Source: Acidobacteriota bacterium (GTDB lineage: Bacteria; Acidobacteriota; Terriglobia; Terriglobales; Acidobacteriaceae). Taken from it: DNA of 37,842 nucleotides. This document shows positions 1-37,842 of the stretch, one piece after another (the stretch's first letter is position 1; every line of letters begins with the position of its first letter). The stretch covers positions 1,288 through 39,129 of the forward strand of contig QIAM01000035.1 of the NCBI GenBank assembly GCA_003225555.1. The letters run 5' to 3'. The translations under genes were made by a program, and so were the position numbers. The notes beneath the pieces were generated by a model. That model ran no database searches, had not been told where the DNA came from, and saw only the letters and a list, made by a program, of their open reading frames with translations.

Positions 1-4
1 AAGC

Positions 5-138
5 TTCGCCGGTGGTGAAGACGAGGGTTCCTTCGGACTCCGAAGGTCGCAGGTTCGAATCCTGTCATGGCTTCGTGCCATGTAGCTCAGTGGGAGAGCA
101 TCGGAACAAATACCGTCGTCGACTTATTCCCCGGCGAA
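5..138 (+). ncRNA. yrlA: YrlA-type Y RNA with tRNA-like (permuted) module
   Basis: Seen: in transcript order there is an outer helix 5-12/131-138 (8 bp perfect), helices 20-24/116-120 and 26-28/112-114, an anticodon-like stem 39-43/101-105 (tccga/tcgga), a 5-nt variable loop (44-48), a T-arm 49-65 with loop TTCGAAT, an acceptor-like stem 66-71/77-82 closed by the loop TTCGT, and a D-arm 85-99 with a GG-containing loop and A at 100. Every tRNA arm is present, but the order is 3' half then 5' half, so the acceptor end is a closed hairpin and the anticodon end is open. Known: bacterial YrlA RNAs have this tRNA-mimicking module joined to a Ro60-binding helix made of both RNA ends, and they are encoded next to Ro60. 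The Ro60 gene begins 105 bp downstream. The transcript ends are not determined, and the 5' end may lie outside the window. A tandem tRNA pair is excluded because neither missing half is present. Confidence 0.82.
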
Positions 139-243
139 TTTCCAACCAAGTCGGACCCTGGTCGCATTGGCCAAGTTCCCATTTGCTAGCTGCTCCAGCG
201 AGTAGCCAATCGGTAAAAGCTGCAAGTTGAAAGGAGGCCACGA

Positions 244-1566
244 ATGGCCCGACTGAATCTGCTGAATCTCAACTTTGGAGCGCGCACGCACGAGGGCGCT
301 CCCGCGCGAAACATTTCTCCGGAGCTGCAGCTGCGCCGCTCGGTGCTGGCGTGCCTGCTTTGGGAGAGCCAGTTTTATGAGGACGGAGTCGAGATCGCCG
401 GCCGCATTGCCGAGCTCGTTCCCAAGGTCGCGGCCGAGAAGGTGGCGGCGATGGCAGTCGAAGGACGCGAGCGGATGAAGCTGCGTCATGCGCCGCTTCT
501 GCTTGTCCGCGAGATGGCTCGCCACAAGACGCACCGCGCCCTTGTGTCGGAGACGCTGGCCCGCATCATTCAGCGGGGCGACGAGCTCGCGGAATTCGTC
601 GCCATTTACTGGAAGGACGGGCGTATGCCGCTTTCCGGTCAGGTGAAGAAAGGTCTGGCGGCAGCGTTCCCGAAGTTTGATGAGTATCAGCTCGCCAAGT
701 ACGAGCGCGTCGGGCCGATCAAGCTGCGGGACGTGCTCTTCCTCTGCCACGCCAAGCCGCGCGATCAGGCGCAGGCCGACGTGTGGAAGAGGCTGGTCTC
801 GGGAAGCCTGACGACGCCGGACACGTGGGAAGTTGCCCTCAGCTCTGGCGCTGACAAGCGCGAGGCTTGGGAGCGCCTGCTTCGCGAACAGAAGCTGGGC
901 GCACTCGCGCTTCTTCGCAACTTGCGCAACATGCGCGAGGTCGGCGTCGACGAGTCACTCGTGCTTTCCGCGCTCGGTTCGATGAGCACGGCACGCGTTC
1001 TGCCGTTCCGTTTCCTGGCTGCGGCTCGTTACGCTCCGCAGTGGGAGGAAGCGCTTGAGCAGGCGATGCTCAAGTGCGTGGCGGAAACCGAGAAGCTGCC
1101 GGGAAAGACCATCGTACTGGTGGATGTCTCCGGCTCGATGACTGCGCCGCTGTCTCGCCGCTCCGAGATGCAGCGCACTGACGCAGCTTACGGTTTGGCC
1201 GTGCTACTGCGTGAGATTGCGGAGAAGGTTGCAGTGTACAGCTTCTCTGACAATCTGGTTGAGGTGCCGGCGCGTCGTGGCTTCGCCCTGCGCGATGCCA
1301 TTGACGTTTCCCATCGCCATAACAGCACCCAGCTTGGGAATGCGGTTGAGAAGCTAAACGCCAACGAGAAGTGCGACCGCCTGATCGTGATCACCGACGA
1401 GCAGGCGCACGACCGGGTACCAGCGCCCGACGGCAAGGGTTACCTGATCAACGTGGCCCGCTACAAGAACGGCGTCGGCTACGGCAAGTGGATGCACATC
1501 GATGGTTGGAGCGAGGCAGTCATCGAATACATCCGTGCGCTGGAGCAGACAGCGTGGATCAACTGA
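244..1566 (+). CDS. rsr: Ro60 / Rsr, TROVE-domain RNA-binding ring protein
   Basis: This 440-aa protein is an ortholog of the Ro60 autoantigen, a ring-shaped cytoplasmic protein that binds Y RNA and misfolded or structured RNAs. In Deinococcus the Y RNA tethers it to polynucleotide phosphorylase for RNA decay. Residues ~1-275 are the helical TROVE repeats (for example RHAPLLLVREMARHK near 81-95). Residues ~287-440 are a von Willebrand A domain with an intact MIDAS: DVSGS at 294-298, Thr362 in STQLG and Asp385 in ITDEQ. The ATG follows a strong Shine-Dalgarno (AAGGAGG, 231-237). Length is slightly short of the ~500-aa animal proteins, as expected for bacterial forms. The Y RNA candidate directly upstream on the same strand supports a Ro60 RNP module. 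RtcB/RtcA, often linked in other bacteria, are not inside the window but could lie to the left. Confidence 0.93.
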   Translation: MARLNLLNLNFGARTHEGAPARNISPELQLRRSVLACLLWESQFYEDGVEIAGRIAELVPKVAAEKVAAMAVEGRERMKLRHAPLLLVREMARHKTHRALVSETLARIIQRGDELAEFVAIYWKDGRMPLSGQVKKGLAAAFPKFDEYQLAKYERVGPIKLRDVLFLCHAKPRDQAQADVWKRLVSGSLTTPDTWEVALSSGADKREAWERLLREQKLGALALLRNLRNMREVGVDESLVLSALGSMSTARVLPFRFLAAARYAPQWEEALEQAMLKCVAETEKLPGKTIVLVDVSGSMTAPLSRRSEMQRTDAAYGLAVLLREIAEKVAVYSFSDNLVEVPARRGFALRDAIDVSHRHNSTQLGNAVEKLNANEKCDRLIVITDEQAHDRVPAPDGKGYLINVARYKNGVGYGKWMHIDGWSEAVIEYIRALEQTAWIN

Positions 1567-1624
1567 AATCGTGCCGGGCGGGTTGCAGTCGCTCGCCCTG
1601 TACGAATTTCGACAATAAGAAATC

Positions 1625-1701
1625 TGGTGCCAGCGGAGAGATTCGAACTCTCAAACACCTGTTTCTAAGACAGGCTGCTATTCCAATTCGCACACGCTGG
1701 C
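1625..1701 (-). tRNA. tRNA with UAG anticodon (Leu by code), short variable loop, encoded CCA
   Basis: Seen on the minus strand: a 7-bp acceptor GCCAGCG/CGCTGGC, D-arm with GG, anticodon stem CCTGT/ACAGG with loop CTTAGAA (anticodon TAG), 5-nt variable loop TGTTT, T-arm GAGAG-TTCGAAT-CTCTC, discriminator A and an encoded CCA; 77 nt in all. By the code UAG reads CUA leucine codons, but bacterial tRNA-Leu normally has a long (class II) variable arm, which is absent here. The amino-acid identity is therefore uncertain. It lies convergent to Ro60, 58 bp beyond its stop. Confidence 0.8.
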
Positions 1702-1705
1702 ACTC

Positions 1706-1738
1706 TGGTGCACAGGGGAGGATTCGAACCTCCGCGTC
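1706..1738 (-). pseudogene. tRNA 3'-end fragment (T-arm, acceptor 3' strand, CCA)
   Basis: On the minus strand there is a perfect T-arm (GGAGG, TTCGAAT, CCTCC) followed by CCTGTGC, discriminator A and CCA. No matching 5' acceptor strand (GCACAGG), D-arm or anticodon arm lies at the proper distance upstream. It is only 4 bp from the intact tRNA. This could be the remnant of a deleted tRNA, or the short duplicated 3' end that integrases leave at an attachment site. I cannot tell which. Confidence 0.6.
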
Positions 1739-1852
1739 CCCACTGATCCCACACCCGCGTAGACCTAGTGGTCGCCAAATGTTCGCTTGAGGGCGGCGAA
1801 CTCTGGCTCGCCCGTGCAAGGTCGGCTGCTCACATCCCGGTTGGAGCACATC

Positions 1853-2023
1853 ATGCAGGAAGTCGCTGCGATCGATTCTCACATCAGTATCCTGGTCGGC
1901 GGGTTGCACCAGATTCAAGCACCCGATCCCGAGATGGAGCGCATTGCCACCGTGCTGCACGAGCAGTACAAGGTGGGACGCGTCGCGCCGGGACATCGGG
2001 GAAGTTTCCATGACAAACATTAG
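1853..2023 (+). CDS. possible small protein, unknown function
   Basis: A 56-codon frame beginning at ATG 1853 with GGAG at 1843-1846, ending just before the kinase stop on the other strand. The product is mildly acidic to neutral with a histidine-rich tail (PGHRGSFHDKH) and no recognised domain. The same frame opens upstream at 1787, but without a ribosome-binding site. It may be a real orphan or a gene remnant next to the tRNA debris. Confidence 0.3.
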   Translation: MQEVAAIDSHISILVGGLHQIQAPDPEMERIATVLHEQYKVGRVAPGHRGSFHDKH

Positions 2024-2034
2024 AAGACGAGCTA

Positions 2035-4686
2035 CTATTTCTCCATCTCCGAAGCCCAGTTAAGAAGAACAGAAAGCGGCGCGGCGTTGGGTTCATCCAC
2101 CTTCGTGGCAATCATGAATTTTCTCCCGTCGGCAGTCACATCGTAGGAGAAGACGTCCTGAGCAGAAATTGGCTGCCGACGTCTAGTCTGAAATAGGGCT
2201 ACGGGCGTTCCGGCTTCGAAGCCGACGGTTGTTGTCTTGACCGGCATCGCCATCAGCTTTCCGTCTGCCGAGACGTAAAATAATTCCTTGCCGTCTTGGC
2301 GCCATCTCGGCTCCTCTCCTCCCGCCGTCGAAACCTGCCACTTGCCATTCGGGTTCGGAAAGGGAGAAACGTAAACCTCCATGTTACCCGTTTCATTGGA
2401 TGAGTAAGCGATCCATCGGCCATCTGGAGAAAACTGCGCATTCCGAATCGCCCACTTTGCCACGAACAATGGTTTCGGCGTGCGGTCAGGCCAAGCGAGG
2501 TACCAAACTTCGCTTTTCTTCCTGATCAGCATGTATTTCCCGTCGCGCGACCAGTCCCAAGGGTTGACCTGCAAATTGGAGCCGAGATCGGCCACCTCTT
2601 CTTCGGAACCCGAACCATCGCTGCTCTTCAGGTAAACGCGAAAGCCGAGCTTGCGGTTTGAAACGAACAGTATCCGCTTACCATCAGGACTCCATATTGG
2701 AGTCGTATCCAGCGACGGATCGAACGTCAGCCGCGTCGTCGCGCCCCGGGCCAGATCGTGGATCCAAACATCTATGTTCCATCCATCCGAATCGGTTTCG
2801 TCTGCAGCGACCCTTTGCCCGTCAGGCGAGATACGCACGTTGTTGTATGAGCCAGACATCCCGACCGTCCCCAATGCCTTCCCGTTTCGGTCAAACCAGG
2901 TTAACTGCGAAAGGGAACCGACTTTCCCGGTTTGTGTGACCAGAACTTCCCCATTGGAAGCACTGAAAATCGCCCTCCCCACGTGCGGAAAGTACAACAC
3001 CTGGTCGCTCAAGGTGCGGGGATCGCCGCTCAGAACGTAGTTCGTGGAGTCGAACGGTTGCGACACGAGTGTCTTGTCCCGCAGGTACAAGAGGTATCCG
3101 GGTTTGGCATAGACTGCGTTCGCGTCCGTGCTCACGATCTGGCGTTTTTCCTGTGAATCTATCGAGCCCAGGAAAATCGCGTTCACTCCTGTCTGCCTGG
3201 TGAAATTAGCAGCCATATAAAGAAAATGCTTCCCGTCGGGAAGGAATACAGGCCAACGGTGGCTTTGTTCAAGCCGAGCCGTATCAAGCTTCGTGATTTC
3301 TACCGCAGAGCCTCCCCAGGCAGGCACCCGGTACAATCCAATAAGCGAGTCGGGCGTGAACACGATCACTCCGTCACGGTTCCAGGTGCCGCCGCGGCCA
3401 TTGGGCGCATCACAGAGCACCTGCACCCGGCCAGCTGACAGGTCTACCTTCTTCAGTTTGCCGTCGGCGAAGAACCCGATGAAATTGCCATCCGGCGACC
3501 AGAACGGGTAGGACGCACCTTGCGTCCCATCCAGCGGGATGGCTCGCTGGCTCCCGACTTCATGCACTAGAAGCGCGTAGTTGTTGACCTGGGTGGAATA
3601 GGCAACCATGGCCAAGGTTCGCCCATTCGGGGACATGGCGAGGTCGTTGGCGGAAAATGGCACCGAAGTATGGAAATACATCGGACGTGCCGAGCGTCCG
3701 CTGGCCTTCCACCAAGCCAGACCTACGACTATTAGAAGTATCAACACCACAACTGCGACTATCCAGCCAGCTTGGTTCCACTGCGTGCTCCCAGCCTGAG
3801 CAGGCCCTACTTCTCCCCCTTGCGAGCCTCCTTCCGCGATCCAAGTCAACTCGCTTGCCAGATCACTCGCACACTGCCAACGCTCGTCTGGATCTTTCGA
3901 CAGGCATTTCCTAACGACTCGCTCCAGAGACGGTGGCGTCATAGCCTGCAAGGCCGTCATGGGCTGTGGCTCCGAAGTGAGAATGGCAGCGATTAAGCTG
4001 GCCCGGCTCTTGCCGGCAAAGGCCGGTTTGCCCGTCGCCATTTCGTATATGAGTTCGCCCAGCGCAAAAATGTCTGCGCGCGCATCGGCCTCTTTCCCTT
4101 CCAATTGCTCCGGCGCCATATATTGGAACGTCCCAACAATCGTCCCCTCGAGGGTCAACTGCGCCTGGTCGGCCGTCATCTCGGTCAGCACGTCTGCCAA
4201 AGGCGCGTGGTCAGATTCCTTCGCCAGACCGAAATCCATTAGCTTGGCTCCGGCCTTGGTCAGCATGACATTCGACGGCTTCAGATCGCGGTGAACAATG
4301 CCCATTCTGTGGGCCTTGGCCAACGCATCGGCAATTTGCGCTGCAAAACGGATGGTCTGCTCCGGCGGCAGGGGTCCCTTGCGCAGACGATGCTCGAGCG
4401 TCTCTCCCTCGACCAGTTCCATGACGAGAAAGTCCACGGCATCCTGATGACCGATGTCATGGAGAGTGCAGATGTGAGGATGAGAGAGTTTCGAAATCGC
4501 TTTCGCTTCGCGCTCCAGCCGTTGCCGTAAGGAAGGATCCGAGGACAGACCAGCAGGCAAGACCTTAAGGGCTACATCTCGTTCCAGCCGCGTATCGCGG
4601 GCACGATACACCTCTCCCATACCACCTGAACCGAGCGGTGATTGGATCTCATACGGCCCGAGTCTGGTGCCAGAGGTCAGCGTCAT
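2035..4686 (-). CDS. Ser/Thr protein kinase with PD40/TolB-like beta-propeller
   Basis: An 883-aa membrane receptor kinase. The N-terminal eukaryotic-like kinase domain (~8-270) has the glycine loop GSGGMGEVYRARDT, the VALKVL lysine, the catalytic HRDLKPSNV, DFGLAKE, and the APEQLEGKEADARADIFALG segment. A juxtamembrane linker leads to one transmembrane helix (IVAVVVLILLIVVGLAWW), then an extracytoplasmic propeller of WD40-like PD40 repeats (recurrent SPDGR/SPDGK turns) to the end. The architecture is common in Acidobacteriota; the ligand is unknown. I chose ATG 4686 because it is six residues before the conserved LGPYEIQ kinase start. An upstream ATG at 4839 adds 51 non-conserved residues. 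It is the second of two similar kinase genes in tandem, with a 205-bp gap. Confidence 0.9.
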   Translation of the reverse strand: MTLTSGTRLGPYEIQSPLGSGGMGEVYRARDTRLERDVALKVLPAGLSSDPSLRQRLEREAKAISKLSHPHICTLHDIGHQDAVDFLVMELVEGETLEHRLRKGPLPPEQTIRFAAQIADALAKAHRMGIVHRDLKPSNVMLTKAGAKLMDFGLAKESDHAPLADVLTEMTADQAQLTLEGTIVGTFQYMAPEQLEGKEADARADIFALGELIYEMATGKPAFAGKSRASLIAAILTSEPQPMTALQAMTPPSLERVVRKCLSKDPDERWQCASDLASELTWIAEGGSQGGEVGPAQAGSTQWNQAGWIVAVVVLILLIVVGLAWWKASGRSARPMYFHTSVPFSANDLAMSPNGRTLAMVAYSTQVNNYALLVHEVGSQRAIPLDGTQGASYPFWSPDGNFIGFFADGKLKKVDLSAGRVQVLCDAPNGRGGTWNRDGVIVFTPDSLIGLYRVPAWGGSAVEITKLDTARLEQSHRWPVFLPDGKHFLYMAANFTRQTGVNAIFLGSIDSQEKRQIVSTDANAVYAKPGYLLYLRDKTLVSQPFDSTNYVLSGDPRTLSDQVLYFPHVGRAIFSASNGEVLVTQTGKVGSLSQLTWFDRNGKALGTVGMSGSYNNVRISPDGQRVAADETDSDGWNIDVWIHDLARGATTRLTFDPSLDTTPIWSPDGKRILFVSNRKLGFRVYLKSSDGSGSEEEVADLGSNLQVNPWDWSRDGKYMLIRKKSEVWYLAWPDRTPKPLFVAKWAIRNAQFSPDGRWIAYSSNETGNMEVYVSPFPNPNGKWQVSTAGGEEPRWRQDGKELFYVSADGKLMAMPVKTTTVGFEAGTPVALFQTRRRQPISAQDVFSYDVTADGRKFMIATKVDEPNAAPLSVLLNWASEMEK

Positions 4687-4698
4687 CCCGCGCGCGTC

Positions 4699-4704
4699 AT
4701 TATA
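4699..4704 (-). promoter_or_regulatory. candidate -10 hexamer for the downstream kinase
   Basis: A perfect TATAAT reads on the minus strand 13 nt upstream of ATG 4686. No convincing -35 is present and there is no Shine-Dalgarno, so transcription from here would give an almost leaderless mRNA. It also argues against the longer start at 4839. Confidence 0.3.
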
Positions 4705-4891
4705 GTACGGAGCCGGCGCGTTAAAGCGGATCCGACGGTTATGGACGGTTTGTCGGCTATCCGGAAGTTGGAATGGCCTCTCGTTAACTTCCGAATAGGC
4801 GCGTGATCTGGGCACAATCGGACGGTGCGGCCCAAACATGTGACCTAGGTTGGTAGCGCGATGCCGTAGGTTCTAAAACGAACGTTCAGCA

Positions 4892-7645
4892 TCATCGTTT
4901 TCCAACTGGTGCAAGCCGGCGGACTTCGTCAGACCAGTTGAGCACCACATTCAATTGCGTCGCCACCGATTCCTGCTCGCTCCCCTTAATCATCAGAAAC
5001 TGTTGCCCATCCGGGCTGACATCGTAGTTTGGTTCAAAAGAGAAAGAAAGGATGCCTCTCTCGTAAAGCCCTTCAAACAGCAGCTTGGGTTTGCCCGCAG
5101 CGAACACTGGTTTGGTCTCGATGGCGGCAGCCATCATCTTGTCGCCGCTCCGATAGAACAGCTCCCGACCGTTCCGCGACCACATTGGTTCAGTGCCGCC
5201 CTCGGTTGATATCTGCCACTTCCCGCCGGGGCCTGGAAAGGGTCGCACGTATATCTCTTGCTGGCCAGTTTCGTCTGATTGATACGCGAGCCAGCGACCG
5301 TCGGGCGAAAATATTGGCGCGCCTTCATTGAACGGCGTCTGAAGGAAGGGTTGTGGCTTTCGCTCTCCCTCGAGCTTCAGCACCCAGATGTCCCATCCCG
5401 TTGTTGGATCGTTTTCCGAGAAGGCGAGTACTTGATCGTCCGGAGACCAAGAACCGGGCGACTGCATGTTTTCACTCGTTGTTAGGCGCTCCGCGGCGCT
5501 GCTGCCATCAGTGGGCATCCAATGGAGATTCAACGAACTGGCCACCATAGACCTAAAAGTCACACGCTTACCGTCCGACGTCCAAATGGGCAACGGAAAA
5601 GCCCCAGCGGTATCCGTCAACCGCGTCAATGTGCCGCGCGCCAAATGGTAAATCCACAAACCAGCGCCTTCGCTACCGACGGCCGCCTCTCTGCCATCAG
5701 GGGAAAGTCGAGGGCAGATGTATGCACGTGGGGGCGCCGAAAGCGGTCGTGCCGCTCCCTTGCGGTCCACCCAAAGAAGTGTGCGCTCGCTGACGCTCGA
5801 TCCTCCGGAGACATAGGCGAGTGAGCCGTCCGTAGAGGTGCTGAATTCGGCCCAACCGGAGGCTGGATTCGTGCCGACGCCTTCAAGAATTGTTACTGGG
5901 GGGCCTATCACCTTAAGCCTTTTGAGATCAAATGGTACCGCCACCAGCCGGCCAGCGCGAGCATAGACCAAGTGACCTGAGGACACATATCGCGCGTAAG
6001 TGCCTCCTTCTATCAAGACCCTTCGTTCGCCTGTGTCTAACGATAGTGAGACAATCCGCGCATCATCAAAGCTCCCACCACTCCACAGGCTAAAGAGCAG
6101 CGTCTTACCATCCGGGAGAATCTCTGGCCAGCGATGGGAAATCTCTCCCTTCCTTCGGTCTGGGACCGTTAGCGGCTTCGGCTTGCCACCGGCCGCTGCG
6201 ACCTCGAACAAGCCTGAAGTAGCGGCGGGTGCGAATATGATGGTGTCATCAGGACCCCAGCTCGCACCGCGGTTGCTGGCTGCGACGCAAAGAGTAAAGG
6301 GCGCCCCACCACTAAGGGCGACCTTCTTCAACTTGCCTTCGGCGAAGAATCCCACGGACTGCCCGTCCGGAGAGAAGAACGGGCTCTCGGCGCCATCAGT
6401 GCCGGGGATCTGCCTTGCTTCGAAACGGTCGATAGCGCGTACGTAAAGCTGGGCGCTGCCACCGTGGTTGGCAACATACACCAATCGGGAGCCATCGGGC
6501 GCAAAGGCTATGGCTGGGAGATAGCCGAACGCCAGTCGGTCAGCTGCGGGAAGCGTCACCACCAGACGCGCGATTGGCCGTGTTTGAGACTGCGGCGCGC
6601 GCACTACACTCCAGAAGGCGATACCAGCAATGACTGCCGCACCGGTCAGAGCAGCAGCCCATGGCCGCCATTGTGAGGGAGAAGCTTCACGGGTCCCCGG
6701 TTTCGCGTTCATCCCCCCTACGTCGGACTCCCCGGCAGTCGTTAGCGGAGTGCTAAGGCCCGAACCCGTGTCGCGCTTCAACCGTTTCAGGTCGGAGCGC
6801 AGTTCCGAAGCAGTCTGGCAGCGTAGCTCGCGGTCTTTCTCTAGCGCCTTGTTAATAATTTCTTCAAGTTTGGCTGGGACTTCACAATTCAGACGCACTG
6901 GAGATGCAGGCGAACGTTCCAGAATCGCGTTGAAAATGAGACCTGAGGTTTCACCACGGAAAGGGACATTGCCCGTGCACATCTCGTACAGCACTGAACC
7001 AAAAGAGAATAGATCTGTTCGAACATCGAGTTCTTTTCCCTTGACCTGCTCTGGTGACATGTATGCTACGGTGCCCATCGTCGTGCCGGGGCTAGTGAGG
7101 CTATATTCAGGAATCTCCATAGTCGGCGTCGAGATCGACCCTGCTGACTCTGGTCTCGCTCCAAGTTTTGCAAGACCAAAATCGAGAATCTTCGCCTGAC
7201 CGCGTGTCGTCACGAAGATGTTCGCGGGCTTTATGTCACGATGAACAATACCCTTGGAGTGGGCAGCGTCGAGCGCGTCCGTAACTTGAATGCACAGATC
7301 GAGAACCGTTTCGAGTTCCATCGGTTTTCCTGATATCACGTGCTTGAGCGTACGCCCCTCCAGCAGTTCCATGGCGATGAAAACTTGGCCATCAACTTCG
7401 TCGATCTCGTGGATCGTACAGATGCTCGGATGATTCAGGGCGGAGGCAGCGCGGGCCTCGCGGCGGAATCGTTCAATTGCTGGTGGGTCTTTGGCGAGTT
7501 CTTCGGGGAGAAATTTCAGTGCCACGTGGCGGCCGAGCTTAAGGTCTTCCGCCTCGTAGACCACACCCATACCACCACCACCGATTTTATGAATGATATG
7601 GTAATGGGAAACCGTCTGTCCCACGGGTTGAAAGGGCGTGGCCAC
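4892..7645 (-). CDS. Ser/Thr protein kinase with PD40/TolB-like beta-propeller
   Basis: A 917-aa protein with the same plan as its downstream neighbour. Kinase domain ~14-280: glycine loop [24 protein letters not shown] lysine, HRDIKPANI catalytic loop, DFGLAKLG, and [15 protein letters not shown] low-complexity linker follows, then one transmembrane helix ([20 protein letters not shown]) and a C-terminal propeller of PD40 repeats ([15 protein letters not shown] and similar). The start is GTG at 7645; no good Shine-Dalgarno is seen. The two kinases are clearly homologous along their length but diverged, so this is an old tandem duplication or a recruited paralog pair. The substrate and signal are unknown. 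Confidence 0.9.
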
Positions 7646-8337
7646 TGCGGAGGATGGTAGGTGTGTTAGAGACTGAGGTCAATAGCTCAAGCCGCTGGGA
7701 TCCCTGCGCCCTCAATCGCGAGTATGATTTCTGACGTGTGGTCGGCAAACCTTACGTCATTGGAGTCGGCGAACGTTGCGGTTGATGGCCCGCCAATCGA
7801 TGGCGTACCATTCCGCCCACTTGTTGTTTTTTTTCTTCGCTCAAGACGTTGCTCATACCGACGAAGGCTACAGGTGCCTCGCGCCGGAATCAACGTCCCG
7901 GGCGTTATTCTCGTTGGCCGGTTTTCAGGTGACCCTCATTGGCCGGTTTTGGGTCACCGCTGAGGCTTCCCCCGAGAGAACTTGATTAATCGGCTCATGA
8001 GGCAAAGCGCGGGCCGTGCTGGGGATCAGTACCGGTAACAATGCACGGAGCCCTTGCCGAAACGTGCGAGAAATTCCTTTTGACACAAGATGTCGTCTGG
8101 ATGGGATTAAAGGAGTGGCCCTAAAGTGTAGTGCTTGAGCTCGCCTCGCAGCCCCCGACTATTTATGAGATCAGTTGTAGTGAAAAATAGACTCAGCGCT
8201 AACTCGCAAATACGTTTCCAGTACTCGACATCAAACGGCCCGGGAAAACGGCTCGTTCAGAAACCCAGCTTGGTTTGAAAATCTTTGCGCCGGTGACTCT
8301 GTCTTCCTGACCGACGTGCCCCGACGTAGAATGCCCG
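7646..8337. other. intergenic stretch between divergent kinase and metE-like genes
   Basis: About 690 bp without a convincing gene. It should carry the divergent promoters. The only structure I see is the tandem repeat at 7914-7958, described separately. Small frames here show no protein-like composition. Confidence 0.5.
7914..7958. repeat. 25-bp-period tandem repeat, possible IS21-type end remnant
   Basis: The 20-22-bp unit TTGGCCGGTTTT(CA/G)GGTGACC occurs twice with a 25-bp period (7914-7935 and 7939-7958; the second copy has GGGTCACC in place of CAGGTGACC). From memory, such repeated CCGGTTTT...GGTGACC units resemble the multiple terminal repeats of IS21-family elements. No istA/istB remnant is visible nearby, so at most an isolated end is left. 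Confidence 0.4.
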
Positions 8338-8350
8338 TTGGAGGTGACGG

Positions 8351-9568
8351 ATGTTCACAGCCACAGTCGATTTGATTCTCCCAAGCACGACTACAGGGTC
8401 ATTTCCACGCCCGCGTTGGTTCGATGTCTGCATGTGGGGCCGCCCGCTGGATACCTGTATGCTCGACGTCCGCTTTCGTGAGAAGTTCCAGGATGCGATG
8501 GCTGTAGTCATTGGCGACCAGGAACGCTCCGGCCTCGACATCCTTACGCACGGCGACTTCCACGTAGATGAGGACATGGCGGGCCGGGCCTGGCACCACT
8601 ACCCGCTGCAGCGTTGGGCGGGCTTTGAAGGAGATCACTTGCAGCCGGAGGAGACCACAGCACCATGGCTGCATTATCCGCCCGGCACGCTCCTGAACGA
8701 GATCTATACCGGCTGGCGGTGGCCGCATGTTATCGGAAAGATCGAGCACCGGCCCCTCGATTATCCGAAGCTGTGGCGCATTGCGCAGGCAAAAACACGC
8801 AAGCCCGTCAAGTTTGGCACGTGTTGCTCGCAGGTCATGGCACTCTTCCTTGACATTCACACACCCAAATACAAGGACAAGCGCGAGGTCATTTGGGACA
8901 TGGCGGAAGCGATGAACAAGGAGCTGTTGGCATTGCGAGACGCAGGCTGCCGTTGTATCCAAATCGAAGAGCCGACCTTTCACTTCATGGCAAATACTTA
9001 TGGCAAGGACCACGCAGAAGTGAAGTTCATGGTCGATGCCTTCAACCGGGAAGTCCAAGGACTCGACGACGTAGAGCTGTGGATCCACACCTGCTGGGGC
9101 AATCCTAATATGCAGCGAGTGATGGACGACACCAGTTATGCCAACTCCATCGAGATCTACCTCGAACGCTGCCGGGGCGACGTCTGGACGCTCGAAATGA
9201 AGGACCGCAACCAGAGGGATCTCGACCTGTTCGAGCCGTTCAAGCACGACCTGAAGAAGAAAATCTGCATCGGAGTTGTCAGCCACCGCACGCTCCAGGC
9301 CGACCGGCCGGAAGAGGTAGCCGGCGAAATCCGCAAAGCCCTGAAGATCATCCCGGCGGAGCGCCTGATTGTATCGAGCGACTGCGGCTTTGGTCGACAG
9401 GGGGCAAACCGCGAAATCGCGTTCTATAAGGCGAGCGCCATCGCCCAGGGAGCGAACATCGTGCGGCGCGAACTTGGGTTGCCGACTACGTACGTGCCGG
9501 TGGCCGATCCGAAACTGCAGGTCGATGTCGTGGCAGGCCGCGACGTCGGCTCGGCCAAAGGTGTCTAG
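8351..9568 (+). CDS. core-MetE-like cobalamin-independent methyltransferase
   Basis: A 405-aa protein of the UROD/MetE fold, about the size of the C-terminal catalytic half of MetE and lacking the N-terminal half. The zinc site is recognisable: His-x-Cys in WIHTCWGN (~245-247), an acidic residue in the following helix region, and the distal Cys in SSDCGFGRQ. The family includes core methionine synthases that take methyl groups from donors other than methyl-folate, and epoxyalkane:CoM transferases. Which reaction applies cannot be told from sequence. ATG 8351 has a good Shine-Dalgarno (GGAGGTGA). It is monocistronic; no metH, metF or corrinoid protein is adjacent. Confidence 0.8.
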   Translation: MFTATVDLILPSTTTGSFPRPRWFDVCMWGRPLDTCMLDVRFREKFQDAMAVVIGDQERSGLDILTHGDFHVDEDMAGRAWHHYPLQRWAGFEGDHLQPEETTAPWLHYPPGTLLNEIYTGWRWPHVIGKIEHRPLDYPKLWRIAQAKTRKPVKFGTCCSQVMALFLDIHTPKYKDKREVIWDMAEAMNKELLALRDAGCRCIQIEEPTFHFMANTYGKDHAEVKFMVDAFNREVQGLDDVELWIHTCWGNPNMQRVMDDTSYANSIEIYLERCRGDVWTLEMKDRNQRDLDLFEPFKHDLKKKICIGVVSHRTLQADRPEEVAGEIRKALKIIPAERLIVSSDCGFGRQGANREIAFYKASAIAQGANIVRRELGLPTTYVPVADPKLQVDVVAGRDVGSAKGV

Positions 9569-9725
9569 CCATCCCGTGGTGCTGTCCTCAAGGAAGAGAC
9601 TTCTTTCTGTCTCGGTGATCGCGATGGAGTAAGTCCGGCGAAGTCGAATCCCCACTCTTTGCCTTCGATTAACTCATGGTAGTATCAGCGATTGGCCAAC
9701 ATGAACCTCTGGGGATCGTTGGTCC

Positions 9726-11528
9726 ATGAATTTCAGCCGTCGCAGATTTGTCCGCCTCGGAGTCGGAGCCGCACTATCCCTGCGGGTTAATCCGATGCTG
9801 GCGCAGGGCGTTTCACCCCACACGGCCAAGCCCTTGCCAAGAGCCGCGGTCTCCGATCGCCCCTTTAATGCCCACTTCGTTGACGTCGCCGCCACCGCGG
9901 GCCTGGACGCTCCAGTTATCTACGGCGGCGTGGATAGCAAGAAGTACATCGTCGAATCCACGGGCTGCGGCTGCGCTTTCATCGATTACGACAACGATGG
10001 ATGGATGGATCTGTTTGTACTGTCCGGTACTCGTCTCGGAGGTGCGCCGGAGGGCTCATCGAATCGGCTGTACAAGAACAACCGGGATGGCACGTTTAGT
10101 AATGTCACCGAAAGAGCAGGGTTGCGCTCGCTCGGGTGGGCCTCCGGGGTCTGCGTCGGCGACTACAATAATGATGGCTTCGACGATATCTTTTGTACTT
10201 ACTTCGGACAGAACATCCTCTATCGCAATAATCGCGACGGAACTTTTACGGATGTTACAAAAGCGGCGGGGCTATGGAGCGATCAGCAACGGTGGGGAGC
10301 CGGATGCAGCTTTCTGGATTATGACCGGGATGGAAATCTTGACCTGTTCGTTTCCAACTACGTGCGATTCTCCTTCGAACACGCCCCTGTTCCCGGGGAG
10401 AACAGCAACTGCAACTGGAAAGGAATTCCTGTCGAATGCGGACCCCGTGGCTTGCAGACAGGCACGCATTCACTCTACCGAAATAACGGTAACGGAACCT
10501 TCACCGACGTCAGTCAACAAGCCGGCATCGCGCGGCATCCCGCCAGCTACGGCATGACGGTGGTGGCGGCGGATTTTGATGAAGACGGCTGGCCGGATAT
10601 CTATGTTGCCTGCGACTCCACTCCCAGTTTGTTGTTCATGAACAATCATGATGGGACTTTTCGCGAGGAGGGAGTTCTCCGAGGCGCGGCCCTGAGCGAC
10701 GACGGCATGGAGCAGGCGGGTATGGGGGTCGGTGTTGGCGATTATGATCTGGACGGGCATCTCGATCTATTCAAGACGCACTTTGCCGATGATGCCAACA
10801 TCCTTTACCACAACGATGGAAAGGGAAATTTTCAAGATGCCACGTGGTCGTCGCATCTTGGAGTTGAAACTCGTTACGTGTGCTGGGGTGCGGGTATTGT
10901 CGACCTCGACAACGACGGTTACCCGGATCTGTTCATGGTGACGGGCCACGTTTACCCCGAGGCCGAGAAAAAACTGCCGCAATACGCCAATAAGACACCG
11001 CGTGCCATCTTTCGAAACCTGGGCAGGGGCGTTTTCGAAGAACTCATCGAGGCGGCTGGCCCGGGAGTCGCGACGGCGCATTGCAGTCGTGGGTGCGCTT
11101 TCGGAGACTTCGACAATGACGGCGATGTCGACATACTGATCGTTAATCTAAACGAGCCTCCGTCACTATTGCGTAATGACTTGATTGGGAAGGCCAACTG
11201 GATCAAGGTGAAATTGGAGGGTGTAAAGTCCAATCGAAGCGCGATTGGAGCTCGGGTGCTCGTTCATTATGGAGGCAAAACCCAGGCCCAAGCCTTGCTG
11301 AGCCAATCCAGCTTTTTCTCGTGCAACGATACCCGATTGCACTTCGGGTTGGGAAGCTCCACTTCCGCCGACATCGACATCTATTGGCCTAGCGGAGGGC
11401 ATGAAACATTCAAACAGATCCCTTGCAATCAGCTAGTTACGATCAAGGAAGGGGTGGGCACCATCCCCAGCCGCGGCTGGCCTAGGGCGCGGCCATCGCC
11501 AGCTGCTACTGACAAGCCTCGCAAGTAG
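9726..11528 (+). CDS. FG-GAP/VCBS repeat protein with C-terminal ASPIC/UnbV domain (CRTAC1-like), Tat signal
   Basis: A 600-aa exported protein. The N-terminus SRRRFVRLGVGAAL is a twin-arginine signal, suggesting folding before export. The body is a seven-or-more-bladed FG-GAP propeller with calcium-type loops DYDNDGWMDLF, DYNNDGFDDIF, DYDRDGNLDLF, DFDEDGWPDIY, DYDLDGHLDLF, DLDNDGYPDLF and DFDNDGDVDIL. The C-terminal ~80 residues are the ASPIC/UnbV domain (NRSAIGARV...IDIYWPSG). Function is unknown in the family; roles in binding extracellular substrates or surfaces are conjecture. It precedes the TonB receptor by 258 bp and has a homolog at 17600, so it probably belongs to the same surface system. 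The Shine-Dalgarno is weak. Confidence 0.88.
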   Translation: MNFSRRRFVRLGVGAALSLRVNPMLAQGVSPHTAKPLPRAAVSDRPFNAHFVDVAATAGLDAPVIYGGVDSKKYIVESTGCGCAFIDYDNDGWMDLFVLSGTRLGGAPEGSSNRLYKNNRDGTFSNVTERAGLRSLGWASGVCVGDYNNDGFDDIFCTYFGQNILYRNNRDGTFTDVTKAAGLWSDQQRWGAGCSFLDYDRDGNLDLFVSNYVRFSFEHAPVPGENSNCNWKGIPVECGPRGLQTGTHSLYRNNGNGTFTDVSQQAGIARHPASYGMTVVAADFDEDGWPDIYVACDSTPSLLFMNNHDGTFREEGVLRGAALSDDGMEQAGMGVGVGDYDLDGHLDLFKTHFADDANILYHNDGKGNFQDATWSSHLGVETRYVCWGAGIVDLDNDGYPDLFMVTGHVYPEAEKKLPQYANKTPRAIFRNLGRGVFEELIEAAGPGVATAHCSRGCAFGDFDNDGDVDILIVNLNEPPSLLRNDLIGKANWIKVKLEGVKSNRSAIGARVLVHYGGKTQAQALLSQSSFFSCNDTRLHFGLGSSTSADIDIYWPSGGHETFKQIPCNQLVTIKEGVGTIPSRGWPRARPSPAATDKPRK

Positions 11529-11604
11529 ACTCGAGTTGAATCGGTCAGATGTCCTCCCTCCATTGCCTACCCAACGATTGTTTCCTAGCAATATCGTTTT
11601 TTTC

Positions 11605-11635
11605 TTGACTGTTTGAACTAAGTAGGACTAATAAT
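11605..11635 (+). promoter_or_regulatory. sigma-70-like promoter for the TonB receptor
   Basis: TTGACT (11605-11610) and TAATAAT (11629-11635) are separated by 18 bp, about 150 bp upstream of the receptor ATG. This would give a long 5' leader containing the inverted repeats at 11727-11759. Confidence 0.45.
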
Positions 11636-11726
11636 CCCGACGACGTTCGAATTGGGCCTTAAGTTTTGCAATCGGGTTCCTTCTTGCTTGCAGTCCGCTT
11701 CGTCCGGAGCTAACCACGTGCCTGCG

Positions 11727-11759
11727 CCGACTTCGTGGGAAGTCGGTGGTATTAACCAC
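11727..11759 (+). promoter_or_regulatory. inverted repeats in the receptor 5' leader
   Basis: An 8-bp perfect stem (CCGACTTC/GAAGTCGG, 4-nt loop, 11727-11746) is followed at once by GTGGT-ATTA-ACCAC (11746-11759). The segment TAACCACG also occurs at 11711-11718, so it could compete for the same GTGGT strand. It may be an operator or a leader structure. Confidence 0.35.
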
Positions 11760-11786
11760 GTCAGACAATCCCCGCGGGAGGAAAAA

Positions 11787-14700
11787 ATGCCGCAAATCAG
11801 AAAAGTTCAGTTCGCTTCCGTAGTCACAATCCTTCTTTTGGTCGTCGCATCGTACCCTGCCTGGGGACAGAGCGTGTATGGAACCATTGCCGGCACCGTC
11901 ACAGACAGTAGCGGGGCCGCGGTAGCCGGCACGACCGTAACGTTGACCAATGTGGACAAGAACGAAAAGCACGACATAGCAACAGACGCATCCGGCACCT
12001 ATACGTTCGTGAATATTTTGCCCGGCCGCTACAAACTTGAAGCGGAGAAAAGCGGTTTTAAGAAGTTCGTGCGTGAACCGATCATGGTGCAGATCGAAAG
12101 CGGCCTTAAGGTCGACATCGTCTTGCAAGTCGGCGCGCAAACTGAGGTGGTCGAAGTAACCGGCGCGTCCCCGTTGCTCCAGCCGGAAACGAACTCCCTC
12201 GGGCAAGTCATCGAACAGCGAACGGTCACGGAGCTGCCCCTGAACGGACGCAACCCGCTTGCCCTGGTGCAACTGGTGCCCGGCGTGGTGCCACAAGGAG
12301 CGCCCTCGGCTGGGAACTCCTCCACGAGCAACCCGGTCGGCGCCAATCCTTTTGCTCTTGGAGATTTTCAGGTTGGCGGAGGCATGTCCGGTCAAAGCCA
12401 GATTCTGATTGACGGTGTGCCTACGAATGGAGCGTATCTGAACGTTGTTACCGTGATCCCGACGCAAGACGCCATCCAGGAATTCAAGGTCCAGACCAAC
12501 AATCTGGGTCCGGAATACGGTCGGTTTGCCGGCGGCGTCATCAATCTTTCGACAAAGTCTGGCACGAACCGTTTCCATGGTTCGGCATACGAGTTTTTGC
12601 GCAATAAGGTGCTCAACGCGAACGACTACTTCGCCAATAACGCCACGCCCAAAATTCCGCGTTCTGCCTTTACCCAGAACCAATTTGGAGCCAACATCGG
12701 TGGGCCGATTGTTCGCGACAAGTTGTTCTTCTTCTTCAGTTATGAGGGCTTCCGGCTGCGCAAGGGGAACACCTTTTCCACCTGGGTTCCTACCGACGCG
12801 GAGCGCGCCGGGGACTTTTCACAACTTGGGTCAAGCGGAACCTCTTCGGTGCTCACCATTTACGATCCATTGACTAGTGGCATCCCCGCGGGGAACCCGG
12901 CCTGCGACGCAACCAATGCCACATGCAGAACGGCTTTCGCCGGCAACGTGATTCCCACGAACCGAATTGACCCAACGGCACAAGCCCTTTTGTCTTATTT
13001 CCCGGAGCCCAACCAGACGAACAATACTACCGGTAATTTCGCGACCAGCTTTAGCAGCGGCGGCGCGGTGAATCAGTACAATGGGCGCGTCGACTTTAAC
13101 CTGAGTTCGAAGCAGAGGATTTACGGACGATTCACCCATTCGCATATTTTGTCGCTTCCCGATAGTCCGTTTGGCCAGATCTGCACCGATCGCTGCACGG
13201 AAACCACGGGTGCTAAACAGCTTTCGTTCGGGGACACCATCGCGCTTTCATCCAAGACGATCCTGGACTTGCATCTTGGCTACACGCGTTACGTCTATTT
13301 GCGCACGCCTTTAAGCCAAGGCATCGACATGTCGGTATTCGGTCCGAACTGGGCGGCCTTGGCCCCCTCGTTCACCTACACCCACATTCCACAGGTGTGT
13401 GTGGCGCAGACGTCGGGGGATAATCGCTGGGGCGGCGGTTGGTGCGCTCAAGGTACCGGCAGCGGCATCGGCGCTTTTGACGACACCTACAGCTTTGCCC
13501 CCGTGCTTTCCAGGATTTTTGGAAAGCACAATCTTAAGATCGGCGCAGAATTTCGCGTGCTCCGTAACAACTATTATCAGAGCAACGACCCTGCGGGCTT
13601 GTTCCAGTTCAACGCCAAAATGACGGCGGCAAACCCGCAAAACCCTGCCAATGGCACAGCGGGAGCGGATGTCGGGGCTGGGGGGAATGGATTTGCTTCT
13701 TTCCTGCTCGGGTATGGAGATAGCGGCGACGTCACTGAGCCGGCCAGAACAGCCGATCAGAATCTTTACTATGCGTTTTATGCCGGAGACACCTACCAGC
13801 TCTCCAGAAAGATCACACTGAATCTTGGTGTTCGCCTCGACTTGCAGGGGGATTGGACCGAGCGGACTAATCGCATTGTCGCTCTCAACACCGCCGAAGC
13901 CAGCCCATTAGTGGCGCTCAGTCCTGCTGTGGCTGCCGCTTTCCCCAACCTGAAGGGCGGCTTTGACTTGGTACACTCAGGCCGGCATTCGAGCCGCACT
14001 GCGTTTCCTTCCTGGAACCACGTCAGCCCACGTCTTGGGATTTCCTACCAATTGGACCAGAATACGGTGATCCGAACCGGCTACGGAATGTTTTTCCTGC
14101 CGGTGGACGTGCGGTGGAATGATGCGCCCCACAATTTGTTCATCAACTCGTTCACCACGCCCTGGCTGACGACCCAAGCCGACGGAGTTACCCCGAAGGC
14201 TACTTTGTTCAATCCGTTCCCGGGTTCGGGAGTCACCCCGCCCTTCGGGAGAGACCAATCGTTGATCGATGTGCAAGGGAATGGCCTCGAAGCCGCCGCC
14301 TCCAACACCCGCGCCCCATACGCTCAGCAGTGGAATTTGGACATTCAACGGCAATTCCCCGGGGAACTCCTGGTGGACATAGCCTATGCCGGGTCTAAGG
14401 GCACGCATTTGCCCATGCACGATCAGACGATCAACCAATTGCAGCCGCAGTTTCTGCCCAAAACGCCTGGGGATGTTACGACCTTGACGGCGCAGGTACC
14501 CAACCCGTTCGCCGGCAATTGCACGCCGCCCATGGTTTGTACAGGCCCCGTGCTTTCCGGTGGCGTGGGAACCAATGACACGGTAAAGGCAGCTCAGTTG
14601 CTGCTGCCCTACCCGCAGTTCGATAACCTCTCAATGGCCGAGCCGGATAACCGCGATTCGATTTATCACTCGATGCAGCTGAAGGTGCAGAAGCGGTTCG

Positions 14701-15434
14701 CAGGCGGCGCGCAACTGCTGGCTAGCTACACCATCTCGAAACTCATCGACAACACCAACTCCGAAATCAATTGGCTGGAGGCCGCCTCCCCGAGTTGGGG
14801 CGATTCCAACGCCTATAACCTTCGTGGCGAGCGTAGCCTGGATGGCTTCGACGTCCCGCAGCGCCTGGTCCTCGGCAGCATCATGGATCTTCCCTTTGGA
14901 CACGGCAAGAGGTTTGCCAGCAGCGTAGATGGAGTTGCCGACAAGCTGATCAGCGGGTGGGGAATCAATACCATCATCACCTTCCAGCGCGGCTTCCCGA
15001 TTATCATCGGTGGCTGCCCGGGTGCGCTGAGCAACTCCGGCATTCCCAACGTAGGCTGTGCTCGGCCGACGAGAACTGCTCTGTCGCACCTCACTTCCGG
15101 TTCCAAACAGCAGAAGTTAGCTCATTGGTTCGATCCTTCCGTATTCACGAACGGAGACCCGACGGATTTCGGTTATGGCAACGATTCGCGTACCGAGCCC
15201 AACATACGTTCCGACGGAATCAAGAACTTTGACTTTGCCGTTTTTAAGAACACGAAGTTTGGTCCGGATGGTCGAATCGGACTGGAGTTCCGGGCAGAGT
15301 TCTTCAACCTATTCAATCGCGTGCAGTTCAATCCGCCCAACACCAGTTGCTGTGGCAGCTCGTCCTTTGGCCAGGTGACCGGCCAGTACAATTTGCCACG
15401 CGTTATTCAGTTTGCCCTAAGGACAACCTTCTAA
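11787..15434 (+). CDS. Oar-like TonB-dependent outer-membrane receptor with carboxypeptidase-regulatory domain
   Basis: A 1215-aa outer-membrane protein. Signal peptide ~1-28 (VVTILLLVVASYPAWGQ), a carboxypeptidase-regulatory-like beta-sandwich ~30-110 (GTIAGTVTDSSGAAV...), plug domain ~125-255 (VTELPLNGRNPLALVQL; INLSTKSGTNRFHGSAYEF) and a large beta-barrel ending in the C-terminal phenylalanine of FALRTTF. This is the expanded 'Oar/TonB' family of Acidobacteriota, usually linked to uptake of oligomeric or complexed substrates; the substrate is unknown. I chose ATG 11787 because a strong Shine-Dalgarno (GGGAGGA, 11776-11782) precedes it and the signal peptide follows. An in-frame start at 11652 adds 45 implausible residues. 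No TonB/ExbBD is in the window. Confidence 0.93.
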   Translation: MPQIRKVQFASVVTILLLVVASYPAWGQSVYGTIAGTVTDSSGAAVAGTTVTLTNVDKNEKHDIATDASGTYTFVNILPGRYKLEAEKSGFKKFVREPIMVQIESGLKVDIVLQVGAQTEVVEVTGASPLLQPETNSLGQVIEQRTVTELPLNGRNPLALVQLVPGVVPQGAPSAGNSSTSNPVGANPFALGDFQVGGGMSGQSQILIDGVPTNGAYLNVVTVIPTQDAIQEFKVQTNNLGPEYGRFAGGVINLSTKSGTNRFHGSAYEFLRNKVLNANDYFANNATPKIPRSAFTQNQFGANIGGPIVRDKLFFFFSYEGFRLRKGNTFSTWVPTDAERAGDFSQLGSSGTSSVLTIYDPLTSGIPAGNPACDATNATCRTAFAGNVIPTNRIDPTAQALLSYFPEPNQTNNTTGNFATSFSSGGAVNQYNGRVDFNLSSKQRIYGRFTHSHILSLPDSPFGQICTDRCTETTGAKQLSFGDTIALSSKTILDLHLGYTRYVYLRTPLSQGIDMSVFGPNWAALAPSFTYTHIPQVCVAQTSGDNRWGGGWCAQGTGSGIGAFDDTYSFAPVLSRIFGKHNLKIGAEFRVLRNNYYQSNDPAGLFQFNAKMTAANPQNPANGTAGADVGAGGNGFASFLLGYGDSGDVTEPARTADQNLYYAFYAGDTYQLSRKITLNLGVRLDLQGDWTERTNRIVALNTAEASPLVALSPAVAAAFPNLKGGFDLVHSGRHSSRTAFPSWNHVSPRLGISYQLDQNTVIRTGYGMFFLPVDVRWNDAPHNLFINSFTTPWLTTQADGVTPKATLFNPFPGSGVTPPFGRDQSLIDVQGNGLEAAASNTRAPYAQQWNLDIQRQFPGELLVDIAYAGSKGTHLPMHDQTINQLQPQFLPKTPGDVTTLTAQVPNPFAGNCTPPMVCTGPVLSGGVGTNDTVKAAQLLLPYPQFDNLSMAEPDNRDSIYHSMQLKVQKRFAGGAQLLASYTISKLIDNTNSEINWLEAASPSWGDSNAYNLRGERSLDGFDVPQRLVLGSIMDLPFGHGKRFASSVDGVADKLISGWGINTIITFQRGFPIIIGGCPGALSNSGIPNVGCARPTRTALSHLTSGSKQQKLAHWFDPSVFTNGDPTDFGYGNDSRTEPNIRSDGIKNFDFAVFKNTKFGPDGRIGLEFRAEFFNLFNRVQFNPPNTSCCGSSSFGQVTGQYNLPRVIQFALRTTF

Positions 15435-15440
15435 CCTCGC

Positions 15441-15477
15441 ATTGTGTCCGGGCGGGGCCCACCCGCCCGGACACAAT
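15441..15477 (+). terminator. 16-bp perfect hairpin after the receptor gene
   Basis: Six bases after the receptor stop, 15441-15456 pairs perfectly with 15462-15477 (16 bp, mostly G+C, 5-nt loop). No U-tract follows, so it may act as a partial terminator or mRNA 3' stabiliser that lowers expression of the downstream TPR and ASPIC genes relative to the receptor. Confidence 0.55.
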
Positions 15478-15506
15478 GGCTGTCCCTAGTCTGGCCCCTC
15501 GCCGCG

Positions 15507-15585
15507 GTGCCCGGGCACGATTTTCTTCGGAGAGTGTATTCTCTTAGACACGCCTTTTCGAGGTACCTGCAGGAGAAAATCGTGC
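15507..15585 (+). promoter_or_regulatory. alternative leader hairpins covering the TPR start
   Basis: 15515-15526 is perfectly complementary to 15574-15585 (12 bp), which includes the end of the Shine-Dalgarno and the GTG start. The same 5' strand overlaps a perfect 12-bp palindrome, GTGCCCGGGCAC (15507-15518). The two pairings exclude each other, so the ribosome-binding site could be switched open or closed. This is inferred from pairing only. Confidence 0.4.
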
Positions 15586-17603
15586 AATCGGTGGTGCACG
15601 GGGTTCCGTTGAATAACCATCGCTGTAAGCGGCGTCGCGGCGTGGCGACCACCCGACCTCGACGGCATGCCGTGTTTACAACCGGGCTTTTTATCCTTCT
15701 GCTCTGGCGGGTATCCCTTCCGTTCGCGAGTTGTCAAACCTCCGAAGAGACCATAGCGGTGCACTTTCGCTCCGGCCAGGAAGCCCTGAGGCAAGGCCAG
15801 TTCTCCCATGCCAAGGAAGAGTTCAAGAAAGTGCTAGCCCTGGACCCCACTCTACTTGAGGCTGAGGTAAATCTAGGCCTCGCTTACCAGAGCCTTTTCG
15901 AGTATGACTTAGCAGTTCGCCACCTAGCCAAAGCCTTGCGGGAACGGCCAAACCTGCTTGCCCCGAACGTAATCGTCGGGATGGACTATCTCAAACTCGG
16001 CTCTCCCGAAAGAGCGCTTCCATTCCTGCAGCGTGCCCTGAAATTAGAGCCTACGAATCGGGAGGCACATCAGGCGTTGGCCTCGATTTACCTGGGGCAG
16101 GAAAATTTTCGTGATGCGGCCGAGGAATTCCGTCAGATTGCCATGCTCAATTCCGATACGGCTGAGGCGTGGTTCAAACTTGGACACGAGTACCTGGATC
16201 TTTCCGCCCGTTTGGCCTATAGGGGAGCACATTTGTATCGCGAGTCGGCCTGGGGACACCGTTTTCTCGGGGATCTCCTGTTTCAACGCAGCCGCTGGGA
16301 CGATGCAACACAGGAGTACCGCAAGGCACTTGGCAGCGATCCACGCCAAAATGGCCTGCATGCGTCGGTCGGCCAGGCATATTTGCGTGCGGGGAAATTG
16401 GAGGAAGCGGAAGCAGAGTTTTACCTTGAGCTCCAGTTGCACGCAGAAAATGAACCGGCACGGCTGGGATTAGCCGAAGTGCAGTTGGCCAAGGGCCAAG
16501 CTCCGGCCGCGCTTGAGTCGATCGGAAAACTGTGGGAAATTTCTCCCGAATTTTTGGCTTTGCAACGAGACTTTTCCTCGATCGCACTTTCTCCGGCTGT
16601 CGCAAAAGCCTTGATAGAACATGTGCAATCCGCGCCGGAGCAAGCAGGGAAGCATTTCTTGCAGGCAACTCTTTACGCGGCCGCCAATGAAAACGCGTCG
16701 TCAGACGGTCAGTGGAAAGCTTTTCAAACGGACCTCCTGGCGTGGCAGCACTCACAGAATGCGGCCACCGCGGCCGATCAGGATCCCTGCAAAGCCAACC
16801 GTTATGCAGCCTGCGTCGATTCGTTGCAAACCCAGAAACATCTGACCCAATCGCAGCGCCTGCTGCTCGGCAAGACTCTGTTCACATTGCGCGAGTACGA
16901 ACGCGCCGCTGATTCGTTAGCGCAGGTGCAGGGCGTCACTAACGAAAATGCTGAGGCCAGCTACTGGCTGGCGCTTACATATCATGCACTGGGTGCCGAG
17001 TCGTATGCGTGGTTGGAAGGATCGTTTCCCGACTCATGGCGTACTCACCAGTTGCGTGGAGAAGGGTATGCGCTTCGCCAGGACCTCGGCAACGCGCTCA
17101 AAGAATTTCAACTCGCCCTGCAGTTACGCCCAAACGATTCGGAGCTTCATGAGGCGCTGGGTGAGGTTTACCTTGATAATCACTCGGACGACGACGCACA
17201 GAGAGAACTGGAGCGCGCACTGACATTGGAACCCTCTCGCACGCACGCACTCTATCTTCTGGGACGGATGTTCGTGCAGAAGCGGGAGAACGAGAAGGCA
17301 CTCTCGTACTTGCAACAGGCGTTGCGACTTCAACCGGACCTGGCTGAAGCCAGTGGTCTGTTAGGGACAACATACGTGCGGCTCGGACGGTTTGCCAATG
17401 CCATACCAAAGCTCGAGAAGGCCGCGCCATTCGACCATTATGGAAACGTCCACTATCAGTTGTATCTTGCCTACCGGAAGCTGGGTCGAACCGAACTCGC
17501 GCAGAAAGCGTTGGCGCGCTCGCAGGATCTGCGTCGAAGCTCTCTTGAACACGACCAGGCAATGATTATTGGGCATCAGCAGGTGGAAGCCGAACCGCAA
17601 TGA
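15582..17603 (+). CDS. TPR-repeat protein, exported or membrane-anchored
   Basis: A 673-aa protein. It begins with a basic segment and a hydrophobic helix (FTTGLFILLLWRVSLPFAS, ~30-50), then continuous tetratricopeptide repeats in two blocks (~55-350 and ~500-660) with the usual A-x-x-x-Y/L and P pattern (for example AKEEFKKVLALDPTLLEAEV, AIPKLEKA). The middle (~350-480) is less regular, with two cysteines (DPCKANRYAACVD). I chose GTG 15582, preceded by AGGAG at 15571-15575. The longer frame from 15444 would start inside the perfect hairpin. Its stop overlaps the next ATG (ATGA), indicating translational coupling with the ASPIC/UnbV protein. It probably scaffolds a periplasmic or surface assembly. 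Confidence 0.85.
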   Translation: MQSVVHGVPLNNHRCKRRRGVATTRPRRHAVFTTGLFILLLWRVSLPFASCQTSEETIAVHFRSGQEALRQGQFSHAKEEFKKVLALDPTLLEAEVNLGLAYQSLFEYDLAVRHLAKALRERPNLLAPNVIVGMDYLKLGSPERALPFLQRALKLEPTNREAHQALASIYLGQENFRDAAEEFRQIAMLNSDTAEAWFKLGHEYLDLSARLAYRGAHLYRESAWGHRFLGDLLFQRSRWDDATQEYRKALGSDPRQNGLHASVGQAYLRAGKLEEAEAEFYLELQLHAENEPARLGLAEVQLAKGQAPAALESIGKLWEISPEFLALQRDFSSIALSPAVAKALIEHVQSAPEQAGKHFLQATLYAAANENASSDGQWKAFQTDLLAWQHSQNAATAADQDPCKANRYAACVDSLQTQKHLTQSQRLLLGKTLFTLREYERAADSLAQVQGVTNENAEASYWLALTYHALGAESYAWLEGSFPDSWRTHQLRGEGYALRQDLGNALKEFQLALQLRPNDSELHEALGEVYLDNHSDDDAQRELERALTLEPSRTHALYLLGRMFVQKRENEKALSYLQQALRLQPDLAEASGLLGTTYVRLGRFANAIPKLEKAAPFDHYGNVHYQLYLAYRKLGRTELAQKALARSQDLRRSSLEHDQAMIIGHQQVEAEPQ

Positions 17604-19462
17604 GGGTACACAAACTCTGTTCGCCTCCAGTGCAGGAACCGAGGCGCCCCTTCTTTGCACGCAGAGTCTTGCAGAGGCTTTTGGCTTTAGGCGTGCTGCT
17701 GATTTTCAATCAGACTCTTTCGTGGGATATGCTGCAGGCGTCGGTCCATCAGGCGAAGGCTTCTCCTTCCGTGCAGTTCGACAATATTACCCAAACGGCA
17801 GGCATTCATTTCGTCCACTACAAGGGGAGCAATGGCACTTCAACCATTCTGGAAGAGGCGGGCCCCGGCGTCTGCGTGGCTGATTATGATGGCGACGGCT
17901 GGCAGGACATCTATTTTGTCAACGGCCGTGACCTCTACAAGCGTGGTGTCTCGGCGCGCAACGCTCTCTACCACAATAACGGCGACGGGACTTTTACAGA
18001 CGTTACGGAAAAGGCCGGGGTACCGGGCGACGCTTATGGCTTGGGTTGCGTCTGGGGTGACTACGACAACGACGGCTTTCCGGACCTTTATGTAACTCAG
18101 TACGGGAAGAATGTTCTTTATCACAACAAAGGCGACGGGACGTTCACAGACGTCACGGATCGAGCCGGTGTGGGTGGGATGGACACGGGTTTTCCCTTTC
18201 ACACGGGTGCAACGTTCTTTGATTACGACCGCGACGGCTACTTGGATCTATACGTTGGGGGCTACGCCAATTTCGGACCAGCCAGCCAGCGCACCTGCAC
18301 CATCGGTGCCAATATCCCGACCAGCTGCCGGCCCACGCTTTACGGTGGGACGCCTCCCGTGCTCTATCACAATAACGGCAACGGGACCTTCACGAATGTG
18401 ACGAAAGCCGCCGGAATGTACCAGCCGAAAGGACTGAACCTCGCGGTAGGCGCTAGCGACTACGATGAGGACGGATGGCCGGACTTATTCGTCGCCAACG
18501 ACGGTATAGAAGCATACCTATATCACAATAACCACAACGGCAAGTTCACGAATGTCGCGATGCCGGCGGGGATGGCCTTGAGCATGGGTGGCGGGGCCAT
18601 GGCCGCTATGTGCATCTCACTGGGCGACTACAACAATGATGGCCACTTGGACCTGTTTATCTCCGATTTTCAGGACAACTCAGACCACATCTGGAGGAAT
18701 GATGGTAAAGGTTTCTTCGACGAAGTCAGCGATGCCGTGGGCATCACTGAGCCTACCCGGAATGTCCTGAGTTTCGGTGGAGGATTCTTCGATTACGACA
18801 ATGACGGCTGGTTGGATGTCTTTATTGCCAACGGACACGTTTATCCCGAAGTTGAGATTGCCTCGCCGGGGAGCCACTACAAGCAGATCAATACACTATT
18901 CCACAATGACAAGAAAGGGAAATTCGTGGATGTCAGCAAGACTTCCGGTAACGGATTCGCGACCCCTTACGCCGGACGCGGCGTGGCCTTCGCCGACTTC
19001 GACAACGACGGCAATGTGGACGTGCTGGTGGCAAACAATAATGGCCCACCCTTGCTTCTGCACAATCGCGGCGGAGCGGGAAATCACTTCGTTAACTTCA
19101 AGCTCATCGGGACCAAAAGCAACCGTGGCGCAACGGGAGCGCGCATCCGGGTGCGGGCGAATGGGACGTCGCAGATCCGCGAAATCATGGCCGGCGGCAG
19201 CTATCTCTCGCACAGCGATCTCCGCGCACATTTTGGGATCGGACCCGCAACGCTTGCCGAGACAGTCGAGGTATATTGGCCGAGCGGACTCCGCCAGGCA
19301 TTCCGCAACGTGAAAGTCGATCAGTTTTATGTGATTCAAGAGGACAGGGAGCAACTGAGACTCCAAAAAATTCAGCCACGTCTCCCGGTATCCGCACCCC
19401 AATTGGGTTTGGTTCGCCTGCTGATCGGTCCACCGACTGTCGAAAAGAGCGCCGAACCGTAG
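17600..19462 (+). CDS. FG-GAP/VCBS repeat protein with C-terminal ASPIC/UnbV domain (CRTAC1-like)
   Basis: A 620-aa paralog of the 9726 protein. The N-terminus is basic with a hydrophobic stretch (LLALGVLLIFNQTLSWDMLQA), i.e. a Sec signal or anchor rather than Tat. Propeller repeats carry calcium-type loops DYDGDGWQDIY, DYDNDGFPDLY, DYDRDGYLDLY, DYDEDGWPDLF, DYNNDGHLDLF, DYDNDGWLDVF and DFDNDGNVDVL. The ASPIC/UnbV domain is near 495-570 (KSNRGATGARI...VEVYWPSG), followed by a ~50-residue proline-rich tail. The start overlaps the TPR stop by 4 nt, so the two are co-translated. Pairing of TPR and ASPIC/UnbV proteins beside a TonB receptor suggests a common surface machine; its job is unknown. 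Confidence 0.9.
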   Translation: MRVHKLCSPPVQEPRRPFFARRVLQRLLALGVLLIFNQTLSWDMLQASVHQAKASPSVQFDNITQTAGIHFVHYKGSNGTSTILEEAGPGVCVADYDGDGWQDIYFVNGRDLYKRGVSARNALYHNNGDGTFTDVTEKAGVPGDAYGLGCVWGDYDNDGFPDLYVTQYGKNVLYHNKGDGTFTDVTDRAGVGGMDTGFPFHTGATFFDYDRDGYLDLYVGGYANFGPASQRTCTIGANIPTSCRPTLYGGTPPVLYHNNGNGTFTNVTKAAGMYQPKGLNLAVGASDYDEDGWPDLFVANDGIEAYLYHNNHNGKFTNVAMPAGMALSMGGGAMAAMCISLGDYNNDGHLDLFISDFQDNSDHIWRNDGKGFFDEVSDAVGITEPTRNVLSFGGGFFDYDNDGWLDVFIANGHVYPEVEIASPGSHYKQINTLFHNDKKGKFVDVSKTSGNGFATPYAGRGVAFADFDNDGNVDVLVANNNGPPLLLHNRGGAGNHFVNFKLIGTKSNRGATGARIRVRANGTSQIREIMAGGSYLSHSDLRAHFGIGPATLAETVEVYWPSGLRQAFRNVKVDQFYVIQEDREQLRLQKIQPRLPVSAPQLGLVRLLIGPPTVEKSAEP

Positions 19463-19565
19463 TCAGAACATCAAGAACCCCAGCATTCCATTCCGACGGC
19501 CGACCCAGGCTCACTTTCGAAGCCGGAAGAGACACTCGGTGAATGAAAGATTTGGTCGAGTTTGA

Positions 19566-19933
19566 TTAGTCCATTGCCACCGGTTCCGAGCTGCGCCTTT
19601 CATCCGGGGTCAGCCGATCCTGCTGAAGGCTGCGGATTTGTTCGGTCGATATTTCCTGAAGCTTGTCAGCCCGCGTTTCCCGGACGAGCACCGCGACCTC
19701 GTTGTCCGTTGGCGCACGGCCACGTGAATTGGTGAATTCCTGAATGGCCGCATCCCGCTGGGCACTGCGTTGGCAAAATCCTGGGATGTGACCTCCCCTT
19801 TGAGTCCAAGCAGTTCAGCCCCGCGTCCCTGCCAATAGCCTTCGACGTTCCGATTCTGGTCGTAATAATCACTCTGTTGAAGATGGCGTTGCGCGTAGCC
19901 CTCGCCGCCGGTCATTGCACGAATCGTCAGCAC
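19566..19933 (-). pseudogene. MobF/TraI-type conjugative relaxase remnant
   Basis: The first ~56 codons read as the N-terminus of a MobF relaxase (MLTIRAMTGGEGYAQRHL, then YWQGRGAELLGLKGEVTSQD). The frame then shifts and resumes as a more C-terminal relaxase segment (AQRDAAIQEFTNSRGRAPTD, then NEVAVLVRETRADKLQEIST) running to a stop at 19566. The catalytic histidine triad and helicase region are missing, so a large internal deletion and C-terminal loss have occurred. It is a sign of a past conjugative or mobilisable element. No other mobility gene is recognisable nearby. Identification is from family memory, not a search. Confidence 0.7.
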
Positions 19934-20472
19934 ACAGTGACGCTAGCGCTGTTCGAAATTAGAGATCAACCAATGGCGGGACACACAACTGGCACAGATG
20001 CGCGAGCTTCCTTGCGGTTGGCGGCCGACACAACTGGTCCAGGTTCCACTTTGCCGACCATGGGGCCGTTTAGCGTGCGGCCTCACGACAAGTACCCTTT
20101 GAGCACCGTGAAGGTATGTCGCAGGCCATTGGTCAGAGTTGGGCAAAACAAACCCGTGGGTCCCTAGCTCAACCAACTGGACGAGTGCGCAGTGCGCCTT
20201 CCCTGAAGTGAATGAACTTGGGCAGCAAACCCTACACAGCCCGCCGAGGAGCGCGCCTTGAGGCCGCTCTCGTGGCGGATCGAGTGATGGCGCGAGGTTT
20301 GGTTAGAGACTGCTCAGAGCTGCCAGTAGATCGGTTGTAAGGCTCACGGCTTCGCAATCAGTGGCCTTTTGACCCACCCCAGATATGCCCTTTTGGAACC
20401 TTACGAGGTTCCTGCCTGGAGTGCACACTAGTCTTTCAGCCCGCACACAGAGTCCGATGCAAGGCTTCGCTT
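19934..20472. other. non-coding stretch with one stable hairpin
   Basis: About 540 bp with no protein-like frame. A 7-bp stem closed by TACG lies at 20395-20412 (GGAACCT/AGGTTCC), 60 bp before the lipoprotein ATG; no U-tract follows. The rest may be eroded mobile-element sequence. Confidence 0.4.
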
Positions 20473-20730
20473 ATGAAGCGCGTTGGCACATGCTGGAGCA
20501 CAATTGCAGCCCTCCTTGCACTGGCTACCATGCTGGGATGCCAAGGAGTGAGCTCGGTTTGGTCTGGTGCGCAGAGCGGCGCCAAGCTCATGGCGACACC
20601 CGCCAGAGTCGAATTCGGCAACGTGCAGATCGGTACTAGCCAAACCCCATTAGGCAGGGTGACTGTCGATTCGAATAACTCGGAGAGTGGATATTCCAAC
20701 ATTGCACAGGCGGTAATTCCTGGTCCGTAG
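20473..20730 (+). pseudogene. clipped lipoprotein with start of a choice-of-anchor-D/ASPM-type domain
   Basis: 85 codons. There is a clear lipoprotein signal (LLALATMLGCQG, cysteine at ~23), a short spacer, then ATPARVEFGNVQIGTSQT, the opening strand of the immunoglobulin-like choice-of-anchor-D/SPD-2/Hydin-type repeat. It loses resemblance right after and stops. Intact relatives run to many hundreds of residues. It is therefore probably a 5' remnant, though a short lipoprotein could still be made. No strong Shine-Dalgarno. Confidence 0.5.
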
Positions 20731-20757
20731 CATTGATCGCCGCATCGAGGTGAAACA

Positions 20758-21129
20758 ATGCCGTCAAACAAGCATCAAGATTCTTCCGGTCCGCATCAGG
20801 AAGAACGCAAGCACCGACGCTTTGACCTCCAATTCCCGGTTCACCTGAGTTTCCCCTCCAGCGGCACAGTCCACCAACTCGATGCCATCAGCAGGAACGT
20901 AAGCATCGGCGGCCTGCTTTTGAGAGCCAACGATTCGCTTCTGCCGCATACTCAGGTGAGCTTGACGATAGACGTGCAGGATCCTCGGTTACGTCGACCT
21001 TTTCGCCTTCTGGGTGAGGGCGAGGTTGTGCGCGTGGAACGGTTAGAATCTGGAGCTGGATTTGCCATTGCAATCAAGTGCAAGCTCCCTATAGCCGATA
21101 TGGAAAATCATCTTCCAGCCATCGGATGA
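20758..21129 (+). CDS. PilZ-domain protein, predicted c-di-GMP binder
   Basis: 123 aa, a single PilZ beta-barrel. Both c-di-GMP motifs are intact: RxxxR at 17-21 (RKHRR) and NxSxxG at 47-52 (NVSIGG). The C-terminal end ENHLPAIG is duplicated at 22527-22625. It starts 27 bp after the clipped lipoprotein, with a GAGGTG-type ribosome-binding site. It is likely a small adaptor; the partner is unknown. Confidence 0.8.
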   Translation: MPSNKHQDSSGPHQEERKHRRFDLQFPVHLSFPSSGTVHQLDAISRNVSIGGLLLRANDSLLPHTQVSLTIDVQDPRLRRPFRLLGEGEVVRVERLESGAGFAIAIKCKLPIADMENHLPAIG

Positions 21130-21473
21130 GGGTCGCGTCCAGGAGCCAACGGAGGAAGTCACCTTAATTTCTTCAACCGGCCCTCAATCTCAGTGGCATT
21201 TCGAAATATGATCTTCGCAATCTTCTTGAGACGAATCCCGAGAGCAACATCGGATGTGCCGTTGGCAAATACTATTAGGCTCGTGGCCTCGGTTTCAACG
21301 TCATCCAGTCTTTTCTGAATTCCGTCGATCAGTTCCCCGGTTCGGCCCAGGACCCCCTCTTTCGAATGAAAAATGCTGGACGGCGAGCCCCGATCCCTGT
21401 GCTGGCCACAGAAGCCAATGGGAGGAAAGCAAGACAGGTCGGGTAAATCTGAGTGCTGACCAGAAGATATGTT
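21130..21473. other. intergenic, nothing recognised
   Basis: About 340 bp after the PilZ gene. I find no gene-like frame, RNA gene or strong hairpin. Confidence 0.4.
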
Positions 21474-21722
21474 CTAACAGAGGCGAACGCGGAAGCGATT
21501 GAGGAATTCTGTCAATTGCAAGTATGCAGAGAAGCGGGCTGCCGACGACTGCATCGCAGTGATCAGCTCATGAAGCTGACGTGTAACGAGCGGAGACGAG
21601 AAGTAAGAATGATGCCGGTGGAGAATCCCGTTAACGTCGTCGGAAGCGTCAGGGCTGATTAGGACAGCCGTGACCAAGAATATCGCCGCAAGAGCAAACC
21701 CAACCAGTATCGTCCGCCTCAC
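21474..21722 (-). CDS. possible small membrane or secreted protein
   Basis: 82 codons from GTG 21722. The N-terminus is a convincing signal or anchor helix (RRTILVGFALAAIFLVTAVL); the rest is polar and unrecognised. No Shine-Dalgarno. Only the hydrophobic N-terminus supports it, so it could be a remnant. Confidence 0.3.
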   Translation of the reverse strand: MRRTILVGFALAAIFLVTAVLISPDASDDVNGILHRHHSYFSSPLVTRQLHELITAMQSSAARFSAYLQLTEFLNRFRVRLC

Positions 21723-21925
21723 AGGTCGACTTTTATACCTTGGCGTTTGGTGATGTCAACCAGCCGGAGCCTTGGGCAGCGCTTTTGACTGATCCCCCCC
21801 AGATGCTGCAACGTTCCTACGGCAGGGCAGGTCACCTTCAGTTCGATGCCGTGGATGCGCATATTCACCAGCTGCCCATTCCGCCGGCACCGATCTGCTC
21901 CAGGATTCGGCGAGGTCCGAGGGCC

Positions 21926-22330
21926 TCAGTCATCCTCGGCGGGCGGTGCGGAGTACATGTCGGCAGCCATTGGTGGCAAAGTTGTCGTATCCCAGATGCA
22001 CTTTTCTGGCTCTACACTCTGGACACCAATTTGACCCGCCCCCTCGGTGCTGGCGTCGCCCACCCACGTCACCCGGAACCGGGCTTTGCTATTCTTGTAG
22101 GTAATAACGATTATTTCCCCGATCTTCAACTTGCCTTGAATGCCTGCCAATAAAGCCCCTTGCCGACTGATGTTGCGCGTCGGAACCATTAGGAGGAGAG
22201 AATGTCCGCTGCCATCGATCCCGGCAATTCGGACTTGCAGTCTTGCCTCTATTCGGGGCTCTCTGCGTTTTCCCAATATCGCACCTCTCCTCTCGCGACC
22301 TGCATCAACGACAGTTGAATTATGGCGCAA
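21926..22330 (-). CDS. PilZ-domain protein
   Basis: 134 aa of the acidobacterial PilZ type. RxxxR is at 22-26 (RREPR) and NxSxxG in TRNISRQGA. The C-terminal half KARFRVTWVGD...GQIGVQSVEPEKCIW is typical of this subgroup. A ~28-residue tail rich in Met, Pro and Asp follows. It is transcribed opposite to the other PilZ gene at 20758 and not closely related to it. Predicted to bind c-di-GMP. Confidence 0.8.
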   Translation of the reverse strand: MRHNSTVVDAGRERRGAILGKRREPRIEARLQVRIAGIDGSGHSLLLMVPTRNISRQGALLAGIQGKLKIGEIIVITYKNSKARFRVTWVGDASTEGAGQIGVQSVEPEKCIWDTTTLPPMAADMYSAPPAEDD

Positions 22331-22526
22331 TCACACTTCAAGAGCTAGCGAGAACGGGTGTGCCGTAAAGCAACGATTCCACTACACCCTGTGCAACCGA
22401 ACTTGACTCGAGCATAGTACGACCTGCGCTCGTCGGCGAAAGCAAATGCTTTACTGCCGGGGCGTAGCCCACCAGCGCGGATGAGCGGTTATGTGAAAAG
22501 GCACGCTATCGAGAGAGTGAGCCTGA

Positions 22527-22625
22527 CCCGTGCAACGGTTGGAATCTGGGGTTGGCCTTGCCATAGCAATCCAGTGCCAGCACCCCATAACCGAAATGGA
22601 AAATCATCTTCCCGCTATCGGCTGA
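22527..22625 (+). pseudogene. duplicated 3' end of a PilZ gene
   Basis: Reads as the last ~32 codons of the PilZ gene at 20758 with a few substitutions (RLESGVGLAIAIQCQ, then EMENHLPAIG and a stop). An in-frame stop lies just upstream and there is no N-terminal part. This is a segmental duplication or the survivor of a deleted paralog. Confidence 0.7.
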
Positions 22626-22741
22626 GGTGAGTGAGCCGAATCCTGCGATACCGTTCTCCAGCTGCTTCTCGCATCTACCTACTCGGAAGCTGCACTCATT
22701 CCCAAGAAAATTGTCCCCTCGAATTAGGTGCTGCGCCACAC

Positions 22742-23239
22742 ATGGCAAACTTTCTGTGCGAACTGAAGCCTGGCCATACTGCGTACGCGATTTGGGTTCG
22801 ACTTCTCAGTATGCGGGCCAGGATAATCGTGGAACACTTTGAAATTGCGTCAGACTGGGACTCTGACCTTACAGCCTTAAGCACCGCAGAGGGGGCGTCT
22901 TATCGTTTCTCGCCCTCCTGGGACTTTGCTTGGGACGAAGTGCTCAACCACCGAATTGAGAACGGCCTGTGCTTTCATCATCGTGGGCATGTGGCGGAGG
23001 GATATTTACTCGCCGTCGGACGAAAGCCCATTCGGCTCAGTTACCCCGATCAAAGGCTGGCACGACTGCAGCTTGCCGTTACGGATCAGTTCGGGAATGA
23101 ATACTCTGCCGAGACAGCTGCAGTCGTGGAGCGAAGCAGTAACAGGCACGAATCTCGGCTTGCAAACCAACCATTTCCCGACCGAGAAGCTATGGGGCTC
23201 CGAGGAAGCAACCGCTGGAGCAACGAGTCGCGAACTTGA
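22742..23239 (+). CDS. hypothetical protein, unrecognised
   Basis: 165 codons from ATG 22742; the frame is open from 22631. Composition is protein-like with many Trp, His and acidic residues, and a segment RLQLAVTDQFGNEYSAET that looks like part of a beta-rich domain. I do not recognise a family. The end (SNRWSNESRT) looks random, so the frame may be truncated. No clear ribosome-binding site. It sits between a PilZ remnant and other debris, so it may itself be a fragment. Confidence 0.3.
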   Translation: MANFLCELKPGHTAYAIWVRLLSMRARIIVEHFEIASDWDSDLTALSTAEGASYRFSPSWDFAWDEVLNHRIENGLCFHHRGHVAEGYLLAVGRKPIRLSYPDQRLARLQLAVTDQFGNEYSAETAAVVERSSNRHESRLANQPFPDREAMGLRGSNRWSNESRT

Positions 23240-23641
23240 AAAAGCTTTTGGCTGAGGGGAAAGCGACTTTGATGGCAACCGGGGAATGCCAGCGCTCCCT
23301 AGGGGAGACCTCCCCAGTCACTTCCCAAACGCGAAGCCTGAGTGAGTTTACGAGGCCAAGGTGGAACGCCACGAGCAACCTGAGGAATGGTGCCGACCTG
23401 GGCACGAAGGAGGACCTGTTCGATAACCCTTCAGCCCCAAAGCCATCAAGGCTTGTGGCTTCACAGATGGCTAGAATCTCAATGGATTGTGGCTTTTCAT
23501 GGCTTAAGCGGTTTCGGACCAGGAAGCTATTGGAAGCCATAGCACAGTCGCCCCACAGGAGCGCTACATTAATTCGATGGGAACCGACCGTAAGGGGACC
23601 GATCTCTCGGCCGATCCAACTCACGGGCGCCGGGGAAGTAG
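23240..23641. other. debris, possible PilZ C-terminal fragment near its end
   Basis: A long plus frame (23236-23676) exists but looks non-coding for most of its length. Near 23608-23660 it reads PIQLTGAGEVVRVEP, similar to the late strands of a PilZ barrel (compare FRLLGEGEVVRVER in the 20758 protein). No complete gene. Confidence 0.3.
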
Positions 23642-23826
23642 TACGGGTCGAGCCAAAAGTACGCCGACTACTTTGAGACGTGTCGGCGAAAGCGAAACAC
23701 TATCGACTACACACCTCTAACGTTGCGACCGAGACCGAGGCGAAGGAGATCCTCGTCCAAGCGAAACAGTTTTACGGCGAAGTCGAAGGCTGGATCACGA
23801 AAAACCACCCTTCACTGAAAACGTAA
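23642..23826 (+). pseudogene. C-terminal fragment of a HEPN-type protein, one frameshift
   Basis: After a stop, the frame reads QKYADYFETCRRKRNTIDY, and with a one-base shift near 23710 continues VATETEAKEILVQAKQFYGE, then WITKNHPSLKT and stop. The pattern YF-x-x-CRRKRN-x-x-(D/E)Y followed by an amphipathic final helix is that of small HEPN-domain proteins (often partners of nucleotidyltransferases). The N-terminal helix is absent. Identification is from pattern memory. Confidence 0.5.
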
Positions 23827-24045
23827 GAGTCGAATGTGACCCCTGAACGACAGCGTCGACGGCGCCAGTTGTTGGATACGGCGTGACAATCTGAATCGGA
23901 GTTTCCAACTTCCGACCAGCGACCATCCCGGAGTTCTTCCAGCCGCTCTCCGTCAGCGCCCTGAACGTGCTGTTGCAAATCTCATGCCAACCGCAACGAC
24001 CTGTTCTGACATCGAAAACGTAACGAATGACAATTGGGCAAGATT

Positions 24046-24513
24046 ATGCGTAAGCGTTTAACTATTTCCGAGTCGCCGTCCGTCTCCGACCAAGCCTGGC
24101 TGAACCTGGAAACAGCCGCTACCCTCGAGCTCACATCTGAAGACGAACGCCATCCTATCGAAGCCGCGCTTTCGTCGCGAGGTCGCCAAGGGTGGCGTGC
24201 TTCGGGCCCTGGACCGCAGACCATCCGCCTTGTCTTCGATCAGCCGCAGCGGCTTAGGCGAATCAATCTGGTGTTCAATGAGGCCGATACCGGTCGTACG
24301 CAGGAATTCGTTCTTCGTTGGCGCTCAGAAGCCGATCCAGGCTTTCGTGAAATCGTGCGGCAGCAGTGGAACTTCAGTCCCCCGCAAACGGCACGCGAAA
24401 TTGAGGACTATCAGGTTGACCTCGCAAGCGTGAAAGTATTGGAGTTGGTGATCGTCCCCGACATTGGCGGTGGAAACACGTACGCGTCGCTCGAAAACCT
24501 GCGGTTGGCATAG
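24046..24513 (+). CDS. conserved discoidin-like / galactose-binding-fold protein
   Basis: 155 aa, no signal peptide, predicted all-beta. Runs such as QTIRLVFDQPQRLRRINLVF and RTQEFVLRW, plus EIVRQQWNFSPP and YQVDLASVKVLELVIVPDIG, fit the F5/8-type-C (discoidin) jelly roll. I recall similar stand-alone cytoplasmic proteins in many soil bacteria, function unknown. ATG 24046 is preferred over TTG 24034. A strong hairpin follows its stop at once. Confidence 0.7.
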   Translation: MRKRLTISESPSVSDQAWLNLETAATLELTSEDERHPIEAALSSRGRQGWRASGPGPQTIRLVFDQPQRLRRINLVFNEADTGRTQEFVLRWRSEADPGFREIVRQQWNFSPPQTAREIEDYQVDLASVKVLELVIVPDIGGGNTYASLENLRLA

Positions 24514-24515
24514 TC

Positions 24516-24551
24516 CCCGCAGCAGCCATGCCATGGCACCGATGCTGCGGG
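24516..24551 (+). terminator. hairpin after the discoidin-like gene
   Basis: CCCGCAGCA (24516-24524) pairs with TGCTGCGGG (24543-24551), enclosing an inner GCCAT/ATGGC stem. It starts 3 bp after the stop codon. There is no U-tract, so it is terminator-like rather than a classic intrinsic terminator. Confidence 0.5.
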
Positions 24552-24931
24552 CTGACGCTGAAGAAAACAGCCAATGATCTTAGACTCACCGCTTCGTCCG
24601 ACTCAGCTTTGCGTTAATTTCTGAGAGATCTAGGTGTTGAGGGTCAAAATCATCGCTCCTCCCGCGAGTGTTGATACAGAATGACGGCACCCCGAATTTC
24701 CGGGCCCGAAGACGCCTCTGTGACTCGCCGAGGCGATGTTCTTACTGTTTCGGTCTCCGTTTCTACCAGGTAGTGTTTACGTTCCCACGTTCTTTCCAGA
24801 TCTAAGGCTCTGCTCTGCTGTGCTTTGCGAGTTTGGTACAGATCGTGCTCGGAACATGTAGGCGCTGCTCCGGAAAACGACACCAAGGCAAGTTCTTGAT
24901 GTGCTTGCCCGGCGAAAATCGGAGGAGTGCC
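24552..24931. other. intergenic, nothing recognised
   Basis: About 380 bp upstream of the receiver gene with no convincing gene or RNA. It presumably carries that gene's promoter. Confidence 0.4.
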
Positions 24932-25348
24932 ATGCCGAGAAGACCTCTAATTCTATGTGTCGATGACGAATTTAATGGACTTGAAGGTCGCAAGATGCTG
25001 TTGGAGGATGCTGGGTACAAGGTCCTGGTCGCCACCACCGGAGCAGACGCTTTGCAACTGTTTGCCTCCCATCCCGTCGATTTGGTGCTACTCGACTATC
25101 ACATGCCTGGAATGAATGGGGATGTCGTCGCAGAGCACATGAAAGCCGGCCAATCCGATGTCCCAATCGCTCTGCTGTCCGCAGATGATGGGCTACCAGA
25201 GAGTGCTCTGAGATGGGTAGATGGGTTTGTGTCCAAGAGCGAGTCGCCCGCTAACCTGCTACAGATTATCGAGCATTTGCTCGACCTGGGTCTTCTATTC
25301 GCCCCTCTCGATGGTCTAACTGGCGGACGAGGAAGACGCGCGGCATAA
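24932..25348 (+). CDS. stand-alone response-regulator receiver protein
   Basis: 138 aa, a single CheY-like domain. The acidic pair is DDE (~10-12), the phospho-acceptor Asp is in LVLLDYHMPGMNG, the Ser/Thr switch is in ALLSADDG, and the Lys is in FVSKSESP. A C-terminal helix and short basic tail follow; there is no output domain. ATG 24932 has a strong Shine-Dalgarno (GGAGGAG, 24921-24927). No histidine kinase is adjacent. This is an orphan single-domain receiver, likely part of a phosphorelay encoded elsewhere. Confidence 0.88.
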   Translation: MPRRPLILCVDDEFNGLEGRKMLLEDAGYKVLVATTGADALQLFASHPVDLVLLDYHMPGMNGDVVAEHMKAGQSDVPIALLSADDGLPESALRWVDGFVSKSESPANLLQIIEHLLDLGLLFAPLDGLTGGRGRRAA

Positions 25349-25679
25349 GACATAAGAGCGCGACGCAGGCCTGTGCCGAGTTCCCACCAGCAATCAAAGA
25401 CGCCCAGGCGTTGCCAGTGTGAATTCAGCATCGAAAATGTCCGGTGTTTGCCAGATTGGCGCATGAGGACTTTTTTCCGAAGTGCATCATAATCGGCGCC
25501 TTCGGAGTTCGGCGGCGAACTTCGCGATCTGTGCGCCGTAGTAGCCCACCGCTGTGTTGTTACCCCGGATTAACGAGATAGACAGACGCAATCTGGGGAC
25601 CTATCGAAATAGGAGCTCGGTAATAAAGGAAGGACCTGAATTAAAACAACTGCTACGACTTGTGCTTCGGCGCTTCGTG
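25349..25679. other. intergenic, nothing recognised
   Basis: About 330 bp with no supported gene, RNA gene or strong hairpin. Confidence 0.4.
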
Positions 25680-25886
25680 TTAAGCGTCGAGATTAGGCCC
25701 TCCGCTGCGGGAGGGACATGCGTTTCGTGAGCATATTTCAGCACGCATCGAGACATCGGTTTCAGCCGACGCGTTACGACCGACTGGTCCTGCTGCTACC
25801 AACGCATCTGCTCCAAGCTTCACTTTGCTGCTCAAGATTCCATTCGCACCGCGATCATTCATCACGAGAAAGACGAAATCAGTCGC
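25680..25886 (-). pseudogene. YSC84/SYLF-domain remnant
   Basis: The minus strand reads ATDFVFLVMNDRGANGILSS, then KVKLGADALVAAGPVGRNA and SAETDVSMRAEI, a close match in pattern to the middle of the SYLF lipid-binding (YSC84/DUF500) domain of acidobacterial secreted proteins. The usual next segment (TYSRSRG...AGVSLEG) is missing and the frame ends in unrelated residues. The N-terminal half and signal peptide are also gone. Confidence 0.6.
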
Positions 25887-26079
25887 TTGCCCGCCTGCGA
25901 GCCTGCGGCGGTTGCAGACCGAAACGGGCAACCACCGCACGTTGCCCGATAGAGAGTGAGACCAAGGGAAGCCCCGACTGGCCATCGGGACTTTTCCATT
26001 TCTCTTGACTTCCACCCCAGCCGGGAGGAGAATCCGCCCAAGCTTTCCACAGGCCGCGCCAGGGTTCCGGCAGTGCGGG

Positions 26080-26472
26080 ATGTACCAGCCACCACCACTT
26101 CGGGGTCGCCCGGTTTTCGATGACAAGAAAGTTCTCCTCATCGACCTCCACCAGCACGCTCGCGACGCGCGGGCTAGGGTCCTACGCAGTCATGGCATCG
26201 AGGTACAGACCGCCGAGGATCTTTGCAGAGCGCGGTTTCTGTGGCGACCCCATGTCTACGATGTGATACTGTTTGATGCTCGTGGACATCTCCCAGGTGA
26301 GGCTCTCGATTTCTACCTCGAGATCAAGCACGCCAGCCCTCACGAGCGCGTCGTCTTTCTCGTCGGACCTCCGACCTACCTGTCGCTGACTTGGCCGACC
26401 GAGGTCATGACTATAGAAAACGTACCTCAACCATGGGAGGAGACGGCGAGGCGCTTCGTCACCGCGGCCTGA
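26080..26472 (+). CDS. receiver-like protein of an acidobacterial orphan family
   Basis: 130 aa. KKVLLIDLHQHARDARARVL begins a Rossmann-like receiver fold, with an Asp at the phospho-site position (VILFDARG), but the conserved DD pair is reduced to one Asp. Instead of the usual T-x-x-x-x-x-K pattern it has RVVFLVGPPTYLSLTWP. I recall related small proteins with a FLVGPP-Y-S-WP signature in Acidobacteriota. Probably a degenerate receiver with a non-phosphorylated role. The start chosen is ATG 26080, the first Met shortly before the domain. The preceding gap (25887-26079) holds only the lost part of the SYLF gene. Confidence 0.65.
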   Translation: MYQPPPLRGRPVFDDKKVLLIDLHQHARDARARVLRSHGIEVQTAEDLCRARFLWRPHVYDVILFDARGHLPGEALDFYLEIKHASPHERVVFLVGPPTYLSLTWPTEVMTIENVPQPWEETARRFVTAA

Positions 26473-26537
26473 AGAGTTCTTTGCGATGAGAGAAGTCACT
26501 AGCACGGCAAAGTGCTAGTCTATGCTTGGAGTCACCC

Positions 26538-26726
26538 ATGAAGGATCTGTACCAGGTTCTAGAGCAGAAAAAGATGGAAATGGAGCTCGTGCGGACAGAG
26601 ATCGAGGCGCTCCGCTTTGTGATTCCTTTGCTCGCCGAGGACGCGGACCGGATCGATCACGGGTTGGTTTCGCTAGGCTCACAGTTTCGGGAGACTGGGA
26701 TTGCGAGCGCGAAAGCGTGGCCATGA
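26538..26726 (+). CDS. small coiled-coil protein
   Basis: 62 aa. MKDLYQVLEQKKMEMELVRT and EIEALRFVIPLLAED form one long amphipathic helix. Such short proteins recur in Acidobacteriota; function unknown. ATG 26538 follows GGAG at 26527-26530. The C-terminal third is probably unstructured. It lies 65 bp after the receiver-like gene. Confidence 0.6.
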   Translation: MKDLYQVLEQKKMEMELVRTEIEALRFVIPLLAEDADRIDHGLVSLGSQFRETGIASAKAWP

Positions 26727-26869
26727 AGGGAATACCGGCCGACCCGTTGATCTTCTTGCCCGGTCCAAGGCGCACAATTCCGCCCGTTCATACATACCGT
26801 AGGCCTCTTTGACGCTTCGCCCAGCGTCCGAACTGCATCGAAGGGGATATTTCCTTCAGTGAAGAGAGC

Positions 26870-27085
26870 TCACTTCGCAACGATTCGACCCTGCGGTACT
26901 TCGACCTCGTCCACCCCGCGAAAAGAGAAGAGGAGCTTCACTAGGTACGTGGGCGGATCCTCCGAAATCTGGCGGACAATCGTACCCACTGCGTCGGTAA
27001 CCGCGGCGTGGAAGACGACTGAGCCCACCCGCATGCCTGCAAGATTCACTCGTACCTGCTGACCATCACGTAGCATACGTACCAT
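26870..27085 (-). CDS. small beta-rich (SH3-like) protein, unknown function
   Basis: 71 aa with alternating hydrophobic strands (QQVRVNLAGM, VVFHAAVTDAVGTIVRQI, YLVKLLFSF, VEVPQGRIV). The DG-x-x-VRV start and a conserved final glycine strand suggest a small barrel. No known family is assigned. It is followed on the same strand by nothing close; the zinc-finger gene lies upstream by 52 bp, so the two may be co-transcribed. Confidence 0.55.
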   Translation of the reverse strand: MVRMLRDGQQVRVNLAGMRVGSVVFHAAVTDAVGTIVRQISEDPPTYLVKLLFSFRGVDEVEVPQGRIVAK

Positions 27086-27137
27086 TCTCGCCCTGTGCGC
27101 TCTCGTTGATAGTCCTGGTTGGCCGCAGGGCAGTGTC

Positions 27138-27344
27138 CTAACCGTGCGTTGTTAGTCTTCGGGCGGGATTGTGACCTGCTTCAAACGGACTTTTGAGCAC
27201 GTGGCACTCCTCATGAACGGCCTTTCCGTACTCATCGGTTTTCGTGGTTTCCAGCTCCACCGGTTCTTTGCAGATCGAGCACGTTGGAAGGTCCGGCCTG
27301 ACTCGGCGTGGAATCCAAGCAATAAATCGCGGAATGTTTGGCAT
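27138..27344 (-). CDS. small zinc-finger-like protein
   Basis: 68 aa. CSICKEPVEL ... AVHEECHVLK gives a Cys-x2-Cys and His-x3-Cys pair ~22 residues apart, a likely single zinc site. Small proteins of this CxxC...VHExCY type are common in Acidobacteriota. ATG 27344 (MPNIPRF) was chosen; a longer frame starts at 27380. Function unknown. Confidence 0.6.
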   Translation of the reverse strand: MPNIPRFIAWIPRRVRPDLPTCSICKEPVELETTKTDEYGKAVHEECHVLKSPFEAGHNPARRLTTHG

Positions 27345-27684
27345 GGAGCGGCCTCCGATGTGAATCAGCAGAGCGCACAAGAGACCGTCGCCCGGCTGGG
27401 CACGGCGGAGGGATGTGTCAGAGATTTCCTAAAGTCTAGCACCGGATTAGACAATTACAAGCGCCAAGAGTGTGTTGAAGAAACATGCCGTTGGAGGGGA
27501 CAGTGTTTAGAGACCACAGGCGTCAGTGCGTCGTTTGCGCGATGTTCACCACCGGACTATGCTGTTGTTTAGTCGGCAGGGTGGAGACGGCACAAGAGTT
27601 TTCACCGTTTCCTCTGTCTTGGGTCCGGCCAAAGCGCAACGGTGTCACGCCGGACCACGTCTTCCCCTGCCGCCAAAGCTCTCC
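27345..27684. other. intergenic, nothing recognised
   Basis: About 340 bp. Several short plus frames (for example from 27485) are cysteine-rich by chance and do not resemble proteins. Confidence 0.4.
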
Positions 27685-28122
27685 TCAGAAGTTTCCGATG
27701 GGTTCCCAGTGCACATGCCGCGGCCGTAGCCAATAGAGCAAAGCGGCTAGTGCGAGCCGCACCGCAGATCGCCCCCACAAAAAATACGCTGGGTAGATGC
27801 TGCGAATGTCCGTCATCCACAGCGAAAGAAGCGGTGTCACCGCCAGAATGCAGAGCCCGGCGATTAGCCCGTCCACAATAGCCACGTTGCGCACGGGATT
27901 ACGTGAAGCGAGCCACAGGAGCACGCTGAGCATCAGCACCATGCCGCCCATTTCTTTGAGAAGGGACAGGAGCAGTGTGGGCACTTCTCCCTCGGGTGGT
28001 CGCAGAAAGATCCGCACGATAAGGGGCTTCCCGGCAAAGATCATGAGCAGGCCTCCCGCCACAGCCAATAGCGAAAAGACACGCAGAAAAATTCGCAGAG
28101 CGCGATACGGTGGTTCGGGCAT
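27685..28122 (-). CDS. conserved membrane protein, four predicted TM helices
   Basis: 145 aa. Hydrophobic segments: RVFSLLAVAGGLLMIFAG, MGGMVLMLSVLLWLA, AIVDGLIAGLCILAVTPLLS and SAVRLALAALLYWL. A conserved-looking loop, GKPLIVRIFLRPPEGEVP, joins helices 1 and 2. No enzymatic motif. I recall similar orphan inner-membrane proteins in Acidobacteriota. Divergent from the FmdB/Vgb-like pair. Confidence 0.75.
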   Translation of the reverse strand: MPEPPYRALRIFLRVFSLLAVAGGLLMIFAGKPLIVRIFLRPPEGEVPTLLLSLLKEMGGMVLMLSVLLWLASRNPVRNVAIVDGLIAGLCILAVTPLLSLWMTDIRSIYPAYFLWGRSAVRLALAALLYWLRPRHVHWEPIGNF

Positions 28123-28229
28123 GACAGCCTCCTCCCGATTTCAGCGATTGTACCTCCGTGGCCAAACCTTGTGCTCTGCCGTTGCCAGTTCTAGAATTTC
28201 CCTAGCCGCTCCTTCCCCGAGGAGGTCGT

Positions 28230-28397
28230 ATGCCCCACTACGAATTTTTCTGCCACAATTGCAAAAAACTCTTCTCAAGGATCTTGTCCCTCGTCGACTA
28301 CGAAGAGGGAGAGGTCCTCTGCCCGCACTGCGGCAGCCAGAATGTGGAGCAATGCTGGTCTGCGTTCAACGCCATCACGTCGAAGAAGAGCGCCTAA
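28230..28397 (+). CDS. FmdB-type zinc-ribbon protein
   Basis: 55 aa. MPHYEFFCHNCKKLFSR ... LCPHCGSQNVEQ shows the two CxxC knuckles of the FmdB regulatory family. Strong Shine-Dalgarno GGAGG (28221-28225) before ATG 28230. The next gene starts 31 bp later, so the two are likely one operon. Its target is unknown. Confidence 0.8.
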   Translation: MPHYEFFCHNCKKLFSRILSLVDYEEGEVLCPHCGSQNVEQCWSAFNAITSKKSA

Positions 28398-28428
28398 GCA
28401 CATCGCGAAGTCGCGAAGGGGATCCCCC

Positions 28429-29493
28429 ATGTATCGAACTACGATGGCAGTTCTCGTTGTCGCTTTGATCGCCTTTCTCGGAACACTCTTCAACCACAAT
28501 CTCCGAGTCGCGCAGTTTGCGGCCAAACAGGCCGCAATCACCCAGGGCGCCGCAGGGGCCGCTTCCGCGGCAAGAGTCATCCTCAAAGAGTGGGATGTAC
28601 CCACGCCCAACTCCCACCCGCACGATCCGGCACTGTCCCCCGACGGCGCGCTCTGGTACACCGGACAGGGATCAAATACGCTGGGTCGTCTGGACCCCAT
28701 GACCGGCAAGGTGCAAGAGTTCCACTTGAAGACGTCCAACTCCGGCCCTCATGGCTTGGTCGCTGATCGAGCAGGCAACATCTGGTTTACGGCAAATTCC
28801 AAAGGCTACATCGGAAAGCTCGATCCGCGAACGAGCCAAGTCACCGAATACGCCTTGCCTGACAAGAGTGCGGACGACCCGCACACTCCCGTGTTCGACC
28901 AAGAAGGTACGTTGTGGTTCACGGTGCAGGGTGGCAATGCCGTGGGAAGGCTTGATCCTCGAACAGGCATGATCGTGCTCAAGAAAGTGCCCACGCCTCA
29001 CGCGCTGCCATACGGGATCGCCGTCACCTCCAAAGGGGTGCCCTTCTTCTGCGAGTTCGGTACGAACCGGCTCGCCCGGATTGACCCGAAAACGATGGAC
29101 ATCACCGAATATCCGTTGCCAGAGGGTGCACGGCCGCGACGCCTCGCCATCACGTCGAATGATTTGGTCTACTATTCCGACAATGCACGGGGGTATGTGG
29201 GACGACTCGATTCGGCGACCGGAAAGACCCAGGAGTGGCGTTCACCCGGCGGTGCCGACAGTGAGCCGTACGCGATCGCCGTGACTCCCGACGGCCTGGT
29301 CTGGTATGTAGAGACTGGGCTGACGCCGAACCGAATCATAGGATTTAACCCGACGACCCAGACCTTCACAACCCCGACCCCCATTCCGTCCGGCGGGGGC
29401 ATAGTCCGCAACATGGTCGCGACGCCAGATGGCAAGCTCTACCTCGCGTGTAGCGGCGTAAACAAGGTCGATATTGCAGAAATACTTCGCTAG
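28429..29493 (+). CDS. virginiamycin-B-lyase-like beta-propeller protein
   Basis: 354 aa with an N-terminal signal or anchor (TTMAVLVVALIAFLGTLF), then about seven blades of the Vgb type (PHDPALSPDGALWYTGQG; GHIWFT-like GNIWFTANSKGYIGKLDP; GTLWFTVQGGNAVGRLDP; GLVWYVETG). True Vgb is a cytoplasmic streptogramin B lyase. This protein is exported, and such homologs are common in soil bacteria as putative esterases or sugar-lactone-type propellers, so antibiotic resistance should not be assumed. ATG 28429 has AAGGGGA upstream. An in-frame start at 28342 would overlap the zinc-ribbon gene. Confidence 0.8.
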   Translation: MYRTTMAVLVVALIAFLGTLFNHNLRVAQFAAKQAAITQGAAGAASAARVILKEWDVPTPNSHPHDPALSPDGALWYTGQGSNTLGRLDPMTGKVQEFHLKTSNSGPHGLVADRAGNIWFTANSKGYIGKLDPRTSQVTEYALPDKSADDPHTPVFDQEGTLWFTVQGGNAVGRLDPRTGMIVLKKVPTPHALPYGIAVTSKGVPFFCEFGTNRLARIDPKTMDITEYPLPEGARPRRLAITSNDLVYYSDNARGYVGRLDSATGKTQEWRSPGGADSEPYAIAVTPDGLVWYVETGLTPNRIIGFNPTTQTFTTPTPIPSGGGIVRNMVATPDGKLYLACSGVNKVDIAEILR

Positions 29494-29849
29494 TCTGCGG
29501 TGTGTCACCACTGGCCGCGCGAACAAACCTGGCTGCACCAAAAGCGGTCATTGACACCGGTCCTCTCCAAGCCTAGCGTGGTGATGTCTCATTGGCCACA
29601 GCCAAAACTCAGTCGCACATCTCCTACACAGCGGCCCAGCAGCGGCCCTGACCCACGGGAAAATTCGGGGAGTTGAGACTCCTCACACCTACTGCCGTCT
29701 CCGATGACGGTTTGGGCCCGAATACATTGGTGGTCAAGCAGCCGGTCGCAAGACCGACTCCACCCAAGTGAGACACCACTGCTGCCGGTCAGCTTCGACC
29801 GGTAGCTTGAGCGTCGCCTGTTCAGAACAAGCGCAAAAGGAGTGTTTCC
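29494..29849. other. intergenic region with a small inverted repeat
   Basis: About 355 bp without a gene. CCGGTC-AGCTTC-GACCGG (29785-29802) is a 6-bp stem 48 bp before the ABM-protein ATG and could be an operator or leader hairpin. Confidence 0.35.
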
Positions 29850-30173
29850 ATGTTTACACGCGTAGTGGAAATGACCAGCAAATCAGGGAAATCGCAAGAG
29901 CTAGCCAACGCCATCAATGAGAAAGCGGTGCCGATCCTGCAAAAGCAACGCGGCTTCGTCGACGAGATTGTGCTCGTCTCATCCGGCGACCCCGATCGCG
30001 TTTTGGCTCTGAGCTTTTGGAACAAGCAAGAGGATGCCGAGGAATATCAGCGCGAACAGTACCAGAAGATCCATGACACGGTGCGGCACCTCCTCGAGAC
30101 CGAACCCGAGATTCGGACCTTTGACGTACATACCTCAACCACCCACAAAATTGCCGCAAGCAAAGCCGCCTAA
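29850..30173 (+). CDS. ABM-like (antibiotic-biosynthesis-monooxygenase fold) small protein
   Basis: 107 aa, dimeric ferredoxin-like fold: FTRVVEMTSKSGKSQELANA, GFVDEIVLVSSGDPDRVLAL, SFWNKQEDAEEYQRE. Such proteins act as monooxygenases, haem-degrading enzymes or simple stress proteins; nothing here settles which. Strong Shine-Dalgarno AAAAGGAG at 29836-29843. The next gene is 76 bp downstream and ends at a terminator, so the two are probably one transcript. Confidence 0.75.
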   Translation: MFTRVVEMTSKSGKSQELANAINEKAVPILQKQRGFVDEIVLVSSGDPDRVLALSFWNKQEDAEEYQREQYQKIHDTVRHLLETEPEIRTFDVHTSTTHKIAASKAA

Positions 30174-30249
30174 AGGACCCTCCGCATAATGGGCGGGCCA
30201 GAACGTAGCCCGCCCTAGCTTACGCTCTTTGAGAAAGGAGATACTTACG

Positions 30250-30681
30250 ATGAGTGCGAAAAACGTCAAGACGCTCCGTGCAGCGCACGAAAGCTGGAAC
30301 AAGCGCGACTTCGCGGGCGTCATCCGCAATGCCGCCGAGAACCTCACCTACACCGATCACGGCCGGAATCTCGCCCTAAAGACCCGAGACAAATTCAGGG
30401 AATGGACTGAAGGATGGGCCAAGGCCTTCTCGGATGGGAGAATCACCAATCCCCAGTACATTGACGCGGGAGCCATTGTCGTCGCCCAGTTCACCGCCGA
30501 AGGCACCAACGACGGCCCATTCGGGTCAATGAAGCCGACCGGTCGCAAAATGTCTCTGCCCTTCTGCGAAATCTGCCACTTCAACAGACAAGGGCAGATA
30601 GTATCGGGCGGCTCTTACTACGATCAATACACACTCTTAACTCAGCTCGGCCACATCCAACCGCTCGCCGTGGCAGCCTAA
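30250..30681 (+). CDS. SnoaL-like ester-cyclase family protein
   Basis: 143 aa, NTF2-like cone fold: long first helix (KTLRAAHESWNKRDFAGVIR), then YTDHGRNLALKTRDKFREW, FTAEGTNDGPFGSMKPTGRK, and a C-terminal GGSYYDQYTLLTQLG, the signature of SnoaL-like polyketide-cyclase relatives. Substrate unknown. ATG 30250 with AAAGGAGA upstream was chosen over 30229, which lies on the Shine-Dalgarno itself. Confidence 0.8.
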   Translation: MSAKNVKTLRAAHESWNKRDFAGVIRNAAENLTYTDHGRNLALKTRDKFREWTEGWAKAFSDGRITNPQYIDAGAIVVAQFTAEGTNDGPFGSMKPTGRKMSLPFCEICHFNRQGQIVSGGSYYDQYTLLTQLGHIQPLAVAA

Positions 30682-30713
30682 AGCCCGGCGTGACGGCAAC
30701 TCCTCACTCACCC

Positions 30714-30740
30714 AAAAGGCGCGCTCCTGCGCGCCTTTTT
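30714..30740 (+). terminator. intrinsic terminator
   Basis: An 11-bp stem (AAAAGGCGCGC/GCGCGCCTTTT, loop TCCT) followed by T residues, 33 bp after the SnoaL-like stop. The clearest Rho-independent terminator in the window. Confidence 0.88.
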
Positions 30741-30916
30741 CCCGTCTTCCAGAGAGCGGAGTGTGAACCTCGAGAGCTACTCGCCCTGCCGACCCGCCAG
30801 TTCTCACGGGTTGAAAGTGGAGTACGGTACAGCTGAGAACGCTGGCTTCATTGTTTCCTCGGTGAAGAGGAGCCAGGCGTAGTTCAACCGAGTTTCACAC
30901 AGTACTTCTCCTCGCC

Positions 30917-31301
30917 TTGCTTCTCGCATCCCTGTGCGTTGCGCCGATACGTGCCCAAAAGAATCCAGAGCCAAGCCCACCCAAATACGACGCGCGCACC
31001 GAGCTGAAGACGAAAGGGATTGTGGAGGAGGTGAAACTGCCGCCCAAAGGCAGCGAGAAAGAGATTGCCCACTTGCTCCTGAAGAACAGCACCGAAACCG
31101 TGGACGTGTGCCTGTGCTCGAAATCGTTTCTGGACGACATGGGTGTCAGTTTCGGCAAGGGGCGGAGGATTCTTGGACGCTCCTTCGCGGCACCGGCAAG
31201 CACAAGGGAGCAAAAGGAAAGGCACTTGCAAGGGCACCGGGGCGGCAGACGCCTCCCTCACCTGGGAATGCGCGGGCGAATACACATTCGCCAGCAAGTA
31301 G
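30917..31301 (+). pseudogene. broken secreted OB-fold-like protein
   Basis: One frame gives a signal-peptide core (LLLALLLASLCVAPIRAQ) without a normal start codon (only TTG at 30917), then YDARTELKTKGIVEEVKLPP and VDVCLCSKSFLDDMGVSFGK, matching a family of small secreted OB-fold-like proteins. After ~31155 the resemblance stops. A second frame gives GTCKGTGAADASLTWECAGE and YTFASK, then a stop at 31301. So either one gene with frameshifts, or the ends of two small secreted protein genes fused by deletion. Confidence 0.5.
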
Positions 31302-31753
31302 CCGCCTCTCTTCTCTTCAACCCACCTTGAGAGCGGTCACCGAGCCGCGCACTCGCATTGTCATCCGGCCTCGCGTCATGCCAGACGCGATAGAAAGCCG
31401 GGGATGCAGCCACGCCGCCAATGCGAAGTCACCCTCTGGGTAAGCTTCAGGCCCACCAAATGGGCCGCCGGATTCTACTGCCGCGGCCCTGCCAGAACTC
31501 GGCTCCGTCCTTCCGAACCAGCCTGCCCGTCGAGGTGTGAAGCTTCAACTCCCTCGCAAGTCGGCTCCTGGCAGTTCGAGATCGGCCATCCGGCGGCGGA
31601 ATTTCAGCGGCAGATCGGAAAGATTTATCGATCGGTTATTGAGGGTTAAAGCGCAAGCTTTCCAACGGCGAGTTTATCCCTTAAGTCCCAGCTGCGAAGA
31701 AAAATAGCGAGCAGCTATCAGGTATGCCCCGGCGAAAGCCGCTCAGAAATCAC
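31302..31753. other. intergenic, nothing recognised
   Basis: About 450 bp with short random frames only (the one from 31404 has no domain and no ribosome-binding site). Confidence 0.4.
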
Positions 31754-32110
31754 CTACTGTGGTTCCTTTCCGGGCGCCTGCTCAACATGGGTCTCTTCCG
31801 CCCTCACCGCTACACAGCGTTCACAGGCGGCTGCGACTGCGAATCTTCCGGTCGCTTGAAGCTCTGACCGCAAAACTTTGCCGGCATAGATGAGCTGAAT
31901 TTTCTTCGCCGCCGGCTCCAGTTTCGGCACCAGCACAATCTCGACCCCGGTCCCCACAGGGATGAAAGAGTCGGCGTACAGAAGAACGCCGTGACCGCTC
32001 ACGTTTTCAGTGACTCCGGAGATTTCTGATGAGCCTTCGATATCGACCTTCACAGAGGCACGGTGGCGCAGCTGAAATCGCTGTTCTCGTCGGCGTTCTT
32101 GTTGTGTCAC
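31754..32110 (-). CDS. PilZ-domain protein, predicted c-di-GMP binder
   Basis: 118 aa. RxxxR at 7-11 (RREQR) and NxSxxG at 36-41 (NVSGHG) are intact, followed by the usual barrel strands (VEIVLVPKLE; IQLIYAGKVLR; GRFAVAAAC) and a short acidic/Gln-rich tail. The start appears to be GTG 32110, without a strong Shine-Dalgarno. It may be co-transcribed with the coiled-coil gene 110 bp upstream. Confidence 0.78.
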   Translation of the reverse strand: MTQQERRREQRFQLRHRASVKVDIEGSSEISGVTENVSGHGVLLYADSFIPVGTGVEIVLVPKLEPAAKKIQLIYAGKVLRSELQATGRFAVAAACERCVAVRAEETHVEQAPGKEPQ

Positions 32111-32220
32111 AGACTGTGCCCTCGGATGGTTTGAGGATCCTGCCCATGAACACCCTTGGCCAAACAGACGTATTCGTCACCAACCAGGCCCGTAAGTCGC
32201 CTACGGCCAGGTGTTCTACG

Positions 32221-32469
32221 TTACGGGGTAGCTGCAGAGAAAGGGTTGAGGTTCGACCCCATTTCGCCTACAGTGGCTTCATTGCGTTCAATCCTTTGTT
32301 GGTAATTGTGCGCTGAGACACGGTATTCCTGTGCAGTAGCGTGACAGAGTTGCCTTTCCTCTTCGCTTTCCACTTTTTGGCTTAGCTCTTCCAGGAACTG
32401 CGCCATCAGTTGCAGCTGATGAACAATTCCTTCGTAATCCGTAGCGGTTTCTTGGCTGGCAAAGTTCAT
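32221..32469 (-). CDS. small helical (coiled-coil) protein
   Basis: 82 aa. After MNFASQETATDYEGIV it forms two amphipathic helices (HQLQLMAQFLEELSQKVESE; EERQLCHATAQEYRVSAHNY) and a polar tail. No known family. ATG 32469 has an excellent Shine-Dalgarno (AGGAGGG, spacing 8), which rules out the longer frame from 32685. Confidence 0.6.
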   Translation of the reverse strand: MNFASQETATDYEGIVHQLQLMAQFLEELSQKVESEEERQLCHATAQEYRVSAHNYQQRIERNEATVGEMGSNLNPFSAATP

Positions 32470-33066
32470 CGGACAAACCCTCCTGACGAACTGGGTGCTA
32501 CTCCCTTGACGAAGTAGGCGGAACTCAGCAATGAGATAAAGATCCGCGTTCTCTATCCCGCCGCTCCATTCGGGGGAGTGCAACAAGGAAGGAACCTTGG
32601 CGGAAAGAAAAAATACAGCGCCGGAGAGTGGCAGGATTCTGATCTCGATTTCGACGGTTGTCAAGATTGGCGCAAGAGATAACATGAAGGAAATTGCAAC
32701 TCAGCTCCGTGCGCTCATTTAGTGGGGCGTATGCGCAAGATTTGGGGCTTCCATAAATTCCCGGTGCGCGCTTCGACCAGTGCTCCTCGGGGCGACTCCG
32801 GCTTTGGGCTTGGCAGGTCGGCTGCTACGATGTAAATGTCAAGCAGCTGAACGAGGGAATTCAGCGTGTTCGAACCTCCAGAATCCCCATCCTTAATCCG
32901 GACTTCTCCGACGGCAATGTAGCAGATTCCGATTCTGGGTACGTTTCCTTGAGGTCCACCGGTAGCGGACGTATGATTCGGTCAACGATCTAAGCCTCTG
33001 GCGGAGTTTCTATCTAACTGTTTGAAACGTTTTGTGCATTAGGCGCACAACAGGAGGTAACCCCAG
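32470..33066. other. intergenic, divergent promoter region
   Basis: About 600 bp between the divergent coiled-coil and ACT genes. No frame, RNA gene or strong hairpin stands out. It ends with the AGGAGGT ribosome-binding site of the ACT gene. Confidence 0.4.
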
Positions 33067-33475
33067 ATGCCCACAGCCAAAGAACTGACGATTCGCATAG
33101 AGGATCGGCCAGGTACCCTAGGAAAGGTTGTGCCGTGCGCTCGCTGACCACGGTGTGAATATTGTCGCATTCCAGTCCGTTCGCTCGGAAGGAAAAGGCT
33201 TGGTGCGTTTCGTGGTGGACGACCCAGCGAGGGCCAAGAAGGCCTTTGACAACGAGGGATTGAGCTATCAGGAGACGAATATCGCTCAAACCAAACTTTC
33301 CCATCGACCAGGTGAGCTAGCTCGTGCGGCTTCGCGTCTCGCAGAAGCGGACATCAACATCGACTACGCCTACTGCGGAGTCGATCCCAATACGTACACG
33401 CCGCTAGTGATTCTTGGCGTCGCCGAAGCTGGGCAAGCGGCTGCGATTCTGGACCGGACGTCGGTTGCTGCCTAG
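33067..33475 (+). pseudogene. ACT-domain protein gene with a single frameshift
   Basis: ATG 33067, preceded by AGGAGGT (33052-33058), reads MPTAKELTIRIEDRPGTLGK; then one extra base near 33128 shifts the frame. In the next frame the protein continues CRALADHGVNIVAFQSVRSE ... YQETNIAQTKLSHRPGELAR ... INIDYAYCGVD to 33475. Combined, this is a ~135-aa tandem ACT-domain protein, normally an amino-acid-sensing regulator. The rest of the gene is intact, so it is either a very recent mutation or a sequencing error. Confidence 0.75.
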
Positions 33476-33607
33476 ACCGAACTCGACAACACGGTTTCCC
33501 ACATCACGGCCTCAAGACATGGCGCCGCAGGAGTTGGAAGAAGCGCAAAGAACGCGAGGCAAGCGGCATAGTCTAATTCGAGAGGGCGTCGACGCTCCGC
33601 CGCTCTC

Positions 33608-33945
33608 CTAAATGTTGAAGCCATTGGAATCTAAATCAATCCTAACCGTGAGGAGTTCCGTCCGGAAGAGGCGCACGGCCGCATTCCTGGCGCTGCCGGG
33701 AACCTGACCAGTGAGCCAGCGCTGGCGTTCGCGGGGATCATCGTCGGATAGCAAATGCGGTGTGCCGGTGTGCCACCGAGCGCGGAGCCCGTCTCGCACC
33801 TTCAGTCGCACGCGAGAGTTGTGCTCAATATTCCGGACGTATCCGGCTTTCATGCCAGGGCTCGCCGATGTGCTGGGCCCGCCGCGCAACTACCACAAAC
33901 CCTGGACGTTTCAGGACTCCAGGTGACATCGACGCAGAGCTTCCC
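33608..33945 (-). pseudogene. deazaflavin (F420)-dependent nitroreductase/DDN-type fragment
   Basis: GYVRNIEHNSRVRLKVRDGL, RARWHTGTPHLLSDDDPRER and VRLFRTELLTVRIDLD is the C-terminal half of the DDN-type split-barrel oxidoreductases. A bit more (PGFVVVARRAQHIGEPWH) is seen upstream in another frame. The N-terminal third is missing and the join runs directly into the E2-like fragment. Not functional as it stands. Confidence 0.6.
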
Positions 33946-34185
33946 ATCCTCGCGCGCACCAAGACTTGTCGGCGTGACAAAAACCCAAGGCTGGTACTTC
34001 GGATACATATCCATCTCGGCGGCAACCGTCACGCGATATTCCGAGCCGTATCGAGCCACGACGCCTCGAAACCCCAAGAAGGGTGCCTCCGCAAACGACT
34101 GGAAGAGCGAGAAGGGCTCTTCGACCAGCCGACACTCTTCCTGCCAACACTCCAGCGTCAGTCGTGGACACCAATACAGCCTCCG
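33946..34185 (-). pseudogene. fragment resembling a ubiquitin-conjugating (E2-like) fold
   Basis: From just after a stop at 34186 the minus strand is open with no proper start codon: RRLYWCPRLTLECWQEECRL, VEEPFSLFQSFAEAPFLGFR, then EYRVTVAAEMDMYPKYQPWV, FVTPTSL, and DGKLCVDVTWSPETS. The spacing of YP-x3-P-x-V, then G-x-L-C and W-S-P, is like the E2 core, where the Cys after the GxxC turn is catalytic. Both ends are lost. It follows the unknown gene at 34202 closely on the same strand. The E2 assignment is an inference from motif order only; the protein could be another beta-rich orphan. Confidence 0.35.
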
Positions 34186-34201
34186 TTATTGCGGTCTTCA
34201 A

Positions 34202-34486
34202 TCAAGCCCTTGTCCCCGGCAACATCTTCCCCAAAATAACCCGAACCGCCTCCGGCCGATGTTCCCCCGCAGACCCTTCCAGCGTATACGACCGCTCAAA
34301 AGCATTGGGCCCCACAATCTTCATCTCCCATCGATCATTCGCCTGGGAGCCCACAATCGAAACCCGCCAATCACCACGCCTATCGGCCAAGACATGTTCG
34401 ATGACGGCTCGAACATCTGCTTGCAGACCAGAATCCCCCGTGTGCTGCATCTCCACTGAAACTGCCATACCGCCCGAAAATATCAT
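34202..34486 (-). CDS. conserved small protein of unknown function
   Basis: 94 aa: MQHTGDSGLQADVRAVIEHV, then GDWRVSIVGSQANDRWEMKI, VGPNAFERSYTLEGSAGEHR, PEAVRVILGKMLPG. One helix, a meander of strands and a final helix, with no known motif. The frame is clean and codon use looks coding. ATG 34486 has GGGA at the right distance; internal ATGs at 34468 and 34453 are alternatives. It ends 17 bp before the E2-like fragment opens, so the two probably formed one operon. Confidence 0.5.
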   Translation of the reverse strand: MIFSGGMAVSVEMQHTGDSGLQADVRAVIEHVLADRRGDWRVSIVGSQANDRWEMKIVGPNAFERSYTLEGSAGEHRPEAVRVILGKMLPGTRA

Positions 34487-34549
34487 CTTGTTCCCATCTG
34501 CGGCAAACCCATGCCACGGTACGAGGATTCTGCCGCAGAGTCACCCCAG

Positions 34550-34794
34550 CGGCGTATGATCAGGGCCTATGGCGATATCGGTCGGTCTCCCCGGCACGAC
34601 TCGCAAACGCGGCGGCTCTCGCTACTGAATTCGAACTGAAGGTGCGACACCTGCAGCTCACGCCAGAGATGTATGCCACGTCGATTGAGCTGCGCACCTG
34701 GTGTGAGCACAACAGAAATCGGTGCTATGTCCCGGAATGGCTACTCGAGGAGTGGAGTATCACCGTAGATCCAACCTTTAGCGACGCCGCCTGA
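34550..34794 (+). pseudogene. C-terminal fragment of an unrecognised protein
   Basis: An open plus-strand frame without a usable start reads LATEFELKVRHLQLTPEMYA, TSIELRTWCEHNRNRCYVPE and WLLEEWSITVDPTFSDAA to a stop at 34794. Composition is strongly protein-like. I do not recognise the family. It faces the unknown gene on the other strand. Confidence 0.35.
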
Positions 34795-34856
34795 CCGCCG
34801 CGCGGGAATAACTGTACTGTGGCAGGCTCTCCTTTGCGCGCGTAACTGTTTCCAAG

Positions 34857-35219
34857 TCATCGGAGCGGCCGGGCAAACGACAGCTCGTGGCCGTCCGGAT
34901 CGGGCATGTGGAAATAGCGTTCTCCCCACGAGGCATCTCGTGGAATCTCCGGATCAAATCCGCGGTCCTTCAGATGATTCCAGAGAGCGTCCACATTCGT
35001 GACGTAGAAGATCAGCCGCCCCCAGTGAGTCACAGCTTCACCCTGCTCCAGATTGAGGATCGCAGATTGTGCGTCTCTTGCCCGCAGTGAAGAGAACCCC
35101 GTGCCCTCTCCACCGTAAAGAAGCTCCATGCTTAAAACGTCTCTGTAAAACCGCACAGACTCTGCCATGTTCACAACACGAAAAGTGACGGCGGAAATTC
35201 TCTCAATCATCGGTGTCAT
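34857..35219 (-). CDS. VOC/glyoxalase-fold protein
   Basis: 120 aa, one vicinal-oxygen-chelate unit: ISAVTFRVVNMAESVRFYRD, MELLYGGEGTGFSSLRA, THWGRLIFYVTNVDALWNHL, SWGERYFHMPDPDGHELSFA. The final MPDPDGHELSFA strand is diagnostic and supplies the metal-ligand Glu. Two such units form an active site by dimerisation. The reaction is unknown (lyase, dioxygenase or binding protein). The start could be Met1 or Met4. Confidence 0.85.
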   Translation of the reverse strand: MTPMIERISAVTFRVVNMAESVRFYRDVLSMELLYGGEGTGFSSLRARDAQSAILNLEQGEAVTHWGRLIFYVTNVDALWNHLKDRGFDPEIPRDASWGERYFHMPDPDGHELSFARPLR

Positions 35220-35299
35220 ACGCCACGAGTTTACCTCGGCTCAGCTTGAATCTTCCTTGCGGGAGGCATACCGTAAGTTCTGATAGGGGGAGGTGGCCT

Positions 35300-35620
35300 A
35301 TGGCCTATGTCATTTCCGAACCCTGCATCGAAACGAAAGACACCGCCTGCGTCGACGCCTGTCCCGTAGATTGCATCCACCCCAAGAAGAACACGACTTA
35401 TGACGATGGTCGGCCCACATTCGACAGCGTTCCTCAGCTCTACATTGATCCGGTGGAATGCATTGATTGTGGCGCCTGCGTCCCGGTCTGCCCGGTATCC
35501 GCGATTTTCGCGCTGGACGACCTGCCGGAGAAATGGAAGCAATATACGGAACTCAACGAAAGCTACGTCAAGGCGGGCAAATTCACACCCGAGGAGTTCG
35601 CCAAGCACGCGACGAAGTAG
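35300..35620 (+). CDS. 7Fe/8Fe-type ferredoxin
   Basis: 106 aa. Cysteines at 9, 17, 21 (ACVDACPVDCIHP) and 54, 57, 60, 64 (CIDCGACVPVCP) follow the bacterial seven-iron pattern, in which C9, C17 and C64 would bind [3Fe-4S] and C21, C54, C57 and C60 [4Fe-4S]. The C-terminal extension (LPEKWKQYTELNESYVKAGK) is typical. ATG 35300 has a strong GGGGAGG; the frame upstream to 35213 is non-conserved. It is a low-potential electron carrier; the partner is not evident. Confidence 0.92.
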   Translation: MAYVISEPCIETKDTACVDACPVDCIHPKKNTTYDDGRPTFDSVPQLYIDPVECIDCGACVPVCPVSAIFALDDLPEKWKQYTELNESYVKAGKFTPEEFAKHATK

Positions 35621-35757
35621 GTGAAGCATGGGGCCTGCTATGGTTCATTTTCTCCTTTTTCAGGTGCGGAGCTAAGATAGCAACCCTTTAGTTAGGGACC
35701 CACAAGGCACACTGCGAATCCGGAGGATCCAATGCCAATCCTCAGCAGGGGGATAAG

Positions 35758-36207
35758 ATGAGACTCATTGACCCAATCGACTCGGTTTTGAAACAGAAGA
35801 GCCGCGAAATCTGGTCGGCCACCCCCGATCAATCGGTCTATGAGGCGATCGAAGAAATGGCCGACAAGGGAGTTGGAGCGTTGGTCGTGATATCCGACGG
35901 CAGGCTGGTAGGCATCATCTCGGAGCGAGATTATGCGCGAAAGGTCATCCTCAAAGGAAGATCCTCAAGGGAAACCCAGGTCAAAGAAATCATGACTAGC
36001 CCGGTGATTTTCGTGACTCCGAAGCACACCGTTGATGAGTGCATGAGCATCATGACGAATAACCGTATACGTCATCTGCCGATCCTGGAATGCGAGAAAG
36101 TCGTGGGAATAATCTCGATCGGCGACCTGGTGAAATGGATTATCTCGGAACAGGAGGAGACCATCCATCAGCTGGAATGCTATATCACCGGAACATACCC
36201 CGCCTAG
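35758..36207 (+). CDS. CBS-domain pair protein
   Basis: 149 aa, two CBS motifs (~14-65: [20 protein letters not shown]; ~80-135: [20 protein letters not shown]) forming one Bateman module with no effector domain. It likely binds adenine nucleotides or NAD(H) and modulates a partner. AGGGGGAT is 5 nt upstream of ATG. It is convergent with the transhydrogenase gene. Confidence 0.9.
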
Positions 36208-36250
36208 GCAGGTTTTGTCCCGCACTAATGTTCTCGCCTCTGCGCATTCG

Positions 36251-37842
36251 CTAGGATTTCAAAGCAGCGAATAGCTGGTTGAGGCTCTCCTTCGCGTCCC
36301 CAAAGAGCATCATGCATTTCGGGTCATAATAGAGTTCGTTATCCACGCCGGCGAATCCTGGGCGGAGGCTTCGTTTCAGGACGATGATTGACTTGGCGCG
36401 GTCGACTTCCAAGATTGGCATGCCGTAGAGCGGACTACTCTTGTTGTTCTTCGCGGCCGGGTTCGTCACGTCGTTCGCCCCAACGACGAGGGCGATGTCT
36501 GCCTCAGGGAAATACGGATTGATCTGCTCCATCGTGTACAGCTGGTCGTAGGGTATATTTGCTTCGGCGAGCAGGACGTTCATGTGGCCCGGCATTCGGC
36601 CGGCGACAGGGTGAATGGCGTATTTCACATCGATGCCGCGCGCGGACAGCAGCTTTGCCAGTTCACTGACGCCTTGCTGAGCTTGCGCGACAGCCATCCC
36701 GTAACCCGGGACGATGATCACTGACCTGACGCTGTCGAACAGAACAGTCAGCTCTTCGGGAGTGATGCTGCGGACTGTCCCTCTTGCCTCCGCCGATGCG
36801 CCGACTTGCTCTTTCCCCACCTTGCCGAAGGCACCGAACAGCACGTTCATCGCCGAGCGATTCATGGCTCTGCACATCAGCAGCGAGAGAAGGAAGCCGG
36901 AAGTGCCGTCAAGCGAGCCTGTAATGATCTGGATTTTGTTCATCAGTACGAAGCCCATGGAGGCGTCGGCCAGACCACCGTAGGAGTTCAGCAAGGCTAT
37001 GACCACAGGCATATCAGCCGCTCCGATGGGAATGACCAGGAGAAAGCCAAACAGCAAAGCCAGACCGACGATTACGAAGAAAAGCGTACTGGTCGACGGC
37101 ACGAAGATCAGGTAGATGAGCGTGCCAACCACCGTGGTGAGGAGGGTAATATTGAAAACGTTCTGTCCCCGGTAGGTGATGGGAGATCCCGGGAGCAATC
37201 CCTGAAGCTTCCCCGCCGCCATTAGGCTACCGGTGAAGGTCAGGCTGCCGATGATCACCTCCAAGCCAATCGTTGTCATCTTCACGCTATCGAGCCCGAC
37301 GGCGGCGTGGCGGACATATTCGGAAATTCCTATCAGGCTAGCCGCCAAGGCTCCGAGAGAATGCGAAAGCGCAGTCCGTTGCGGGACGGCAGTCATCGGG
37401 ATTCGCAGTCCCATGCTGCCCCCAACGATAGAGCCAATGGTGAGCCCGAGAGTGATCCATCGGTAGTTGACGATCTCGGGGTGGAAGAGCGTGCCCACAA
37501 TGGCCATCAGCATGCCGAATGCGGCAAGGAACATTCCCCGTCTGGCGTACTTGGGCGAACTCAAGCCCTTCAGCCCCAGGATGAACAGAACCGCCGACAG
37601 GATGTAGAAGTAGCGCAGAGCCGTCACGGACAAACCGGCACCAGACAGCTGTGTGTCAGTTCCGGACCGCCTGAACCAATGCATGAGCACTAGGAAAGCA
37701 ACGACGAAAACCGGAAAAGCGAGCAACAGTTTTGGATTGAACCAGCGATGTTGAATGCCAAACTCATCCCGCCTCTTGAACATCTTCAGCATCCGGTCGG
37801 TAATCAGAAAGCCGCCGACCACGTTTGTCGAAGAGCAGGTCA
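36251..37842 (-). CDS. pntB: NAD(P) transhydrogenase, C-terminal alpha-2 segment fused to beta subunit (5' end cut)
   Basis: The frame is open to the right edge. The first ~25 residues (SSTNVVGGFLITDRMLKMFK) match the C-terminal end of the alpha-2 membrane subunit PntAB. Next comes a ~40-residue linker with an extra hydrophobic segment (LLLAFPVFVVAFLVLMHW), then a complete PntB: membrane part (FYILSAVLFILGLKGLSS onward, about eight further helices) and the NADP(H)-binding dIII domain (~360-523: VIIVPGYGMAVAQAQ; HPVAGRMPGHMNVLLAEANI; DIALVVGANDVTNPAA; KRSLRPGFAG). The enzyme couples hydride transfer from NADH to NADP+ to proton flow. The fusion differs from the usual separate pntAB and pntB genes. 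Confidence 0.9.
   Translation of the reverse strand, partial: TCSSTNVVGGFLITDRMLKMFKRRDEFGIQHRWFNPKLLLAFPVFVVAFLVLMHWFRRSGTDTQLSGAGLSVTALRYFYILSAVLFILGLKGLSSPKYARRGMFLAAFGMLMAIVGTLFHPEIVNYRWITLGLTIGSIVGGSMGLRIPMTAVPQRTALSHSLGALAASLIGISEYVRHAAVGLDSVKMTTIGLEVIIGSLTFTGSLMAAGKLQGLLPGSPITYRGQNVFNITLLTTVVGTLIYLIFVPSTSTLFFVIVGLALLFGFLLVIPIGAADMPVVIALLNSYGGLADASMGFVLMNKIQIITGSLDGTSGFLLSLLMCRAMNRSAMNVLFGAFGKVGKEQVGASAEARGTVRSITPEELTVLFDSVRSVIIVPGYGMAVAQAQQGVSELAKLLSARGIDVKYAIHPVAGRMPGHMNVLLAEANIPYDQLYTMEQINPYFPEADIALVVGANDVTNPAAKNNKSSPLYGMPILEVDRAKSIIVLKRSLRPGFAGVDNELYYDPKCMMLFGDAKESLNQLFAALKS

What the first reader, a model, noticed from the sequence alone, without database searches (positions are those of the whole stretch)
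1..1566. Complete Ro60-YrlA ribonucleoprotein module with a permuted, tRNA-mimicking Y RNA
Bases 5-138 fold into all four tRNA arms in permuted order, with canonical spacing (5-nt variable loop, TTCGAAT T-loop, A26-like residue) but an acceptor stem closed by TTCGT and an anticodon stem extended into a helix formed by both RNA ends. This is the YrlA plan, and a Ro60 gene with an intact MIDAS follows. Standard gene finders would call this region either nothing or a false tRNA. The 1-72-like position is a T-T mismatch within the 5-nt cap, so no aminoacylatable end can form. The module sits at the window edge, so its other partners (RtcB, PNPase links) may lie to the left.
Basis: partly seen in the sequence, partly recalled or inferred. 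Interest (0 to 1): 0.85.

Follow-up and report, generated by a model that had tools for sequence, protein, structure and literature searches.

The report
Ro60 gene with tRNA-mimicking Y RNA
This bacterial DNA encodes a small RNA predicted to fold like a rearranged transfer RNA just upstream of the gene for its likely protein partner, Ro60, and related bacteria and phages carry rows of such RNAs, some holding the sequence of a whole rearranged tRNA with its anticodon, which would suit them to lure or tether enzymes that act on tRNA.

Summary
Window 5-138 (+) is a YrlA-type Y RNA: Rfam YrlA E 1.2e-10, though below its gathering score, with compensatory changes in homologs in all three helices named as refuters. 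Window 244-1566 encodes a short (440 aa) TROVE/Ro60 protein with an intact MIDAS and a Ro60-like predicted fold. The left neighbour is a BCS1-type AAA ATPase; no RtcB was found in this genome.

To my knowledge new, in related loci: this Ro60 lineage usually sits behind an array of Y RNAs (18 of 20 protein-found loci have two or more). They share one handle but carry different heads. One class holds a complete circularly permuted tRNA with a 7-nt anticodon loop. After in-silico rotation ARAGORN of 28 such heads as tRNAs with the expected anticodon, against 0 of 28 unrotated and 0 of 560 shuffles. Eighteen anticodons occur. Others are permuted at the D loop or carry a non-tRNA head.

The window's own RNA is the known, open type. 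Likely mechanism: Ro60 holds the handle; the head tethers or decoys tRNA-recognising enzymes. Function is untested.

The parts
5..138 (+). YrlA-type Y RNA, open (canonical) type: Ro60-binding handle plus permuted tRNA-like head
   Evidence: Rfam RF02553 match 18-128, 50.3 bits, E 1.2e-10; covariation in a 12-sequence alignment; only frame found in the window on either strand
5..12 (+). 5' strand of the outer (end) helix, pairs with 131-138
   Evidence: helix 1: 95.6% of cells paired, 2 of 8 pairs with both-side changes
131..138 (+). 3' strand of the outer helix
13..28 (+). 5' handle: conserved TGGTGAA then helix 20-24/116-120 and 26-28/112-114
   Evidence: conserved frame GGTGGYGAAG...GGTTACTTCG in homologs; helix 2, 4 of 8 pairs with both-side changes, 83.3% of cells paired
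39..43 (+). anticodon-stem strand (tRNA 39-43), pairs with 101-105
   Evidence: helix 3: 3 of 5 pairs with both-side changes, 84.9% of cells paired; against it: MFE prefers hairpin 30-36/40-46
49..65 (+). T arm with loop TTCGAAT
   Evidence: 100% of cells paired
66..82 (+). acceptor-like helix 66-71/77-82 capped by TTCGT 72-76
   Evidence: 5 of 6 pairs with both-side changes
83..100 (+). D arm (TA 8-9, stem 85-88/96-99, A26)
   Evidence: stem invariant in the 12 sequences
101..105 (+). anticodon-stem strand (tRNA 27-31)
111..130 (+). 3' handle: CCGTCGTCG...TTCC
   Evidence: conserved in homologs
231..237 (+). ribosome-binding-site-like AAGGAGG, 6 nt before the ATG
   Evidence: sequence; AAAGGAGG also precedes Ro60 in many relatives
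244..1566 (+). Ro60/TROVE protein, 440 aa
   Evidence: Pfam TROVE 2.9e-17; PDB 9l5y/9kop E about 1.6e-31 over residues 9-434; AlphaFold2 pLDDT 82.5, Foldseek hits to Ro60 structures incl. D. radiodurans Rsr 2nvo E 2.6e-13
1123..1137 (+). MIDAS DVSGS (residues 294-298; with T362 at 1327-1329 and D385 at 1396-1398)
   Evidence: D294, S296, S298, D385 invariant and T362 nearly invariant in 22 aligned sequences; MIDAS role recalled, not tested

Best explanation
The window encodes a small tRNA-like Y RNA directly upstream of a gene for a protein predicted to fold like the ring protein Ro60, and that protein likely grips the RNA by its conserved paired ends so that the tRNA-like head would tether or decoy tRNA-recognising enzymes. 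Shown here: RNA homology and covariation, the Ro60 gene, their same-strand adjacency, and an array of Y RNAs in most relatives that share one handle but carry different heads. Inferred: that Ro60 binds this handle, that array members compete for or load onto Ro60 as exchangeable adaptors, and that a head acts by presenting a tRNA surface. The acceptor end is capped, so the head should not be chargeable. In relatives, closed heads carry a full 7-nt anticodon loop whose frame (U33, purine 37) is kept while the triplet varies freely. The mechanism I commit to is that these heads are decoys or docking sites for enzymes that read the anticodon arm, such as anticodon nucleases, modification or repair enzymes, held on Ro60 near RtcB where that is present. 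The window's own RNA is the open type, so for it the expected clients read the tRNA elbow (PNPase, DusA/TruB-type enzymes in published YrlA systems).
For: YrlA model hit. Covariation in open, closed and D-loop alignments, 0 of 500 shuffles in each. 297 frames (202 distinct) in 734,764 bases of fetched loci against 0 in the same sequences reversed; of the 202 distinct, 190 lie on the Ro60 strand, 0 on the other, and 12 in loci without Ro60; 0 frames in 30 tRNA-neighbourhood loci. 20 of the 23 loci have at least 4 kb upstream: all 20 have a Y RNA, 18 two or more, 17 three or more. Rotation test 26 of 28 against 0 of 28 and 0 of 560, plus 3 of 3 chosen phage heads. Unfiltered, U33 in 29 of 31 and a purine at 37 in 30 of 31 strict closed copies. 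The three anticodon columns (1.82, 1.44, 1.60 bits) are among the most variable unpaired columns, beside 33 (0.28) and 37 (0.45). RtcB gene in three relatives' clusters. PMC7790460 (passages read) proposes that YrlA's tRNA-like domain could competitively inhibit an anticodon nuclease. PMC8394870 (passages read) says that the YrlA basal stem tethers Rsr and the tRNA-like domain binds PNPase.
Against: No transcript, binding or activity data. The window's own minimum-energy fold lacks the anticodon stem. This genome shows one Y RNA only and no RtcB. The Ro60 is not the Rsr equivalog of NCBIfam (14.8 bits against a cut-off of 900), so results from D. radiodurans and Salmonella may not carry over. 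PMC7790460 did not detect fragments of Salmonella YrlA, so the nuclease seen there does not cut it; that RNA is of the open type (recalled). Variable anticodon triplets are also what neutrality at those three bases would give. RtcB is the exception: it shows as a full-length match in only 3 of 40 fetched regions.
Confidence: 0.6

Rival explanations
1. All heads only serve to dock PNPase (RYPER-type complex) for decay of structured RNA. The anticodon arm in closed heads is a structural remnant that completes the tRNA fold, and its triplet is neutral.
For: Published role of Y RNA as tether of Ro60 to PNPase (PMC8394870 passages; PMC7790460 passages). High triplet variability fits neutrality. Open, closed and D-loop heads all keep the T arm and acceptor hairpin.
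Against: U33 and purine 37 are kept in 29 and 30 of 31 strict closed copies, more than loop closure alone needs; array members with different heads in one locus suggest more than one client; the long class has a non-tRNA head.
Confidence: 0.35
2. Closed Y RNAs are permuted tRNA genes: the handle is removed, the ends are joined (for example by RtcB) and the acceptor cap is cut, giving real tRNAs, as in red algae and Thermofilum.
For: Head order (3' part before 5' part) is that of permuted tRNA genes (PMC4033280 passages). Rotated heads score as tRNAs. RtcB is adjacent in some loci. The CcrColossus head shows CCA after the acceptor 3' strand (sequence).
Against: CCA lies in the acceptor cap of only 1 of 28 parsed closed heads; heads with Leu or Ser anticodons have a 4-5-nt V loop (the only lengths the script allowed) where real tRNA-Leu and tRNA-Ser have a long arm (recalled); A34 triplets ATC and ACT occur; the L010 Met-type head is no closer to its host's tRNA-Met than to other tRNAs (score 26 against 29 for Lys and Asn; 30 host tRNAs compared out of 43 tRNA hits); the handle is strongly conserved.
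Confidence: 0.04
3. The window fold is a chance or degenerate tRNA pseudogene near an unrelated gene.
For: Sub-threshold tRNA hit 11-73 (20.8 bits) and tRNA pieces downstream at 1625-1740.
Confidence: 0.01

Closest known systems
YrlA bacterial Y RNAs (Rfam RF02553; Chen et al. 2014, not held; Salmonella YrlA structure 6CU1)
   Same: Permuted order T arm, acceptor hairpin, D arm; anticodon stem formed between head and handle; Ro60 gene next door. The window RNA fits this plan.
   Different: Score under the curated cut-off. Relatives carry heads outside the Rfam consensus: closed anticodon loop, D-loop permutation, long non-tRNA head.
Ro60 / Rsr (TROVE) proteins, e.g. D. radiodurans Rsr 2nvo and Thermus phage phiLo Ro60 9l5y
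   Same: TROVE plus vWA fold, MIDAS, full-length match.
   Different: Shorter (440 aa); fails the NCBIfam Rsr equivalog cut-off; nearest solved relatives 9kop and 9l5y (Thermus phage phiLo) are at about 26% identity.
rsr-yrlBA-rtcBA RNA-repair operon of Salmonella
   Same: Ro60 plus Y RNAs in one gene cluster; RtcB present in three relatives' clusters.
   Different: No RtcB hit in this genome; neighbours here are a BCS1-type AAA ATPase and, in relatives, a small Cys-rich protein and an ORF6N gene.
Permuted tRNA genes of red algae and Thermofilum
   Same: 3' part of the tRNA precedes the 5' part in the gene (closed heads).
   Different: Bacterial/phage, part of a Y RNA, capped acceptor; not shown to be processed. 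PMC4033280 (passages read) lists no permuted tRNA genes in Bacteria (2014).

Membership tests
YrlA (RF02553) | Covariance-model score at or above the gathering score of 69 | tested here: inconclusive
   50.3 bits, full model length, E 1.2e-10; 7 of 9 close Ro60 loci also hit YrlA near the gene at 38-52 bits, none at 69
YrlA (RF02553) | Permuted tRNA-like head: T arm, acceptor hairpin, D arm inside an anticodon stem | tested here: met
   the window's own MFE lacks the anticodon stem
YrlA (RF02553) | Paired RNA ends (Ro60-binding stem) and a Ro60 gene next door | tested here: met
   outer helix covariation; Ro60 starts at 244, just after the RNA's end at 138
YrlA (RF02553) | Dihydrouridine and pseudouridine in the head (DusA, TruB substrates) | not testable with these tools
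   needs RNA
Ro60 / TROVE superfamily | TROVE domain above the Pfam cut-off | tested here: met
   PF05731 63.4 bits, cut-off 23; best stretch covers residues 189-281 only
Ro60 / TROVE superfamily | HEAT-type ring plus vWA domain with MIDAS | tested here: met
   AlphaFold2 model and Foldseek hits 9kop, 9l5y, 9nep, 2nvo, 1yvp; MIDAS residues
Rsr equivalog (NCBIfam NF041674) | Score of at least 900 bits | tested here: not met
   14.8 bits; hence not filed as Rsr proper
rsr-yrl-rtc RNA-repair operon | RtcB adjacent | tested here: not met
   No PF01139 hit in G000 (86% complete); left neighbour is an AAA ATPase
RYPER complex | Head binds PNPase | not testable with these tools
   needs biochemistry
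Permuted tRNA genes | Bulge-helix-bulge at the ends and a mature tRNA product | not tested
   no RNA data; order of parts only

The most novel reading that the evidence does not exclude
This Ro60 lineage of Acidobacteriota, Alphaproteobacteria and phages runs an adaptor library: a row of Y RNAs with one constant Ro60 handle and exchangeable heads. Many heads are circularly permuted tRNAs cut open at one of three sites (anticodon loop, anticodon stem, D loop). The closed ones display a genuine anticodon loop whose triplet is swapped freely between loci, so that Ro60 presents unchargeable anticodon arms as decoys or sensors for anticodon nucleases and other anticodon-reading enzymes in phage-host conflict.
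Probability: 0.3. Interest if true: 0.87.

Novelty: new variant of a known kind. Interest (0 to 1): 0.7.

Why it matters
Y RNAs are known as Ro60 tethers with a tRNA-like head, but what the tRNA mimicry is for in bacteria is open. Y RNAs that carry a whole permuted tRNA including a readable anticodon make the published guess of an anticodon-nuclease competitor directly testable. They also show that one handle accepts tRNA cut open at three different places as well as a non-tRNA head. Practically, they explain two false tRNA genes in phage records and call for new covariance models beyond RF02553.

Tried and rejected
Rejected: (a) the window RNA as tRNA or tRNA pseudogene: sub-threshold only. 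(b) RtcB to the left: not found. (c) A second Y RNA in this genome: the other RF02553 hit is ordinary tRNA-Arg and the other pattern match gives no frame. (d) Closed heads as recent copies of the host tRNA with the same anticodon: one case tested, no. (e) A known Rfam family for the long head: none up to E 10 for the one copy tested. (f) Ro60 or the small Cys protein as PADLOC or NCBIfam entries: none fits. (g) Blastn with closed heads: of 54 phage records hit, 18 of the 20 listed lie on annotated tRNAs; the 56 plasmid hits carry no RNA annotation. The Ro60 protein was used instead. (h) Prior art: in the listings and passages I saw nothing describes anticodon-bearing or D-loop-permuted Y RNAs, but the key papers (Chen 2014, Sim and Wolin 2018, Wang 2018, Sim 2020) are not held, so this is no proof of absence.

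Limits: classes come from my own scripts; near-misses (a bulged outer helix, one mismatched anticodon pair) are not counted, and the 'open' label is permissive. In one search many loci were found by the handle pattern itself, so its 50 of 61 is biased; one search is the protein-found subset (3 of its 23 loci left out for under 4 kb upstream). Of the 40 regions, which I picked by hand as promising, 37 have a frame and 36 a frame and Ro60. Alignment A3 includes L085, which is of closed type; in A4 the loop of L085 is aligned one column off. In one search the 2 of 31 strict copies without U33 were left out before rotation, and 1 of the 29 others had no acceptor hairpin that the script could parse. 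The phage heads were chosen because they looked closed; in Gurke the frame script found nothing, and its 10-pair outer helix was checked apart. My notebook gives the N run as 129 bases; the count is 109.

Full report
What is in the window. ARAGORN calls nothing there, and Rfam at gathering scores finds nothing there. At an E-value threshold the YrlA family RF02553 matches 18-128 over its full length (50.3 bits, E 1.2e-10, gathering score 69), while plain tRNA scores 20.8 bits. The RNA folds better than most shuffles (z -3.3; 2 of 200 as good). In that minimum-energy fold a local hairpin 30-36/40-46 replaces the anticodon stem; the best fold with the stem enforced is 5.4 kcal/mol worse, so comparative evidence is needed for it.

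Comparative evidence. Ro60 relatives were found in 11 of 121 genomes, the own one included and one of the eleven a weak partial match, and as 23 loci among genome contigs. Seven of nine close relatives give a YrlA hit near Ro60 (upstream sequences). On 12 aligned sequences with the structure named from the window, 91.1% of cells pair against 83.4% in shuffles, 16 of 36 pairs show changes on both sides, and no shuffle of 500 reaches this; slid controls fall to 33-50% paired. The three helices named as refuters all have compensatory changes: anticodon stem 3 of 5 pairs, acceptor 5 of 6, outer helix 2 of 8. The D stem is invariant and says nothing.

The protein. ORF 244-1566 (440 aa) has a TROVE domain above the Pfam cut-off and matches the chains 9l5y and 9kop over residues 9-434; 9l5y is a Thermus phage Ro60. 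MIDAS residues D294, S296, S298 and D385 are invariant and T362 nearly so in 22 aligned sequences. An AlphaFold2 model (pLDDT 82.5, pTM 0.74) matches Ro60 structures first: 9kop, 9l5y, a Ro60 complex 9nep, D. radiodurans Rsr 2nvo. It is not the NCBIfam Rsr equivalog (14.8 bits against 900), so I file it as a short TROVE/Ro60 protein and not as Rsr.

Neighbours. Left of the window lie 109 N and then a gene for a BCS1-type AAA ATPase whose likely ATG is at base 41 of the contig, so nothing further left is seen. No RtcB hit occurs in this genome (86% complete). In relatives the cluster holds the same ATPase, a small protein with spaced cysteines and no Pfam or NCBIfam match where tested, sometimes an ORF6N gene on the other strand, and RtcB in L018/L097, L016/L090 and L068.

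Arrays. A script asks for the handle: a 5' GTGGYGHA...GNWNCWTC-like motif with up to one mismatch in each half, and a 3' TTCC or variant followed by at least five pairs (seven for variants). It finds 297 frames, 202 distinct, in 734,764 bases of fetched loci and none in the same sequences reversed. Of the distinct ones 190 lie on the Ro60 strand, 0 on the opposite strand and 12 in loci without a Ro60 match. Thirty tRNA neighbourhoods of one genome give none. Of the 23 loci brought in by the Ro60 protein, 20 have at least 4 kb upstream; all 20 have at least one Y RNA, 18 two or more and 17 three or more. Up to seven per locus occur. Over 61 distinct loci with at least 1.5 kb upstream, many found through the handle pattern itself, 50 have two or more and 27 a closed head.

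Closed heads. In many copies the frame ends in TTCG, and the next bases form a 7-nt loop closed by three pairs (29-31/39-41), while 42-43 pair with the two bases after the D arm (27-28). The handle thus sits inside the 5' strand of the anticodon stem, and the anticodon loop is intact. On 21 aligned sequences 92.9% of cells pair, 25 of 37 pairs change on both sides, 0 of 500 shuffles reach this. Over the 32 distinct U33 copies, pair 31:39 occurs as CG, AT, TA and GC, pair 28:42 as CG, TA and GC.

Rotation test. Of 202 distinct copies, 109 have a recognisable T arm and 31 meet the strict closed test; 29 of 31 have U33 and 30 of 31 a purine at 37. Removing the handle, joining 28 to 29 and starting at the acceptor gives ARAGORN calls for 26 of 28 heads, each with the expected anticodon; unrotated heads give 0 of 28 and shuffles 0 of 560. 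Three phage heads chosen for looking closed give 3 of 3: tRNA-Gln(CTG), tRNA-Ser(GCT), tRNA-Asn(GTT). The 32 distinct U33 copies carry 18 anticodons, GTT being commonest with 8. The anticodon columns are among the most variable unpaired columns of the alignment, rivalled by the acceptor cap and a linker, beside nearly fixed 33 and 37. The acceptor cap is 3-12 nt in 27 of 28 parsed heads (41 nt in one) and holds CCA in 1 of 28.

Other heads. Eleven copies, picked by script and by eye, have the handle in the D loop (order: GGTAGAGC, anticodon arm, T arm, acceptor hairpin, TAGCTC). 88.1% of cells pair, 17 of 32 pairs change on both sides, 0 of 500 shuffles. Weak points: the D stem forms in 8 or 9 of the 11 and never varies compensatorily, and the anticodon arm is poorly aligned (73% of cells paired). 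Thirteen long copies (159-192 nt) have a non-tRNA head; 21 of the 43 pairs predicted from their own alignment have a sequence changed on both sides, and the one tested has no Rfam match. Short copies also occur.

Distribution. Closed heads with Ro60 occur in viral contigs L112, L113, L115, L116 and L117, Xanthomonas phage Olaya, Caulobacter phage CcrColossus and Brevundimonas phage Gurke, and Hyphomicrobiales L031. Ro60 relatives are in 82 of 50,697 phage records and 23 of 72,556 plasmid records.

Mechanism. Published work (PMC8394870 and PMC7790460, passages read) has YrlA's basal stem tether Rsr, its tRNA-like domain bind PNPase and be a substrate of DusA and TruB, and suggests that it may compete for an anticodon nuclease. 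From the anatomy I infer that the constant handle is the Ro60 grip and the heads are exchangeable lures. A free anticodon triplet in a strictly kept loop fits display to enzymes that read the anticodon arm; neutrality of the triplet is the main rival. Nothing here shows expression or binding.

Novelty. The window's own RNA and protein are a new member of a known kind. The arrays with anticodon-bearing, D-loop-permuted and non-tRNA heads are, to my knowledge, new variants; the Rfam consensus has no anticodon hairpin, and the listings and passages seen show no report. From memory, the abstract of Chen 2014 says that at least one Y RNA per species has a tRNA-like domain, so several Y RNAs per genome, and heads without tRNA likeness, are probably not new in themselves. 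The primary YrlA papers could not be read, so prior mention of the rest cannot be excluded either.

Noticed in passing
L151:2173-2240 (JX100810 109217-109284) and L152:2817-2891 (ON529850 157691-157765): GenBank annotates tRNA-Gln and tRNA-Ser in two phages; each is the 5' part of a closed Y RNA upstream of a TROVE-related gene.
   Followed up: yes
L019:3262-3424, L017:3904-4095 and 11 more: Long Y RNA class with a conserved non-tRNA head (GGGGGCGTAGTCCCGAAACACAAGGTACC-like core), covarying structure, no Rfam hit for the one tested.
   Followed up: partly
L013:5270-5605, L017:4597-4917, L019:4747-5130 and others: Small protein (about 99-127 aa) with spaced cysteines sits beside Ro60 in many loci; no Pfam match for the two tested and no NCBIfam match for the one tested.
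   Followed up: partly
G000:C20:41-1178 (left of the window; the gene's end lies in or beyond the N run): BCS1-type AAA ATPase next to the Y RNA, kept in several relatives between Y RNAs and Ro60.
   Followed up: partly
window 1625-1740, - strand: A tRNA-Leu (loop CTTAGAA) without the long variable arm usual for tRNA-Leu (recalled), preceded by the 3' half of another tRNA with CCA; no counterpart in the relatives' loci.
   Followed up: partly
window 27584-27663, + strand: Rfam CyVA-1 RNA match just over its gathering score (43.2 against 41.4 bits).
   Followed up: no
L022:5175-5768, L017:5162-5746, L019:5122-5679, L023:5164-5757, L032:5204-5755: ORF6N-domain gene on the opposite strand just upstream of Ro60 (Pfam for L022, the others by clustering).
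   Followed up: no
L013 (Y RNA at 4619-4709) and similar 91-93-nt copies in L003, L005, L017, L022, L032: Short Y RNA class with the handle, a T arm and a small hairpin but no D arm or acceptor.
   Followed up: no
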